Assembly (NCBI GenBank): GCA_040183005.1
Contig: JAMPIW010000007.1
Coordinates: 248,001-312,000 of the forward strand
DNA length: 64,000 nucleotides
Reading direction: 5' to 3'
DNA from: Gammaproteobacteria bacterium
GTDB lineage: Bacteria; Pseudomonadota; Gammaproteobacteria; Ga0077554; Ga007554
How positions within the stretch are numbered: the first letter of the stretch is position 1; each line of letters opens with the position of its first letter. The notes under the pieces were generated by a model. That model saw only the letters and a program-made list of their open reading frames with translations, was not told where the DNA came from and made no database searches. Position numbers and translations under genes: made by a program. Below, one piece after another: positions 1 to 64,000 of the stretch.

Positions 1-234
1 CAGTAAACGGTCTTGGGTACCGAAGAAACCGGGCAGCACCACATCCAAATCGCCATCACCGTCCACATCCCCCACCGCCGGATCCTGCGTGGTCCAGGCC
101 TCGCGCGGCATCCAGGTTGCGGTGACATCATGGAAAGTGCCCGAGCCACCTCCACCTCCATCTCCATCTCCGCATGCGGTCAGCAGCATCGTTGCCATGA
201 CCAATGCTAATGCACAAAACAATTTCGATTTCAT
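1..234 (-). CDS. FG-GAP/VCBS-repeat lipoprotein, N-terminal part only
   Basis: The gene runs off the left edge of the window, so only the first 78 codons are visible. The protein starts MKSKLFCALALVMATMLLTAC, a signal peptide ending in a lipobox (LTAC), followed by a Gly/Asp-rich linker. A segment around residues 53-66 (DPAVGDVDGDGDLDVVLPG) is typical of calcium-binding FG-GAP/VCBS propeller repeats. It is therefore probably an exported, lipid-anchored protein with a beta-propeller. The ligand or role cannot be told from this piece. The ATG lies at 232-234 on the reverse strand. Confidence 0.75.
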   Translation of the reverse strand, partial: MKSKLFCALALVMATMLLTACGDGDGGGGGSGTFHDVTATWMPREAWTTQDPAVGDVDGDGDLDVVLPGFFGTQDRLL

Positions 235-552
235 GGTAGTTGTCCTTTTTCCCTTTTAATCTCTTCGGGTTTGGCCCCCTCGCTACGTTCTCCCCGCAGC
301 GAGTAGGCTGGGTCGAGTGTTTTTTGCGAAACCCGCTGCCGTTTCGCACGTGCTGTGAATCCTGGGTTTCGCTCTCGCTTAACCTAGGCTCTGTTGAACA
401 GGTACAAATTGTGGCGACACCCTATACCTTCAGCACCCGGTCCGGCCTGCGTCCGCCACGACACCCCACTGCGCAGGGCACCATGGCTTTCATAATGCTA
501 CTACGGCTATCGTTGGCGTCCCATTTTCACCCCTTTTTCCGTCATCGGAGTT
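235..552. other. Noncoding spacer with a faint IS-end-like word
   Basis: No convincing gene lies here. A 137-codon forward reading frame crosses it but overlaps the 3' part of the neighbouring reverse-strand gene and has no recognisable composition. At about 386-397 the word ggctctgttga matches the terminal word of the palindromic element at 51829-52097. This could be a worn insertion-sequence end or chance. No terminator or promoter stands out. Confidence 0.4.
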
Positions 553-1551
553 TTATTGCTTTAATGCCATGCCCAGTTTTTCACGAAACTGACGATGATT
601 TGTGGGGCGTTCTCGTGCGGAAAAATAATCTTGCGGAAACCACACGAGTTTAAAGCTAGCGTTTTTATTTTTCGCATCAACCTCATTGATAACAAGAGAA
701 AAGCGGGTGCCATCGGCAAGAAGTGTATTATCGGTAAATGGAAAATCAAACCATGTCAGCAGAAAGTCATTGTCTGCAGTAGCCTTCGTAGTCGTAGTCG
801 TAGTCGTAGACTTATTGTTCTGGATTTGCATTTGAACTGGAAAGCTCTCGTCTTCCCAGCTTTTACTTTTGGGGGGCTGAATCTGTAAATATAGGGTGTA
901 AGCTCCGTTAGGGGACTTTATCTCTAGGGGCTCCTTAAATTTTTTGACTAACAGGGAGCAAGGCTGAGAAGATGCACCTTTTTCTGTACCTCCTTCTTTC
1001 GATGCTTCCTTCAAGTCTATTCGATAGATGCAGGATTTCTGCCCCGGTGACGAGTCACCCTCCACTTTGGTGATCGCCGCAAGTTGTCTCTGTAGAACCC
1101 TGCGTGCAATCGACCTCAGCGATTCCTGTGGTGTTTCCCCCGTATAATTTATCTTTTTTATTTTCTCCTGCACCAGACGGTTTTCAACATGCAACATAAT
1201 CGGTTTCAACTCAAAGTTCTCATGAAAATTGAGCGCGAGAAGTTCTACCATGAGTTGCTCCCGATCTAGGGGGATATCGTGATTTTTTTGGAACCCCAAA
1301 ATAGGATCAATAAGGCCCTGAAACATGTTGGCTCGCAGAGTGCTATCGGCCTGTTCTCGCTGGCTAAGCAAGTTGGTCGTGCTCATTGCAGATTGAAAAT
1401 TATTCGCGATCAGGGCTGTGGCCACAACGGCGGCGGCAGGGACGAGCTTGACCACTACGTCAATTATTTCTGTTAATTTCCGTTTCCAGCCGCTTTTTTC
1501 CGGGCTGCCGTCCGCTGGGTGAGCCGAACTTGACGGCTGTTTGGGTTCCAT
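553..1551 (-). CDS. Unknown membrane-anchored protein with poly-Thr tract
   Basis: I do not recognise this 332-residue protein. It begins with a Pro/Ser-rich cytoplasmic-like segment, then has one likely membrane helix at residues about 33-52 (VVKLVPAAAVVATALIANNF). A hydrophilic domain without familiar motifs follows. A run of seven threonines near residue 250 is encoded by a tandem hexamer at 787-809. The ATG at 1551 is supported by a GGAGG Shine-Dalgarno a few bases upstream. It lies downstream of a tiny secreted protein gene on the same strand with about 90 bp between them, so the two could be cotranscribed. Codon usage is more AT-rich than the housekeeping genes further on, so it may be accessory. 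Confidence 0.6.
   Translation of the reverse strand: MEPKQPSSSAHPADGSPEKSGWKRKLTEIIDVVVKLVPAAAVVATALIANNFQSAMSTTNLLSQREQADSTLRANMFQGLIDPILGFQKNHDIPLDREQLMVELLALNFHENFELKPIMLHVENRLVQEKIKKINYTGETPQESLRSIARRVLQRQLAAITKVEGDSSPGQKSCIYRIDLKEASKEGGTEKGASSQPCSLLVKKFKEPLEIKSPNGAYTLYLQIQPPKSKSWEDESFPVQMQIQNNKSTTTTTTTKATADNDFLLTWFDFPFTDNTLLADGTRFSLVINEVDAKNKNASFKLVWFPQDYFSARERPTNHRQFREKLGMALKQ
787..809. repeat. Tandem hexamer CGTAGT, 3.8 copies
   Basis: Nearly four copies of the 6-bp unit lie inside the reverse-strand gene at 553-1551 and encode its poly-threonine run. Because the unit is a multiple of three, changes in copy number would lengthen or shorten the Thr tract without breaking the frame. Confidence 0.85.
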
Positions 1552-1641
1552 GGTTGCTCTCCTCCATAGTGATCCTGCACGCTGGTAAAATCATCCTTGC
1601 GCAGTATTATTGCTTTTGAAGCAGGCTGAAGTTTTCCCTGT

Positions 1642-1800
1642 TTATACTTTCTTCCATGTACCATCTGCGGTGCAGACGAAAGGACCGATTGCTGTGCCTG
1701 TAGGATATGCCTTGCCATCTTTGATACATTCGGCATAGGCCGTTGAGAACGTTCCTATGAGCAGGGTCAGGATAAAGGGAATCATATAGGCTTTGTTCAT
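1642..1800 (-). CDS. Tiny secreted protein (52 aa)
   Basis: A 52-residue protein with a clear Sec signal peptide (MNKAYMIPFILTLLIGTFS..., cleavage probably after AYA). The mature part is about 33 residues with two cysteines (ECIKDG and FVCTADG), which could form one disulfide. The sequence around YPTGTAIGPFVC resembles short DUF1496-like periplasmic proteins, but I cannot assign the family firmly. The ATG at 1800 is chosen because a perfect AAGGAGG sits about 7 bases upstream. A longer reading frame starting at 1911 lacks such a site and would hide the signal peptide. About 160 bp upstream are two TGTAAG-like repeats with 11-bp period, facing this gene. Confidence 0.7.
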   Translation of the reverse strand: MNKAYMIPFILTLLIGTFSTAYAECIKDGKAYPTGTAIGPFVCTADGTWKKV

Positions 1801-1961
1801 GGTGTTAACCTCCTTCTTGTTTACGTTTGAGCTACGGTCAAAACAGCAAAAAAAGGATACCCTCCTGTGACTCATCATGTGCCGATCGCATCCACCTACA
1901 TGCCGTGCCACTTTTTTGCATAGCCTTGAAAGCCGTGCAGGGACAGGCTAGCTCGGGACAG

Positions 1962-1978
1962 CTTACAGATCGCTTACG
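1962..1978 (-). promoter_or_regulatory. Putative SARP-type direct repeats (11-bp period)
   Basis: Read on the reverse strand, CGTAAG and TGTAAG occur with their starts exactly 11 bp apart, separated by CGATC. The same words with the same period occur at 61232-61248 in front of the intact SARP-domain regulator. SARP activators are known to bind heptamer-like direct repeats with 11-bp period. Here the repeats point toward the tiny secreted protein gene at 1642-1800. A good -10 box at the expected distance is not obvious (TAGCCT at best). Confidence 0.4.
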
Positions 1979-2084
1979 GATTTTAAAAAAGAGCCGATGA
2001 CGCCGGATATATAGAGGCCTTTCGATCCGACCATCACTTCCTAGGCGTTAGCCATGGAAGCGACGCGTAAGCAAGTAGCTTGGG

Positions 2085-3792
2085 TTGAGCGAGAGCGAAG
2101 CCCGGGACTTCACACCGCTGGATGATTGGTTTGTCACACTCAATACGTTGCAACGCCGTCATTCCGTCATGCCCTCAGTGCAGGTTGAGACCATCGTGAT
2201 CTGTGCGGTGTTCGGAGCACTGATGTGGTGGGCGGAGCATATTGATCTGGACTATTGGCGGGACTGCGCCGCGCGGATCATCTATAGCTGCAGCCAACCG
2301 CTTTCGCAGCGGATTTTATTGTGTGTCCACTTATCCATCTACGCTGTATGTGCGGCGAGAACCGGAGAAGCCGATATACTTGCCGACATGCTGCGTCCGC
2401 TCGTGGCATCACCCGACGCCGCGCCCATCCAGCGTGTTCTCGGGTACAACGTGCTGGGCATCGTGGCGTATCAACGCGGCGCCCGCGAGGAATGGATGGC
2501 GGCCATCATGGCAGCGCGGACCCTCTCCAGTGAGCGCGCGGTCCATCATGTCGATAATGCAGTGTTTCATACCGCGGTGTATGGCGCGCTGATGACAAAT
2601 GATTTTCCGGCCGCCCAAGGGTTTTTACGTGAAATGGATCGTACGACAGCCGGTGACAGCCGCCTTTCTGATGTTGCTGTCTACCATCATTGCGCGGCGA
2701 TGGTGGCCCTGTATCAAGTCGATCTGGGCACGGCGCAAGAACACAGCCGCCGGAGTTTGGAGATCGCCATTGCCAATTGCGCCAACTTGTCCCAAATCTT
2801 TGCTCACGTCTGTATGGCACAAATCCTGTTCGCGGGCGGCGTTCGAATATATGTGCCTGGCCGATCGGATTGCGACGCGCACTTCCCATTCGAGCTCGGG
2901 CACACGGCGCAAGGACTGGAACATCTGCGCCGTGCCTTGGTCATGAGCCGGCGCGCGGAGGGGTGTTTTCCCGTTCTGGACCCGCCCCACGCTCGTCAAA
3001 CTGTTTAGCACCGCGCTGCGGCATGACATCGAGGTGGAGCACTGGCCCTGGGCCGTGAAAATTTACACCCTGGACCGCTTCACGATGCTGCTGCAAGACG
3101 GCCAGCCGCTCTCGTTCACCGGCAAGACGCAAAAACGTCCCCTGGAACTGCTCAAGGCGCTGATCGCCCACGGCGGACGCGAGGTGGGCGTGCAGGTGCT
3201 CATTGACGCGTTGTGGGGAGATGCGCACGGTGACGCGGGGCAGGGCGCGTTCGATAGCACATTGCACCGTTTGCGCAAGCTGCTAGGCGAGGGACGCGCG
3301 CTGGTGTTGCGAGACGGACGCCTCACGCTAAGCTCGCATCATGTGTGGGTGGATGCCTGGGCGTTCAATCGTGCGCTGGGGAAATTCGATGAGGCGGTAC
3401 AGGCGGGAGATGGTGTGCGTATTGAGGAATTAACAAATAAAGTTTTTGCCTTGTACCGCGCGCCTTTCCTTGGGGATATCGACATGCCTTGGGTAGTCCC
3501 CCTGCGTGAACGCCTGCGCAGCCGCTTTCTGCAGCACATACTGCACGTCGGCGATCACTATGAGCACGCACAGCGCTGGCGCGATGCCGTATGTCTCTAC
3601 GACCGCGCGCTGGAAATCGACCCTCTGGCGGAGGATCTGTATCGCCGTCTCATGACGGCGTACCGTCATCTTGATCGCCATGCTGACGCGCTGATGATCT
3701 ATCAGCGTTGCGAACGGGCGCTAACTACCTCCCTCGGTGTTCCGCCCTCGCGGGAAACCCGGTTGCTGCGTGATGGCTTGCGGGCAGGATAA
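2085..3792 (+). pseudogene. Decayed ATPase-TPR-SARP (MalT-like) regulator, 5' truncated and frameshifted
   Basis: This is a broken paralogue of the regulator that starts at 61301. Homology begins abruptly at FTPLDDWFVTLNTLQRR, which matches FTPLNKWIAELNILLER deep inside that protein, so the N-terminal ATPase is missing. The TPR-like region then breaks. Around 2830-2890 the matching sequence moves to another frame and back. At 2985-2988 one extra C in a run of four shifts the frame, so the first frame ends at 3008 while the conserved continuation TLVKLFSTALRHDIEVEHWPW is in the next frame. The leftover C-terminal domain is listed separately. No proper start codon or ribosome site precedes 2085 (only a TTG). 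Confidence 0.75.
3034..3792 (+). CDS. Orphan SARP/BTAD transcriptional activator domain (remnant of the decayed regulator)
   Basis: An open frame of 252 codons remains from the 3' end of the pseudogene. Residues about 8-95 form an OmpR/PhoB-like winged helix (WAVKIYTLDRFTMLL through LRDGRLTLSSHHVW). Residues about 110-250 form the all-helical bacterial transcriptional activator domain (TPR-like; HYEHAQRWRDAVCLYDRALE). The segment WPWAVKIYTLDRF is nearly the same as WPWPLKIYSLGRF in the intact copy at the right end of the window. The annotated start is a GTG inside the conserved region, not a natural start, so expression as a separate protein is uncertain. Confidence 0.6.
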   Translation: MEHWPWAVKIYTLDRFTMLLQDGQPLSFTGKTQKRPLELLKALIAHGGREVGVQVLIDALWGDAHGDAGQGAFDSTLHRLRKLLGEGRALVLRDGRLTLSSHHVWVDAWAFNRALGKFDEAVQAGDGVRIEELTNKVFALYRAPFLGDIDMPWVVPLRERLRSRFLQHILHVGDHYEHAQRWRDAVCLYDRALEIDPLAEDLYRRLMTAYRHLDRHADALMIYQRCERALTTSLGVPPSRETRLLRDGLRAG

Positions 3793-3815
3793 TAACCTGC
3801 AAATCGGCAACAGCC

Positions 3816-5675
3816 CTAATAACCGATCATCTTGAGCGGTTGCGGCTTGCCCACATAGTATCCTTGCGCATAATCAACCCCATACTCCTTGAGCAGTATC
3901 AAGGTTTCGTTGTTTTCCACAAACTCTGCGACGGTACGTTTTCCGAGGGTGCGGGCAACTTCGGTCATGGATTTGACCAGTGTCTGGTCTATAGGGTCGT
4001 TGACAAGGTTGGTGATGAATGCGCCGTCTATTTTCAGATAGTCGACGGGAAACTGCTTGAGATAGCTGAATGAATTGAATCCCGCGCCGAAGTCGTCAAG
4101 TGCGAACCGGCAACCCAGCGTGCGCAACTGGGTGATCATGTTGCGTGTCTGCGAAAAATTGGCGATGGCGGCGGTTTCGGTAATCTCGAAGGTGATGCGT
4201 TTGCCGTCTACCCCGGTTGTGGCGAGCTTTTCCCTGATCAGGGGCGGCAAGGCGGGATCCTGGAAGGCGTGACTGGACAGGTTGATGTTAAGCGACAAAT
4301 GCGCGGGTAAGGTGCGCAAAACATCAATGGCGTGCTCCACTACCCACAGGTCGATATCGTGAATCAGTCCCATGCGTTCCGCCACCGGGATGAAATTGTC
4401 CGGGCTGATCAGTTCCTGATTATTCCCGATCATGCGTATCAATGCTTCGTAATGAGTGGTCTCATGGCTAGGCAGGCTGATCACGGGCTGGAAGACCAGG
4501 CAAAATTTGTTGTTAAGCAGTGCATCCCTGATCCGCGGTACCCATTGCGCGGCGTGGCGCAAGGGCAGCATTTCCGTGTCTTCATGGTTAAACACATGAA
4601 CCATGTTGCGGCCGCGCGTCTTGGCGACGTAGCATGCCTGATCGGCGCGGGTCAGCGCATCACCCGCCGTTATGTTTTCGTCGGGATGGATTAAAGCTAT
4701 GCCGATGCTGACGCCGATGTGGTAAGTCCGGCTGTCTGTCTTGAAATAGAATTCATCCATCAGGCAGCGCAGTGACTCGGCAGTCCGCACGGCGTCATCC
4801 AGGGTGATGTTTTCGATCAGCACGGCATATTCATCAGAGCTGATGCGTGCCAGTGTGCCGGTCGCGCCTACCTGGCGCCTGAGTTTGTTGGCGACGTTGA
4901 CCAGCAGGCGGTCGCCTGCGGTATGGCCTTCGGTATCGTTGACTACTTTGAATTGATCGAGATCAAGGTAGAGCAGGGCGCTGGTGGTGTTGTTGTAATG
5001 AGCATTCAGTACGGCCAGCTCCAGCTCCTGTTCCAGCCGACGGCGGTTGCTTAATCCTGTCAGGTCATCATGGCCTACCAGATATTGCAGCCGCGCTTCC
5101 ATCACTTTGCGTTCGGCGAGTTCGGTTTCCAGTTCATGTTCGCGGGATTTACGCAAATCGCGCTCCTCTTTGAGGGACAGCGCCGCGATAACACGCGGTA
5201 TCAGCTCCATGCCGCGAATGGGTTTGAAGAGGATATCCGTTGCGCCTGTGTCAAAAGGCATTTGACCGGATTCATCGTGGAGGGAAGGATTGAGGGCGAT
5301 TATGATGACGGGAATCGCATGCCAGTCGTTGTGGGCGTGCAGCATGCGGCATATTTCATAGCCATTCATGCTGGGAACACTGATATCCATCAATATTGCA
5401 TCAATGTCGCTGACGCCACTTGCAAGGCTGTTTCTCAGGTGCTCGAAAGTTGCTTCACTGTTTTCAGCCACTATCAGCTTGGTGAATCCGTTTTGTTCGA
5501 GCGTGGATCTCATGAGGGCCACATCGTCAGACTGGTCGCTGACGATGAGAAGACGCATTTGGCTCGCGTCGCGCAGTGTTTGCGGTAGCGTTTGCTGGCT
5601 TCGCCCGGAGGGCGGTTTGTTTGTTGGGGTGTTGTTAACCACAAAAGTCTCAGGCTTTTCGCGAAAAGGCGTCAT
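3816..5675 (-). CDS. Response regulator with degenerate GGDEF and intact EAL domain (c-di-GMP phosphodiesterase)
   Basis: A 619-residue cytoplasmic signalling protein. Residues about 40-165 form a receiver domain with phosphoacceptor Asp97 (AILMDISVP). A short coiled linker follows, then a GGDEF-type fold in which the active-site loop is SSDEY (279-283) instead of GGDEF, so cyclase activity is unlikely. The EAL domain begins with YEALIRM (EAL at 410-412) and keeps DDFGAGFNSFSYLK, DYLKIDG and AEFVEN, the residues that bind metal and substrate. It should therefore degrade cyclic di-GMP when signalled. The cognate histidine kinase is not adjacent. The gene stands alone, convergent with the regulator remnant to its left. 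Confidence 0.88.
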   Translation of the reverse strand: MTPFREKPETFVVNNTPTNKPPSGRSQQTLPQTLRDASQMRLLIVSDQSDDVALMRSTLEQNGFTKLIVAENSEATFEHLRNSLASGVSDIDAILMDISVPSMNGYEICRMLHAHNDWHAIPVIIIALNPSLHDESGQMPFDTGATDILFKPIRGMELIPRVIAALSLKEERDLRKSREHELETELAERKVMEARLQYLVGHDDLTGLSNRRRLEQELELAVLNAHYNNTTSALLYLDLDQFKVVNDTEGHTAGDRLLVNVANKLRRQVGATGTLARISSDEYAVLIENITLDDAVRTAESLRCLMDEFYFKTDSRTYHIGVSIGIALIHPDENITAGDALTRADQACYVAKTRGRNMVHVFNHEDTEMLPLRHAAQWVPRIRDALLNNKFCLVFQPVISLPSHETTHYEALIRMIGNNQELISPDNFIPVAERMGLIHDIDLWVVEHAIDVLRTLPAHLSLNINLSSHAFQDPALPPLIREKLATTGVDGKRITFEITETAAIANFSQTRNMITQLRTLGCRFALDDFGAGFNSFSYLKQFPVDYLKIDGAFITNLVNDPIDQTLVKSMTEVARTLGKRTVAEFVENNETLILLKEYGVDYAQGYYVGKPQPLKMIGY

Positions 5676-5840
5676 TCTTCAATTTCTTTGGTTCTTGCCG
5701 ATTATGTTTGTTATGGAGTATGGATGATCGGCACAATACACAGTTATCTTTAGTCTTGGTTTAACAGCATAGGACGAATTGTAACTAAAGTAAATTTTTT
5801 GCCGCCAGGGACCACCGCGCTTCCCTTGCATGTACATGGT

Positions 5841-6146
5841 TCATGTTTTTTCTTGCTCCTCTCGTGTCATATGCGGGGGAAGTTTGCCCGATAACAGATA
5901 AACGAACGAAAGCACTTCCGCAACCGCAGCATACAGCGAGGCTGGGATTTCCTCTCCCAGTTCCAGTTGGGAAAGTAACTGTACAAGGTTGGCGTCCTTG
6001 TGTAACGGAACGTTATGTTCATCCGCCAGTGCCAGAATCTGTTCGGCAATATAGCCCTCACCCTGCGCGGTGACACGGGGCGCGCCCGTGCCGTCATAGC
6101 GTAGCGCAACGGCACTCTTTGAGGGTGAAGGTTTTTTGGCGGTCAT
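5841..6146 (-). CDS. FlhB-like C-terminal domain protein
   Basis: A 101-residue protein that matches the cytoplasmic C-terminal domain of the FlhB/YscU export switch family. It has AVALRYDGTGAPRVTAQGEG, then ADEHNVPLHKDANLVQLL and LGEEIPASLYAAVAEVLSFVYLL. The membrane domain and the self-cleaving NPTH motif of full FlhB are absent, as in the small stand-alone homologues called FhlB in some bacteria. Its ATG overlaps the stop codon of the FliK-like gene by four bases (ATGA), so the two are translationally coupled. A role in flagellar export specificity is inferred from the family; no other flagellar genes are in the window. Confidence 0.8.
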   Translation of the reverse strand: MTAKKPSPSKSAVALRYDGTGAPRVTAQGEGYIAEQILALADEHNVPLHKDANLVQLLSQLELGEEIPASLYAAVAEVLSFVYLLSGKLPPHMTREEQEKT

Positions 6147-7336
6147 GCCGTGAGGTCCACCAAGGCCATTTCATTGGTGAGCGCCGACTCAGTTGTTGCA
6201 CGAGGCGGCGCTCCCAGTTGGCAGCGGATAGTGTCTGTTTTGAGTCCCGCGCGCGTGAGGCCATTGTGAAGTTCATTGATATGCTTGTCCAGTAATGCCA
6301 CCGTCTCGCCGCGTTCTGCCCATAGCGTGGTGGAAATACGTTCACCGGCCAGTGTGATGCGGGCGTGCATGGGACCCAGGCCATCAAGGTCGAGTCCCAG
6401 TGAAACCGTCCACGATGCGTTCTGTGCGCCCGGCTTTTTTGCGGTTTGATCCTGTTCAATGCGCATATGGAGCAGATCGGCGCGGCCATTGTGGCGTAGC
6501 GGCAATTCAAGTGTCCAGAGTGGCGCGGGATGCTCGGCAGTGGGTAGCGAAGCCAACTGGTTGAGTTGCAATCGCGCCAGTGTGCCTTCTGTTTGATGCG
6601 TCAATTCCGCAATCGCGCCAGAGGAAGATTGTGCAGGAAGCGATGCGGACACTGCCGGTTGGGCCTGCAAGGGGGAGCCCGGCAAGGGTGGCGGCTGCGT
6701 TGCGGAGGGCTGGCCCAGTGAGTTTTGGCTCCGGGCACCCTCTGCATGCAGTCCTTCCAGGAGCCGCAACAGGCCCCCCTTAAAGTCATTTTTCAAGCCT
6801 TGTTGTTCTTGTCCAGGAGCCGCATGTGCCAGCTTGTTTTCCAGGAACAGGCCCGAATTGTAAAGGGCGTCCTTGAAGCCTTGGGCCGTGGCGGTGCTGG
6901 CGGCGCTGGCAAGGTTGTTGAATAGCTGGCTGGCGAGCTGCGTCACCGCCGGGGATAACGGGGAGGCTTGCGCCTTTTCGGACGGTGCAGAGAGCCACGC
7001 GAGATTGGCCAGTAGCGGTGGCAACGCTGTTTGGCGCGGCAAGGCCACACGCAATGCCTGAGTCACTGGGTCGGTAGACGCAGTGGGTTCGATCACCTTC
7101 AAAACGGTTTGTTTCCCGGCGTTGGCAACCTGTAAACTGAGCTGCTGGCCGGGGGAAACGGGTAACTGGCTTTGTGCCTGGATCAAGGTATTATTGATGC
7201 GCAACGTTATGGCGCCCTGGGCTGCCGTTTCAATGACCGTTGCATTGAGAACCTGCCCCACACGCCACGCGTCCAACGCCTTGGGGCTGCCTGGGGTGAT
7301 GGCTGGAGACGCCTGTTCCGGGGCGTTTATTCGCAT
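6143..7336 (-). CDS. Flagellar hook-length control protein FliK-like
   Basis: A 397-residue protein of low-complexity, Ala/Gln/Pro-rich character. An N-terminal part (DAWRVGQVLNATVIETAAQG, then TLRINNTLIQAQSQL) is followed by a conserved C-terminal domain (WTLELPLRHNGRADLLHMRI through DTIRCQLG). This architecture is that of the Flg_hook/FliK family, which sets hook length and switches export specificity. It is cotranscribed with the FlhB-like gene, which begins inside its stop codon. The pair is separated from any flagellar operon, as happens in several gammaproteobacteria. The family call is good, but that it is the main hook-length ruler is uncertain. Confidence 0.75.
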   Translation of the reverse strand: MRINAPEQASPAITPGSPKALDAWRVGQVLNATVIETAAQGAITLRINNTLIQAQSQLPVSPGQQLSLQVANAGKQTVLKVIEPTASTDPVTQALRVALPRQTALPPLLANLAWLSAPSEKAQASPLSPAVTQLASQLFNNLASAASTATAQGFKDALYNSGLFLENKLAHAAPGQEQQGLKNDFKGGLLRLLEGLHAEGARSQNSLGQPSATQPPPLPGSPLQAQPAVSASLPAQSSSGAIAELTHQTEGTLARLQLNQLASLPTAEHPAPLWTLELPLRHNGRADLLHMRIEQDQTAKKPGAQNASWTVSLGLDLDGLGPMHARITLAGERISTTLWAERGETVALLDKHINELHNGLTRAGLKTDTIRCQLGAPPRATTESALTNEMALVDLTA

Positions 7337-7454
7337 GTTACGAACATGTTACGAATCTGTTTGCCATCGCAAATACACCTCCAATTGTCGGGCAGCGGCT
7401 ACAAAGTCAGTATAGACTAAACCTGGAATAATTCCATACACTTGTTTCAACAGG

Positions 7455-8357
7455 ATGAAACGTGACATGCAGAATCAGCATTTGTGGTATATCCGCCGTG
7501 GCGGCGAAATCAGGGGTCCCTTTTCCGCGGGCCTGGTTTCGCGCTATATCTTGCTGGGGCGCATCTGTCTGGATGATGAGTTGAGCCAAGATCGGGAGAT
7601 GTGGGCGCCAGTAAGCGCCATGCCCGAATTGATCCCCGAAGCGATGCGGGCCGACCCTAATGATCCGCTCGCGCAGGAACGCCTTCACGCGGCACGGCGT
7701 TGGGCTGATGAGCGGCTGCGTGAGCGGCGTGGCCCGAATGATGTAGTGCCTGAGGGGGTGAGCCGGCGTAGCGGTGATCGCAGGCAGCAGGAACCGCTCG
7801 AGGTGGTCCGGCATCGTACCGCCAAAGCCGGCAGGGATGCGGGACAGGCGGCCCGGTTTAACGGTAAATGGGCCGCCATCGTGATCGGCGGCATAGTCTT
7901 GTTTGTCTCGGGGTTGCTGTTTTTGTCGCAGCCGGCGTCGGAGAACGCGGCATGGGATTGCACGGTCTCGGCGCACCCGGGTGTTAATTGGAGCGATTGC
8001 CGGATGGAAGGCGTACACTTGGATAAGGCCGACCTGACCGGCGCCAAGTTGCGTAATGTGAATCTGAGTGGGGCGTCGCTGCGCGAGGGCAAGCTTAAAG
8101 GCAGCGACCTGTCCTTTGCCACCTTGAGCATCACTGATCTGCGTGCGGCGGATCTGCAAGGGGCGGTGATGCTTGGCGTCAGCCTGCGCAACGCCGATTT
8201 GCGCAATGCCAAGTTGCAAGGGGCGGATCTTTCATATGCGGATCTCTCGGGCGCCAGGCTGGAGGGGGCGAATCTTGAGGGCGCGCGGCTCGATCACGCC
8301 ATTTGGATAGATAAAAGCGCCTGCGCCAAAGGATCATTAGGCCGTTGTATTCACTAG
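7455..8357 (+). CDS. GYF-like domain, membrane helix and pentapeptide-repeat protein
   Basis: A 300-residue protein. Residues about 5-60 (HLWYIRRGGEIRGPFSAGLV...) match the GYF_2-type domain that often precedes a membrane helix in bacterial proteins. A charged linker follows, then a single membrane segment at about 140-160 (AIVIGGIVLFVSGLLFLSQ). From about residue 185 to the end there are pentapeptide repeats of the A(D/N)LxG type (ADLTGAKLRNVNLSGASLRE), which form a right-handed beta helix. It sits just upstream of parE. Some pentapeptide proteins protect topoisomerases, but this link is only suggested by location. An in-frame ATG at 7467, 11 bases after CAGGA, is an alternative start. Confidence 0.7.
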   Translation: MKRDMQNQHLWYIRRGGEIRGPFSAGLVSRYILLGRICLDDELSQDREMWAPVSAMPELIPEAMRADPNDPLAQERLHAARRWADERLRERRGPNDVVPEGVSRRSGDRRQQEPLEVVRHRTAKAGRDAGQAARFNGKWAAIVIGGIVLFVSGLLFLSQPASENAAWDCTVSAHPGVNWSDCRMEGVHLDKADLTGAKLRNVNLSGASLREGKLKGSDLSFATLSITDLRAADLQGAVMLGVSLRNADLRNAKLQGADLSYADLSGARLEGANLEGARLDHAIWIDKSACAKGSLGRCIH

Positions 8358-8464
8358 TTAATGCGCCATGCCGCCGTCTTCAGGGTTTGACTTGAGCGCA
8401 TATTTTCAGTAGCTTTCCCGCCCATTGCAGTGTTTTCCGCTTACTTTTCGAGATATTCAAAAAC

Positions 8465-10354
8465 ATGAGTACTGTATATAACGCCGCCGCTATCGAGGTC
8501 TTGAGTGGTCTCGACCCGGTGCGCAAGCGCCCCGGCATGTATACCGACACCACGCGCCCCAATCATCTTGCCCAGGAGGTGATCGACAACAGTGTTGATG
8601 AGGCCCTCGCCGGGTTTGCCAAATCCATCGAGGTGATCCTCTATAAGGACGGTTCGCTGGAGGTGAAGGACGATGGCCGCGGTATGCCGGTCGACATCCA
8701 TCCCGAGGAAGGCGTGCCAGGTGTGGAGGTGATCCTCACGCGACTGCACGCGGGTGGCAAGTTTTCCAACAAAAGTTACACCTTCTCCGGAGGTCTGCAC
8801 GGCGTCGGCGTGTCGGTGGTCAACGCTCTGTCACAGCGGCTTGATGTATGGGTGCGGCGCGGCGGCAAGGAATATCACATGGCTTTTGCCAATGGCGACA
8901 AGGCATCCGATCTTGTGGTCATTGGCCAGGTGGGCAAGCAGAGTACCGGCAGCACAGTGCGTTTCTGGCCAGACCCCAAATATTTTGACACGCCGAAATT
9001 CCTGGTGTCGAAGCTGCAACATATCCTGCGTGCCAAAGCGGTGCTGTGCCCAGGTCTGCGGGTGAGTTTTTTTGATGAAGCCAGCAGTGAGAAGGCCGAG
9101 TGGCAATATCAGGACGGCCTCAAGGATTATCTGCTCGATGAACTGAAAGATGCGCTGCTGCTGCCTGATGAGCCGTTTATCGGGCGCATGGAAGGCAACA
9201 AGGAAGCCGCCGAGTGGGCGGTGGTGTGGCTGCCGGAAGGCGGCGAGGTGGTCGCCGAAAGCTATGTAAACCTGATTCCGACTGCGCAGGGCGGTACGCA
9301 TGTGAATGGATTGCGCACAGGCCTCACCGAGGCTGTTCGCGAATTCTGCGAATTCCGTAACCTGTTGCCACGCGGGGTGCGCCTGGCCCCGGAAGATGTG
9401 TGGGATCGGTGCAGCTACATCCTTTCGGCGAAGCTCCAGGATCCACAATTTAGCGGCCAGACCAAGGAGCGGCTGTCATCGCGCGAGTGTGCCGCATTCG
9501 TCTCTGGCGTAGTGAAAGATGCCTTCAGCCTGTGGCTCAACCAGCACACCGAAATGGGCGAGCGCATTGCGCAATATGCCATTGGCAATGCCCAGGTCCG
9601 CTTGCGCGCCGGCAAGCTGGTGGTGCGCAAGAAGGTCACCAGCGGTCCTGCGTTGCCCGGCAAGCTAGCCGATTGCACCTCTCAGGATCTTAAACGTACC
9701 GAACTGTTTCTGGTTGAGGGAGATTCTGCGGGCGGTTCCGCCAAACAAGCGCGTGACCGCGAGTTTCAGGCGATCATGCCGTTGCGCGGCAAAATCCTCA
9801 ACACCTGGGAGGTCGGTTCCGACGAGGTGCTGGCCTCGCAGGAGGTACACGATATTTCCGTGGCCATCGGCGCGACACCCGGTGTCGATAAAATCGATGG
9901 TTTGCGTTATGGCAAGATCTGCATTCTTGCCGATGCCGATTCCGATGGCGCGCACATCGCCACGTTGCTGTGCGCCTTGTTCCTGCGCCATTTCCGGCCG
10001 CTGGTCGAGGCGGGGCACGTGTTTGTCGCCATGCCACCGCTGTACCGCATCGATGTCGGCAAGGAAATTTTCTACGCGCTGGATGACGCCGAGAAACAGG
10101 GCGTACTTGATCGCCTCGCGGCAGAGAAGGTTAAAGGCAAGGTCAGCATACAGCGCTTCAAAGGACTGGGTGAGATGAACCCGCTGCAACTGCGTGAAAC
10201 CACCATAGCCCCCGACACCCGCCGTCTGGTGCAACTCACCATCGAGGCGGATGACGACACCAACAGTCTCATAGACATGCTGCTGGCCAAAAAACGCGCG
10301 GGTGATCGCAAGGCGTGGCTGGAGCTGAAGGGTGATCTGGCGGAGGTTGTGTGA
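8465..10354 (+). CDS. parE: DNA topoisomerase IV subunit B
   Basis: A 629-residue ATPase subunit of topoisomerase IV, which decatenates daughter chromosomes together with ParC. The GHKL ATPase region contains EVIDNSVDEALAG, DDGRGMPVDIH and SGGLHGVGVSVVNALS. The TOPRIM domain has LFLVEGDSAGGSAKQARDR, LRGKILNTWEV and the metal-binding DADSDGAHI. The length of about 630 marks it as ParE rather than GyrB (about 800). parC follows on the same strand after 230 bp that contain an inverted repeat. Confidence 0.97.
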   Translation: MSTVYNAAAIEVLSGLDPVRKRPGMYTDTTRPNHLAQEVIDNSVDEALAGFAKSIEVILYKDGSLEVKDDGRGMPVDIHPEEGVPGVEVILTRLHAGGKFSNKSYTFSGGLHGVGVSVVNALSQRLDVWVRRGGKEYHMAFANGDKASDLVVIGQVGKQSTGSTVRFWPDPKYFDTPKFLVSKLQHILRAKAVLCPGLRVSFFDEASSEKAEWQYQDGLKDYLLDELKDALLLPDEPFIGRMEGNKEAAEWAVVWLPEGGEVVAESYVNLIPTAQGGTHVNGLRTGLTEAVREFCEFRNLLPRGVRLAPEDVWDRCSYILSAKLQDPQFSGQTKERLSSRECAAFVSGVVKDAFSLWLNQHTEMGERIAQYAIGNAQVRLRAGKLVVRKKVTSGPALPGKLADCTSQDLKRTELFLVEGDSAGGSAKQARDREFQAIMPLRGKILNTWEVGSDEVLASQEVHDISVAIGATPGVDKIDGLRYGKICILADADSDGAHIATLLCALFLRHFRPLVEAGHVFVAMPPLYRIDVGKEIFYALDDAEKQGVLDRLAAEKVKGKVSIQRFKGLGEMNPLQLRETTIAPDTRRLVQLTIEADDDTNSLIDMLLAKKRAGDRKAWLELKGDLAEVV

Positions 10355-10370
10355 TCCTTAAAACCGCTTT

Positions 10371-10509
10371 TTGTCCACGAAAAACACGTTGTCACGAAAT
10401 AAAACAAAAGCATGGATTGTTTCGGCAATTCACTGGATGAGTGGCAAGTAAAATCGCTATATGTATGTATTTGAATATTTTCGTGTTTTTTTGTGACTTT
10501 CGTGGACAA
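10371..10509. repeat. Inverted repeat between parE and parC
   Basis: Two perfect 12-base arms (TTGTCCACGAAA and its complement) lie at 10371-10382 and 10498-10509. Further CACGAAA/TTTCGTG words next to them extend the similarity imperfectly. The AT-rich interior has no gene. It may be a short mobile palindrome or a spacer hairpin; the interior is too long for a normal terminator. Confidence 0.6.
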
Positions 10510-10584
10510 CTGAGTTTTTAGGATGATTCTAAAAACGGCTTCATGTGGTGTGTGAAACGTACTCTATCCCTGATTTGGTAAACC

Positions 10585-12834
10585 ATGACGAATACTCCTG
10601 AAACAAGCTACGAAGGCATCGAACGCCTTCCACTCAAGGCATTCACCGAAAAGGCGTATCTGGATTATTCCATGTACGTGATTCTCGATCGCGCTCTGCC
10701 GCATATCGGCGATGGGCTCAAGCCGGTGCAGCGGCGTATCGTCTATGCCATGTCCGAACTGGGTCTGTCCGCTGCCGCCAAGCACAAGAAATCGGCGCGT
10801 ACCGTGGGTGATGTGCTGGGTAAATTTCATCCGCATGGCGATACCGCCTGTTACGAGGCGATGGTGCTGATGGCGCAGCCCTTTTCCTACCGTTATCCGC
10901 TGGTCGACGGACAGGGTAACTGGGGTTCGCCGGACGATCCCAAGTCATTCGCTGCTATGCGCTACACCGAGGCCCGTTTGGGACGGTTTTCCGAGGTGCT
11001 GCTGGCTGAGTTGGGGCAGGGCACCGTGGACTGGGTTCCCAATTTTGACGGCACACTGGACGAGCCCGCGCTACTGCCCGCGCGCCTGCCGCACGTGCTG
11101 CTCAATGGCGGGACGGGCATCGCGGTAGGTATGGCCACGGATATCCCACCGCATAATGTGCGCGAAGTGACGAGCGCCTGCATTCGTCTGCTGGATGAAC
11201 CGAATGCAACGGTTGAACAATTGTGCGAGCACGTTCAAGCGCCGGATTTTCCCACCGATGCCGAGATCATCACCCCACGTGAGGATATCCTACGTATCTA
11301 TCAGACCGGCCACGGCAGTGTCCGTATGCGCGCCCGTTACGAGAAGGAAGGTGATGGCGTTGTAATTGTCGCCTTGCCGCATCAAGTGTCTGGCTCCAAG
11401 GTGCTGGAGCAGATCGCCGCACAGATGAATGCCAAGAAACTGCCGATGGTGGAAGATCTGCGTGACGAGTCCGATCATGAAAACCCCACGCGACTGGTCA
11501 TCGTGCCGCGTTCCAATCGCGTCGACGTGGAGGCGCTGATGGCGCATCTGTTTGCCACCACCGATCTGGAGCGCAGCTATCGCATCAACATGAACATGAT
11601 TGGCATAGATGGACGGCCGCAGGTGAAGAACCTGCGTGTCATACTTAGCGAATGGCTATCCTTCCGTGCCACCACGGTTCGCCGCCGCCTGCAATACCGC
11701 CTGGACAAGGTTCTGCAACGGTTGCATATCCTTGATGGCTTGCTGATCGCCTATCTGAATCTCGATGAGGTTATCGCCATCATCCGCTACGAGGATCATC
11801 CCAAGGCGGTGTTGATGGAACGCTTCGCGCTCAGCGATATGCAGGCTGAGTCGATTCTCGAATTGAAGCTGCGGCATCTTGCCAAGCTTGAAGAGATGAA
11901 GATACGTGGCGAGCAGGATGCGCTGGCTGCCGAACGCGATGGCCTGGAAAAAACACTGGGTTCGGCACAGCGCCTCAAGACGCTGATCCGCAAAGAGCTG
12001 ATGGAAGATGCGGAAAAATACGGTGATGCACGCCGCTCGCCGCTAGTCACACGCCGCGCGGCTCAGGCGATGGACGAAACGGCACTGATCCCCACGGAAC
12101 CCGTAACGGTGGTGCTCTCGGAAAAAGGCTGGGTACGCGCCGCCAAGGGTCATGACATCGATCCCACAACGCTCAGTTACAAAGCGGGCGATACCTTCCT
12201 CGCGGCTTGCTCAGGACGCAGCAATCAGCTTGCCGTTTTTTTCGATTCCACTGGCCGCAGCTATTCGTTGCCTGCCCATGGCCTGCCGTCCGCGCGTGGC
12301 CAGGGTGAGCCGCTGACCGGGCGCGTTAGCCCGCCACCGGGCGCCACGTTTACCAGTGTGATTATCGGCAACCCGGAAGATCTTTATCTGATAGCCAGCG
12401 ATGCCGGTTATGGATTTGTCGTGAAGATGGACGAGCTTTACGCCAAAAACAAAAACGGCAAGACCGTGTTGACCCTGCCCGAGGGTGCGAGGGTATTGCC
12501 GCCGATATTGATTAAGCAAGCGGACACCGATCGCGTAGCAGCCATCACCAACACCGGCCATCTGCTGCTTCATCCCGTGAGCGAGTTGCCTGCGCTGACC
12601 AAGGGTAAGGGCAACAAGATCATTGGTGTTCCCTCGGCGAAGGTTGCCGCACGCGAGGAGTTTGTCGTTGCGATTGCAGTGGTGTCGCGTGACGGCAATC
12701 TGACCATCCACTCCGGGCAACGCCATTTCACCTTGAAGCCCGCTGATCTGGAGCACTATGCGGGTGAGCGTGGCAGGCGCGGCAGTCTGTTGCCCAGGGG
12801 GTTTCAGCGCGTTGATAAGGTCAGTGTGGAGTAG
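10585..12834 (+). CDS. parC: DNA topoisomerase IV subunit A
   Basis: A 749-residue DNA-cleaving subunit of topoisomerase IV. The quinolone-resistance region [20 protein letters not shown] is intact; residue 87, equivalent to Ser80 in E. coli ParC, is threonine. The catalytic tyrosine is Tyr127 in [10 protein letters not shown]. The C-terminal beta-pinwheel repeats are shorter than in GyrA, as expected for ParC. It would form the A2B2 enzyme with the upstream ParE. It ends just before a strong palindrome shared with the convergent sensor gene. Confidence 0.97.
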
Positions 12835-12880
12835 CAGGGCGGGCAGATAGTTATTCCGTTTCGCAATAAAAAGTGAAATA

Positions 12881-12935
12881 TCGTAGGGTGCGTTCCACGC
12901 ACCAATGATTGTGGTGCGTGGAACGCACCCTACGA
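12881..12935. repeat. Perfect 23-bp stem palindrome (TAGGGTGCG type) between convergent genes
   Basis: Arms 12881-12903 and 12913-12935 are perfect complements with a 9-base loop. The arm carries TAGGGTGCGTTCCACGCACC, a word I recognise as a widespread short palindromic repeat in proteobacterial genomes. It lies between the convergent parC and globin-sensor genes and could stop transcription from both sides, although no T-run follows. Partial matches to GTAGGGTGCG occur elsewhere (around 16073). Confidence 0.75.
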
Positions 12936-12971
12936 TTCCACGATTGATTTGGAAATGGAATCAGAGGTTCT

Positions 12972-15199
12972 CTAATGCTGCGTCCAGCGCAGCAACTCAT
13001 TCGCCGATAGCGGGTGGCTGATGTAGAAGCCTTGGGCGTAATCACAGCCCATTTTTGCAAGTGACTCCCATACGTTGCTGCTTTCCACACCTTCCGCCAC
13101 CACCTGGAACCCCAGGTTATGGCCAAGCTCAATAGTTGAGGCACGATAGTAGCGTCGCTTTCATTGCTTTCCATGCCGTTCACAAAGGATTTGTCGATTT
13201 TTATACTTTGTATCGGCATCTTTTTTAGGTAAGAAAGGGAAGAATAACCCACGCCGAAATTGTCGATAGAAATGGCTAGTCCCAATTCGTTTAACCTTTC
13301 TAGATTGTGATCGCCATGTGCGGCGGCGGACATTAGTACGGCCTCAGTAATTTCAAGCCCTAAACTGGCTGTTGGCGCCCCTCTGGCATGCAAGATCTTT
13401 GCGACATTCTCGACCACTCGGGGGTCGTGAAGGGCGCGCGCCGAGACATTTACCGTGACCGGCAAACTCAGCCCTGATGCATGCCATTTTTTTTGCTGGG
13501 AACATACATTGCTTAGTACCCATTGTGTGATTTCATTGATCATGCCGGTGCGTTCCGCCAAGGGAAGAAAATCCGCGGGATTGATCAGGCCATAATGGGG
13601 GTGGCGCCAGCGTAACAATGCCTCAACGCTGTGGATTTTTCCGGTTTTGATGTCCACTTTCGGCTGATAGCGCAGCACAAACTGCTTATGCTCCAGCGCA
13701 TGTCTGAGGTCGGCCGATATCCGCAGACGTTGTCCATTATTGATGTCTGACTCGGAACGATAGATCTGGAAACCTCCGCCTTTGCTTTTAGCTTCATACA
13801 TCGCTGCATCGGCGCGATTCATCAGGATTTTGGCGTCCAGGCCGTGCTCAGGAAATACCGCTATGCCTATGGACGTGCCTACATGAGCTTCGTGTGCCTC
13901 GCAGTGGAATGGTTCCGCAAAACAGCCAAGGATAGCTTTGGCAATCTTTTCCGCCGCCTCCTTGCCATGTGCAACATCGGGTAGCAACACCGCGAATTCG
14001 TCGCCCCCCAAACGCGCCAGGGTATCTGATTCGCGCAGCACCGCGCGTAAGCGTTGGCTTGTCTGGGACAATATCTCATCCCCAGTGGCATGCCCCAGCG
14101 TGTCGTTAACGATTTTGAAATTGTTCAGGTCGAGAATCATCAACACCACTTCCTGCCCCTCTTTGCGGCGCGCCGTAACCAAGGCTTGATTAAGGCGGTC
14201 ATACCACAAGGTGCGATTTGCAAGCCCGGTTAGAACATCGGTGGTGGCCAGATATTGCAGGCGCTCGATAGCTTGTTTTGATTCGGTGATATCTTCCATC
14301 AGCCCGTCGATACGCACCACATTACCGTTAGTATCGAAAAAGGGATTGAATACCCTGCGGAACCAGTGCGGGTCCCCCGTTGCCGTGTGCATCCTGCTTT
14401 CCACTTCGATGCGCTCGCCTTTCAGTGCCTGTTGCCAAGCCAGCTGAATGTTTTCCTTGTCCTCCATAATGGTGTTGTCAAGGCATGGAATGGGGGTCTC
14501 CATGTCGATATCGCAAATTTGCCGCGTGTTGGGGCTGATATACAAAAGCCGGTTTTGAGCCACATCGACAGACCATAATATTTGCGGAATATTCGCCAGC
14601 AGGCTGGAGACCTGAACTTGCAATTCCCCGACTTTGCGCTGCTCTTCCTGCAATGCCTGGAATGCGTTATCCCAGTAGCCTTTCAGCATCAGCCCCATGT
14701 CACGGAATAACAGTTTGATGAGTGCTGCGGTGAGTGGGTTGCGATACTCCTCAAGAATTTCACTTTCAGCACTGATGATGGATAGCAGGTGGTCCAGATA
14801 GAGCCGGTAGGCTCCCATCACCCATTCTGGTGCAATGTTGGCCTGGTAATGAATCTTGCCGATATGCATCAATTGCGCGGCGGACTCATCATTTATATTC
14901 GCATCAAGAAAGGTTGAGAGGTGCTGTAATTGGCTTGCTACTAGCGTCGAAATCGAGTTGCCGCCGCTCTGATAGTCTTTTAATATGGTGGCGGTTGCCG
15001 GGGAAGACAGAAGGTAATCGTAAAAGATCTTCGAGAAACAGGCGGCACCTTCCAGAAAGTGGTGATGGTAACGCTTTGTTAACTGTATATCATCATCGGT
15101 GAGTTGCAGAAAGGCGTTAAATTCTTTGTTAATATGGTCGGCAAGATTCGCTGAGAAAATTGTATTGGCAATGTCGTCTTCAAACCTGATTTTATTCAT
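12972..15199 (-). CDS. Globin-coupled sensor with PAS, GGDEF and EAL domains; one frameshift in the EAL end
   Basis: A heme-based c-di-GMP enzyme. Residues about 20-180 form a protoglobin sensor with proximal His117 (HIGKIHYQANIAPEWVMGAY). A PAS domain spans about 195-310. The GGDEF domain has intact GGDEF (398-402) and an inhibitory site RESD five residues before it. The EAL domain begins at 526-528. Near 13133-13148 one base appears to be missing: the current frame runs into nonsense, while the other frame reads TIELGHNLGFQVVAEGVES and MGCDYAQGFYISHPLS to a stop at 12972. The unshifted frame would end at 12851 instead. Start 15199 (MNKIRFEDD) is preferred over 15241 because the extra N-terminal residues are unlike the family. 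If the shift is real, phosphodiesterase activity is probably lost. Confidence 0.85.
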
Positions 15200-15241
15200 G
15201 GCCTGTTTTCTCGATACCAGGTGTGTTGGAAAAGCCGGCAT

Positions 15242-15573
15242 TTTTTAAGGCATCCAAATTAGAGTCTTTAGAAGGTCTCATATTCAGATCCCAAGAAAGT
15301 TCTTTGATAAGTAAGTTACTGTACTCGCTATGATGGCTTTTTTTAAGCGTTGCGCATTAATAATGCGCGTCTCCAATGTGAGACAAAAAGAATGGGGTAG
15401 AGACTGTGATTTTAATGTTGCCTGATGTTTTTGTTTTAATAATTATGCAATTAAATGATTTCTTCAAAATATATACACAAAAATATTATGGATATTAAAT
15501 TAGGTGATTACAAAAAAATAGGCATTTGCTTACAAAAATACGGCGCAATATATCATGTAGAATATTTGCATCT
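15242..15573. other. AT-rich intergenic region between nhaD and the sensor gene
   Basis: About 330 bp without a gene, noticeably AT-rich. It holds a 17-base palindrome at 15352-15368 (GCGCATTAATAATGCGC) followed directly by a small hairpin GTCTC-CAATGT-GAGAC. These could be an operator or a terminator for NhaD, whose gene ends at 15574. No small RNA could be supported. Confidence 0.5.
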
Positions 15574-17046
15574 TTACATCAAATCCGCATTCAATAAAAA
15601 ATGCACCCAAATGCTGGCCGCATAGCCCAGCGCAATCGCCCAGGACCATTTCAGGTGGGCAAAGAAGGTGTAAGTGCCGCGCGCCTGGCCCATCACCGCC
15701 ACGCCTGCTGCGGAGCCTATCGACAGCAGTGAACCGCCTACCCCGGCAGTCAGGGTCACCAGCAACCACTGGCCATGAGACATGTCCGGGTTCATGGTGA
15801 GTACGGCAAACATGACGGGGATGTTATCCACCACGGAGGACAGTAGGCCCACCAGAATATTGGCGGTGGTAGAGCCAAGATCGGTGTACATCGTTTGTGA
15901 CAGCAACGTGAGATAACCCAGTGCGCCCAACCCGCCTACGCACAGAATCACCCCATAGAAAAACAACAAGGTATCCCATTCGACACGCCGCAGGCTGTTA
16001 AAAATGTCGAAGGGGCGGTCATGCGGGTTGGTGTAGATATCAAGTCCAAGGGGTTCCAGTTCGGGCTGGTATGGTAGGGTGCGTTGCCTGTTTTGGTCAT
16101 TCCGTTTCAGAAAATAACCATGGATTTGCAGCAAACCCAGGCCAGTCATCATGCCCAGTGCAGGTGGCAGGTGCAGGAATTGATGGCAGGATACAGTCAT
16201 GACCAGGGTAAACACAAAGAGGCCAATGATGACGAAACCTCCCTGTTTAACCTCGATGCGTTCACTGATGGCTATGGGCTGTGCTTTCGGGATGGCAAAC
16301 GACATGAGTACGGCCGGCACCAGCCAGTTCACTAGCGCCGGAAGAAACAAGTCGAAGAATTCATGAAACTTGACGATGCCTTTTTGCCACACCATCAACG
16401 TGGTAATGTCGCCGAATGGGCTGAATACGCCCCCGGCATTGGCGGCCACTACAATACTGATGCACGACACCACGATGAAGCCGGGATAACCGGTGCCCAC
16501 CGCGAGCGTGATCGCCGCCATCAGCAGGGCGGTGGTCAAGTTGTCAGCGACGGATGAGATGAAGAAAGCCATTACACCGGATATCCAATAGATTTTACGC
16601 AGGGAATAACCAGCGGACACCATTCTGGCGCGCAAGGCATTGAATACATCACGCTCTTCCATGGTGTTGATATAAGTCATCGCAGCGAGCAAAAACAGCA
16701 TGATCTCGGCGTATTCAAGAATGTTGTGGCGTAGGGCCTCGCCAGCGGTGATTTTGTCCCCGTGTACGGCATACGCTATCCCCACCAGCATCCAGATCGC
16801 CCCGGCGGCGACGATGACTGGCTTGGACTTGCGCAGATGGAGGAATTCTTCATTAATGACCAGCGCGTAGGCGATCACGAAGAGCAACAACGCCAGCAGA
16901 CCAAAGCCCGTGCCGGTGAGGTCGAGTGGGGAGGCGCCTTCTCCGCCAGTATTTGCGGCAAATGCAACACCAGCGCAGGCAAGCCCCGTTAAAAATAAAA
17001 ATGATTTTAAAATAATGAGATAGACTTTATTTTTCATTAAATACAT
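15574..17046 (-). CDS. nhaD: Na+/H+ antiporter NhaD
   Basis: A 490-residue polytopic inner-membrane protein of the ion transporter superfamily. It starts with a signal-like hydrophobic segment followed by about a dozen membrane helices. Family-typical parts are NEEFLHLRKSKPV, SSVADNLTTALLMA, ANAGGVFSPFGDITTLMVW, SSVVDNIPVMFAVL and GGSLLSIGSAAGVAVMG. It exchanges sodium (or lithium) for protons and supports pH and salt tolerance, which fits alkaline or saline habitats. The gene is alone on its strand. An in-frame ATG three codons later (17037) is an alternative start; neither has a strong ribosome site. Confidence 0.92.
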   Translation of the reverse strand: MYLMKNKVYLIILKSFLFLTGLACAGVAFAANTGGEGASPLDLTGTGFGLLALLLFVIAYALVINEEFLHLRKSKPVIVAAGAIWMLVGIAYAVHGDKITAGEALRHNILEYAEIMLFLLAAMTYINTMEERDVFNALRARMVSAGYSLRKIYWISGVMAFFISSVADNLTTALLMAAITLAVGTGYPGFIVVSCISIVVAANAGGVFSPFGDITTLMVWQKGIVKFHEFFDLFLPALVNWLVPAVLMSFAIPKAQPIAISERIEVKQGGFVIIGLFVFTLVMTVSCHQFLHLPPALGMMTGLGLLQIHGYFLKRNDQNRQRTLPYQPELEPLGLDIYTNPHDRPFDIFNSLRRVEWDTLLFFYGVILCVGGLGALGYLTLLSQTMYTDLGSTTANILVGLLSSVVDNIPVMFAVLTMNPDMSHGQWLLVTLTAGVGGSLLSIGSAAGVAVMGQARGTYTFFAHLKWSWAIALGYAASIWVHFLLNADLM

Positions 17047-17194
17047 TGGCTTTAGAGTTGGGCGCGGGGTTGTTTTTTGCTTGTCTGATGGTGGTTGCGC
17101 GTATCTATGCGAAAGATGTTGAGATGGTTGTATATGTTACCCTGTCTGCCGTGGCTGTGTCGCCCAATCCAGGAGTCTGGTTTACTCATTCGTT

Positions 17195-19900
17195 ATGATG
17201 CACGACATTTTCTTCGCGCTTGAGCAGGGTGCAACATTATTGACCGCCAACAGGCGTCTGACGCGTCATTTGTGTTGTATGTTTGATGCCCGTCAAGAGG
17301 CAAAAGGGCGCACGGCATGGCGAAGCGCCGACATTCTGCCATTGCCCGCCTGGCTGGGACGGTGTTGGGATGATATAGCGGAGAGCGCCGCTATGGGAGA
17401 AAGTCCCACGCTGCTAAATTCCCACCAGGAACTGACGTTGTGGGAACGGATCATCGCCGAGTCGCCGGAAGGGCGGGGGCTATTGCGCGTCTCCGCTACG
17501 GCACAGGACGCGCTGGAGGCGTGGGCATTGCTCATGCAATGGAAGGTCACGCTTGATGGCAGGAATAATGTCTTCAATGAGGATGTCCTGACATTCCAGC
17601 GATGGGCGCGGTCTTTTGAAGAGCTCCGCCGTGTGTCTGGATGGATAGAGAATGCCCGGTTGCCGGATTTTATCGCGTGGCAGATTCACGCCGGCGCATT
17701 GAAGGCGCCACGCCATCTCCTGTTGGCGGGGTTCGATGAGTTGACGCCACAGCAACAAGCCCTTTTCGAGGCGTTGCGGGCGGCAGGCAGTGAAGTGAGC
17801 GAAGTGCAACTGCCGACCTTCCCTCAGAGCCGGGCGCGGCGCGTTGGATTTGCCGATTCCGATGCTGAGATTATTGCTGCGGCGCGCTGGTCGCGCCATC
17901 TGCTGGAGGAACAGGGGAATGGCGGGGCGATAGGTGTGGTCATCCACGACCTGGCTACACTACGGGAAAAGGTGGCGCGAATTTTTAATGACGTGCTGTT
18001 GCCTGACTCCATCTTGCCCGGTGAGACAGAGGATGTATCGCTCTACAATATCTCCCTGGGTACACCCTTGTCCGATCAGCCCCTCATCAATGCCGCCCTG
18101 CTGATTATCGAAATGGCGCAGGGAAAGCTGCCGCTGGAAAAGGTGGGCGCCTTGTTGTGCTCGCCGTTTTTGGCGGGGAGCGAGCAGGAAATGACGCGCA
18201 GGGGACTGCTGGATGCTCGGTTACGCCGCTTTGGCGAGTTGACGGTCAGCGTGGAGGAGATAAAGCGCCACGCCATTACAGCGGATGCCTGCCCGCTGCT
18301 CGGCGCGCGCCTGCAGCAGTGTATCGAGGTAATGCATACCTTGCCGCGCCATCAGCCTCCCAGTGCATGGGCGGCAACATTCCCTCGCTTGCTGGTGGCC
18401 ATGGGCTGGCCAGGTGAACGTTCGCTGAGCAGCCATGAACATCAAACGGCAATGGCCTGGCGCGAGTTGCTGGCGGATTATGCGCGGCTGGATGAGGTGG
18501 TGGCTAGGCAAAGCCTCGATGAGGTGCTGGCCGGTCTGCGGAAGATGGCCGCCGACACGCTGTTTCAGCCGCAGGGGATGGATGTCCCGATACAGATCCT
18601 GGGTGTGATGGAGGCGGCGGGGATGCACTTTGACCACCTTTGGGTGATGGGGTTGCACGACGAGGTATGGCCGACGCCGCCACGCCCCAATCCATTTCTG
18701 CCGCTCTCGTTGCAACGCACTCAAAGCCTGCCACATGCCTCTGCGGCGCGCGAACTGGCATTCGCCCGGCGCATGACAGAAAGGTTGCTCGCCAGTGCTC
18801 CGGAAGTGGTGATGAGCTACCCGCAGCGCGACGGCGATCGCCATCTGCGCCCCTCACCGCTCATTGCCGGTCTGGAAGAAGCCGCGCCGGGGGTGGTGCC
18901 GGGCTATATGAGCGTGGCGCAAATAACTTCCTATGTAGCTGTCACGCACCAGTCTGCGGACATCGAGAGTATGGAAGATTATCAGGCCCCTTCGTTGCCG
19001 GAGGGCTCGCTGGCCTCCGGTGGCACCGGAATTTTCAAGCAACAAGCAGCATGCCCATTTCGCGCCTTTGCCGAATATCGCCTGGGCGCGCGGCCATTGG
19101 CAACCACCCAGATCGGCTTGAATCCCATGGAACGAGGGCAGCTTTTGCACTCGTCATTGGAGCAGGTGTGGCAAAAACTTCACTCGCACGAAAAGCTGTG
19201 CAGTGCTTCCGATGAAACGATAAACGATATCGTCAAGCAGGCCGTTGCAGCAGCTGTTGGCGCTATGGCAGGAAAACGGCGGCTTACCTTCACTGAAAAA
19301 TTCACGGAGCTGGAAAAGAATAGATTGGAGAGGCTCGTCACAGCCTGGTTGGCGCTGGAAAAACAGCGTGCGCCTTTTACGGTGTTTGAGCCGGAACAGG
19401 AACGTATTGTGCAAGTTGGCGGGATTAACGTGACCACCCGTATCGACCGCATTGACCAACTGCCGGACGGTAGGCAGGTCATCATCGATTATAAGACAGG
19501 CATTTCAAATATAAACGGCTGGTTTGGTGAGCGCCCGGACGAACCCCAGTTGCCTCTGTATTGCGCCTTTAATGAGCAAGAGGTGGCGGCGCTGATGTTT
19601 GCGCAAGTCAGAAACAGTGACATGAAATTCAAAGGGCTGGCGCAATATGACGGAATAGCCCCCGGCATAACGGCTATCGGCGAGATTGAGAATATATCTT
19701 CATGGAATGGCCTCGTCGAGGGGTGGAAGGTTACGCTGCACAACCTGGGTGCAGCGTTTCGCACCGGCCATGCCCCGGTTGGCCCGAAAAATCCGCCACA
19801 GACATGCAAATTCTGCGCGCTTACACCGCTGTGTCGTATTCATGAACATGATGGATTAGGGCTTGCGGATGACGCGCAAGTGGTGGGGAATGAAGTTTAA
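17195..19900 (+). CDS. AddB/RecB-like DNA repair protein with PD-(D/E)XK nuclease and Fe-S cysteines
   Basis: A 901-residue protein of the family annotated as probable DNA repair protein (TIGR03623-like). The N-terminal two thirds resemble an inactivated UvrD-type helicase: HLWVMGLHDEVWPTPPRPNP resembles helicase motifs, but no Walker A lysine is visible. The C-terminal part is a PD-(D/E)XK nuclease with catalytic RIDRIDQLPDGRQVIIDYKTG. One cysteine at about 619 (CPFRAF) and three at about 870-880 (CKFCALTPLC) should hold the 4Fe-4S cluster that AddB-type nucleases use. A RecB/AddA-like helicase partner would be expected next door but is absent. Confidence 0.85.
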   Translation: MMHDIFFALEQGATLLTANRRLTRHLCCMFDARQEAKGRTAWRSADILPLPAWLGRCWDDIAESAAMGESPTLLNSHQELTLWERIIAESPEGRGLLRVSATAQDALEAWALLMQWKVTLDGRNNVFNEDVLTFQRWARSFEELRRVSGWIENARLPDFIAWQIHAGALKAPRHLLLAGFDELTPQQQALFEALRAAGSEVSEVQLPTFPQSRARRVGFADSDAEIIAAARWSRHLLEEQGNGGAIGVVIHDLATLREKVARIFNDVLLPDSILPGETEDVSLYNISLGTPLSDQPLINAALLIIEMAQGKLPLEKVGALLCSPFLAGSEQEMTRRGLLDARLRRFGELTVSVEEIKRHAITADACPLLGARLQQCIEVMHTLPRHQPPSAWAATFPRLLVAMGWPGERSLSSHEHQTAMAWRELLADYARLDEVVARQSLDEVLAGLRKMAADTLFQPQGMDVPIQILGVMEAAGMHFDHLWVMGLHDEVWPTPPRPNPFLPLSLQRTQSLPHASAARELAFARRMTERLLASAPEVVMSYPQRDGDRHLRPSPLIAGLEEAAPGVVPGYMSVAQITSYVAVTHQSADIESMEDYQAPSLPEGSLASGGTGIFKQQAACPFRAFAEYRLGARPLATTQIGLNPMERGQLLHSSLEQVWQKLHSHEKLCSASDETINDIVKQAVAAAVGAMAGKRRLTFTEKFTELEKNRLERLVTAWLALEKQRAPFTVFEPEQERIVQVGGINVTTRIDRIDQLPDGRQVIIDYKTGISNINGWFGERPDEPQLPLYCAFNEQEVAALMFAQVRNSDMKFKGLAQYDGIAPGITAIGEIENISSWNGLVEGWKVTLHNLGAAFRTGHAPVGPKNPPQTCKFCALTPLCRIHEHDGLGLADDAQVVGNEV

Positions 19901-19919
19901 CGATCCCTGTGCTATGGCG

Positions 19920-20501
19920 TCAGATGTCGGATGACGTTTGGTCTTCATCGGCAGGCTCATCCCTTATGATTTTCGCTGCGGACACTGGCTGTATTCTTTG
20001 TTTGCCTGCCTCATCAAGTACGATGGCGTTGGTGAAGAGTACGGAGTTGGGGATCAGGATTTTTTGCTCGTTTCCCTGCAAGGTGGTGTAGCGCAGGTCG
20101 ATGCTGATTACGGTCCCGCTGAAATCCGCAACCGTGATCTGATCGCCGCGTTTGAAAGGGCGGTAGATGAGCAGGAATATGCCCGCCAGCAGATTGGATA
20201 AGGCGTCCTTGAGGGCGAAGCCCAATGCGAAACCGGTCAAGCCCAATCCGGCCACCATTGCAGTGACGTTGACCCCGAGTGTGCCCAGCGCCGTGATACC
20301 GCCGGTGATCAGCAGCACGGCTTTGGCTATCTGGCCCAACAGGTTGAAGACATCGTTTTTACCTTGGTCGGCCTTCGCGCCGATGCCGCGCAACAGCGTG
20401 CGGGCGACATTGGCGGCGAACCAGAAGGCGAGAAAGATGCCTATGGCGGCGAAAAATGTCGGTGTGAGGCGGGCTGCTTCTGTGAATAACTTCTCAATCA
20501 T
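19920..20501 (-). CDS. Small-conductance mechanosensitive channel, MscS family (short form)
   Basis: A 193-residue protein with three hydrophobic segments and the MscS pore-helix signature GLGLTGFALGFALKDALSNLLAG. The start of the beta domain follows (RPFKRGDQITVADFSGTVISIDLRYTTLQ, IPNSVLFTNAI). It is shorter than E. coli MscS (286 residues) and lacks most of the cytoplasmic vestibule, ending in an acidic tail. It would release solutes on osmotic downshock. The gene is divergent from smc. Confidence 0.88.
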   Translation of the reverse strand: MIEKLFTEAARLTPTFFAAIGIFLAFWFAANVARTLLRGIGAKADQGKNDVFNLLGQIAKAVLLITGGITALGTLGVNVTAMVAGLGLTGFALGFALKDALSNLLAGIFLLIYRPFKRGDQITVADFSGTVISIDLRYTTLQGNEQKILIPNSVLFTNAIVLDEAGKQRIQPVSAAKIIRDEPADEDQTSSDI

Positions 20502-20553
20502 GCGGTTATTTTGCCGTTGTTGTTTGTGTCACGGCATTCTCACCCGCATTGGG

Positions 20554-20581
20554 TTGTCTTGTATACTACCCGCTTTATATT
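20554..20581 (+). promoter_or_regulatory. Putative smc promoter
   Basis: TTGTCT (20554-20559) and TATATT (20576-20581) are separated by 16 bp. The start of transcription would fall about 10 bases before the smc ATG. Only a sequence-based guess. Confidence 0.35.
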
Positions 20582-20598
20582 GTGATGCCTGACGTTCA

Positions 20599-23500
20599 AT
20601 GCGCCTGAAGAAGATCAAACTCGCCGGTTTCAAGTCATTCGTCGATCCCACCACGATTCATCTTCCTGGAAACCTTATTGGTATCGTAGGGCCGAACGGC
20701 TGTGGCAAATCGAACACCATCGACGCGGTGCGCTGGGTGATGGGCGAAAGCTCGGCCAAACATCTGCGTGGCGATTCCATGGCAGATGTTATTTTCAATG
20801 GCTCCACCTCCCGCAAGCCGGTGGGGCAGGCCTCTATCGAGCTGATTTTTGATAATAGCGACGGTAGCCTGGGCGGCCAGTATGCGGCGTATGCCGAAAT
20901 AGCCGTGAAACGTCAGGTGTCGCGTGATGGGCAATCCGTTTACTTTCTCAACGGCACACGCTGCCGTCGCCGTGACATTACCGACATTTTCCTCGGCACA
21001 GGGCTGGGTCCACGCAGCTATGCGATTATCGAGCAGGGGATGATCTCGCGCCTGATCGAGGCCAAGCCGGATGAACTGCGCATTTTTCTTGAAGAAGCCG
21101 CCGGCATCTCCAAGTACAAGGAACGCCGCCGCGAGACTGAAACGCGGATGCGCCATTCACAAGAAAACTTGAGCAGAATAAATGACATAAGGGATGAACT
21201 TGAGAAACGGCTTCAAACCCTGCAACGGCAGGCGAATGTCGCTGAAAAGTACAAGGAGTTGAAACAGCAGGAGCGCTTGCTCAAGGCCCAATTACTGGCG
21301 TTGCGCTGGCGGGTGCTCGATGTTGATCTGCACGAGCAGGAACGGCGCATTCAGTCCCAGGAAACAGCCCTGGAGGCGCAGCTTGCCGAATTGCGCCGGA
21401 TCGAGGCCACACTTGAACAGCAACGTGAGCAACACGTTGATCAAAGCGAGGCCTTTAGTCAGATACAAGCACAGTTTTACAGCGTTGGTGCGGACATTGC
21501 GCGCCTGGAGCAGGCCTTGCACCATGCCAAAGAGACGCGTCAGCAAGAACAACGTGAACTGGCTCGTATCGAACAGTCCTGGAGTGAAGCGCAAAATCAC
21601 CTTAACAATGATCGCCAACTCATTGAAGAACATACATACTCGCTCCAGGATGACGAGCTGTCTCTCGCGCAAGCCAAGGAGTCCGAAGGCATCTCTGCTG
21701 CTGCTTTGACCGAGGCGGAAGCCGCGCAACACGCCTGGCAACATGAATGGGATGAGTTCAACGTCCAAGCCAGCGCCCAGGTGCGTTCCGCCGAAGTGGA
21801 GCGCGCGCGTATTCAGCATCTGGAACAGCAGCAGCGGCAGCTTGAACAGCGTTTGGTGCGCCTTGAGGAAGAGCGGGGCGGGCTGTCAACCACAACGCTG
21901 GAAGAGGAGATTGCCGCGCTCAGCGAGCAGCGTGAGGAGCTCGATGAGCGCGTGGAGCGGTTGCAGCAGGAGGTGCAAAGCCATCAGGCGCGTATTGCCA
22001 CGGAGCGTGACAATCACAACCGTCTTGCCAGCGAGCTGAACACCGAGCGTGGCCGCTTGCAAGGCATGAAAGGGCGCCACAGCTCGCTGGAAGCCCTTCA
22101 GCAGCAGGCCTTGGGCAAGGGCGCGGGCGCGGTAACCTCCTGGCTCAAACAGCACGGCTTGGGAGATAAGCAACGCCTGGCCCAGGGATTGACCGTTGAA
22201 CCGGAATGGCAGCGCGCAGTAGAGCATGTGCTGGGCCTCCATTTGGAATCTGTTTGCGTAGAAGGCATGGATAGCGTTGCCGCCATGCTGGATACTCTTC
22301 AACGCGGCAGTATGGGGGCGTTCGATGTGACGGCGCTGGTTCCGGTGAATCATGGCGCGCTGGCTGCGCCCTTACTTGGCAAGGTGCAATCGCCCTGGCG
22401 GCTGGATGCGTTGTTGGCGGGTGTCTATGCTGCGGATAACATGGTCCAGGCACTGGCGCTGCGTTCACATCTTGCGCCGCATGAATCAGTGATTACCCGC
22501 GAGGGGATCTGGCTGGGCGCCAACTGGCTGCGCGTGGTGCGCGATGTGGATGAGAAGGCCGGGGTGCTGGCCCGTGAACAGGAGATCAAAAACCTGTCGC
22601 TGCAAATGGAGGAACTGGCCGCGCGTATCGACGAGATCGAGCAGATGCAGCATGGCAGCGCCACACATCTAAAATCGTTTGAGACGGCGCGCGATCAGAG
22701 TCAGGCAGCGTTGAGCGCCGCCAGCCAGCGCCGCGCCGAGGCGCAGGCGCAACTTAGCGGCAAGCAGGCCCGGCTGGAGCAAATGAATGCGCGCAACAAC
22801 CGCCTGCGTATCGAGCTGGAGGATATACTCGCGCAAAAGCAGGGTGGCGCAGAGGAAATGGAAGAGGTGCGCATGCGATTGCATGATGCCTTGGCCGCAG
22901 CCGAAGCTCATGCCCAGCATCGCGACACGCTGGTACGCAGCCGTGACGAGCATCGTCGCCAACTGGAACAGATTCGCACGCAGGCCCGCACTGATCGCGA
23001 TGCGGCGCACGGAATTGCATTGCGCATTCAAACAGTGCGCGCACAGATCACATCCACCCAGGAAAGGCTGCGCCGCATGCAGGATCAGCTTAATCAACTG
23101 ACCCACCGCCGCGAGGAATTGAGCATGGCTGTGGAGGAGGGTGGCCAGCCCCTGGAAGACCTGGCTGCGGAACTTGAACAGATGCTGGCCCGGCGCCTTG
23201 CCGTGGAGTCGGAACTGGCGCAGGCGCGCCGCCGTGTGGAAGAGTGTGATCACGCGTTGCGTCAGTTGAACGAGCAGCGCAATGTGACAGAACAAAAGAT
23301 TCGCCAGGGACAAGGTGATCTCGATAAGCTGCGTATGGCCTGGCAGGAGGTCAAGGTGCGGCGCGAAACCCTCCAGGAGCAGATCAGCGAATCCGATTTC
23401 GCCATGGAGGTGTTGCTTGCCGGGATGCCGGAGGGCGCGGCGGACACTGACTGGCAAGGGCAAGTGGAGCGTATAGCGCAACAGATCAGCCGTCTCGGGG

Positions 23501-24111
23501 CGATTAATCTGGCGGCGATAGAAGAATTTGCCCAGGAGTCGGAACGCAAGAACTACCTCGACGCCCAGCATGCCGATCTGAGCGAGGCGCTCACCACGCT
23601 TGAAAACGCGATACGCAAGATCGACCGAGAAACCCGCGACCGCTTCAAAGAGACCTTTGATAAAGTCAACTCCGGCCTGCAAGCCATGTTCCCGCGTCTG
23701 TTCGGTGGTGGAGAAGCCTATCTTGAATTGACCGGGGAAGATTTGCTGGATACCGGGGTCACGGTGATGGCGCGTCCTCCCGGCAAGCGCAACAGCACTA
23801 TTCATCTTCTGTCTGGCGGTGAAAAAGCGCTCGTTGCGGTGGCATTAGTGTTCGCCATCTTTGAGCTGAATCCCGCGCCGTTTTGCATGCTGGACGAGGT
23901 GGACGCGCCGCTCGATGAGGCCAATGTCGGGCGCTTCTGCAAGCTGGTGAAAGAAATGTCCGAGCGCGTGCAATTTATTTATATCAGCCATAACAAGGCC
24001 ACCATGGAAATGGCCAATCAGTTGATTGGCGTCACCATGCACGAACCCGGCGTATCACGTCTGGTCGCGGTTGATGTGGAAGAAGCAGTTAAAATGGTTG
24101 CAACAGGTTAA
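20599..24111 (+). CDS. smc: Chromosome segregation SMC protein
   Basis: A 1170-residue SMC ATPase that organises and segregates the chromosome. Walker A is GPNGCGKSNTID at about residues 32-43. Two long coiled coils rich in Gln, Glu and Arg flank a hinge at about 500-640 (GAVTSWLKQHGLGDKQRLAQ and following). The C-terminal head carries the signature LSGGEKALVAVAL and Walker B FCMLDEVDAPLDEAN. The ATG at 20599 gives the usual MRLKKIKLAGFKSFVDPT start. zipA follows 17 bp downstream, an arrangement common in gammaproteobacteria that have SMC rather than MukB. Confidence 0.97.
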   Translation: MRLKKIKLAGFKSFVDPTTIHLPGNLIGIVGPNGCGKSNTIDAVRWVMGESSAKHLRGDSMADVIFNGSTSRKPVGQASIELIFDNSDGSLGGQYAAYAEIAVKRQVSRDGQSVYFLNGTRCRRRDITDIFLGTGLGPRSYAIIEQGMISRLIEAKPDELRIFLEEAAGISKYKERRRETETRMRHSQENLSRINDIRDELEKRLQTLQRQANVAEKYKELKQQERLLKAQLLALRWRVLDVDLHEQERRIQSQETALEAQLAELRRIEATLEQQREQHVDQSEAFSQIQAQFYSVGADIARLEQALHHAKETRQQEQRELARIEQSWSEAQNHLNNDRQLIEEHTYSLQDDELSLAQAKESEGISAAALTEAEAAQHAWQHEWDEFNVQASAQVRSAEVERARIQHLEQQQRQLEQRLVRLEEERGGLSTTTLEEEIAALSEQREELDERVERLQQEVQSHQARIATERDNHNRLASELNTERGRLQGMKGRHSSLEALQQQALGKGAGAVTSWLKQHGLGDKQRLAQGLTVEPEWQRAVEHVLGLHLESVCVEGMDSVAAMLDTLQRGSMGAFDVTALVPVNHGALAAPLLGKVQSPWRLDALLAGVYAADNMVQALALRSHLAPHESVITREGIWLGANWLRVVRDVDEKAGVLAREQEIKNLSLQMEELAARIDEIEQMQHGSATHLKSFETARDQSQAALSAASQRRAEAQAQLSGKQARLEQMNARNNRLRIELEDILAQKQGGAEEMEEVRMRLHDALAAAEAHAQHRDTLVRSRDEHRRQLEQIRTQARTDRDAAHGIALRIQTVRAQITSTQERLRRMQDQLNQLTHRREELSMAVEEGGQPLEDLAAELEQMLARRLAVESELAQARRRVEECDHALRQLNEQRNVTEQKIRQGQGDLDKLRMAWQEVKVRRETLQEQISESDFAMEVLLAGMPEGAADTDWQGQVERIAQQISRLGAINLAAIEEFAQESERKNYLDAQHADLSEALTTLENAIRKIDRETRDRFKETFDKVNSGLQAMFPRLFGGGEAYLELTGEDLLDTGVTVMARPPGKRNSTIHLLSGGEKALVAVALVFAIFELNPAPFCMLDEVDAPLDEANVGRFCKLVKEMSERVQFIYISHNKATMEMANQLIGVTMHEPGVSRLVAVDVEEAVKMVATG

Positions 24112-24128
24112 GCAGGAGGGTTTTGTAA

Positions 24129-24944
24129 GTGGATCCGGAAAGCATGTTAACGATTCTCGGCGGTGCCGGTGCGGTTGCGGTAGTATTGCTGCTGTGGCGT
24201 CCAGGCCAGAAAAAGAACAAGGGCGTTATTGGGGCAGATGTTTCTGCTTCGCCGCACCAGTCCAGCGCCGATAAGGTTGCGCACGATTCACTCAATGCAG
24301 AAGAAGATTGGGAGATAACACCCATCATCACCTCTCGTTCTGGCAGGCATGGGCTGAGTGTGGATGTAGCTGAAGACCTCTCCATATCGACTTCTGACGA
24401 TATCGCATCGGCAACTGCTCCCAGCGTTGCTCAACCTCCGATGGACAAGGATGTGCAGGAAGCGCAGGCGCGGCGTCCATCCATGGACTCGCCACCGGCA
24501 ACGAATTCGCACAAGGTGCCCGAAGATTTGATCGTGGTGTTGAACATCATGGCGCATCAGGGTCACGTGTTCCACGGTGCGGCTATTCTCAACGCCATGC
24601 ACGACGCGGGCCTGCTATTCGGCGAGATGCAGATTTTTCACTATATGTATAACGGCGCGCCACTTTTCAGTCTTGCCAATGCGCTTAACCCGGGCAGCTT
24701 TGACATCAACGTCATAGAAAATGCCGCCACGCCCGGCTTGACCCTGTTTCTTCGTCTGCCCGGCCCTATTGATGGTCTGGCTGCATTTGATCGGATGTAC
24801 AGCATTGCAACACGGCTGGCCACAACACTTGGTGGCGAAGTCTGTGATGGCCGCCGCACGATCTTGACAGCGCAGGCATTGGAAAAGCAACGAGAAGAAA
24901 TTGCGGAATATCAGCGTGGCTGCCAGTCAGTCAATCAGATGTAA
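24129..24944 (+). CDS. zipA: Cell division protein ZipA
   Basis: A 271-residue protein that anchors FtsZ to the inner membrane. A GTG start at 24129 follows a GGAGG site. The N terminus is a membrane helix (residues about 4-21, SMLTILGGAGAVAVVLLLW). A charged, Pro-containing linker follows, then the ZipA C-terminal FtsZ-binding domain (ILNIMAHQGHVFHGAAI to EVCDGRRTILTAQALEKQ). It is cotranscribed with smc. ligA, the usual next gene, is not here; an arsenosugar operon on the opposite strand follows instead. Confidence 0.93.
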   Translation: MDPESMLTILGGAGAVAVVLLLWRPGQKKNKGVIGADVSASPHQSSADKVAHDSLNAEEDWEITPIITSRSGRHGLSVDVAEDLSISTSDDIASATAPSVAQPPMDKDVQEAQARRPSMDSPPATNSHKVPEDLIVVLNIMAHQGHVFHGAAILNAMHDAGLLFGEMQIFHYMYNGAPLFSLANALNPGSFDINVIENAATPGLTLFLRLPGPIDGLAAFDRMYSIATRLATTLGGEVCDGRRTILTAQALEKQREEIAEYQRGCQSVNQM

Positions 24945-24980
24945 GCAGGATCAAGCGGAGCGGGCCACCCCAGGCTTGAT

Positions 24981-25601
24981 TCATTGGGTCCAGAGCTTGT
25001 GCTCATCCTGGAGTCGCTCAAGATCAGGCGGTCGGTCTACGTCCCAGCGTGTCGCCAGTTCGTGCCATGTCCAGCCGAGGGCGCGCAGACGCTGGCGCGT
25101 AACAGCCAGCACCTGTTCGCTACCCCATTCGATATCGCGGAACAACGCCGCATCGTGGTGTCGCAACCCCAATAACCAGTAGCCGCCATCTGTGGCTGGC
25201 CCCAGCACAGCATCCGTCGTGAGCAGCGCCTTCTGGGCCGCGTGCAAATCTTCGGCGCACAATGTCGGGCAGTCGGTGCCGACGAGAATCACCGCTGTGG
25301 CTCGGCACAGCGCCATGGTGGCGGCATACCGCATGCGCTCTCCCAGGCCGTCACCTTGCTGTGCATGCAAGGTGACAGGATAGTGTGCCTGGCATGCCGC
25401 GAACCACGGGTGCTGCGTATCAGGTGCGCACCACAATTCGACATTGCCGGCGTTGGCAGCGCATACCGTATGCAGCGTGTGCAGCATCAATTCACCGTGC
25501 AAGCGCGCCGCCGCTTCGGCATTGAGTACGGGGGTCAGGCGTGTCTTTACTTGCCCTGCGACAGGGGCCTTGGCGAAGACGAGAATATGCACAGAGTCCA
25601 T
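24981..25601 (-). CDS. TIGR04282-type arsenosugar glycosyltransferase-like protein
   Basis: A 206-residue protein of the nucleotide-diphospho-sugar transferase fold. It starts MDSVHILVFAKAPVAGQVKTRL, with VGTDCPTLCAEDL and GPATDGGYWLLGLRHH further on. These are hallmarks of the DUF2064/TIGR04282 family found beside ArsS radical SAM genes. It is the third gene of a tight three-gene operon; its ATG directly follows the stop codon of the preceding glycosyltransferase. The exact sugar-transfer step is not proven for the family. Confidence 0.88.
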   Translation of the reverse strand: MDSVHILVFAKAPVAGQVKTRLTPVLNAEAAARLHGELMLHTLHTVCAANAGNVELWCAPDTQHPWFAACQAHYPVTLHAQQGDGLGERMRYAATMALCRATAVILVGTDCPTLCAEDLHAAQKALLTTDAVLGPATDGGYWLLGLRHHDAALFRDIEWGSEQVLAVTRQRLRALGWTWHELATRWDVDRPPDLERLQDEHKLWTQ

Positions 25602-26282
25602 TTAAGGGCGATGGTACAGGCGGGCCAGGCGCGCCGGGTCGGCGCCCAGAAAGTAGGCGAGGCGCAGGCGCCACATGAGCAGGATGGTGGAACACACGCC
25701 GTTTTGTTCCCAGCGCCGGCTCGACGTGGTGACCTTGGCACGCAGGCACAGGGGGCGACCATAACGTTTTAATGTCCGGGACAGCGCGATGTCTTCCATC
25801 AAAGGCTGCTCGGGAAATCCACCCACCGCCAGGAATAAGGCCCGCTCCACGAACAACGCCTGGTCCCCGGTGGTGATGCCCGTGAGGCGCGAGCGCAGGT
25901 TCATCATGCTCTCCACGATGCGCAGCAGGGGGTGGGCACCCGTTAATCGCACGTCAAAACGGCCCCAGTGGTGACTCTGGCCGGCGGTGATGTGTGCCGC
26001 GGCATCGAGGGGCAGCATGGTGTCGGCGTGCAGAAACAGCAGTACGTCTCCCGTTGCTGCGGCAGCTCCAGCATTCATCTGGCGGGCGCGCCCGCGTGGT
26101 GCTGTCACCAGGCGATCCGCCAGCGGCGCGGCATGCACCACAGTGTCGTCTGTGCTGCCGCCATCCACCACGATGACCTCGTGTTCGGCCTGACGCAGCG
26201 CTTGCAAGGGAGTCAGGGTGGCGGTGATGCCGTGCGCCTCATTCAGTGTTGGCACAATGATGGAGATGTGGCGTTTCCCCAT
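25602..26282 (-). CDS. TIGR04283-type arsenosugar glycosyltransferase
   Basis: A GT2-family glycosyltransferase of 226 residues. It starts MGKRHISIIVPTLNEAHGI and carries EVIVVDGGSTDDT, LFLHADTMLP and GDQALFVERALFLAVGGFP. The ATG at 26282 lies 2 bases after the arsS stop codon and is preceded by AAAGAG inside the end of arsS; a longer frame to 26342 lies within arsS and is rejected. It probably builds a glycosidic link in arsenosugar assembly, by its constant pairing with arsS and the TIGR04282 gene. Confidence 0.9.
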   Translation of the reverse strand: MGKRHISIIVPTLNEAHGITATLTPLQALRQAEHEVIVVDGGSTDDTVVHAAPLADRLVTAPRGRARQMNAGAAAATGDVLLFLHADTMLPLDAAAHITAGQSHHWGRFDVRLTGAHPLLRIVESMMNLRSRLTGITTGDQALFVERALFLAVGGFPEQPLMEDIALSRTLKRYGRPLCLRAKVTTSSRRWEQNGVCSTILLMWRLRLAYFLGADPARLARLYHRP

Positions 26283-26284
26283 GA

Positions 26285-27250
26285 TTAACTCTTTAACGCG
26301 CCGCCACAACTTGAACCCTGGCCGGCAGTGCAGCCGTAGCAATGATCGCCAACCACGATGGGATCATCTTGCAAATCGTTCCCAACCAGATCGTTGATGT
26401 GCGCGCGCGGCCTGCCATTGCGCCGCAGCGGCAGGCCAAGCATCTGGTTGAAGTCGCAGTCGTAGACATAGCCTTGCCAGTCCACGCTGAGCAGCGTGCG
26501 GCACATAACCCCTTCCAGATTGGCATCCTGGTGGGCCGCGCGCAGCAGAGCCATATAGCTGTGAAACTGGCCCTTCGACACCAACATGCTGCCGAAACGC
26601 TGGATGGGCATGTTGGCCAGTGTGTAGAGGCGGTTGAAAACAATACCGTAGTGCTCGCTGAGGTGTTCCTTGTAGTCTGCCTCCAGTTGCGCTTGCGGCG
26701 GCGGTAGCGTGGGGCCTTGCGGGTTATAGACCAGGTTCAAAACGTGACCGGTGTTCTCTTGGCCATATCCCAGTGTGTTGAGTTTGCGCAGGGCGCGAAT
26801 GCTCGCCTCGAACACGCCCTTGCCGCGCTGCTGATCGACGTTCTCTTCGAGATAACATGGCAGCGAGGCTGTTATCTCCACCTGTTGCGCAGCGAGAAAC
26901 CCGGCGAGATCTTCTTGCCCCGGTTCCTCGATGATGGTGAGGTTGCAGCGGTCGATCACGCGCATACCCAGATCGCGGGCGCGTTGCACCAGGTAACGGA
27001 AGTGAGGGTTGAGTTCCGGTGCGCCGCCCGTCAGGTCCAGTGTGGGCAAGCCCGCTGTCTGCATGAAGGAGATTACATCGTCGATGGTTTCCCGCGCCAT
27101 CGTCTCCTTGCGCTGCGGCCCGGCGTTGACATGACAATGCACGCACTGTTGGTTGCAGCGGTAGCCCAGGTTGACCTGTAGTGTTTCGAGCCGTGCGCGG
27201 CGCAGCGGCGGAAAGTTGGTCTGTTTCAGGAGTGGTAAGGTTGCATGCAT
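26285..27250 (-). CDS. arsS: Arsenosugar biosynthesis radical SAM protein ArsS
   Basis: A radical SAM enzyme of 321 residues. The N-terminal cluster motif is CNQQCVHC in LQVNLGYRCNQQCVHCHV, followed by DLTGGAPELNPHFR. The C-terminal SAM-associated domain has further cysteines (CRTLLS, CDFNQM, CYGCTAGQGSSCGG). ArsS transfers a 5'-deoxyadenosyl group to dimethylarsenite in the route to arsenosugars. The start at 27250 (MHATLPLL) has AAAGGA upstream; a longer frame to 27394 reads into a dispersed repeat and is not used. arsM, the methyltransferase that makes the substrate, is not in the window. Confidence 0.92.
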   Translation of the reverse strand: MHATLPLLKQTNFPPLRRARLETLQVNLGYRCNQQCVHCHVNAGPQRKETMARETIDDVISFMQTAGLPTLDLTGGAPELNPHFRYLVQRARDLGMRVIDRCNLTIIEEPGQEDLAGFLAAQQVEITASLPCYLEENVDQQRGKGVFEASIRALRKLNTLGYGQENTGHVLNLVYNPQGPTLPPPQAQLEADYKEHLSEHYGIVFNRLYTLANMPIQRFGSMLVSKGQFHSYMALLRAAHQDANLEGVMCRTLLSVDWQGYVYDCDFNQMLGLPLRRNGRPRAHINDLVGNDLQDDPIVVGDHCYGCTAGQGSSCGGALKS

Positions 27251-27304
27251 ACAGCCATTCCTTTTTTCACAATTAAAGCCACGGCATTGGTGCCGGCAGT
27301 GGTC

Positions 27305-27416
27305 ACTCAGGCGTAGAGGATTCAGGACGAATCTACCGTAAAAATGAAAGAGGATCCATTTTTTTGCCCCAAGGGCAGGTATTACGCCCTTCATGGGTGC
27401 TCCGCGCTCGCCACGA
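27305..27416. repeat. Degenerate MITE-like copy upstream of arsS with nested GGGC hairpin
   Basis: The first part (CGAATCTACCGTAAAA, then GAGGATCCATTTTT) matches the left half of the palindromic element at 39962-40131 (CGAATCTACTGCAAAA, then GAGCGGTCCATTTTT). It is interrupted at 27367-27401 by a repeat, CCCCAAGGGCAGGTATTACG and onward to ATGGGTGCT, which can fold through AAGGGC/GCCCTT. The same nested word recurs at 28172 and 60993. The repeat lies in the arsS leader. Confidence 0.65.
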
Positions 27417-27581
27417 CGCTCTAAAAACAGTCGTGCGGGGCTTCAGAGCCCTTGACTTTTCAAAAAAAAAGTATCATAAACCTCTAAAGGTACCTGATAA
27501 ATACCGCCTCACCTCGGGTGGAGAATAGTCCTACGCTCCCCCCTCAATGTTTCTGGCAATCCATACATGGAGGAAGCCGCC

Positions 27582-28052
27582 ATGACCATCTCTCATACGC
27601 TCGAAAGTTACATGATGCGCAAAGGGATCAAATATGACTTGATCTCGCATCCCCGCACACAAAATAGCATGCAAACCGCGCAAATAGCCCATATTTCAGG
27701 AGACTGTTTGGCGAAAGCGGTTTTGCTGGAAGATGAGGGCGGCTATCTCATGGCCGCTCTGCCCTCCACCCATAAACTAGAAATGGGGGAGTTGCATCGC
27801 GCACTGCAACGCAGGCTGGGCCTGGCGACTGAAAGCGAAATATCTGCATTGTTTAAAGATTGTGAAGCCGGCGCGATACCGCCCTTAGGCGCAGCCTATG
27901 GGGTTGAAATGATCTGGGATGACAGTCTCGCGGAACAGCCGGATATCTATTTCGAAGCGGGCAGCCACGAGGACTTGATTCACATGAGCGGCGAACAATT
28001 CCGGGGGTTGCTGTCCTATGCTAAGCATGGGCGATTCAGCCGGCACATGTGA
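27582..28052 (+). CDS. YbaK/EbsC-type aminoacyl-tRNA deacylase domain protein
   Basis: A 156-residue single-domain protein. Family features are the N-terminal YDLISHPRTQNSM, LAKAVLLEDEGGYLMAALPS (the conserved lysine of the deacylase pocket), ESEISALFKDCEAGAIPPLG (the GxxP-like turn) and the closing segment EDLIHMSGEQFRGLL. Such proteins clear mischarged tRNA or act as stand-alone ProX/YbaK homologues; the substrate is unknown. The ATG at 27582 is chosen because GGAGGA lies 8 bases upstream. The gene is flanked on both sides by copies of the same dispersed repeat in the same orientation. Confidence 0.82.
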   Translation: MTISHTLESYMMRKGIKYDLISHPRTQNSMQTAQIAHISGDCLAKAVLLEDEGGYLMAALPSTHKLEMGELHRALQRRLGLATESEISALFKDCEAGAIPPLGAAYGVEMIWDDSLAEQPDIYFEAGSHEDLIHMSGEQFRGLLSYAKHGRFSRHM

Positions 28053-28119
28053 TTAGCTCATTAAACATGCGTTGTGTCGCTATGCGACGCATGGTGGGTT
28101 ACGCAGGCATTAACTCACC

Positions 28120-28240
28120 CTGCATCATGTAGCGAAAAAACGCCTTCGTTTTCCCACTCTTCTGATTTTTGCCCCAAGGGCAGGTATTACGCCCTTGATG
28201 GGTGCTTCGCGCTCGCTACGATCCCCTTAACTTTGGCAGG
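28120..28240. repeat. Degenerate MITE-like copy downstream of the YbaK-type gene
   Basis: TTTTCCCACT and later CGCTACGATCCCCTTAACTT with GGCAGGC match the right half of the element at 39962-40131. The nested word beginning CCCCAAGGGCAGGTATTACG at 28172-28206 interrupts it, as in the copy at 27367. The stretches around 27362-27416 and 28167-28221 are about 55 bp of near-identical direct repeat, with the YbaK-type gene between them. Confidence 0.65.
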
Positions 28241-28310
28241 CCCCAAGAGGCAGGCATTGCTGTGTCCGATGCGGTATTCTTGGCACGAAACAGCAGTGGG
28301 GTAAGGGTTG

Positions 28311-30458
28311 ATGAAGATGCGGATGCTGGCGAAGATGTTTCTGGTGGCGGTAGCTATTGCCGTAGTCTATGTGTTCTTCACGCAGGATGTAGGCCGCTAT
28401 TTCACCCTGGATTACCTCAAGTCCCAACAAACGGCATTTGCCGGTTACTATCAGCAGCACACGCTTCGCACTCTGCTCATCTACATGGGGGCCTATGTCG
28501 CCATGGCCGCTTTCTCGTTGCCTGGGGCGACGATCATGACCCTCGCGGGTGGGGCTTTGTTCGGATTCGCGACCGGCACCATTGTCGTCTCTTTTGCCAG
28601 CACTGTCGGTGCGACATTGGCACTGCTCTCCGCACGTTTTTTATTCCGGGATGTGGTGCGTGCACGTTTTGGTGAGCGTCTGCGTGCCATAGACGTGGGT
28701 ATGGCGCGCGAAGGGGCCTTTTATCTCTTTACCTTGCGTCTCATCCCCATCTTTCCTTTCTTCGTGATCAATTTGGTGATGGGGCTCACCGCCATTCGCA
28801 CCACTACCTTCTTCTGGGTGAGCCAACTGGGCATGTTGCCGGCTACCCTGGTCTATGTGAACGCGGGCACCCAGTTGGCGCGTCTCGATTCCCTGCAAGG
28901 TATCTTGTCGCCGAGTCTGTTGTTGTCCTTCGCCCTGCTGGGCATTTTCCCCTTGGTTGCGAAGAAGACTGTGGGTTACGTAAAGGGCAGGCAGGTGTTG
29001 AGCCGCTATCCCCGGCCGCGGCGCTTCGATTACAACCTGGTCGTGATCGGCGCCGGCTCGGGCGGTCTGGTGACGGCTTATATTGCCGCTGCGGTGAAGG
29101 CAAAGGTGGCTCTGATCGAGCGTCACAAGATGGGCGGTGATTGTTTAAATTCCGGTTGCGTACCCAGCAAGGCGTTGATCCGTTCCGCCAAGATACTGTC
29201 CTATGCGCACCGTGCCCAGCAGTTCGGATTTAAGAAGGCGACGGTGGACTATGACTTTGCGGATGTGATGGAGCGCGTGCAGCGGGTGATCAAGACGATC
29301 GCGCCCCATGACTCGGTGGAGCGCTACACCGCCCTGGGCGTTGATTGTATACAGGGTGAGGCGCGTGTCCGCTCGCCCTACGAGGTGGAGGTGCATGGGC
29401 GCGTGCTCACCACCCGCAATATCGTCATCGCCACCGGCGCACGGCCCGCTGTACCTGTTATCCCTGGCTTGGAAGATGTAGGTTATCTCACCTCGGACAC
29501 AATATGGGATTTGCGCGAACGACCACGGCAGTTGCTGGTGCTGGGCGGTGGGCCAATAGGTTGTGAGCTGGCCCAGGCCTTTCAGCGCCTCGGAGTGCAG
29601 GTCACGCTGGTGGAACGCTCGAATCGGATCATGAACAAGGAGGACGATGAAGTTTCGCTCTTCATCACCGAACGCCTGCGCGCCGAGGGCGTCGTAGTCC
29701 TGCTCGACCACAATCCGCTCGCTGTACGCACCGAGGGAGAAGCCAGATACCTGATCTGCAAACATCATGGCAACGAGGTGCAAATTCCGTTCGACAAGCT
29801 GCTCGTCGCCTTGGGTCGCCGAGCCAATGTGCAGGGCTTCGGCCTGGAAGAGTTGGGCGTATGTCTTGCTGATAACGGCACCATCGCCGCTGATCCCTAT
29901 CTGCGCACCAACTACCCCAATATCTATGTGTGCGGTGACGTTACCGGGCCATACCAGTTTACCCATACTGCCGCCCATCAGGCCTGGTACGTGGCGGTGA
30001 ACGCCCTGTTCAGCCCGTTCAAGCAATACAAGGCGGACTATCGCGTCATCCCGTGGGTCACCTATACTGACCCGGAGGTGGCGCGCGTCGGACTCAATGA
30101 GCAGGAGGCGCAGGCGCGCGGCATTCCCTACGAAGTCACTCATTACGGTATCGCAGATCTGGACCGCGCCATCACCGAGGAGGAGGCTCACGGCTTCGTG
30201 AAGGTGCTTACCCCGCCCGGTAAGGACACGATTCTGGGCGTCACCATCGTTGGTGCCCATGCCGGTGAGTCGCTGGCGGAATTCGTGCTGGCCATGAAGC
30301 ACGGTCTGGGACTCAACAAGATCCTGGGCGCTGTGCATCCCTATCCGACGCTGGCGGAAGCCAACAAATACGCTGCCGGCGCTTGGCGCCGGGCCCATGC
30401 CCCGCAGGGGTTGTTGCGCGCTCTTGCACGGTTTCATGCGTGGCGGTGCGGCGGGTAG
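28311..30458 (+). CDS. TVP38/TMEM64 membrane domain fused to a mercuric-reductase-like flavoprotein
   Basis: A 715-residue fusion. Residues about 1-220 form a TVP38/DedA-type membrane domain (SLPGATIMTLAGGALFG, FTLRLIPIFPFFVINLVMGL). From about 235 there is a class I pyridine nucleotide-disulfide oxidoreductase: FAD motif VVIGAGSGGLVTAYIAA, redox-active CLNSGC, NAD motif LVLGGGPIGCELAQAF, YVCGDVTGPYQFTHTA and the C-terminal dimerisation HPYPTLAEA. The substrate is unknown; no C-terminal vicinal cysteine pair for Hg(II) is present. Similar fusions are often seen near arsenosugar or metal-related genes, so metal or sulfur redox chemistry at the membrane is possible. ATG codons at 28311 and 28317 follow GTAAGGG; a TTG at 28308 is less likely. 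Confidence 0.88.
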   Translation: MKMRMLAKMFLVAVAIAVVYVFFTQDVGRYFTLDYLKSQQTAFAGYYQQHTLRTLLIYMGAYVAMAAFSLPGATIMTLAGGALFGFATGTIVVSFASTVGATLALLSARFLFRDVVRARFGERLRAIDVGMAREGAFYLFTLRLIPIFPFFVINLVMGLTAIRTTTFFWVSQLGMLPATLVYVNAGTQLARLDSLQGILSPSLLLSFALLGIFPLVAKKTVGYVKGRQVLSRYPRPRRFDYNLVVIGAGSGGLVTAYIAAAVKAKVALIERHKMGGDCLNSGCVPSKALIRSAKILSYAHRAQQFGFKKATVDYDFADVMERVQRVIKTIAPHDSVERYTALGVDCIQGEARVRSPYEVEVHGRVLTTRNIVIATGARPAVPVIPGLEDVGYLTSDTIWDLRERPRQLLVLGGGPIGCELAQAFQRLGVQVTLVERSNRIMNKEDDEVSLFITERLRAEGVVVLLDHNPLAVRTEGEARYLICKHHGNEVQIPFDKLLVALGRRANVQGFGLEELGVCLADNGTIAADPYLRTNYPNIYVCGDVTGPYQFTHTAAHQAWYVAVNALFSPFKQYKADYRVIPWVTYTDPEVARVGLNEQEAQARGIPYEVTHYGIADLDRAITEEEAHGFVKVLTPPGKDTILGVTIVGAHAGESLAEFVLAMKHGLGLNKILGAVHPYPTLAEANKYAAGAWRRAHAPQGLLRALARFHAWRCGG

Positions 30459-30637
30459 GGTATTTGTTTGATCTGTTGGTGAATCAGCATGAAATGGCAA
30501 AGCACACCAAAGAACCTATCCAGGCGTGGTACTAAGCCGGGGAGGGGCGCGCACCGGACTTTAACCACGGGTTGTTTCGTTGCAAAATACCGTGGTATCG
30601 TGAAAGCCGGTGCGGTCATGGTTTTTGGGGATATGCG

Positions 30638-31411
30638 ATGTTCCGGTACGTTATGCGGTTATTTTTATTTTGTTTTCTGGGCGGCTTTTCCGTTGGCCTT
30701 TATGCTGCTGATGCACCGCAGGCTGTCAGTGCCGCGGTGAGCGGCAAGAGGGTGGTGCTGACCACTGCTTATGGCACAACGCTTGATGCCTATGTCGCCG
30801 GACCGGAAGACGCCAAGCGCGGAATATTAATACTTCATGATCGTCGCGGTCTGGGCGATTACGTCAAGGGTTGGGTGGATCGTTTCGCTGGTCTGGGTTA
30901 TCGAGCGCTGGCGGTTGATCTCTATGATGGCCGTTATTCCAATAATCCCGTGCTGGCAACGCAGATCATGACCTCGGTTGACCAGGAATCCGTCAATGCC
31001 GACCTTCGTGCCGGCCTGGATTATCTGAAAGCGCCAGGACGCAAACTTGCCACGCTAGGCTGGGATTACGGTGGTGGGCAGGCCTTGTGGGCGACACTGC
31101 AAGATCCCGGCGCGGTATCCGCCACAGTGATTTACTATGGCCCTTTAATAACGGATCTCGCGCGCTTGCGGACGTTACAGGGCGGTGCGGTGCTGGGGAT
31201 TTTCGCCAAGCGCGATGCCTGGATTACCCCGGTCAAGGTCACCGCTTTCGAGGATGCGCTGCGTGAAGCGGGTACCGCGCCGTTGAGCGTCACGCAATAC
31301 GATGCCGATCACGGTTTTGCCAACCCCATAACCAGTGCCTATGACAGCAAGTTGGCCGACGAAGCCTGGCGCAAGACCGAGGAATTTCTGGCGCGGCATC
31401 TTACTGATTGA
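30638..31411 (+). CDS. Exported dienelactone-hydrolase-like alpha/beta hydrolase with Asp in the nucleophile position
   Basis: A 257-residue protein with a signal peptide (MRLFLFCFLGGFSVGLYAAD). The alpha/beta hydrolase body has RGILILHDRRGLGDYVKG, YRALAVDLYDGRY and the nucleophile elbow GWDYGG. Asp143 stands where the family has Cys or Ser. Candidate triad partners Asp193 (KRDAW) and His225 (DADHGF) are present. It may be exported and hydrolyse an ester or another bond through an Asp nucleophile, or have lost activity. Start 30638 has GGGGA upstream; a longer frame to 30572 would bury the signal peptide. It follows the flavoprotein fusion gene by 180 bp. Confidence 0.8.
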   Translation: MFRYVMRLFLFCFLGGFSVGLYAADAPQAVSAAVSGKRVVLTTAYGTTLDAYVAGPEDAKRGILILHDRRGLGDYVKGWVDRFAGLGYRALAVDLYDGRYSNNPVLATQIMTSVDQESVNADLRAGLDYLKAPGRKLATLGWDYGGGQALWATLQDPGAVSATVIYYGPLITDLARLRTLQGGAVLGIFAKRDAWITPVKVTAFEDALREAGTAPLSVTQYDADHGFANPITSAYDSKLADEAWRKTEEFLARHLTD

Positions 31412-31489
31412 AACTGTCTGGCCGAAAGCACCCCCAAAAAGTCAGGTTATAGCCCTTTTTTTTCACTATCCCTTGGCCGCGTGCCGCAT

Positions 31490-31552
31490 TATAATCAGCG
31501 TCTAAGATCGCGATAACGAAAGCGTAAACCGCCCGTTGTTACGGGCGTTTTT
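31490..31552 (+). promoter_or_regulatory. ilvI promoter -10 and terminator-like leader hairpin
   Basis: A perfect TATAAT lies at 31490-31495 with only a poor -35. About 35 bases on, CGCCCGT-TGTT-ACGGGCG (31530-31547) forms a 7-bp stem followed by five T. This is a good rho-independent terminator 20 bases before the ilvI start. Either it ends transcripts from the upstream hydrolase gene, or it acts as an attenuator in the ilv leader. No leader peptide ORF is seen between the -10 and the hairpin. Confidence 0.5.
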
Positions 31553-31572
31553 CTACCAGTGGAGATGATGAC

Positions 31573-33285
31573 GTGGAATTGACCGGTGCCGAGATACTCG
31601 TCCATTGCCTTAAGGATGAAGGCGTCGAATATGTGTTTGGATACCCTGGCGGGGCTGTGTTGTTCATTTATGATGCGCTGTATCAGCAGGAAGATGTAAA
31701 GCATATCCTGGTGCGCCATGAGCAAGGGGCGACGCATGCCGCCGATGGCTACGCGCGTTCCACCGGCAAGCCCGGTGTGGTGCTGGTCACCTCCGGGCCA
31801 GGCGCCACCAATGCCATCACCGGCATTGCTACCGCCTATATGGATTCTATCCCCATGGTCATCATCACCGGCCAGGTACACACCTGGGCGATAGGCTCGG
31901 ATGCCTTCCAGGAAGTGGATTCCGTCGGCATTACCCGCCCCTGCGTAAAGCACAACTTCCTGGTGAAGGACATTAAAGACCTGGCGACGACTATCAAAAA
32001 GGCATTCTACCTTGCGACTACCGGCCGCCCCGGCCCTGTTGTGGTGGATGTCCCCAAGGACGTCACCATGCACCGGGCAGAATATTCCTACCCCGAAGAG
32101 GTGGAGATCCGTTCCTATCACCCCGTGATGAAAGGCCATCCGGGGCAGATCAAAAAAGCCGTGGATTTAATGCTGTCAGCCAAGCGCCCCATGATCTATA
32201 CCGGCGGCGGCGTGATCTGGAGCGGTGCATCCTCGTCGTTGACTGAGATGACGCGCATGCTCGGCTATCCCATCACCAACACCCTGATGGGATTGGGCGC
32301 GTATCCCGCCACCGACAAGCAGTCTCTGGGCATGCTGGGTATGCACGGCACCTACGAGGCCAATATGGCCATGCACCATTGTGATGTATTGATCGCCATC
32401 GGCGCGCGCTTTGATGATCGCGTAGTGGGCAAGGTTGAGTATTTCTGTCCTGAGGCGCAGATTGTTCACGTGGATATCGATCCGTCCTCAATCTCCAAAA
32501 GCGTCAAGGTGCATGTGCCTATCGTCGGCGACGTGGATCATGTCGTGAAGGAAATGATCCGCCTGCTCAAAGAGGACAAGCGCACACCGGATCAAGCGGC
32601 ACTCGCGCAGTGGTGGAGCCAGATCAACGAATGGCGCGCGGTCAACTGCCTGAAATACGATCGCAACAGCGCGCTTATCAAGCCGCAATTCGTGCTGGAA
32701 ACTCTCTATAACGTCACGCAGGGCGACGCCTTCGTCACCTCCGACGTGGGCCAGCATCAGATGTGGGCGGCGCAGTTTTACAAATTCGACAAGCCGAATC
32801 GCTGGATCAACTCGGGTGGTCTTGGCACGATGGGTTTTGGCCTGCCCGCCGCGATGGGCGTGCAGCTCGCGCACCCTGATGCGACCGTAGCATGCGTGAC
32901 TGGCGAGGCCAGCATTCAGATGTGCATCCAGGAGCTGTCCACCTGCCGTCAGTACGGTTTGCCGATCAAGGTCATCAATCTCAATAACCGCTACATGGGC
33001 ATGGTGCGCCAGTGGCAGGAGTTCTTCTATGAAGGCCGCTATGCCATGTCGTACATGGAGGCATTGCCCGACTTCGTGAAGCTGGCGGAAAGCTATGGCC
33101 ACGTGGGCATGAAAATAGAAAAACCTTCCGATGTCGAGCCGGCGTTGCGCGAAGCCATGAAGCTCAAGGACCGCCTGGTCTTTATGGACTTCATCACCGA
33201 CCAGACGGAAAACGTTTACCCCATGATCGCCCAAGGCAAGGGCCATCATGAAATGCATTTGTCGCCGGAAAGAGAGTTGGCTTGA
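31573..33285 (+). CDS. ilvI: Acetolactate synthase large subunit
   Basis: A 570-residue ThDP- and FAD-dependent enzyme that makes acetolactate and acetohydroxybutyrate for valine, leucine and isoleucine. Glu50 (RHEQGATHAADGYAR) is the catalytic glutamate. The metal-binding region near 445 is GEASIQM, the Glu variant of the GDG motif, followed by NNRYMGMVRQWQ. Residue 103 is His in TGQVHTWAIGSDAFQE, where most homologues have Pro (the Pro197 site of plant enzymes). The GTG start at 31573 follows GGAG. It forms an operon with ilvH, whose ATG begins 2 bases after the stop. Confidence 0.96.
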   Translation: MELTGAEILVHCLKDEGVEYVFGYPGGAVLFIYDALYQQEDVKHILVRHEQGATHAADGYARSTGKPGVVLVTSGPGATNAITGIATAYMDSIPMVIITGQVHTWAIGSDAFQEVDSVGITRPCVKHNFLVKDIKDLATTIKKAFYLATTGRPGPVVVDVPKDVTMHRAEYSYPEEVEIRSYHPVMKGHPGQIKKAVDLMLSAKRPMIYTGGGVIWSGASSSLTEMTRMLGYPITNTLMGLGAYPATDKQSLGMLGMHGTYEANMAMHHCDVLIAIGARFDDRVVGKVEYFCPEAQIVHVDIDPSSISKSVKVHVPIVGDVDHVVKEMIRLLKEDKRTPDQAALAQWWSQINEWRAVNCLKYDRNSALIKPQFVLETLYNVTQGDAFVTSDVGQHQMWAAQFYKFDKPNRWINSGGLGTMGFGLPAAMGVQLAHPDATVACVTGEASIQMCIQELSTCRQYGLPIKVINLNNRYMGMVRQWQEFFYEGRYAMSYMEALPDFVKLAESYGHVGMKIEKPSDVEPALREAMKLKDRLVFMDFITDQTENVYPMIAQGKGHHEMHLSPERELA

Positions 33286-33287
33286 TC

Positions 33288-33779
33288 ATGCGTCATATTA
33301 TTTCCATACTGATTGAAAACGAGTCTGGCGCGTTGTCGCGTGTTGCCGGGTTGTTCTCGGCGCGCGGCTACAACATCGAGTCCCTCACCGTCGCGCCCAC
33401 CGAGGATCCTTCCCTGTCGCGCATGACCCTGGTAACGCGCGGCTCGGATGAAATCGTCGAGCAAATTACCAAGCAATTGAACAAGTTGGTTGATGTAGTT
33501 AAACTAATAGATTTGACCGAAGGCCCGCACATCGAGCGTGAGATGATGCTGATCAAGCTCCGGGCGACAGGCGATGCGCGCGAGGAGCTAAAGCGCCTCG
33601 TCGATATCTTTCGCGGCCATATCATCGACGTGACAACGGGCACTTACACTGTCGAGTTGACAGGCACGGGTAACAAGCTGGATGCCTTTATTCAGGCGGT
33701 GGGTTCTGCCTCGATACTGGAAACGGTGCGGTCAGGGGTGTCCGGGATCGCCCGTGGGGAGAAAAGTTTGCATCTGTAG
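33288..33779 (+). CDS. ilvH: Acetolactate synthase small (regulatory) subunit
   Basis: A 163-residue subunit that activates IlvI and mediates valine feedback. The N-terminal ACT domain is RHIISILIENESGALSRVAG, with FSARGYNIESLTVAPTEDP; the C-terminal domain has RELMLIKLRAT-like EMMLIKLRATGDAREEL. The ATG at 33288 is used; a TTG two codons earlier overlaps the ilvI stop and is unnecessary. It lies between ilvI and ilvC, the usual ilvIHC order. Confidence 0.96.
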   Translation: MRHIISILIENESGALSRVAGLFSARGYNIESLTVAPTEDPSLSRMTLVTRGSDEIVEQITKQLNKLVDVVKLIDLTEGPHIEREMMLIKLRATGDAREELKRLVDIFRGHIIDVTTGTYTVELTGTGNKLDAFIQAVGSASILETVRSGVSGIARGEKSLHL

Positions 33780-33837
33780 CCTTCGCCGGCATGGCCTGCA
33801 CGACTAAACAACGAATTTTTATTTTACATTGCAATAA

Positions 33838-34863
<1,026 letters not shown>

Positions 34864-34880
34864 TCACGCGGCCTGGAATA

Positions 34881-34903
34881 CCCTCTCTCCATGCGGGAGA
34901 GGG
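34881..34903. repeat. CCCTCTC hairpin between ilvC and pssA
   Basis: CCCTCTC and GAGAGGG form a 7-bp stem with a 9-base loop. This is a common short intergenic palindrome in proteobacteria. It has no T-run, so partial termination or mRNA stabilisation after ilvC are both possible. Confidence 0.5.
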
Positions 34904-34927
34904 TGATAGGGATAGGGGTGATGGCCT

Positions 34928-35701
34928 GTGACGGACGAAGAAACACCCGATACCGATAGCGCCCCACGCAGCAGGGGCATTTACCTGCTACCCAATCTGT
35001 TTACCACGGCGGGCCTGTTTGCTGGGTTTTACGCCATTGTGGCGGCGATGAGCGGGCGTTTCGAACCGGCGGCGGTGGCGATTTTTATCGCCATGATCAT
35101 GGACGGCATTGACGGCCGCATCGCCCGTCTCACCAATACCCAAAGTGACTTCGGCAAGGAATATGACAGCCTTGCCGATATGGTTTCGTTCGGGCTTGCC
35201 CCAGCGCTGGTGGTATACATCTGGTCCTTGTCCGCGCTCGGCAAAATCGGCTGGCTGGCCGCTTTCATCTATGCCGCCGCCGCTGCCTTGCGACTGGCGC
35301 GCTTTAATACCCGCATAGGCGTAGTAGATAAACGCTACTTCCAGGGATTGGCGAGTCCTGCCGCCGCCGGATTGATCGCGGGCATGGTCTGGGTATGCAA
35401 CGACTATGGCCTGAACGGCAAGGACTTGGCGGTGATGGCGTTCTTCCTCACCCTTGCAGCGGGCGTGCTGATGGTCAGCAACATATACTACCTCAGCTTC
35501 AAAGACCTTGACCTCAAAAACAAGGTGCCTTTCATCGCGGTCGTGGCGGTGATGCTGATCTTTGTATTTATCTCGCTTAGCCCGCCGGAGGTGCTGCTTG
35601 GCGTGTTTTTGCTGTACGGGCTGTCAGGGCCGGTGTCCGCCGTGTTCCGCATGTACAAAAAACGTGGGCAACGTAAAGCGCAGCTTCCGCCTCCCGAATA
35701 G
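34928..35701 (+). CDS. pssA: CDP-diacylglycerol-serine O-phosphatidyltransferase
   Basis: A 257-residue polytopic enzyme that makes phosphatidylserine, the precursor of phosphatidylethanolamine. The CDP-alcohol phosphotransferase signature is clear: DGIDGRIARLTNTQSDFGKE with YDSLADMVSFGLAP (DG-x2-AR-x8-G-x3-D-x3-D). Several membrane helices follow and the tail is basic. A GTG at 34928 begins the protein. Placement between ilvC and leuA is common in beta- and gammaproteobacteria. Confidence 0.95.
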   Translation: MTDEETPDTDSAPRSRGIYLLPNLFTTAGLFAGFYAIVAAMSGRFEPAAVAIFIAMIMDGIDGRIARLTNTQSDFGKEYDSLADMVSFGLAPALVVYIWSLSALGKIGWLAAFIYAAAAALRLARFNTRIGVVDKRYFQGLASPAAAGLIAGMVWVCNDYGLNGKDLAVMAFFLTLAAGVLMVSNIYYLSFKDLDLKNKVPFIAVVAVMLIFVFISLSPPEVLLGVFLLYGLSGPVSAVFRMYKKRGQRKAQLPPPE

Positions 35702-35712
35702 GCGGTTTTTTT
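35687..35712 (+). terminator. Rho-independent terminator after pssA
   Basis: CCGCCT and AGGCGG form a 6-bp GC-rich stem with a 7-base loop, followed by seven T. The stem overlaps the last codons and stop of pssA. It closes the ilv-pssA unit and separates it from leuA. Confidence 0.8.
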
Positions 35713-35751
35713 CGCTTGCATTTTGGATCGGGTTATATTAGCGTAATAGCC

Positions 35752-35856
35752 ATGTTGATGATCCATGCGAAGAGTTACCCTCAGCCTGCCGTTTCCGGTA
35801 GCGCGCCCTTGCGCATCGAGTTTGCCTTCCTTCCGCTGTCACGCCTGCTGCCGTAA
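35752..35856 (+). CDS. Possible leader peptide upstream of leuA (34 aa)
   Basis: A 34-codon ORF in the 313-bp gap before leuA. The peptide contains KSYPQPAVSGSAPLRIEF and ends FLPLSRLLP, with four leucine codons among the last eight. It is followed by GC-rich hairpin material (GGCTCCC-TTGGGAGCC near 35877-35893, and a GGCGC/GCGC region near 35925-35951). This layout suits leucine-sensitive attenuation of leuA. No strong Shine-Dalgarno precedes either ATG (35752 or 35758). I infer a regulatory role from position and codons only. Confidence 0.45.
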   Translation: MLMIHAKSYPQPAVSGSAPLRIEFAFLPLSRLLP

Positions 35857-36014
35857 GGCAGACAACTATCCCTTTCGGCTCCCTTGGGAGCCCACATTTA
35901 AAACATAACGATTCAGACCTGCTCGGCGCTTTAGGCCCTAAATAAAGCGCATGCAAGCGATTGCTCATGTCTGGACCATTCAAGTAACATGATAGCCAAA
36001 TAGCGGAGCACATC

Positions 36015-37550
36015 ATGAGCGATAAATTGATTATTTTTGACACCACTTTGCGTGACGGCGAGCAAAGCCCTGGCGCGTCTATGACACGCGATGAAAAGGT
36101 GCGCATCGCCAAGTCACTGGAGCGCATGCGGGTGGATGTTATCGAGGCCGGCTTCCCAGTCGCCAGCCCCGGCGATTTCGAGGCGGTGCAGGCGGTGGCG
36201 AACGCCGTCAAGGACAGCCGCGTATGCGCTTTGGCGCGGGCGCTGGACAAAGACATCGACCGTGCCGGTGAGGCCTTGCGTGGTGCCAATGCGGCGCGCA
36301 TTCACACCTTTATCGCCACGTCGCCCATCCACATGAAAATGAAGTTGCGCATGGAGCCGGATCAGGTGGTGGAGCAGGCCGTGAAGGCGGTGAAACGTGC
36401 CCGGCAATACACCGATGATGTGGAGTTTTCCCCGGAAGATGCTGGGCGCTCGGAAATCGATTTTCTCTGTCGGGTGATCGAGGCGGTGATTGATGCTGGT
36501 GCACGTACCGTCAACATCCCCGATACCGTGGGTTACAATTTGCCGCACCAGTTCGGCGCGTTGATTCGTACCTTGCTCGAACGCGTGCCGAACGCCGACA
36601 AAGCGGTGTTTTCCGTGCATTGCCATAACGACCTCGGCTTGGCGGTAGCTAACTCGCTTTCCGCCGTATTGAACGGCGCGCGTCAGGTGGAGTGTACCAT
36701 CAACGGTTTGGGCGAGCGCGCCGGCAACGCGGCACTGGAGGAGATTGTCATGGCGGTGCGCACGCGGCCCGATATTTTCTCCTGTCACGTGGATCTTGAT
36801 GCTACCCAGATCGTGCCGTGTTCGCGGCTGGTGTCGGGTATCACCGGTTTTGCGGTGCAGCCGAACAAGGCGATCGTCGGCGCCAATGCCTTCGCCCACG
36901 AATCCGGCATACACCAAGATGGCGTATTGAAGAGCCGCGAGACCTACGAAATCATGCGCGCTCAGGATGTCGGCTGGTCCGCCAACCGCATGGTGCTTGG
37001 CAAACATTCTGGGCGCAACGCTTTCCGTACGCGCTTGCAGGAACTTGACATCAGCTTCGATTCAGAAGAAGAGTTGAACGCCGCGTTTTCCCGCTTCAAG
37101 GATTTGGCGGACAAGAAACACGAGATTTATGACGAGGATCTGCAGGCCTTGGTGACCGAGGCCAATCTTGCTGCGGAGAACGAGCACATCAAACTGGTTT
37201 ATTCGAAAGTGTGCTCGGAGACCGGCGAAATGCCCAACGCAGTGGTGACGTTATGGATGAATGGCGCTGAACAACAAGGTGCAGCCCAAGGCGATGGCCC
37301 GGTGGATGCGGCTTTCAAGGCCATCGAGTCTATCGTCAACAGTGGCACGCAGTTGATGCTGTACTCCGTAAACAATATCACCAGCGGCACCGACTCCCAG
37401 GGTGAGGTGACGGTGCGTATGGAAAAGGGCGGCCGCATCGTCAACGGCCAAGGGGCGGACACCGATATCGTGATTGCCTCTGCCAAGGCGTATATCAATG
37501 CCCTGAACAAGATCATCGCGCCGGCGGAGCGCGCCCATCCGCAACTGTGA
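36015..37550 (+). CDS. leuA: 2-isopropylmalate synthase
   Basis: A 511-residue enzyme that condenses acetyl-CoA with 2-ketoisovalerate, the first step of leucine synthesis. The HMGL-like barrel has [27 protein letters not shown] and the metal-binding [15 protein letters not shown] linker ([13 protein letters not shown]) leads to the C-terminal LeuA regulatory domain, which senses leucine. The ATG follows a GGAGC site. It is preceded by a candidate leader peptide. Confidence 0.97.
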
Positions 37551-37587
37551 AGCACTTTCCGCTGTGTGGGTGGATAGGTAAAAGCCG

Positions 37588-38307
37588 ATGAATGACAAGC
37601 GGTTGGAATACCTTGATGCCATGGGTATACAGGCGTGGGAGCGCCGGGCGCCTGTGGCTGCGCCTGAAATCGACGGCAGGGGCGAGCTTGAAGCCCACCC
37701 TTCCACCCCCCCTTTGAAAAAGGGGGGCAGGGGGGATTTGGGCAGAGGGGATTCATGGAATGAGTTGCAAGCGCAAGCAATGGCCTGCACCGCCTGCGCG
37801 CTGCACAATGGGCGTACCCAAGCCGTATTCGGCGTAGGTAGCCACCAGGCGCAATGGATGATTGTCGGCGAGGCCCCCGGCGCCGACGAAGACCGTCAAG
37901 GCGAACCCTTCGTGGGGCGCGCCGGCAAGTTGCTCAATGCCATGCTGTTTGCCATAGGGCTGAAGCGCGAGGAAGTATACATCGCCAATGTCGTCAAGTG
38001 CCGCCCCCCCAATAATCGTGACCCGCTGCCTGAAGAGGCCGCAGCGTGCGAGACTTACCTTAATCGCCAGATTGCACTGCTTCAGCCCAAGGTCATTCTC
38101 GTGGTAGGCAGGATAGCGGCGCACAATCTGCTCAAGACAGGCGACACCCTAGGCTCCTTACGCGGCAAGCGATACAGTTATGCGGATACCGGCATTCCGG
38201 TGGTGGTGACCTATCATCCAGCCTATTTGTTGCGCTCCCCCAGGGAAAAACGCAAGGCCTGGGAAGACCTGCAATTTGCGCGCAGGGTTTTTTCAGGGCA
38301 CCCATGA
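37588..38307 (+). CDS. Uracil-DNA glycosylase, family 4 type (Fe-S), with an in-frame palindromic insert
   Basis: A 239-residue DNA repair enzyme that removes uracil. Iron-sulfur cysteines are in ACTACALHNGRTQAV and NVVKCRPPNNRDP with CETYL. The active-site motifs are GEAPGADEDRQGEPFVGRAG and the DNA-reading HPAYLLRSPREKR. Residues about 35-56 (AHPSTPPLKKGGRGDLGRG) are encoded by a short palindromic repeat and are not part of the family. They sit in the linker before the first cysteines and keep the frame. The stop overlaps the rimI start (ATGA). Confidence 0.92.
   Translation: MNDKRLEYLDAMGIQAWERRAPVAAPEIDGRGELEAHPSTPPLKKGGRGDLGRGDSWNELQAQAMACTACALHNGRTQAVFGVGSHQAQWMIVGEAPGADEDRQGEPFVGRAGKLLNAMLFAIGLKREEVYIANVVKCRPPNNRDPLPEEAAACETYLNRQIALLQPKVILVVGRIAAHNLLKTGDTLGSLRGKRYSYADTGIPVVVTYHPAYLLRSPREKRKAWEDLQFARRVFSGHP
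37698..37740. repeat. REP-like palindrome translated inside the uracil-DNA glycosylase gene
   Basis: CCCCCCTT-TGAAA-AAGGGGGG (37707-37727) folds into an 8-bp stem. It is followed by CAGGGGGGATTTGGG, the typical continuation of this widespread GC-rich repeat. Here it lies in the coding sequence and is read as PPLKKGGRGDL without a stop codon. Confidence 0.8.
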
Positions 38308-38780
38308 AGGGCGCTGCGCCTCGAAAAAAAAAGGTAACCGCCTGCCACATTAGGCCCATGACCGTGGAGGATCTGACCGCCGTCATGGAGATTGAACTGC
38401 GCGCCTATCCGTTTCCGTGGACGGAAGGCATCTTCCGCGACTGCCTGCGGGTGGGGTATGGCGGGTGGGTGATCGAGCTCAATGGCGAAATCCATGGCTA
38501 CAGCGTCATGATGGCGGGCGGCGGGGAGGCGCATGTACTGAACCTCTGCGTCAAACCCGAGTCGCGCGGACAGGGGCTGGGACGCCTGATGATGGAACAC
38601 ATATTGACCCAGGCAAGCCGCCTCAAGGCCGATAGCCTGCTGCTAGAGGTTCGCCCCTCGAATCAGGCCGCGATTCATCTCTATCATTCGATGGGGTTTA
38701 ACGAGCTGGGGGTGCGCAAGGGCTATTACCCGGCAGTGGGCGGCAGGGAAGACGCGCTGATCTTGGCGCGGCATGTGTGA
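38304..38780 (+). CDS. rimI: Ribosomal protein S18-alanine N-acetyltransferase
   Basis: A 158-residue GNAT acetyltransferase. Family marks are IRPMTVEDLTAVMEIEL (N-terminal), YPFPWTEGIFRDCL, the acetyl-CoA loop ESRGQGLGRLMMEH and the RimI end VRPSNQAAIHLYHSMGFNELGVRKGYY. It acetylates the alpha-amine of S18. The ATG at 38304 overlaps the glycosylase stop by four bases. tsaB lies just downstream on the other strand; these two genes are often neighbours. Confidence 0.93.
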   Translation: MKGAAPRKKKVTACHIRPMTVEDLTAVMEIELRAYPFPWTEGIFRDCLRVGYGGWVIELNGEIHGYSVMMAGGGEAHVLNLCVKPESRGQGLGRLMMEHILTQASRLKADSLLLEVRPSNQAAIHLYHSMGFNELGVRKGYYPAVGGREDALILARHV

Positions 38781-38845
38781 GGCTTTTGTAAAAGTTATTT
38801 GCAGCGACTCTACGCCTTCCTTGATCGCTTTGTGACACAGTAGGG

Positions 38846-38886
38846 CTAGGAACCTGCCGGACTTCGGGGATCGTAGCGAAAAACTT
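38846..38886. repeat. Half-copy of the palindromic element, forming the 3' end of tsaB
   Basis: The sequence CTAGGAACCTGCCGGACTTC and then GGGGATCGTAGCGAAAAA matches the terminal 38 or so bases of the element at 39962-40131 (reverse complement of its right end) with a few changes. It encodes the last eleven residues and the stop codon of tsaB. Confidence 0.7.
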
Positions 38887-39601
38887 TTCCGGTGGGCGAT
38901 GCCCGCTCTGAATCTGGCTCAGCCACTTTTTTCCAGGCCACCTCATCCCGTAAATACACTGGCAGCACCTGTTCAGCGCTGACTGCTAAACCGCGCCGGA
39001 AAATGTCGGCGCCCAGCAGCGCGACATCATATGCGCGCGGGTAGCGTTGGCCATCGCATGTGGATACCGCGCCGCCCATTCGGGTTTGTAACTCTGCCTC
39101 GTATGTCGCCCAGCCACTGCCTGCACCGAACCAGCCAGCGCCCACTGGCAAGGGCACATGCTGCGGTGCGCAGACGGCCTCGTCATTCTCCATAGTGACC
39201 AATCCCGCATTCCCCAATCGGTAGGCTCCCCAGTACACTTCGCTGATGCGCGCGTCGATGGCTGCCAGTATTTGCTGTGCGCCGGTTTCACGATAAGCAC
39301 CTTGCGCCAGTGCCGCGAGCGATGACACAGGCGCCACCGGCAGATCGGCGCCAAAGGCCAACCCCTGGATAACGCCGGTGGCGATACGCACGCCGGTGAA
39401 TCCTCCCGGTCCGCGTCCGAAGGCGAGTGCATCGAGTTGGGCGAGTTTCAGGCCCGCTTCGGCAAGCAGTGATTCCAGCATTGGCAGGATCATCCGCGCA
39501 TGCTCACGCGGCGCGATTTCGTGACGTTCACGCACTTCTCCTGCAATCAGCAAGGCTGCGGAACAGGCTTCGGTGGAGGTGTCGATGGCAAGGAGTTTCA
39601 A
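38846..39601 (-). CDS. tsaB: tRNA threonylcarbamoyladenosine biosynthesis protein TsaB, with repeat-derived C terminus
   Basis: A 251-residue ASKHA-fold protein, a partner of TsaD/TsaE in making t6A37 on tRNA. It starts MKLLAIDTSTEACSAALL and carries REHARMILPMLESLLAEAG, LDALAFGRGPGGFTGVRIATG and VAPVSSLAALAQGA, all typical of TsaB. The last eleven residues (FRYDPRSPAGS) and the stop codon come from a fragment of the palindromic mobile element. The gene is convergent with rimI. Confidence 0.94.
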   Translation of the reverse strand: MKLLAIDTSTEACSAALLIAGEVRERHEIAPREHARMILPMLESLLAEAGLKLAQLDALAFGRGPGGFTGVRIATGVIQGLAFGADLPVAPVSSLAALAQGAYRETGAQQILAAIDARISEVYWGAYRLGNAGLVTMENDEAVCAPQHVPLPVGAGWFGAGSGWATYEAELQTRMGGAVSTCDGQRYPRAYDVALLGADIFRRGLAVSAEQVLPVYLRDEVAWKKVAEPDSERASPTGKVFRYDPRSPAGS

Positions 39602-39707
39602 TGTGAGCCCTTGGTTTTGGGTGGCATTATTTCTGCATGGTTGCAGCGTGTGCCATATTTGTGGCGATTGTCATATTGTATGCGCGCAATCATAACGGAG
39701 GATACAC

Positions 39708-39953
39708 ATGTTCCAGGGTGCCTATACACAACGCGCAAGGCCATTCCAAAGGTCAGGCCGATTTTTCCATGTGATGTCAGATGATGAAAGTCTCGCCGGT
39801 TGGTATTTCCATACCCGCGAAGGTGATAATTACGGGCCGTATCTTACGCTTGATGATGCACGACATCACTGTGATTTATTCATCAAAAAATGCATTGAAA
39901 ATAGAGATGCCGGTGGGCGGGGCACCCACCAGCACGTCCACTCGCAGATGTAG
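39708..39953 (+). CDS. Small DUF6316-like protein
   Basis: An 81-residue protein. RSGRFFHV, GWYFHTREGDNYGPYLTLDD and a final short helix (DARHHCDLFIKKCIE) resemble the DUF6316 family of small proteobacterial proteins of unknown function. A strong GGAG six bases before the ATG at 39708 supports this start. It stands alone between tsaB and the palindromic element. Confidence 0.65.
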   Translation: MFQGAYTQRARPFQRSGRFFHVMSDDESLAGWYFHTREGDNYGPYLTLDDARHHCDLFIKKCIENRDAGGRGTHQHVHSQM

Positions 39954-39961
39954 GTTAGGTT

Positions 39962-40126
39962 CCTAGCAGCCTGTCGGACTTAGGTCGAATCTACTGCAAA
40001 AGCGGGAGAGCGGTCCATTTTTCCGCTATTTTTCGTTAAATAGTGCCAGCTATTCTCCTCAAAATAGCAAAAAACTGTCCTCGCTCTCCCACTTTTTCGC
40101 TACGATCCCCTAAGTCCGACAGGCTG

Positions 40127-40131
<5 letters not shown>
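39962..40131. mobile_element. Full-length 170-bp palindromic MITE-like element
   Basis: Perfect 23-bp inverted ends lie at 39962-39984 and 40109-40131 (CCTAGCAGCCTGTCGGACTT at the outer side). The interior is also an imperfect palindrome: GCGGGAGAGCGGTCC on the left pairs with the region of CTCGCTCTCCCAC on the right, meeting in an AT-rich centre. There is no coding capacity. Its right end overlaps glgB by five bases and supplies its TAG stop. No clear target-site duplication is seen. Related pieces lie at 27305, 28120 and 38846. Confidence 0.8.
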
Positions 40132-42325
<2,194 letters not shown>

Positions 42326-42576
42326 GGGATTTCTTGAATATATATTGGAAATTAGATTATGGTGTCGGCGAGTCCAACCCCGCCCCACAGTTTTGTTACC
42401 AGGTGCCAGTTTATTGCGGCATTGTATTGTAATGGTCAGATGTTATCATAACTAAAGAGGCAGGTTCGCGGTTTTGCCAGCAAGAATTGTTGAGTAAAAC
42501 AGTTGCATAAGTGTTGTATCACGGATGCGGCATTGCAAAAAGTTGGATAGGGATCGTAAAAGAGATCGGAGGTTCT
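42326..42576. promoter_or_regulatory. Divergent glgB / glgC control region
   Basis: About 250 bp that must hold the promoters of both the branching enzyme and the glgC operon. It is AT-rich near 42420-42520, but I could not pick convincing -35/-10 pairs. GGAGGT at 42568-42573 is the likely ribosome site of glgC. Confidence 0.4.
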
Positions 42577-43860
42577 GTGCTGTTTAGTCATAAAACACGT
42601 TTCATTAGCCGCATCACGAGAAATACCCTTGCATTGATCCTTGCTGGGGGGCGCGGTTCACGGTTGGGAGAACTGACCGATTGGCGCGCCAAGCCCTCCG
42701 TGCCCTTTGGTGGAAAATTCCGCATCATCGACTTTCCCTTGTCCAACTGCATCAATTCAGGTATCCGCCGCATTGGCGTGCTGACTCAATACAAGGCCCA
42801 CTCGCTGATCCGCCATATCCAGCAGGGTTGGGGTTTTCTGCGCGGCGAGTTTGGTGAATTCGTCGAAGTGTTGCCGGCCCAGCAGCGCTTGCATGAACAA
42901 TGGTACGCAGGCACCGCTGACGCCGTGTACCAGAACCTGGACATCATCCGTCTCCATGACCCGGAATATGTGATGATTTTGGCCGGTGATCACATTTACA
43001 AAATGGATTACGGCACCATGATTGCCTACCACGTTGATCATGGTGCGGATATGACGGTGGGTTGCATGGAGGTGCCGCTCGATGAGGCCAAGGCCTTTGG
43101 TGTCATGTCCATCGACCAAGAGGGGCGTGTCGTTCGATTTACGGAGAAACCTGAACAGCCGGAACCGATGCCGGGCCATGACGATATGGCCCTTGCCTCC
43201 ATGGGAATCTATGTCTTCAATACCAAATTCCTTTACGAACAATTAATCAAGGACGCCGACAAAAAAAGCTCCAGCCACGACTTCGGCAAGGACATCATTC
43301 CCTCGGTGATCGAAAAATACCGCGTCATGGCCTATCCATTCCGCGACGTGCAAAGCAATATGCAGGAAGGTAGTCAAAAAGCCTATTGGCGTGATGTGGG
43401 CACGATTGACGCCTTCTGGCAGGCCAATATGGAATTGATTGGCGTGTCTCCCGAATTGAATCTGTATGATCAGGAATGGCCGATCTGGACGTATCAGGAG
43501 CAACTTCCACCCGCCAAGTTTGTGTTCGATGACGAAGATCGTCGTGGCATGGCGGTGGATTCGATGGTATCCGGAGGATGCATCATATCAGGCTCAAAAG
43601 TGCGCCATTCACTGTTGTTTTCCAATGTGTATGTTCGCTCGTATGCGACTGTTGAGGACTGCGTGGTACTGCCCAACGTCGATATTGGCCGGAATTGCCG
43701 TTTGCGCAAGGTTGTGCTGGACAAAAATTGTCGTGTACCGGACGGCATGGTAATCGGCGAAAATCTTGAAGAAGATGCCAAACGTTTTCATGTTACCCCC
43801 GCTGGCGTCGTACTGGTCACGCCGGAAATGCTCGGAGACGAAATTCACTATGTCCGTTGA
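42577..43860 (+). CDS. glgC: Glucose-1-phosphate adenylyltransferase
   Basis: A 427-residue enzyme that makes ADP-glucose, the glycogen precursor. Signature regions: [40 protein letters not shown], the substrate site [16 protein letters not shown] and EKPEQPEP. A left-handed beta-helix end follows ([20 protein letters not shown]). The GTG at 42577 is chosen because GGAGGT lies just before it and the length then matches the family; an in-frame GTG at 42511 would add 22 residues. It overlaps the GH57 gene start by 11 bp. Confidence 0.93.
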
Positions 43861-45574
43861 GCCACGCCTCAAGGTAGTGTTGTGCTGGCACATGCACCAG
43901 CCTCATTATCAGGATCTTATCAGCGGCGAATATCAATTGCCCTGGACGTACCTCCATGCCATCAAAGACTATGTCGACATGGCGGCGCACATCGAGGCTG
44001 TACCCGCTGCAAGTGCAGTGGTTAATTTCGCGCCGATTTTGCTGGAACAAATCGACGACTATACCCGGCAGGTGCAAGGCTTTTTTCAGGATGGCAGCGC
44101 GATCCACGACCCGCTGCTGGCGGCACTGGTTCAGCCCGCGCTGCCTGTTGATGCAGGCCAGCGCATAGTGCTGGTCAAGGCTTGCCTGCGCGTTAACGAG
44201 AAGCGGCTCATTGACCGATTCAAACCCTATCGCCAGCTCGCTGACATGGCAGCGTGGTTTACGGCACGGCCGGAAGCCCTTGCTTACCTGAACGATCAAT
44301 ATCTGGCCGATATCCTGGTGTGGTATCACTTGGCCTGGATGGGTGAAATAGTGCGGCGGCAGGATGCGCGCATCAAGGCGCTGATCGAGAAAGGCAGCGG
44401 ATACACCTTACATGATCGCCGCCAGTTGCTGGAGATTATCGGTGAATTGCTGGCTGGCGTGATCGAGCGCTATAAGGCGTTATCCCGGAGCGGTCAGGTC
44501 GAGCTATCAGTCACGCCTTATGCCCATCCCATCGTGCCATTGCTGCTGGATATCAACTCTGCGCATGAGGCCATGCCCGATGCGCCTTTGCCAAGGCTCG
44601 CCCGATATCCCGGCGGTGAAGATCGCGCGCGCTGGCATATCCGCGAGGGAATAGAGGTTTTTGAACGTTATTTCGGCGAGAAACCGAATGGCTGTTGGCC
44701 TTCCGAAGGAAGCGTAAGCACGGCCACGTTGAAATTGCTGGGCGAGTATGGATTTCGTTGGGCAGCCAGCGGCGGAAGCGTGTTGGGCAACAGTCTGGCG
44801 CAGGCCAAAAGTGTATCGGCAAGTAAACAAAGCCAGCTTAGCGAATGCCTGCATCATCCCTACCATGTGGGAAAAGGCAAAGACAACATCGCCTGTTTCT
44901 TCCGCGATGACGGCCTTTCGGATTTGATTGGATTTACCTACACCGAATGGCATGCCGATGATGCGGTGGCTAACCTCATCCATCATCTGGAAAACATCGC
45001 TGTCACCTGTGCCGGGCAAGACGGCGTGGTGTCTATTATTCTGGATGGCGAAAATGCCTGGGAATACTATCCCGAAAATGGTTATTACTTTCTCAACGCC
45101 CTCTATCGCGGCCTGGCGGAGCATCCACGCATTGAATTAACCACATTTTCCGCATGTCTGGATGCCAAGGTGCCGGTACGTATGTTGCCCCACCTGGTGG
45201 CGGGTAGTTGGGTCTACGGCACATTTTCCACGTGGATCGGCAGCACCGACAAAAATCGTGGTTGGGATATGCTGGGTGATGCCAAAAAAGCGTTTGATAA
45301 AGCCGTTGTTTCAGGGCATCTTGCCGGTGGTCAACTTGCTGCCGCCGAGCGACAGTTAGCCTTGTGCGAGGGATCTGACTGGTTCTGGTGGTTTGGTGAC
45401 TACAATCCCGCCGCAACTGTAACTGACTTCGAGCGCCTGTTCCGCCTCCATCTTGGCAACCTCTACCAGATGATGAACGTTGAGCCGCCCGAATACTTGT
45501 CTCAAACCTTTACGCACGGTGGTGGCGCACCGCAACTCGGAGGCGTGATGCGCCCCGGTCAGGCGTCGTGGTAA
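43850..45574 (+). CDS. GH57 family alpha-glucan hydrolase (alpha-amylase/amylopullulanase type)
   Basis: A 574-residue cytoplasmic glycoside hydrolase of family 57. The N-terminal strand [12 protein letters not shown] is typical. The nucleophile Glu is in [10 protein letters not shown] and the acid/base Asp in [18 protein letters not shown]-terminal helical part ([19 protein letters not shown]) completes the catalytic domain. Inside a glycogen operon it probably trims or remodels the polymer or its maltodextrin products. The ATG at 43850 overlaps the glgC stop; the malQ ATG overlaps its own stop (TAATG), so the three are translationally coupled. Confidence 0.9.
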
Positions 45575-47043
45575 TGGTGGGCGCCGTAGGGCCACTTAGC
45601 CAGCGCAGAGCAGGCATTTTATTACATCCTACTTCACTGCCCGGCGGCGTACTCGGCCCGGAGGCGTTTCGCTTTGTCGACTTCCTGGCTGCGAGTGGTA
45701 TGTCGGTGTGGCAGACATTGCCCCTGGGTCCAACGCATAATGACGGTTCGCCTTATCAATGTCTTTCCGTGCACGCAGGTAACCCACGGTTAATCAGCCT
45801 TGAGTTGCTCGCTGAACTGGGGTGGCTGAATAATGATGCAGCGATTCCAGTCGATGCTGATCCGGAAGCGCATCGTTGTGCCTGCTTCATAGAGTCGCGC
45901 CGTGGTTTTATGCAGCGCGCATCCGATGAAGAGCGCGCCGCGCTCGATGCCTTTGTTGTAAAGCAGGGGTTCTGGCTGGATGATTTTGCCCTCTACCAGG
46001 CACTACGCCAGGAAAATGATGGGCGAGCATGGTTGGACTGGCCTGTTTCGTTGCGTGACCGTGAGACTGACGCCTTGGACAGGGCGCGCGTGCGCCTTGT
46101 CGATGCCATTGAACAGGCCTGCTTCGAAGAATACGTTTTTTTCCGCCAGTGGCAGAACCTCAAGCGCTATGCCAATGAGCGTGGCGTCCTTCTGTTTGGC
46201 GATATGCCTATCTTCGTCGCGCACGATAGTGCCGAGGTGTGGGCGCACCGCGAGTATTTCATGCTAGACGAAGAGGGGCGGGCGCAGGTCGTAGCTGGCG
46301 TGCCGCCAGACTATTTCTCCGCCACCGGCCAGCGCTGGGGTAACCCGCATTATAACTGGGGCTGTATGCAGGCGGACGGCTTCCACTGGTGGGTGGAGCG
46401 CATGACCACGCAGCTTGCGCAGTTTGATCTGATCCGCATCGACCATTTTCGTGGCTTCGAGGCATATTGGGAGATCCCAGCGCATGCTGAAACGGCAATC
46501 GACGGCCGCTGGGTCAAGGCGCCCGGCGATGAACTGTTTCAGGCATTGCAAGAGACATTCAATCCGCTGCCGCTGGTGGCGGAAGATCTTGGCATCATTA
46601 CGCCGGAAGTGGATGCCCTGCGCGAAAAATATGGCCTGCCGGGCATGAAGATTTTACAGTTTGCCTTCGAGGGCGGCGCCAGCAACCCGTATCTCAGCTA
46701 TAACCACCAGCACAACAGCGTTGTCTATACCGGTACGCATGACAACAATACCACCGTGGGCTGGTTCGAAGAACTATCATCCCCTTTGCAGCAGCACATT
46801 CTTGAATATCTGGGACTACCGCAGGAAGTCATGCCTTGGCCATTAATCCGCTGCGCCTTTGCCTCTGTCGCTCAACTCGCCATCGTACCCATGCAGGATG
46901 TCCTCGCGCTCGACGGTGAACACCGTATGAACCTTCCCGGCACCACCAAAAGTAACTGGAGCTGGCGATTTGACTGGGAACAAGTCCCGGAAGAACTGTC
47001 TGGGCGTCTGCACCGGTTGGCGGAGATATATGGCAGGCGATAA
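45574..47043 (+). CDS. malQ: 4-alpha-glucanotransferase (amylomaltase)
   Basis: A 489-residue GH77 enzyme that moves alpha-1,4 glucan segments between maltodextrins. Family marks: RRAGILLHPTSLPGG, SVWQTLPLGPTHNDGSPYQC, the nucleophile Asp in LIRIDHFRGFEAYW, the acid/base Glu in LVAEDLGIITPEV and YTGTHDNNTTVGWF. The ATG at 45574 overlaps the GH57 stop codon by one base; a GTG two codons earlier is an alternative. Last gene of the glgC-GH57-malQ operon. Confidence 0.95.
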   Translation: MVGAVGPLSQRRAGILLHPTSLPGGVLGPEAFRFVDFLAASGMSVWQTLPLGPTHNDGSPYQCLSVHAGNPRLISLELLAELGWLNNDAAIPVDADPEAHRCACFIESRRGFMQRASDEERAALDAFVVKQGFWLDDFALYQALRQENDGRAWLDWPVSLRDRETDALDRARVRLVDAIEQACFEEYVFFRQWQNLKRYANERGVLLFGDMPIFVAHDSAEVWAHREYFMLDEEGRAQVVAGVPPDYFSATGQRWGNPHYNWGCMQADGFHWWVERMTTQLAQFDLIRIDHFRGFEAYWEIPAHAETAIDGRWVKAPGDELFQALQETFNPLPLVAEDLGIITPEVDALREKYGLPGMKILQFAFEGGASNPYLSYNHQHNSVVYTGTHDNNTTVGWFEELSSPLQQHILEYLGLPQEVMPWPLIRCAFASVAQLAIVPMQDVLALDGEHRMNLPGTTKSNWSWRFDWEQVPEELSGRLHRLAEIYGRR

Positions 47044-47200
47044 GCCTGCAGTAGCCGGGTCAAGCAGGGAAGGGTTTGTTATCGGTTGGCCGTTTTCGTA
47101 TCTATGCGTCAGTTGATCACTTGAAAAATGTGCCCTTTCGCTCCATTGTATGTATTGTATGTGGAAGGTTTTTTGTACCAACATTGCAAGGGAGGTTGTT

Positions 47201-47482
47201 ATGGAAGCGCGCGTAGAAACTCATCCCACGACTGATAAAGTCGCCAAGACGGCACATGAGGCCGTTGACAAGGCGTCTGGCCCCGCCGGACATGCTGAAG
47301 AGCGCATCAGGGAAACTGCCCAGAAGGCTCAGGAAACCCTTAAGGAAACTACGCTGAAAGTCCAGGAGAGCACCAAGGAGCTGGGGCATTCCATGACTGA
47401 ATACATCAAACAAAATCCGATGACTTCTGTTGGCATCGCTGCTGCGGCGGGGCTGGTGCTTGGTGCGTTGCTCAGACGCTAA
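47201..47482 (+). CDS. YqjD/ElaB-like (DUF883) membrane-anchored protein
   Basis: A 93-residue protein. A long amphipathic helix rich in Lys, Glu and Gln (EERIRETAQKAQETLKET) precedes a C-terminal membrane anchor (TSVGIAAAAGLVLGALLRR). In E. coli, related proteins are stress-induced and tether ribosomes to the membrane. GGGAGG before the ATG at 47201 fixes the start. It heads a three-gene set with a YqjE-like and a YqjK-like gene, as in enteric yqjD-yqjE-yqjK. Confidence 0.85.
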   Translation: MEARVETHPTTDKVAKTAHEAVDKASGPAGHAEERIRETAQKAQETLKETTLKVQESTKELGHSMTEYIKQNPMTSVGIAAAAGLVLGALLRR

Positions 47483-47497
47483 CGGGCACATAACCTG

Positions 47498-47914
47498 ATG
47501 TCTCCAACCGCTCCGCCGACCCCGCCATCGGATGGGTCGAAAGGTGCGGCGGCGGAGGAATCCTTGGCGAGCGCCGGGGTTTCTTTGCTGCGCACCTTTC
47601 GCTCCATCGTTAGCGATATCTTGGGGTTGCTTGCGCTCGAAGCCCGTCTCGCGGGCTTAAGCATCGCGGCTATGCTGGGTTTGGGCGTGGCTGCGGCGCT
47701 ATTATTCATTACGGCATGGCTGCTGTTTGTGGCAGGCATCGCGTTCTCATTGGTGGATCTGGGGCTGGGATGGGGGTTGGCGCTGTTAATCACTGCGCTG
47801 CTCAATATTGCCTTGGGGGTGATCCTGGTTGGGCTTATATTCGTTTTCAGCCGGAACTTGTTGTTTAAAGCCACCCGTCGCCAGATCGCGCCACGCGCAA
47901 GGGGAGGGGAATGA
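47498..47914 (+). CDS. YqjE-like (phage holin superfamily III) membrane protein
   Basis: A 138-residue inner-membrane protein. After a Pro/Ser/Glu-rich start, SLLRTFRSIVSDILGLLALE leads to two strong hydrophobic helices (AAMLGLGVAAALLFITAWLL and LGWGLALLITALLNIALGVIL). This is the YqjE/DUF1469 pattern. The function is unknown. It lies between the YqjD-like and YqjK-like genes and ends one base before the latter's start. Confidence 0.82.
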   Translation: MSPTAPPTPPSDGSKGAAAEESLASAGVSLLRTFRSIVSDILGLLALEARLAGLSIAAMLGLGVAAALLFITAWLLFVAGIAFSLVDLGLGWGLALLITALLNIALGVILVGLIFVFSRNLLFKATRRQIAPRARGGE

Positions 47915-47915
47915 A

Positions 47916-48263
47916 ATGCGGCATCTCAAAAAAGCAATTAATGAACTTGAAGCGCAAATAGATCAAAACAAGGCATTGGCGTGTGGACAAGTCTGTTCCC
48001 TGAAGCAGGCTGTTAACCGCAAAATCACCACGCCTAAAGTCTTGATCGCAAGCCTCGCAGGCGGGTTGGTTCTGGGCTTGTTTGCAGCAAGGCGCGGCCG
48101 GCGTGGTAAAGTGGTTGATAAATCCAGTGCTGCGGAATGTCATGCTGCGGGCTGGTCAGGTAAGTTGGATGCGTTTTTCCCCTTGATACCACTGATGATA
48201 TCCACCGTGCAAGCATGCTGCGGTTCGGGTAAGGTCAAATGCACAAGTGATGCGCCTTGTTAG
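47916..48263 (+). CDS. YqjK-like small membrane protein
   Basis: A 115-residue protein. The start MRHLKKAINELEAQIDQNKA resembles the helical start of YqjK; a membrane helix is at LIASLAGGLVLGLFAARRGR. It contains several cysteines, including CCGSGKVKC near the C-terminal end. GGGGAGGGGA precedes the ATG at 47916. The placement after YqjD and YqjE homologues supports the assignment more than the sequence does. Confidence 0.65.
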   Translation: MRHLKKAINELEAQIDQNKALACGQVCSLKQAVNRKITTPKVLIASLAGGLVLGLFAARRGRRGKVVDKSSAAECHAAGWSGKLDAFFPLIPLMISTVQACCGSGKVKCTSDAPC

Positions 48264-48336
48264 TGGCTTGATCTCACTTGACCCTGATTTGAGAATGCCC
48301 AACAGAGGCGAACAGGTTTAATTTTTGCCTTTCGCC

Positions 48337-48363
48337 TTGCATGGCGGACGATTCTGGTTTAAT
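48337..48363 (+). promoter_or_regulatory. Candidate promoter for tRNA-Ser
   Basis: TTGCAT (48337-48342) and TTTAAT (48358-48363) are 15 bp apart, about 45 bp before the tRNA. A sequence-based guess. Confidence 0.35.
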
Positions 48364-48411
48364 CTTCCGCGTCTTGTGTATGGCTGCCCGCAATGGTGCG
48401 GCCATTTCCTT

Positions 48412-48801
<390 letters not shown>

Positions 48802-49830
48802 ATGATCAGGGTCGGCATTGTAGGCGGCACTGGATACACCGGAGTTGAACTGCTGCGCCTGCTGGCGGCGCACCCAGCGGTGGAGTTGTTCGCCATCACC
48901 TCGCGCGCCGAGGCGGGCACCGCCGTGGCCGACGTGTTTCCTAATCTGCGCGGTCATATCGACCTGGCGTTCACAGCGCCCGATATGGCAGCACTGAAGG
49001 CCTGCGACGTGGTGTTTTTCGCTACCCCCAACGGCACCGCCATGGGCATGGCGCGGGTGCTGCTGGAGGCGGGAGTACGCCTGATTGATCTGGCCGCCGA
49101 TTTCCGCATCAAGGATATCGCCGAGTGGGAAAAATGGTATGGCATGCCCCACGCCTGCCCGGATCTGGTGGCCGAGGCGATTTATGGACTGCCCGAAGTC
49201 AATCGTGACAAGATCAAGAGCGCGCGGCTGGTAGCCAATCCCGGCTGTTACCCCACTGCGGTGCAACTGGGTTTTCTACCGCTGGTCGAGGCTGGCATTG
49301 TGGATCTGGCACATCTGATCGCCGATGCAAAATCCGGTGTCTCCGGCGCCGGGCGCAAGGCCGAGGTGCATACCCTGTATGCGGAAGCCACGGACAATTT
49401 CAGAGCCTACGCTGTGCCCGGCCACCGTCACCTGCCGGAAATCAGGCAGGGACTCGCCTCATGCGCAGGCAAGCCGGTCGGGCTTACCTTTGTGCCGCAC
49501 CTGACGCCGATGATCCGCGGCATTCAGGCGACGCTTTACGCCCGCATCACCCAGGAAGCGGATGTACAGGCCTTGTTTGAAAGCCGCTATGCCAATGAAT
49601 ATTTTGTGGATGTATTGTCTGCGGGCAGCCATCCCGAGACGCGTTCGGTACGCGGCGCGAACTTCTGCCGCATTGCCGTGCATCGTCCGCAGGGTGGCGA
49701 CATGATCGTCGTGTTGTCGGTGATCGACAATCTGGTAAAGGGCGCGGCCGGGCAGGCGGTGCAGAACATGAATATCATGTTTGGCCTGGCTGAAGCCGAG
49801 GGACTGGGAGGTATCGCGCTGTTGCCATAG
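48802..49830 (+). CDS. argC: N-acetyl-gamma-glutamyl-phosphate reductase
   Basis: A 342-residue NADPH-dependent enzyme, third step of arginine synthesis. The nucleotide motif is [20 protein letters not shown]; the active-site Cys is in [14 protein letters not shown]; other conserved parts are [17 protein letters not shown] and [12 protein letters not shown]. The ATG at 48802 follows TGAGGTAACGAA. It is monocistronic here and convergent with the RTX-repeat gene beyond a GC-only hairpin. Confidence 0.96.
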
Positions 49831-49836
49831 GTAGAG

Positions 49837-49885
49837 CTGCCCCCCCCCCTCACAGCAGACAGCCTTGCTATTAGGGGGGGGGCAG
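49837..49885. terminator. GC-only hairpin between convergent argC and RTX gene
   Basis: CTG plus nine C on the left pairs with nine G plus CAG on the right, giving a 12-bp stem with a 24-base loop. The C run is ten long and the G run nine. No T-run follows, so stopping would be by structure alone. Homopolymer runs of this kind are also prone to length errors. Confidence 0.55.
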
Positions 49886-49914
49886 GTTAGAGTTACGGCA
49901 GGGTCGCCCAAGGT

Positions 49915-50580
49915 CTACATCTCGCAAGCGACCTTGCTGATGCCGCCGCTACCAAGGTCACAGACATCGGTGTCCGAACCACCGTCCAGGTGGTCACCAC
50001 CAGACTCGCCCCACAGCTTGTCGTCTCCGCCGTCGCCCGCCATCTGATCGCCACCGCTGCCACCATACATTTCGTCGGCACCCTCACCGCCAGACAACTT
50101 GTCAGAGCCACTGCCACCCCAGATTTTGTCGTTGCCTATGCCACCCGAGATTGTGTCATTGGCACTGTCACCATAAAGATTATCATTCCCGGAGTTGCCT
50201 TCGATTGTGTCGTTGTTTACGCCGCCATGGATCGTGTCGTTGCCATCCCCACCGGTGAGGGTATCAATACCATCACCTCCGTAAATTTTATCATCTCCGT
50301 CACCACCGGATATCTTGTCGTCTCCATCGTTAATGAGACCGTCCGCGCCGCCGCAGATAGTATCATTACCGCCTTTTCCATCAATCGTGTCGTTGCCTCC
50401 CAAGCCGACGATCACATCATTTCCTGCGGTTCCGCCAAGAACATCATCCCCGGGCGTCCCGATTATGGTGGCCAGCTCACCATTACACTTCCACTCCTGG
50501 GCATTTGCCACCACGGGTAAGGTCGTCAGCAGACCAAGCGCCAGCGCTGTCCCCGTCATCAATCCAGTCAGCTTTTTCAT
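49915..50580 (-). CDS. Secreted RTX-repeat calcium-binding protein, copy 1
   Basis: A 221-residue protein with a Sec signal peptide (MKKLTGLMTGTALALGLLTT, cleavage near VVANA). It is then made almost entirely of hemolysin-type nonapeptide repeats GGxGxDxhx (GGNDTIDGKGGNDTICGGAD and onward). Such repeats form calcium-filled parallel beta rolls. Unlike classical RTX toxins it has a Sec signal and no catalytic domain or C-terminal type I signal, so it is probably a periplasmic or surface structural/calcium-binding protein. A similar gene precedes it on the same strand. Confidence 0.85.
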   Translation of the reverse strand: MKKLTGLMTGTALALGLLTTLPVVANAQEWKCNGELATIIGTPGDDVLGGTAGNDVIVGLGGNDTIDGKGGNDTICGGADGLINDGDDKISGGDGDDKIYGGDGIDTLTGGDGNDTIHGGVNNDTIEGNSGNDNLYGDSANDTISGGIGNDKIWGGSGSDKLSGGEGADEMYGGSGGDQMAGDGGDDKLWGESGGDHLDGGSDTDVCDLGSGGISKVACEM

Positions 50581-50598
50581 TGGATATCTCCTGTAAGA

Positions 50599-51219
50599 TC
50601 AATCGTGGATTGGTCCGCAATTGACGAGTGTATTAGTGCCGCTGCCGCCTTTGCAGGTGTCGTTGCCATCACCGCCATCCAAATAGTCATCGCCGGAATC
50701 ACCGAGCAGTAAATCGTCACCCATCCTGCCATACAGCGCATCCGCCCCACTGCCGCCAATAAGCGTGTCGTTACCAGCTACCCCATCCGGCGGAGGAAAG
50801 ACGTTTATAGCCATCTCGGCTATCACATTATCATCATCACCATATGCCACATCATTATCACTACCGCCATGAATGGTGTCAGAGCCCGGGCCACCGTATA
50901 GCTCGTCTTTGCCACTGCCGCCTTCAATGGCATCATTACCATCGCCGCCGTAAATATGATCGTCACCACTACCGCCACAAATGATGTCATTGCCGTCCAA
51001 CCCATAGATCTCGTCCTTGCCTCCCAGGCCGGCGATCACGTCGTCCCCCGGCGTTCCGTTAAGAACATCATCCCATGGCGTCCCGACAAGGGTGACCCGT
51101 TTGCCCTGGCAAAACAGCGTCGAGTCTTCTGACTCTGCGGCGCTCGCCGTGGGGGATAGGCCCATCAGAAGACTGGCGGTCAGGGCCGTTGTTGATATAG
51201 CAATAGCCAACTTTTTCAT
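50599..51219 (-). CDS. Secreted RTX-repeat calcium-binding protein, copy 2
   Basis: A 206-residue relative of the next gene, with a signal peptide (MKKLAIAISTTALTASLLMG, cleavage near ASA) and repeats GTPGDDVIAGLGGKDEIYG and GGDGNDAIEGGSGKDELYGG. Both copies begin their mature part with a short Cys-containing segment and a GTP(G/W)DDVL motif and end with a cysteine, suggesting a disulfide closing the roll. The start at 51219 has GGAGG upstream; the longer frame to 51441 covers noncoding leader. The two probably form a bicistronic unit. Confidence 0.85.
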   Translation of the reverse strand: MKKLAIAISTTALTASLLMGLSPTASAAESEDSTLFCQGKRVTLVGTPWDDVLNGTPGDDVIAGLGGKDEIYGLDGNDIICGGSGDDHIYGGDGNDAIEGGSGKDELYGGPGSDTIHGGSDNDVAYGDDDNVIAEMAINVFPPPDGVAGNDTLIGGSGADALYGRMGDDLLLGDSGDDYLDGGDGNDTCKGGSGTNTLVNCGPIHD

Positions 51220-51828
51220 TGTTGCATCCTCCATAATTATCGATTCCAACCGACGGACAGCTTCTTTAAATCGGCTGCCAAGTTCAGAGTGCGTGAGAGG
51301 GTAGGGGCATGGATACCTCCTTGTGTTTGCCAAAACCGGACATCCTTGATGAGGAAATTCTGAAAAATTCGCCTCTGGCATTTTCCGTAAGACGAAAAAC
51401 GAAAAGCGTACTTTTCGTTTTTTTACAAAGGCGGGCAGCAATTCTCAGGCAAATACCATACCCAAAGGCTCCCGAATAACGCTCATCTTAAATATAATCA
51501 AACAGTTGTGAAGAAATTCATCCATCTGGTAGGTAGCTGGCCGTATATGCAGCTGTAAAACCCACCGACAGCCGAACCAAGATATCAAAGGGGAGAAATC
51601 ACTGGTAAAACTAGAAAATATTCAAAATACCCATAAATAACAATTGATTAACTGAAGGGATAGGAGTGGTCAGGAAAGGTGTAATACTTTTCGACACAAT
51701 GTCAAGAATCTCGACATGATGAAACACGGGTTGGTAGACGGGCTTTATTCAGCTGCCCGTCAGCCAATCTTGGATTTCCGTTAGCGCAAATTAGCCTTGC
51801 CCCGGCGATAGACTGAAAGTATCTGCAT
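51220..51828. other. RTX leader and accessory-looking noncoding region
   Basis: About 600 bp upstream of the RTX pair without a supported gene, AT-rich in places. It holds a perfect 12-bp hairpin at 51395-51422, listed separately, and the promoter of the RTX genes, which I could not define. The right end abuts a palindromic element at 51829. Confidence 0.45.
51395..51424. terminator. AT-rich terminator-like hairpin
   Basis: AAAAACGAAAAG and CTTTTCGTTTTT form a perfect 12-bp stem with a 4-base CGTA loop, and two more T follow. It could stop forward transcription. On the reverse strand it lies in the leader of the RTX genes, where it might act as an attenuator. Confidence 0.5.
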
Positions 51829-52097
51829 TAGGCTCTGTTGACGTTTACTGCACTGCGGCGACGGAGGCGCTTTTGCCGCGAGACAAGGCGCACCAAGCGC
51901 AGCGTACTTGACGTACATAAGCGAGGTGTAACGCCGTCTCGCGGCAAAAGCGCCCTGTCCCTCCGGGTTGCGCCCCAAAAGGCGCCAGGCGGCGTTGCTC
52001 GTCGTTCATTTAGAATCACTAAACTTCTCTCCTCGCGCCTTGCCTGGCGCCTTTTGGGGCGGCAACGCCACAGTGCAGTAAACGTCAACAGAGCCTA
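51829..52097. mobile_element. MITE with 27-bp perfect inverted ends and nested hairpins
   Basis: The ends, 51829-51855 and 52071-52097, are perfect complements starting TAGGCTCTGTTGACGTTTAC. Taking GGCTCTGTTGAC as the true tip leaves a TA duplication on both sides, which fits IS5-family (IS427-like) elements. Inside are two more hairpins: TTTTGCCGCGAGAC with GTCTCGCGGCAAAA, and GCCCCAAAAGGCGCCAGGC (51972-51990) with its complement at 52042-52060. It has no transposase, so it would need one in trans. Confidence 0.8.
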
Positions 52098-52102
52098 ACA
52101 CG

Positions 52103-52519
52103 TTCGAGGATTTTACGAAGTGGCAGTCTGCGGACGGTTTGGAGGTGCTATAGACAATGCGCACCCAAGAGAGCAATCGGCTGGAGGTGGACCTTGATGC
52201 GGTGAAGCCTGGGATCACTGAGCATATTGTGTGGCTGGACAAGCAGATCAGTACCGTGGCCAAAATGATTCATGCCCACATCGATGGAGAGCCACGTTTG
52301 TCCAAGATCGGGCATGCCTTACTGCGTAAAGTCCCCTACCTGCTCGCCATGGTCACCCTTTACAAAGCAGCATGGGGCAGGCGTTTTCGCGAACGATTTC
52401 CCGCTCCCGGCAAGGCGCCAAAACTCATCATAAAAGCCATGACGCGCAAGCTCACTCATGTCGCCTTCGGCGTCCTGATGACAGTAAAAAATTCCGTCCC
52501 GGCCTTGCATAGAGGTTGA
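52103..52519 (+). pseudogene. IS110-family transposase remnant
   Basis: An open frame of 120 codons from 52157 reads as the fused remains of an IS110-type transposase. ITEHIVWLDKQISTVAKMIHAHI is the middle helical part. After an internal deletion comes RLSKIGHALLRKVPYLLAMV, then GKAPKLIIKAMTRKLTHVAF, matching the C-terminal part of the family. Upstream codons (FEDFTKWQSADGLEVL) continue the similarity across a TAG stop at 52151-52153. The catalytic DEDD N-terminal part is missing. It lies right beside the MITE. Confidence 0.6.
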
Positions 52520-52563
52520 CAGGGATAACAATACATTTGGCTTGAATAATTGCCGTTTACCCC

Positions 52564-52908
52564 TCACCCCGGCGGCCAACCCATGCGCCGGCCACCCAAT
52601 ACATGCAGATGGATGTGCCATACAGACTGTCCTGCGTCTGCATTGCAATTCACCACTGCGCGATAACCCGAATCCGCGATGCCTGTTAGCTGCGCCACCT
52701 CCTGAGCGGCCAGGAGCATCTCTCCCACAAGCGCGGCGTGGCTACCGTCCAGGTCATTAAGTGTGGTGATATGTTGTTTGGGCACAACTAACACATGCAC
52801 CGGGGCTTGCGGATTAATGTCGCGGAAGGCCAGTACATGCGAATTTTCATAAACAATATCCGGCTTGATGTGTCCTGACACCATTTTGCAAAACAGACAA
52901 TCTTGCAT
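52564..52908 (-). CDS. hinT: HIT family purine nucleoside phosphoramidase (HinT-like)
   Basis: A 114-residue HIT protein. It has QDCLFCKMVSGHIKPDIVYE, FRDINPQAPVHVLVVPKQHI and the histidine triad SVWHIHLHVLGGR. Enzymes of this group split AMP-lysine type phosphoramidates. The GGAGGGGG just upstream supports the ATG at 52908. It is a single gene, convergent with the IS110 remnant. Confidence 0.93.
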   Translation of the reverse strand: MQDCLFCKMVSGHIKPDIVYENSHVLAFRDINPQAPVHVLVVPKQHITTLNDLDGSHAALVGEMLLAAQEVAQLTGIADSGYRAVVNCNADAGQSVWHIHLHVLGGRRMGWPPG

Positions 52909-53022
52909 AACCCCCTCCATTTTTAAAGCATTTGCCAACACACCCTAATATCCCAGACACGCGCGAAAAAATCCACCCCGATCTGGTAGCATGTATTTTT
53001 TTAGAAATGTCACAGGTACCTC

Positions 53023-53886
53023 ATGAGATTGAGATTGCTCGCACCGTTCATACTAGGCTTCGCCTTGCCTGTCGCTGGTAATGCGAAAGAAGTCCCTCTG
53101 TGGGAGTTCGGCATGGGTGTTGCCGGGTTGAGCGTACCTTATTATCGTGGCTCCGATCAGGATAAAAGTTACTTTATTCCACTGCCCTATCTCATTTATC
53201 GGGGTGAGCGTTTCAAGGTTGATGATGCCGGTATGCGTGGCAATATTTTCAGGTCAGACCGCATGAAGCTCGATATCAGTCTGGCCGCCGGTGTTCCCGT
53301 ACCCAAGGATACGAATGGCATCCGCGCCGGTATGCCGAGCCTTGCCCCTACCGTAGAGCTGGGGCCATCGCTTGAGCTCAAGCTGTGGGATGATGAAAGC
53401 GCGCATCATGCCTTTTGGCTGCGCTTTCCGTTGCGGGCGGCGTTATCGGTTGGCCGATCCGGTGTTGAGCATCAGGGCTGGGCGTTTGCACCCTTTCTGG
53501 AATATGTATTTACCGATGGCGCTCAAAGCAGCCCGTGGAAGGCAAGTGCATCGGTCGGCCCGCTGTATGCCGACAAAAACTACCATGCCTATTTTTACGA
53601 TGTTCCGTCGGCTTACGCAACAAACATGCGGCCAGAATATCGTGCCGGAGCCGGTTATAGCGGTAGCCGTATCACAGTGGCGTTGCGCAAGCGTTTCGGT
53701 GATGTCTGGGCCGGGGTGTTTGCGCGTTACGATGTGCTTTCCGGAGCGGTTTTCGAAAACTCACCGCTGGTCAGTGCCGGTGAATATCATGCGGTGGGGT
53801 TTGGCGTAGCCTGGATTTTCGCCAAATCCAGCCGCACAGTCGATAAAGACCACCGCATATTGGAGGCGGGGGTTGAGCGTGAATGA
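53023..53886 (+). CDS. MipA/OmpV family outer membrane protein
   Basis: A 287-residue protein with a signal peptide (MRLRLLAPFILGFALPVAGN). Alternating strands of a beta barrel follow: WEFGMGVAGLSVPYYRGSDQ, FIPLPYLIYRGERFKVDD, then YRAGAGYSGSRITVALRKRF and VGFGVAWIFAKSS close to the end. This is the OmpV/MipA pattern. In E. coli MipA scaffolds murein synthesis and hydrolysis; OmpV proteins act as porins or adhesins elsewhere. The role here is not defined by neighbours. Confidence 0.88.
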   Translation: MRLRLLAPFILGFALPVAGNAKEVPLWEFGMGVAGLSVPYYRGSDQDKSYFIPLPYLIYRGERFKVDDAGMRGNIFRSDRMKLDISLAAGVPVPKDTNGIRAGMPSLAPTVELGPSLELKLWDDESAHHAFWLRFPLRAALSVGRSGVEHQGWAFAPFLEYVFTDGAQSSPWKASASVGPLYADKNYHAYFYDVPSAYATNMRPEYRAGAGYSGSRITVALRKRFGDVWAGVFARYDVLSGAVFENSPLVSAGEYHAVGFGVAWIFAKSSRTVDKDHRILEAGVERE

Positions 53887-53945
53887 GTACTCTCAGCGAA
53901 AAATTTTCTGAAACCCCTGTGGTTTTATCTGCTTGATTGAGTTTC

Positions 53946-54760
53946 TTATAAGGTTGTCGGGATCAAATACACGTCGAACCGCGTATTCTTGCCTTCAATC
54001 GTCATGCTTGGCTTGGGGCCGGCGATAGCGTCAGCGAGTCGTGGGCGTTTCACAACGACGCGCTTGCGGGCACATTTCAGGGCCGCTTCGAGTAGGGCGG
54101 GTGCATCTTCGTCTTTGCCGATCAGTGTGTGAAATACGCGCATTTCCTTTTTCACCATGGCACTCTTTGTGCGCGGCGGATACATGGGGTCGAGGTAGAC
54201 CACTTCCGGACGCGCAAGCTCGCTGATTTGAAGCATGAAGGCGAGGGCATCGCCAAAGCTCAGCGTCATTCGCTCGCGCACCATTGCGCCGATTTCAGGG
54301 TCGCTGCTGGCTCGCTTCAGGCCGTCTTGCAACAGCGCGCATGCAACGGGCGAACGTTCCAGCAAATGTACCTTGCAGCCCAGACATGCCAGCACGAAGG
54401 CGTCTCGACCCAATCCTGCCGTCGCATCAAGCACATTGGGTGTGGTGCCGCCCTTGAGGCCGATCGCGCGCGCCAGGGGTTGTCCGCGCCCACCGCCAAA
54501 ACGGCGGCGATGCTTCGCCGTGCCTCCTGCAAAGTCCACATAGATAGACCCTGCGGCGTTGGGTCCCATATCGCGCAGCTCCAGCCGTGCGGGGGTGACG
54601 GCCAGGATGAATGGATAGTCGGGTGATGGCGCATCTATTTGAGCCAGACCAAACTCGGCAGCGATACGCGCCGCTTCCTGAAGCAGTTCCGGGGTTTCTG
54701 GGGCTACGGCGATGTCAGTGGGATATTTGATGTCTTTAAGCTCTGATAGTTATGGCGCAT
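53946..54760 (-). CDS. rsmJ: 16S rRNA (guanine1516-N2)-methyltransferase RsmJ, start region apparently frameshifted
   Basis: RsmJ methylates G1516 of 16S rRNA. Conserved parts: IYVDFAGGTAKHRRRFGGGR, NVLDATAGLGRDAFVLA, VVYLDPMYPPRTKSAMVKKE and KRVVVKRPRLAD. The family-typical N-terminal part (IAVAPETPELLQEAARIAAE, ILAVTPARLELRD) is present in frame upstream of the only in-frame ATG at 54569. The frame extends to a stop at 54750-54752 without any ATG, GTG or TTG. The ATG with a GGAGGA site at 54760 is one frame off, so a single-base indel near codons 3-6 is likely. Confidence 0.85.
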
Positions 54761-54824
54761 TATAATGTTCTATCCTCCGCAAGGGGGATGATTGGATTTT
54801 CGTAATGTTGGAGGCAGGGTGTCA

Positions 54825-55886
54825 ATGATCCCGTTTAAAGGACGCGGCGCGGTCAGCAACGATGACGGGCGTTATGAGGCGCATACTCATGTCGCCATTG
54901 ATGATGGCTGGGGCAGCCTTGATGAGGAGCCGCGCGCGCTCAAGACCACCGTCACCAATGAGGCCGCGCGCACGATCATCTCGCGCAACGCTTCACCGGA
55001 TGTGCCGTTTGATCGCTCGATCAATCCCTATCGCGGCTGCGAGCACGGCTGCATTTATTGCTTTGCACGCCCTACCCATGCCTATCAGGGGTTGTCGCCA
55101 GGACGGGATTTTGAAAGCCGTCTGTTCGCCAAGCCCGACGCCGCACGCCTGTTGGCGGAAGAGCTGCGTAAGCCAAATTATGATTGCCAAGTTATCGCCT
55201 TGGGCGCGAATACCGATTGCTATCAACCCATCGAGCGCGAGCGGCGCATCACGCGCTCTGTGCTTGAGGTGCTGGCGGCGCATCAGCATCCGGTGGCGAT
55301 AGTTACCAAATCTGCGCTGGTGGAGCGGGACATCGACATCCTCGCGTCGATGGCAAAGAAAAACCTGGTGACAGTGTATGTGTCGGTAACCACGCTGGAC
55401 AGGTCGTTGGCACGTCGCATGGAGCCGCGCGCCGCCGCTCCGCAACGCCGCATCGAGACCATCCGCGCGCTGCATGCGGCGGGCATCCCTACCGGTGTGC
55501 TCACCGCGCCCGTTATCCCCGCGCTGAATGACCATGAGATGGAGGCCATTCTGAAGGCGGCAAACGAGGCGGGTGCGCGCTGGGCGGGTTATGTGTTTTT
55601 ACGTCTGCCGCTGGAGATCAAGGACTTGTTCAAGGAGTGGCTGACGGTTCATGCCCCGCTCAGGGCCGAGCATGTCATGAGCCTGATCCGGCAAGCCCGC
55701 GATGGGAAAGAGTATGATGCTAATTTCGGCACGCGCATGAGGGGCACGGGTATCTATGCGGATATGATTGATAACCGTTTCCACCTGGCTTGCAAGCGGC
55801 TGGGGCTGAATCAGGAACGCCTGCGGCTGGATACCCGTCAATTTTGCGTGCCAGTTCGTGGCGGTGATCAGTTAACATTGTTTTGA
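54825..55886 (+). CDS. PA0069-type radical SAM protein
   Basis: A 353-residue radical SAM enzyme. The cluster motif is CEHGCIYC in INPYRGCEHGCIYCFARPTH; DFESRLFAKP, VIALGANTDCYQPIERE and KSALVERDIDIL follow. This is the SplB-like PA0069 family, whose substrate is unknown. GGAGG lies ten bases before the ATG at 54825; a GTG at 54819 is also possible, and a TTG at 54792 is less so. It is divergent from rsmJ. Confidence 0.9.
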   Translation: MIPFKGRGAVSNDDGRYEAHTHVAIDDGWGSLDEEPRALKTTVTNEAARTIISRNASPDVPFDRSINPYRGCEHGCIYCFARPTHAYQGLSPGRDFESRLFAKPDAARLLAEELRKPNYDCQVIALGANTDCYQPIERERRITRSVLEVLAAHQHPVAIVTKSALVERDIDILASMAKKNLVTVYVSVTTLDRSLARRMEPRAAAPQRRIETIRALHAAGIPTGVLTAPVIPALNDHEMEAILKAANEAGARWAGYVFLRLPLEIKDLFKEWLTVHAPLRAEHVMSLIRQARDGKEYDANFGTRMRGTGIYADMIDNRFHLACKRLGLNQERLRLDTRQFCVPVRGGDQLTLF

Positions 55887-56072
55887 CAGGCTTGTGAGGG
55901 CGTTGCTGGGCATGCTGCTCCTGCATCACCGCCAATCTGTGCCCGACACTTTTTGCATTTCGTATCAAAAATACCATGGAAAAAGAGCGGTTTTTTCACA
56001 TCCTGCTAGAGCTGGTGGGTGACAATGTTGATTGTGATGCCAATCAATATGACGAATGAATCTCTATTTTCT
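55887..56072. other. Intergenic region before the FNR-type promoter
   Basis: About 190 bp without a gene after the radical SAM protein. It becomes AT-rich toward the FNR box. GTTGATTGTGATGCCAATCAAT near 56026 is a further imperfect dyad that could be a weak second FNR-like or other regulator site. Confidence 0.4.
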
Positions 56073-56114
56073 TTGATCTAGATCAAAGTTTCTGGAGTTG
56101 GCCGGAGTTATATT
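56073..56114 (+). promoter_or_regulatory. Class II FNR/Anr-type promoter
   Basis: TTGATCTAGATCAA (56073-56086) is a perfect match to the FNR/Anr consensus TTGAT-N4-ATCAA. TATATT (56109-56114) is a good -10. If transcription starts about 56121, the box is centred at -41.5, the standard position for FNR activation. The first downstream gene is a 33-codon ORF, then a BON lipoprotein. Confidence 0.7.
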
Positions 56115-56140
56115 GATGCCGTAGTTAAGGAAAAGGAGAC

Positions 56141-56242
56141 ATGTCATTACCAATCTTGATCATGTCTATCTGCCAGTGTCTTAGCGGGCTTTTTGATCAT
56201 ATGACTTTTGGGTCGCAGATCAGCACAATATGGAGAATTTAA
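56141..56242 (+). CDS. Small hydrophobic protein (33 aa) under the FNR-type promoter
   Basis: An ORF of 33 codons with an excellent Shine-Dalgarno (AAAAGGAG, then AC, then ATG). The peptide begins MSLPILIMSICQCLSGLF and includes two cysteines; it could be a small membrane peptide or a leader. It ends two bases before the ATG of the BON lipoprotein gene (TAATCATG), so the two are likely coupled. I do not recognise it. Confidence 0.5.
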   Translation: MSLPILIMSICQCLSGLFDHMTFGSQISTIWRI

Positions 56243-56244
56243 TC

Positions 56245-56556
56245 ATGAAACAACTCAAATATTTTTCCGCATTATTTTTGGCTGTTATGCTGGCGTCTAT
56301 GCTGGGTTGTGCATCCACGCCAAAGCATGAGGGAACCGGGGAGTTTGTTGACGACACTGTCATTACCACAAAAGTGAAGGCTGCTATTTTCAATGAACCA
56401 TCCTTGAAGTCGGCCGAGATTAACGTCGAAACCTTTAAAGGCATTGTTCAGTTGAGTGGTTTCGTCACTTCTCAGGGCGCCATTGAGAAGGCGATCGAAG
56501 TTGCACGCAGTGTCAACGGTGTGAAATCCGTAAAGAATGACATGCGGGTTAAGTGA
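56245..56556 (+). CDS. BON-domain lipoprotein
   Basis: A 103-residue lipoprotein. The signal peptide ends in the lipobox MLGC. One BON domain follows (DDTVITTKVKAAIFNEPSLK, INVETFKGIVQLSGFVTS, VARSVNGVKSVKNDM). BON domains bind phospholipid or stabilise the envelope and are common in osmotic-stress proteins such as OsmY. Start 56245 has GGAG upstream. It is downstream of the FNR-type promoter and followed by a strong hairpin. Confidence 0.88.
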   Translation: MKQLKYFSALFLAVMLASMLGCASTPKHEGTGEFVDDTVITTKVKAAIFNEPSLKSAEINVETFKGIVQLSGFVTSQGAIEKAIEVARSVNGVKSVKNDMRVK

Positions 56557-56579
56557 ACGTAATAAATCGGCTTGTCACC

Positions 56580-56616
56580 CCCACGGTTCCCGGTGCCGAC
56601 ATCCGGGAACCGTGGG
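56580..56616. terminator. 14-bp perfect hairpin after the BON lipoprotein gene
   Basis: Arms at 56580-56593 and 56603-56616 (CCCACGGTTCCCGG and its complement) enclose a 9-base loop. There is no T-run. It may end the FNR-controlled transcript or be a REP-type repeat. Confidence 0.55.
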
Positions 56617-56799
56617 TCGGCTACCGGCGTATGTGACCGCGCCTTAAGGCGATGCTCACTGACATTCGGTACTGGCAGAAGCCGCTAACACCAGAAATGC
56701 GGAAGATACTTTCACTCCGATGGGCTTACGCCGAAGATGTCGTTTATGGTCGTCTTGGAGTGATGGTCAGATAAGTCAGAATCAGAAGGAGTAACAAAA

Positions 56800-56949
56800 A
56801 TGCTCGAAACTATTGCAGTCATTTTAATTATCCTCTGGATACTTGGGTTGGTCTCCTCATACACAATGGGCGGACTCATTCACATTCTTTTGGTCATCGC
56901 GATCGTGGTGATTGTGATTCGCGTCATTCAAGGGCGAAGGGTCTTGTAG
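56800..56949 (+). CDS. Lmo0937-like small membrane protein
   Basis: A 49-residue protein (MLETIAVILIILWILGLVSS at the start; GGLIHILLVIAIVVIVIRVI later) that fits the Lmo0937 family of two-helix membrane proteins, often found near stress genes. AGAAGGAG lies ten bases before the ATG. Function unknown. It sits between two BON-domain lipoprotein genes. Confidence 0.8.
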   Translation: MLETIAVILIILWILGLVSSYTMGGLIHILLVIAIVVIVIRVIQGRRVL

Positions 56950-57128
56950 TGCCCGCTGAGATACGCTTGGGCAGTGGCCGGAGTGGTGCGGCGGATTACT
57001 CGATCTCAGGGCTGCGTGCAGCTCTGCATTTAATCGGTTGATCAATTGGGCCTTGTGACGGGTGCGTTTTGTGATGTTCCTCGTCATCGGGTCCTTAAAC
57101 CATATATAGAACGGAAGGATTGCTGCGA

Positions 57129-57539
57129 ATGGATGTTTCAAAAAGATTTCTATTAGCAGAGGCCTCGATGATTCTCGCTGTTGGGCTTGCCGCATGCGAC
57201 AAACAACATCCGGCAGAAACGGCGGGCAAGTCAATAGACCAAGCGGCCGAGAAGGTCGGCGATAAGATGGACGAGGCATCAAAGAAGCTTGGCGAGCAAA
57301 GCGATAAGGCCGGTGAGGCCCTCGATGATGCCGCGATCACCGCTAAAGTCAAAGCAGCCATTCTTGCGGAGCCTGGTCTCAGGGTTCTGCAGATCAATAT
57401 TGACACCACGAAAGGCGTGACGACACTGAGCGGATCGATTGACTCGCAGCAAAGCAGTGATAGGGCCAAAGAAATAGCTGGCGCTGTGGCTGGAGTAAAA
57501 GGAGTAGAAAACCAGCTGGTGGTGAACTCAACCAAGTAA
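57129..57539 (+). CDS. BON-domain lipoprotein with Lys/Glu-rich helical linker
   Basis: A 136-residue lipoprotein. The signal peptide ends in GLAAC. A charged helical region (SIDQAAEKVGDKMDEASKKL) precedes one BON domain (DDAAITAKVKAAILAEPGLR, VTTLSGSIDSQQSSDRA). It is a probable envelope-stress protein. Start 57129 has GGAAGGA nearby; a TTG at 57120 would add three residues. It belongs with the coiled-coil gene that follows 35 bp downstream. Confidence 0.85.
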   Translation: MDVSKRFLLAEASMILAVGLAACDKQHPAETAGKSIDQAAEKVGDKMDEASKKLGEQSDKAGEALDDAAITAKVKAAILAEPGLRVLQINIDTTKGVTTLSGSIDSQQSSDRAKEIAGAVAGVKGVENQLVVNSTK

Positions 57540-57574
57540 GGACGAATTGTAACGCGCCCCTTAAGGAGTAACTC

Positions 57575-57862
57575 ATGGAAACGAAAGATGCATATAAGCA
57601 AAAGCTGGAGGCGCAACTGAAAGAATGGAGCGCTCAAATTAACCTGTTCGCTGCAAAGGTGGAAAATGCAGGGGCGGACGTGAAGCTCAAGTATGCTCAG
57701 GAACTCGATGTATTACACGCCAAACAGCGTGAGGCCGCCAAAAAGATCAAAGAGTTGGAGGATGCAAGTGGCGATGCCTGGGAAAAGGTCAAAGTGACCG
57801 CGGATAAGGTCTGGGATGACCTAAGGGCCGGCATAGCTCAAGCCATTTCCAAATTCAAGTGA
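57575..57862 (+). CDS. Small coiled-coil stress protein (sll1863-like)
   Basis: A 95-residue, highly charged, all-helical protein without a signal peptide (KQKLEAQLKEWSAQINLFAA, then KQREAAKKIKELEDASGDAW). It resembles the sll1863-type stress response proteins. AAGGAG precedes the ATG. Probably cotranscribed with the BON lipoprotein before it. Confidence 0.75.
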   Translation: METKDAYKQKLEAQLKEWSAQINLFAAKVENAGADVKLKYAQELDVLHAKQREAAKKIKELEDASGDAWEKVKVTADKVWDDLRAGIAQAISKFK

Positions 57863-57978
57863 AGCGGATGTAGAGGGGCAGGTTTGAATTGTTGATTATT
57901 TCACTGGCCTCTAGACTGATTTATGCCTTACAAGGGGATGGGTTGGAGTTTTGATGGTTTCATGGGGAGGGACAATTG

Positions 57979-59145
57979 ATGGGTCAATCTGCTGAAGCTG
58001 CATTGGTGACGCGATATGACAGAATATTTCGTCTGATTCAGAAGCGGTTAGCCGATCAGGTCAAAACCCCATTTGAGATTCGGTTGTGGGGAGATCGTAT
58101 CTATCGCTTTGGGAAGGGGGAGCCCGCTGTTAAGGTGCTCGTCAAGGATCGCGACGGATTGGTTGCACTTGGCGGATTGGATGAGCTGAGGATTTGTGAG
58201 GCATACATGGCCGGTAGCCTGGACGTAGCAGGGGATATGCTAGGGTTCGTCAGCCTCCGAGGAGTGTTGAGCGACCGCCATCCACTGCACACACTGTGGC
58301 GTCGGATTACGCCGTTGTTCGTCGGGCGGGTGGAGACCGACCGGCAGGCTATCGCCAGTCATTATGATTTCAGCAACGAGTTTTATCTGACATTCATGGA
58401 CGCGACGCGCTGCTATTCGCAAGCAGTATTTGAGCGCGATGACGAAACGCTGGAAACGGCGCAGCGCCGCAAGCTGGATTTTGCCATCGACTCGTGCCGG
58501 CTGCAGCCGGGCGATCGCGTCCTGGATGTCGGTGGCGGCTGGGGTAGCTTTATGGAGCATGCCGGACGGCGCGGCATACAGGTCACCTCACTGACTATTT
58601 CCCGCCACTCAGAGGAGTTTTTGATAGACCTGGTAAAGCGGCTCCAACTCCCCTGTCACGTGCTGAACCAGGACTTTTTGGAGTACACCTCGCCTGAGCC
58701 TTTTGATGCGATTGTGATTCTGGGGGTGATGGAACACCTTCCCGATTATCCGGCCGTGCTGCGGCAGTTTCAACGCTTGCTGAAACCGGGTGGACGTGTG
58801 TACCTCGACGCCAGCGCCTTCCGGGAAAAATATTCCAAACCCACCTTCGTCTCCCGCTATATCTTTCCGGGGGACCATTCCTACTTCTGTCTGCACGAGT
58901 TCCTGAACGCAGTGGCTAAAACACCGCTGGAGGTGTTGACGGTTCACAACGATCGCCACAGCTACTTCCTCACCTGCAAGGCTTGGGCCGAGAATCTGGA
59001 ATTAGCCCGGGACGAGATTGTCAGCCGCTGGGGCGAGATGCTCTACCGCCGCTTTCGGCTCTATCTTTGGGGCTCAGCTTACGCCTTTCTCAGCCGCGGG
59101 ATGGATGCGTACCGTGTGGTTCTGGAACGGCCCCAGGATGCTTGA
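57979..59145 (+). CDS. Cyclopropane-fatty-acyl-phospholipid synthase family methyltransferase
   Basis: A 388-residue SAM-dependent enzyme. The N-terminal lipid-binding part is followed by AIASHYDFSNEFYLTFMDAT, CYSQAVFERDDETLETAQRR, the SAM motif VLDVGGGWGSFMEHAGRRG and GVMEHLPDYPAVLRQFQRLL. The fold and HYDxSNxFY motif are those of CFA synthases. It is divergent from E. coli Cfa: the Cys of YSCAYW is Gln here, and the SAM loop lacks Cys. It likely modifies unsaturated membrane lipids under stress; the exact product is uncertain. Start 57979 has GGGGAGGG upstream. Confidence 0.85.
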   Translation: MGQSAEAALVTRYDRIFRLIQKRLADQVKTPFEIRLWGDRIYRFGKGEPAVKVLVKDRDGLVALGGLDELRICEAYMAGSLDVAGDMLGFVSLRGVLSDRHPLHTLWRRITPLFVGRVETDRQAIASHYDFSNEFYLTFMDATRCYSQAVFERDDETLETAQRRKLDFAIDSCRLQPGDRVLDVGGGWGSFMEHAGRRGIQVTSLTISRHSEEFLIDLVKRLQLPCHVLNQDFLEYTSPEPFDAIVILGVMEHLPDYPAVLRQFQRLLKPGGRVYLDASAFREKYSKPTFVSRYIFPGDHSYFCLHEFLNAVAKTPLEVLTVHNDRHSYFLTCKAWAENLELARDEIVSRWGEMLYRRFRLYLWGSAYAFLSRGMDAYRVVLERPQDA

Positions 59146-59195
59146 GCGATCAGCCTTGGATTATTAGCTCAACATGGAGCGTCCTAGGAGGCGCT

Positions 59196-60968
59196 ATGGC
59201 GGCATTTCTGCAATCATTGCTGAAAATTCAGGTTCAAGCGTTAATCCTGGTTGTAACTGCTATATGGCTAGCCGTCTTACCATTCCCTGCTGCAGACGCT
59301 TTGCAGTCTGACATTCCATACATGCAGCACATGCAGTTACGGCCCCTTGCTAATAATAATTTGATAGTGGAGCAGATGTTGTCCTCGGTTGTGAATGGTC
59401 TATTTGCAATTGTGGGTAAAGAAGCCCAGGCGGCGGATGGGGTGAGCGGCCAAGAAGGGTCCGCAGATGAGCAAGAGATTGTTGAGTTGATCGACCGAGC
59501 AGCGAGCGATCACGCTGCCTATAACATATTGATGGCGAAAATTTCTTATAACCCTCGAGTGAAAGAGAAAATTTCTTATCTTCGTCCTGATGAATATAAA
59601 AAGAAAAAGGCAGTCTGGCAGCTTGCTTTTCTTGCTTCTTACAACAATAACACTGCATTGAGCGCGTTGATCGGATTGGCCAATGATGATGGAAATGATC
59701 GCGCGATAGCCGTGTTAAGGAGGGTGGGGGAAGATAAAGTCTTGCTACTTCGGCAGGGTTATTTGGCTAATCACAACGAGAAGGAATTGCAGGCAAGATT
59801 TAGGGATAACAGCTTTAAGAATAACCCGTATTTTTTATATGTTTCTTTCCTCTCCAGAGAGAACTTCACGGCTTTAGCAAAGATAATTTTTGTGGAGCTG
59901 GAAAAACAGGCCAGCGGTCAAAATAAAGATTTGAATACCTTATTGCATGACTTAGACCCCAGGGGGCTCTTTTATAAAGATTTCATCCTTCAATCAGCCC
60001 ACTTTAGTATGTTGGAATATGTTGTGACAACATCTCGTTCGTTGTATGAGGTCATGGATCTTTTGTTTAAGGACTTGTCTCCTAAAGAAGTCAACACCTT
60101 TGCTCTGAGATTAGCTTTGTTTGTCGAAGATATTCTTCGCAGAAAGGAATTCCAGTATCAGAAGGAATTTCAGGAGTATCTGATGAAATTGCACGACGAA
60201 GCTACGGGGAGTAACAAGAGGCTTCTTGCTGCACTTGTAGTTGTCTACGAAGATCAACTGACATACCTGAATGCCCTGCAATTCGAAAATATTTCGAAGT
60301 TCAAGAAGGAGATTGGGTCTGATGTTGAAGAGAATATATCGCTGGAAGAGATGCTTGATCGGCCGTTGATAGTGCATATTGTTTTTGCCGATAGAGATGC
60401 CGAGCGAGACCATTATCAAGCAGCGCTAGGTTTTTTTAAATCGCATGGTTACACGTTCTTTTTAAATGACGAAGACAAGGTCATGCTTAAAAAAGGCAAG
60501 ATATTGCTTTCCTTAATAAAGGGCGATCCGGAAAGAAGAAAAGGATATGATATTAATGAACATTTGAGTGGCATAGATATTGTGGTGTCGCGAAGTCATA
60601 GCGGTCAAGAAAGCAGGGTGTTCAGGGGGCAATCTGCCCCGATCAACAAAAAAATGATCTTCCTTATCTCCTCTTGCAGGAGCGCCACAGATATACCGAG
60701 ATATAATGAGAGTTATCCGGGGGCGTATATAATTGGCGCAAACTCAACGGCGACCGGAGATGCGACTAATTGGATTACCTATTATTTACTGGAAGGTATA
60801 ACGAGCGGGATAGCTGATTTTCGGGATCTGGAAGCATATTTGAAAACAAATATAGAAAAGGCAGCGCCCAATCTACAGAGCGAGACAAACAGCTATGTTT
60901 TTCCAGCGGATGATTCTCAGATAGTGCAAAAAATCGTTCTGAAATATGGGAATGAATCTAAAAATTAA
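59196..60968 (+). CDS. Unknown exported protein with caspase-like (clan CD) C-terminal domain
   Basis: A 590-residue protein. Residues about 12-32 (VQALILVVTAIWLAVLPF) are a signal peptide or membrane anchor. A long helical, Lys/Glu-rich region follows to about 400 with repeat-like YNNNTALSALIGLAND segments. The last 190 residues look like a clan CD peptidase fold: a first strand LIVHIVFADRDAERDHYQAA, a strand ending in His468 (IDIVVSRSHSGQESRV), and a strand ending in Cys494 (KMIFLISSCRSATDIPRY), then PGAYIIGANSTATGDATN. The His and Cys spacing matches caspase and CHAT domains. The ATG at 59196 has AGGAGG upstream. The gene is clearly more AT-rich than its neighbours, suggesting transfer. 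Confidence 0.7.
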   Translation: MAAFLQSLLKIQVQALILVVTAIWLAVLPFPAADALQSDIPYMQHMQLRPLANNNLIVEQMLSSVVNGLFAIVGKEAQAADGVSGQEGSADEQEIVELIDRAASDHAAYNILMAKISYNPRVKEKISYLRPDEYKKKKAVWQLAFLASYNNNTALSALIGLANDDGNDRAIAVLRRVGEDKVLLLRQGYLANHNEKELQARFRDNSFKNNPYFLYVSFLSRENFTALAKIIFVELEKQASGQNKDLNTLLHDLDPRGLFYKDFILQSAHFSMLEYVVTTSRSLYEVMDLLFKDLSPKEVNTFALRLALFVEDILRRKEFQYQKEFQEYLMKLHDEATGSNKRLLAALVVVYEDQLTYLNALQFENISKFKKEIGSDVEENISLEEMLDRPLIVHIVFADRDAERDHYQAALGFFKSHGYTFFLNDEDKVMLKKGKILLSLIKGDPERRKGYDINEHLSGIDIVVSRSHSGQESRVFRGQSAPINKKMIFLISSCRSATDIPRYNESYPGAYIIGANSTATGDATNWITYYLLEGITSGIADFRDLEAYLKTNIEKAAPNLQSETNSYVFPADDSQIVQKIVLKYGNESKN

Positions 60969-60992
60969 TTCTGTTCGGGGGGCTTGGATATA

Positions 60993-61027
60993 CCCCAAGG
61001 GCAGGTATTACGCCCTTCATGGGTGCT
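60993..61027. repeat. Dispersed GGGC-hairpin repeat, third copy
   Basis: Identical in its core to the copies at 27367-27401 and 28172-28206 (CCCCAAGGGCAGGTATTACG, then CCCTT, one variable base, ATGGGTGCT). Here it is not embedded in a recognisable MITE-like copy. AAGGGC and GCCCTT can pair around a 9-base loop. Confidence 0.8.
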
Positions 61028-61231
61028 TCACTCCCCCAAAAGGCTTTGCAAAAAATAGTGACACTATCGGTGTTCACGTTTCGCTTTAACCGCCGCCGCT
61101 CAAGTTCCCGCGGATTACCCTTTCACCGCCTCGTCCAGCAGGCCGTTTTCGTTGGGCCGGCACCCTACAGTTCCATTATTCACGGAAAACCCCTGTTACT
61201 TGGCTGAAGGAGATACCCATTTTATCGAATA

Positions 61232-61264
61232 TGTAAGCTATCTGTAAGTTTTACTGCTTATAAT
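61232..61264 (+). promoter_or_regulatory. Putative SARP-type operator and promoter of the right-end regulator
   Basis: TGTAAG occurs at 61232-61237 and 61243-61248, exactly 11 bp apart. A perfect TATAAT follows at 61259-61264, ten bases after the second repeat, so the repeats take the place of a -35 box. SARP activators are known to bind such 11-bp-spaced repeats next to the -10. Self-regulation of the downstream regulator is the simplest reading. Confidence 0.55.
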
Positions 61265-61300
61265 GATTGCTTGGATTAGTCAAAAGGGACGGACTACATC

Positions 61301-64000
61301 ATGCCCATACTTGCTCATTCGGCCTCCGCGCAGCCATTTTCGCCTGCTAAAACCGCCTTGCCTCAAGGGGTGAACATATGTCCTCGCGAGCGGCTCTTTC
61401 AATTGCTCGATGACAGTCGACAGCACCCTATTATCTGGGTTTCCGGCCCGCCAGGCTCGGGCAAGACCGCCCTGTTATCCAGCTATCAGCAAGCGCGTGG
61501 TCTGCGTGTTCTGTGGTACCAGGTTGATAGCCGGGATAAAGATCCTGCCAATTTCTTTTACTATCTGGGCCTGGCCGCACAATATAAAAATATTGCTCTT
61601 CCGCACAAAACCAGTCTGCCGCTGTTCACAGCGGAATACCTGGCTGACCTTCCCGCGTTTACCAAAAGATATTTCAGCGAACTGTACCGCTGCCTCGATG
61701 CGCCATTTGTTCTGGTGCTGGATGACTGTCATGAAATAGACGAGAGATCCGATCTTTACCAAATCGTACAGCACAGCCTCTCGGAGTTGCCGGTAGGTGC
61801 ATCGGTGATTTTGACGAGCCGTGGCGCTCCGCCCCCGGCTTTCGCCCGTTTGCGCCTTAATCGAAGAATGAAAGTTATTGATGCCGATGAGCTCAATTTA
61901 ACTTTCGATGAAGTCCGCGATATTGCCGCGATGTATGGTGCTGATGAGGTCGATGAGGCCGCGTTGCGGCGTCTTCATGACAAGACACGGGGATGGACGG
62001 CAGGCCTGGTGTTGATGTTGGAACATGCCAAAGCACGCACCGTGTTGCCCCTTGCGGTAGACAAGGATACGCTTCAGATTATTTCCGATTACTTCGCGGA
62101 TGAAATTTTTCTGAAAGCAGACGCAGAGATGCAAGAGTTTCTATTGATGAGTGCGTGCTTTCAGGATATGACGGAAGACATGGTGGTGCAGCTCACTGGA
62201 AGGCCCGATGCCGGTGACATTCTTTCCGAGTTTAGCCGCAAACATTACTTCACCGAGAAATTCAGCGGCACCGAAACCTTATATCAATATCACGGTTTGT
62301 TTCGTGGATTCCTGTTGTCGCAGGCCAGAGCGTTCTTCTCCGCCGAGCGTTTGTTTGAGATTCAGCGCAGCGCAGCGCAGATTCTGGAGCGCGCGGGTCA
62401 GATAGACGAGGCTATCATGCTGTACATCACACGGGCGGATTGGGAAGCAGCCGCGACAGTGATGTTGAAGCACGCGGCTACCCTGACTGCCCAAGGGCGC
62501 TGTCAAACCCTTGAAGGCTGGATTCGCGCATTGCCTAGCAGTGTTATCGAACATACGGCGTGGCTGTTGTACTGGTTGGGTGTGTGCCGACTACCTTTTT
62601 CCACAGAAGAGGCGCGAGGGCATCATGAAAAGGCCTATGCACTTTTCAAGGCAGAAAATAACGCCGTGGGTCAATATCTGGCGTGGGCTGGCGTGGTGGA
62701 CACGTATCGCTATGAATGGGGAAATTTCACGCCACTGAACAAATGGATTGCTGAACTGAACATCCTGCTTGAAAGGAACCCTGGCTTCCCATCGCTTGAT
62801 ATCGAGATTCGCGTGCTGTCGAGCATGTTCGGAACCTTGATCTATAACTGCCCTCAACATCACCTGCTGCCCGTGTGGGAAGAGCGGCTCAAGACGCTCA
62901 TGGAAAGTTGCGCTGACAGAAATCAGCGGCTTATCATGGGTATCAACCTTCTGCCCTATTATTTCTGGATAGGCAATTTTGCCAAAGCGTGGATGATCTT
63001 CCGCTCATTGGAAAAAGAGGTTCGCGCGCCCGATGTACCCCCGCTAATACAAATTACCTGGCTGCTCCAGGAAGGCTTTTACAATTGGCTGGCGGGCTCC
63101 ACGGAGGCCTGCTGCAATGCAGTCGAGGAAGGATGGAGGGTCGCCATACAAACTGGCGTTCATGTCAGGGATTATCTGGTACTTGCCCAAGGAGCGGCGG
63201 GCGCACTAGTGGCGGGTAATTTACCATTGGCCGAGGAGTATCTACAACGCATGGCGCCGGTATTGAACGCTACCCGTATGCTGGATGTTGGCTACTATCA
63301 TTATCAGGCGGCCTGGCTGGCCTTGTTGAAGGGCAATCTGCCTCATGCGGTAGAGCACGCCGAAACATCTGTGCGCCTGGCGACGACGGCGGGTACGCCT
63401 TTTCCTTTGGCGCTGTGCTTGATAGGCCTGGCGCAAATCCTTTTCGAGCGCGGGCAAAACCGTCAGGCGCTAGTACATCTTGCTCATGGTCGACGCATTG
63501 GCCGCAGCATGCGTAGCGATCTTATCGAATACCACGCCTTGGCGCGTCTGTCGCTATACGCGCTGGATCAAGGAAAGCGGACAGCAGGTGTTTCCTTGCT
63601 GCGCCGGGTATGTGCCCTGAACAAGAAAATGGGTAACGTCAGCCTGCCTTACTGGAAGCCCTCCGATATCTCCAGGCTGTGTGCTTACGCCCTGGATGCA
63701 GAGATTGAAGTAGATCACGTCAAGGCCTACATCAGGCAGCGTTGTTTAGGCGTGGCGGATGATGTTGAGCTATTTTCCGATCAATGGCCCTGGCCTTTGA
63801 AAATTTACTCGCTGGGTCGTTTTCAGGTACTCAGGCAGGGTGAGCCGATTCTCTTCAGCGCCAAGGGGCAGCGCAAGCCGGTAGAGTTGCTGAAGGCGTT
63901 GCTGGCCTTTGGTGGGCGGGATGTCAGCGTCGAGCAGCTTGCCGAAGCGCTATGGCCAGAGGCCGAGGGTGACATAGCACGGCAGGCCTTCGATACCACA
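61301..64000 (+). CDS. MalT-like ATPase-TPR regulator with C-terminal SARP (winged helix/BTAD) domain, cut by the window edge
   Basis: The reading frame is open for 900 codons to the end of the window. Walker A is GPPGSGKTAL at about residues 49-58 and the Walker B-like strand is FVLVLDDCHEI; this is the STAND-type ATPase of MalT-like regulators. A long helical TPR-like region follows (about 330-800, e.g. AVEHAETSVRLATTAG). From about 828 an OmpR-like winged helix begins (WPWPLKIYSLGRFQVLRQGE), the start of a SARP/BTAD module. The decayed paralogue at 2085-3792 shows how it should continue. It probably senses a small ligand with the ATPase/TPR part. The ATG at 61301 follows GGGACGGA. Confidence 0.88.
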   Translation, partial: MPILAHSASAQPFSPAKTALPQGVNICPRERLFQLLDDSRQHPIIWVSGPPGSGKTALLSSYQQARGLRVLWYQVDSRDKDPANFFYYLGLAAQYKNIALPHKTSLPLFTAEYLADLPAFTKRYFSELYRCLDAPFVLVLDDCHEIDERSDLYQIVQHSLSELPVGASVILTSRGAPPPAFARLRLNRRMKVIDADELNLTFDEVRDIAAMYGADEVDEAALRRLHDKTRGWTAGLVLMLEHAKARTVLPLAVDKDTLQIISDYFADEIFLKADAEMQEFLLMSACFQDMTEDMVVQLTGRPDAGDILSEFSRKHYFTEKFSGTETLYQYHGLFRGFLLSQARAFFSAERLFEIQRSAAQILERAGQIDEAIMLYITRADWEAAATVMLKHAATLTAQGRCQTLEGWIRALPSSVIEHTAWLLYWLGVCRLPFSTEEARGHHEKAYALFKAENNAVGQYLAWAGVVDTYRYEWGNFTPLNKWIAELNILLERNPGFPSLDIEIRVLSSMFGTLIYNCPQHHLLPVWEERLKTLMESCADRNQRLIMGINLLPYYFWIGNFAKAWMIFRSLEKEVRAPDVPPLIQITWLLQEGFYNWLAGSTEACCNAVEEGWRVAIQTGVHVRDYLVLAQGAAGALVAGNLPLAEEYLQRMAPVLNATRMLDVGYYHYQAAWLALLKGNLPHAVEHAETSVRLATTAGTPFPLALCLIGLAQILFERGQNRQALVHLAHGRRIGRSMRSDLIEYHALARLSLYALDQGKRTAGVSLLRRVCALNKKMGNVSLPYWKPSDISRLCAYALDAEIEVDHVKAYIRQRCLGVADDVELFSDQWPWPLKIYSLGRFQVLRQGEPILFSAKGQRKPVELLKALLAFGGRDVSVEQLAEALWPEAEGDIARQAFDTT

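Follow-up and report, generated by a model that had tools for sequence, protein, structure and literature searches.

The cysteine peptidases of clan CD share a core topology in which the histidine of the catalytic dyad lies at the C-terminal end of strand beta3 and the cysteine at the end of strand beta4, and in all clan CD families a glycine directly follows the catalytic histidine (PMC4357240). Strands in the clan CD sheet take the order 2-1-3-4(-5-6), accompanied by helices alpha1 to alpha3. The dyad of human separase consists of H2003 and C2029, a spacing of 26 residues (PMC12609080), and, among prokaryotic metacaspases, 15% carry a transmembrane or signal segment (PMC3501461). Here we describe a gene whose 590-amino-acid product is a plausible candidate cousin of the caspase-type proteases. 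Our best reading is of a caspase-like cysteine protease, or a pseudo-protease, that would be anchored in the envelope and regulated through a helical domain.

The open reading frame runs from 59196 to 60968 on the + strand of the window, the whole 64,000-nucleotide stretch of gammaproteobacterial DNA that was analyzed, and homologues are found in three other genomes. A Shine-Dalgarno sequence, AGGAGG (59186 to 59191, + strand), ends 4 nucleotides before the ATG at 59196 and supports the choice of start codon. Comparison with two homologues, L003 and L004, indicated a dN/dS ratio of ~0.14 to 0.22 in the helical and C-terminal parts of the gene, the mark of purifying selection, and thus the frame is more than a chance open reading frame. 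Across the first 85 residues the ratio was ~0.8 in the same comparisons, as expected of a signal or anchor region. The gene is present in a single copy in its own genome and, as the earlier note had observed, is A+T rich, with a GC content of 42.4% compared to 55.2% across the window. The copy in a third homologous locus, L005 (29 to 1540), had a GC content of 54% on a contig of 58%, compared to 42% for the three congeneric copies in surroundings of 55 to 57%, and thus the low GC content is particular to one genus. We conclude that 59196 to 60968 is a genuine gene under purifying selection.

Relatives of the protein were found close at hand. The homologues in the genome collection were 86% (L003), 84% (L004), and 61% (L005) identical, and all came from gammaproteobacterial metagenome-assembled genomes. 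Besides the window there were three other loci, all within one GTDB family; of the 8 genomes examined of its order, 4 encoded the protein, representing 2 of 3 genera. Searches with a family profile covered 369 genomes at the level of the class and 398 at the level of the phylum and returned same-genus copies, chance matches, and one caspase lipoprotein, L015, that is considered below, but no further true homologue. Other weak profile matches (L013, L014, L018, and L019), among them a subtilase and a chemoreceptor-like protein, were judged spurious. Plasmids, phages, and viral contigs contained no relatives, and scans with Pfam, NCBIfam, PHROGs, and PADLOC models and against PDB sequences gave no credible match.

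Each of the L003, L004, and L005 copies was cut by a contig end inside the gene, for which contig counts gave chances of ~6%, ~10%, and ~31%, respectively, and ~0.2% jointly; differences between strains at this position are a possible cause of the breaks. The 5′ end of the L004 sequence (1 to 99) was unlike either the window or L003, and homology began abruptly near residue 126, such that the gene may have been rearranged there or the contig may be chimeric.

The surroundings of the gene differed from genome to genome. In the window, genes for a putative CFA synthase and BON-domain proteins lie upstream and a gene for a MalT-like ATPase lies downstream; in L003 a putative radical SAM gene is directly upstream, and the homologue is followed by putative tamB and tamA genes in L004 and by a putative nadC gene in L005, where neighbors lacking a Pfam match were named by reading. 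A conserved partner gene was sought across the window and the three other loci and none was found, such that the gene stands alone; for lack of such a partner, inference from an operon was dropped. The earlier note had raised a role in cell death or defense, for which we found no encouragement: PADLOC models gave no match, and the neighbors in the window and in L003 to L005 were housekeeping or envelope genes. Separately, the block between the radical SAM gene and the 590-residue gene in the window (55963 to 59189) encodes two BON-domain proteins, a 95-residue protein, and the CFA synthase-like protein, and its place is taken by only ~80 bases in L003 (3491 to 3572). Directly downstream, a MalT-like ATPase regulator with AAA_16 and TPR_MalT domains (61301 to 64000) runs off the end of the window.

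Hydropathy analysis indicated a candidate signal peptide or membrane anchor at residues 7 to 33 (59214 to 59294, + strand; Kyte-Doolittle 19-residue mean up to 2.3), which peaked in hydrophobicity at residues 15 to 33 and was followed by little positive charge. A possible alternative cleavage site, AQA/AD, was suggested by alignment at residues 77 to 81 (59424 to 59438, + strand), the counterpart of which reads AQAAD in L003 and RAAD in L005. Both features point to export, with the N-terminal segment either cleaved or kept as an anchor, and we consider export likely on sequence grounds. An envelope-directed caspase homologue had been expected to be unusual, an expectation at odds both with the published frequency among prokaryotic metacaspases (15%; PMC3501461) and with the signal-like N termini of 8 of the 22 C14 and 5 of the 5 C13 relatives that were checked.

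Structure models divided the remainder of the protein into two parts. Residues 86 to 376 (59451 to 60323, + strand) were predicted to form an all-helical domain that belongs to no known family, having no Pfam or PDB match, and residues 377 to 590 (60324 to 60965, + strand) to form an alpha/beta domain, a caspase-like candidate by the models and by profile comparison with C14. AlphaFold2, supplied with four sequences, gave a pLDDT of 55 for the full-length protein and a pLDDT of 67 with a pTM of 0.74 for residues 377 to 590. In these low-confidence models, the C-terminal domain consists in order of a strand, a helix, a strand, a hairpin, a short helix, the strand leading to H468, the strand leading to C494, a strand at residues 511 to 516 (YIIGAN), two helices, and a final strand, with only a short helix (residues 472 to 475) between the histidine and cysteine strands. 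We conclude that the predicted order of elements fits clan CD.

The candidate catalytic histidine, H468 (60597 to 60599), lies in the strand and loop IVVSRSHSG (residues 462 to 470; 60579 to 60605, + strand), and the candidate nucleophile, C494 (60675 to 60677), lies in the strand and loop KMIFLISSCRSAT (residues 486 to 498; 60651 to 60689, + strand). Next comes GAYIIGANSTATGDATNWITYYLLEGIT (residues 509 to 536; 60720 to 60803, + strand), a candidate fifth strand and fifth helix that, with residues up to 560, accounts for most of the resemblance to C14. The earlier note had read RSHSG with H468, SSCRSA with C494, and then IIGANSTATGDATN as the layout of a clan CD peptidase, and the three were found where it had placed them: each of the two residues comes right after a predicted strand (residues 462 to 466 and 487 to 490; low-confidence AlphaFold2 model), and SSCRSA is followed by GAYIIGANSTATGDATNWITYYLLEG. 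Loss of the pair in homologues would have spoken against that reading, and alignment indicated that neither H468 nor C494 varies among the four homologous proteins, none of which has a cysteine other than C494. At the cysteine frequency of the window, ~6.8 cysteines would be expected in 590 residues, and one is present. Because 123 of the 207 columns of the C-terminal domain (~59%) were invariant in the four-sequence alignment, invariance of the pair is weak evidence when taken alone, and the status of C494 as sole cysteine is stronger. A sole invariant cysteine is what one would expect of the nucleophile of an exported protein.

Two features set the candidate dyad apart from the described families. 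First, the histidine is followed by glycine at position +2 rather than +1, as all four homologues read HSG; the only HG in the protein is at H417, which is an arginine in L005, and thus there is no second HG able to serve. Second, the spacing between histidine and cysteine is 26 residues, compared to 41 to 66 in the 33 C14, CHAT, and C13 proteins measured, a range that omits one artefactual count (L070). Because of the HSG sequence and the spacing, the protein must not be filed under C14, CHAT, or another named family. We conclude that a distant place in clan CD is the best single guess.

Profile comparison supported a relationship to C14. When compared by hhalign to 28 bacterial C14 sequences, the C-terminal domain scored 39.5 (P 1.6e-5), and 200 column-shuffled controls reached a maximum of 20.9. 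The C14 scores of the domain, 37 to 39.5, were above those of every non-clan gene tested. Moreover, when each of 180 genes, drawn from the window and the fetched loci, was compared singly with C14, the 590-residue protein beat all unrelated genes and ranked among genuine CHAT and C13 proteins, and the genes above or near it were all members of clan CD (C14, C13, or CHAT), membership having been assigned by locus of origin. The signal persisted when SRSHSG was masked (score, 34.4) and fell to background when the helix at residues 524 to 560 was masked (score, 23.3). The one weak match of the family profile outside its own genome, among 398 genomes, was L015 (E 0.0056), a true caspase-domain lipoprotein that aligned in the right register over the same segment; since such an E value is expected by chance in a scan of 398 genomes, the match is informative only by its identity. 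L015 (292 to 1677) comes from another gammaproteobacterial family and has ankyrin-like repeats in addition to a caspase domain with SGHG and DSCFSG motifs. We conclude that the C-terminal domain has a modest similarity to C14 that is specific but comes mainly from one segment, WITYYLLEGITSGIADFRDLEAYLKTNI, and mostly from one helix (residues 520 to 560).

Other comparisons with clan CD remained at background. The Peptidase_C14 model (PF00656) gave no hmmscan match up to E values of 5 and 10, and a PF00656 search of the gene's own genome returned other genes only. CHAT (PF12770) and Peptidase_C13 (PF01650) gave no hmmscan match and hhalign scores of 17.8 and 20.4, respectively, and the best local alignments to these two profiles, at those background scores, set C494 on the catalytic cysteine strands. 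Gingipain C25 (PF01364) scored 16.8, also background, and C11, with a profile of three sequences only, scored 13, which is no match. Clan CD Pfam models including Separase (C50) gave no match in the scan, and agreement with separase was confined to the spacing of histidine and cysteine. HMMER sub-profiles around the C14, CHAT, and C13 cysteine strands failed to distinguish the protein from shuffles, and in ordered block-motif scoring the C14 and C13 blocks mostly picked the nonconserved H417. Elsewhere in the same genome and outside the window, a true C14 caspase gene lies ~4 kb from a CHAT gene (G000:C7:1005202-1010708; L001 and L055; 1913-residue frame), and the two are a possible caspase-CHAT pair.

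The reading that we favor, at slightly better than an even chance, is that of an exported, caspase-like cysteine peptidase that belongs to a distant, unclassified branch of clan CD and carries a helical N-terminal domain. The product would be exported to the periplasm and probably anchored in the inner membrane, where the histidine that ends one strand (H468) would activate the cysteine that ends the following strand (C494) for cysteine peptidase catalysis. The helical domain may bind a partner or substrate and control access, a regulatory role. If active peptidases and pseudo-enzymes are counted together, a caspase-like fold is probable. The fuller proposal of a new clan CD peptidase family, which is periplasmic and anchored, has HSG and a compact separase-like spacing, and carries a helical domain outside the known families, is tentative and falls well short of even chances.

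Instead, the C-terminal part could be an alpha/beta domain unrelated to clan CD, with a new or different fold, perhaps one that binds a periplasmic ligand or partner, in which a strand-histidine and a strand-cysteine coincide by chance. Such a domain would account for the lack of a family match and for a fold search in which, with the low-confidence (pLDDT 67) model, no clan CD structure appeared among the 50 best rows. Likewise, CHAT blocks fell on H468 and C494 in 4 of 4 proteins in ordered block-motif scoring, but not significantly, as 123 of 1,000 shuffles scored as well. That the C14 profile score exceeds those of all unrelated genes tested and of all shuffles, and that C494 is the sole invariant cysteine, nonetheless make an unrelated fold unlikely. 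The clan CD assignment of the earlier note holds in part: the conserved H468 and C494 and a specific if modest C14 signal speak for it, the missing His-Gly pair speaks against it, and the fold search with the low-confidence model gave noise-level matches as its best rows.

A second alternative is a caspase-fold pseudo-enzyme that descends from clan CD, has lost the ability to cut, and retains the conserved histidine and cysteine for binding or structure. Pseudo-orthocaspases that lack the dyad have been described (PMC6426788), and HSG in place of HG would be in keeping with such a loss. Moreover, the unmasked hhalign alignment lays RSHSG on the cysteine loop of C14, DSCHSG, and off its histidine motif, such that the cysteine is replaced in that register. 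The CHAT and C13 alignments, however, set C494 on the catalytic cysteine, no other HG can serve given the arginine at H417 in L005, and a sole invariant C494 would be difficult to account for in an enzyme that no longer cuts; we consider a pseudo-enzyme improbable, and more so than an unrelated fold. A Ras- or Arf-type GTPase-like domain is highly improbable, as the Arf/Rab/Ras-type structures that lead the fold search with both models do so at noise level (Z up to 8.2; root mean square deviation, ~3.5 to 4.3 over 130 to 147 residues), the absence of Walker A (P-loop) and NKxD motifs anywhere in the protein excludes an active GTPase, and a GTPase, once exported, would lack a source of nucleotide.

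Should the protein prove to be a peptidase, it would give clan CD a family that lies outside every current model and would show that the enzymes can dispense with the glycine next to the catalytic histidine, which is said to be shared by all families. As a pseudo-enzyme, it would be one more caspase fold that has been put to use in binding. In either case its restriction to one small gammaproteobacterial family keeps the broader significance modest.

Each of the described systems resembles the protein in part. Like Peptidase_C14 (PF00656), it has two consecutive predicted strands that lead to a candidate His-Cys dyad, as well as a fifth helix like FTYFLLKGMKDG, and N-terminal export signals are common among the bacterial metacaspases and orthocaspases; it differs in having no Pfam match, HSG rather than HG, a spacing of 26 rather than 41 to 65, and a similarity that lies mostly in one helix. 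The cysteine strand of CHAT (PF12770), LSACETA, resembles LISSCRSA, and by eye the GA..I......D.AT pattern that follows it resembles GAYIIGANSTATGDAT, but the profile score is at background, CHAT spacings are 43 to 66, and no TPR region was detected in the 590-residue protein. The exported, legumain-like bacterial members of Peptidase_C13 (PF01650) share export, 170 to 320 residues ahead of the domain, and a cysteine strand, VVVSACYSG, that resembles FLISACRSA, but they keep HG, have spacings of 42 to 43, and score at background. Clostripain and PmC11 (C11) have an extra beta-hairpin after beta2 and before the histidine strand, as does the model here (PMC4357240), whereas the C11 profile, of three sequences only, scored 13 and was no match. 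Separase (C50), which is eukaryotic and was compared in sequence by Pfam scan alone, keeps the glycine after its histidine (G2004), but it shares with the 590-residue protein both a His-Cys spacing of exactly 26 and a long helical region ahead of the protease domain.
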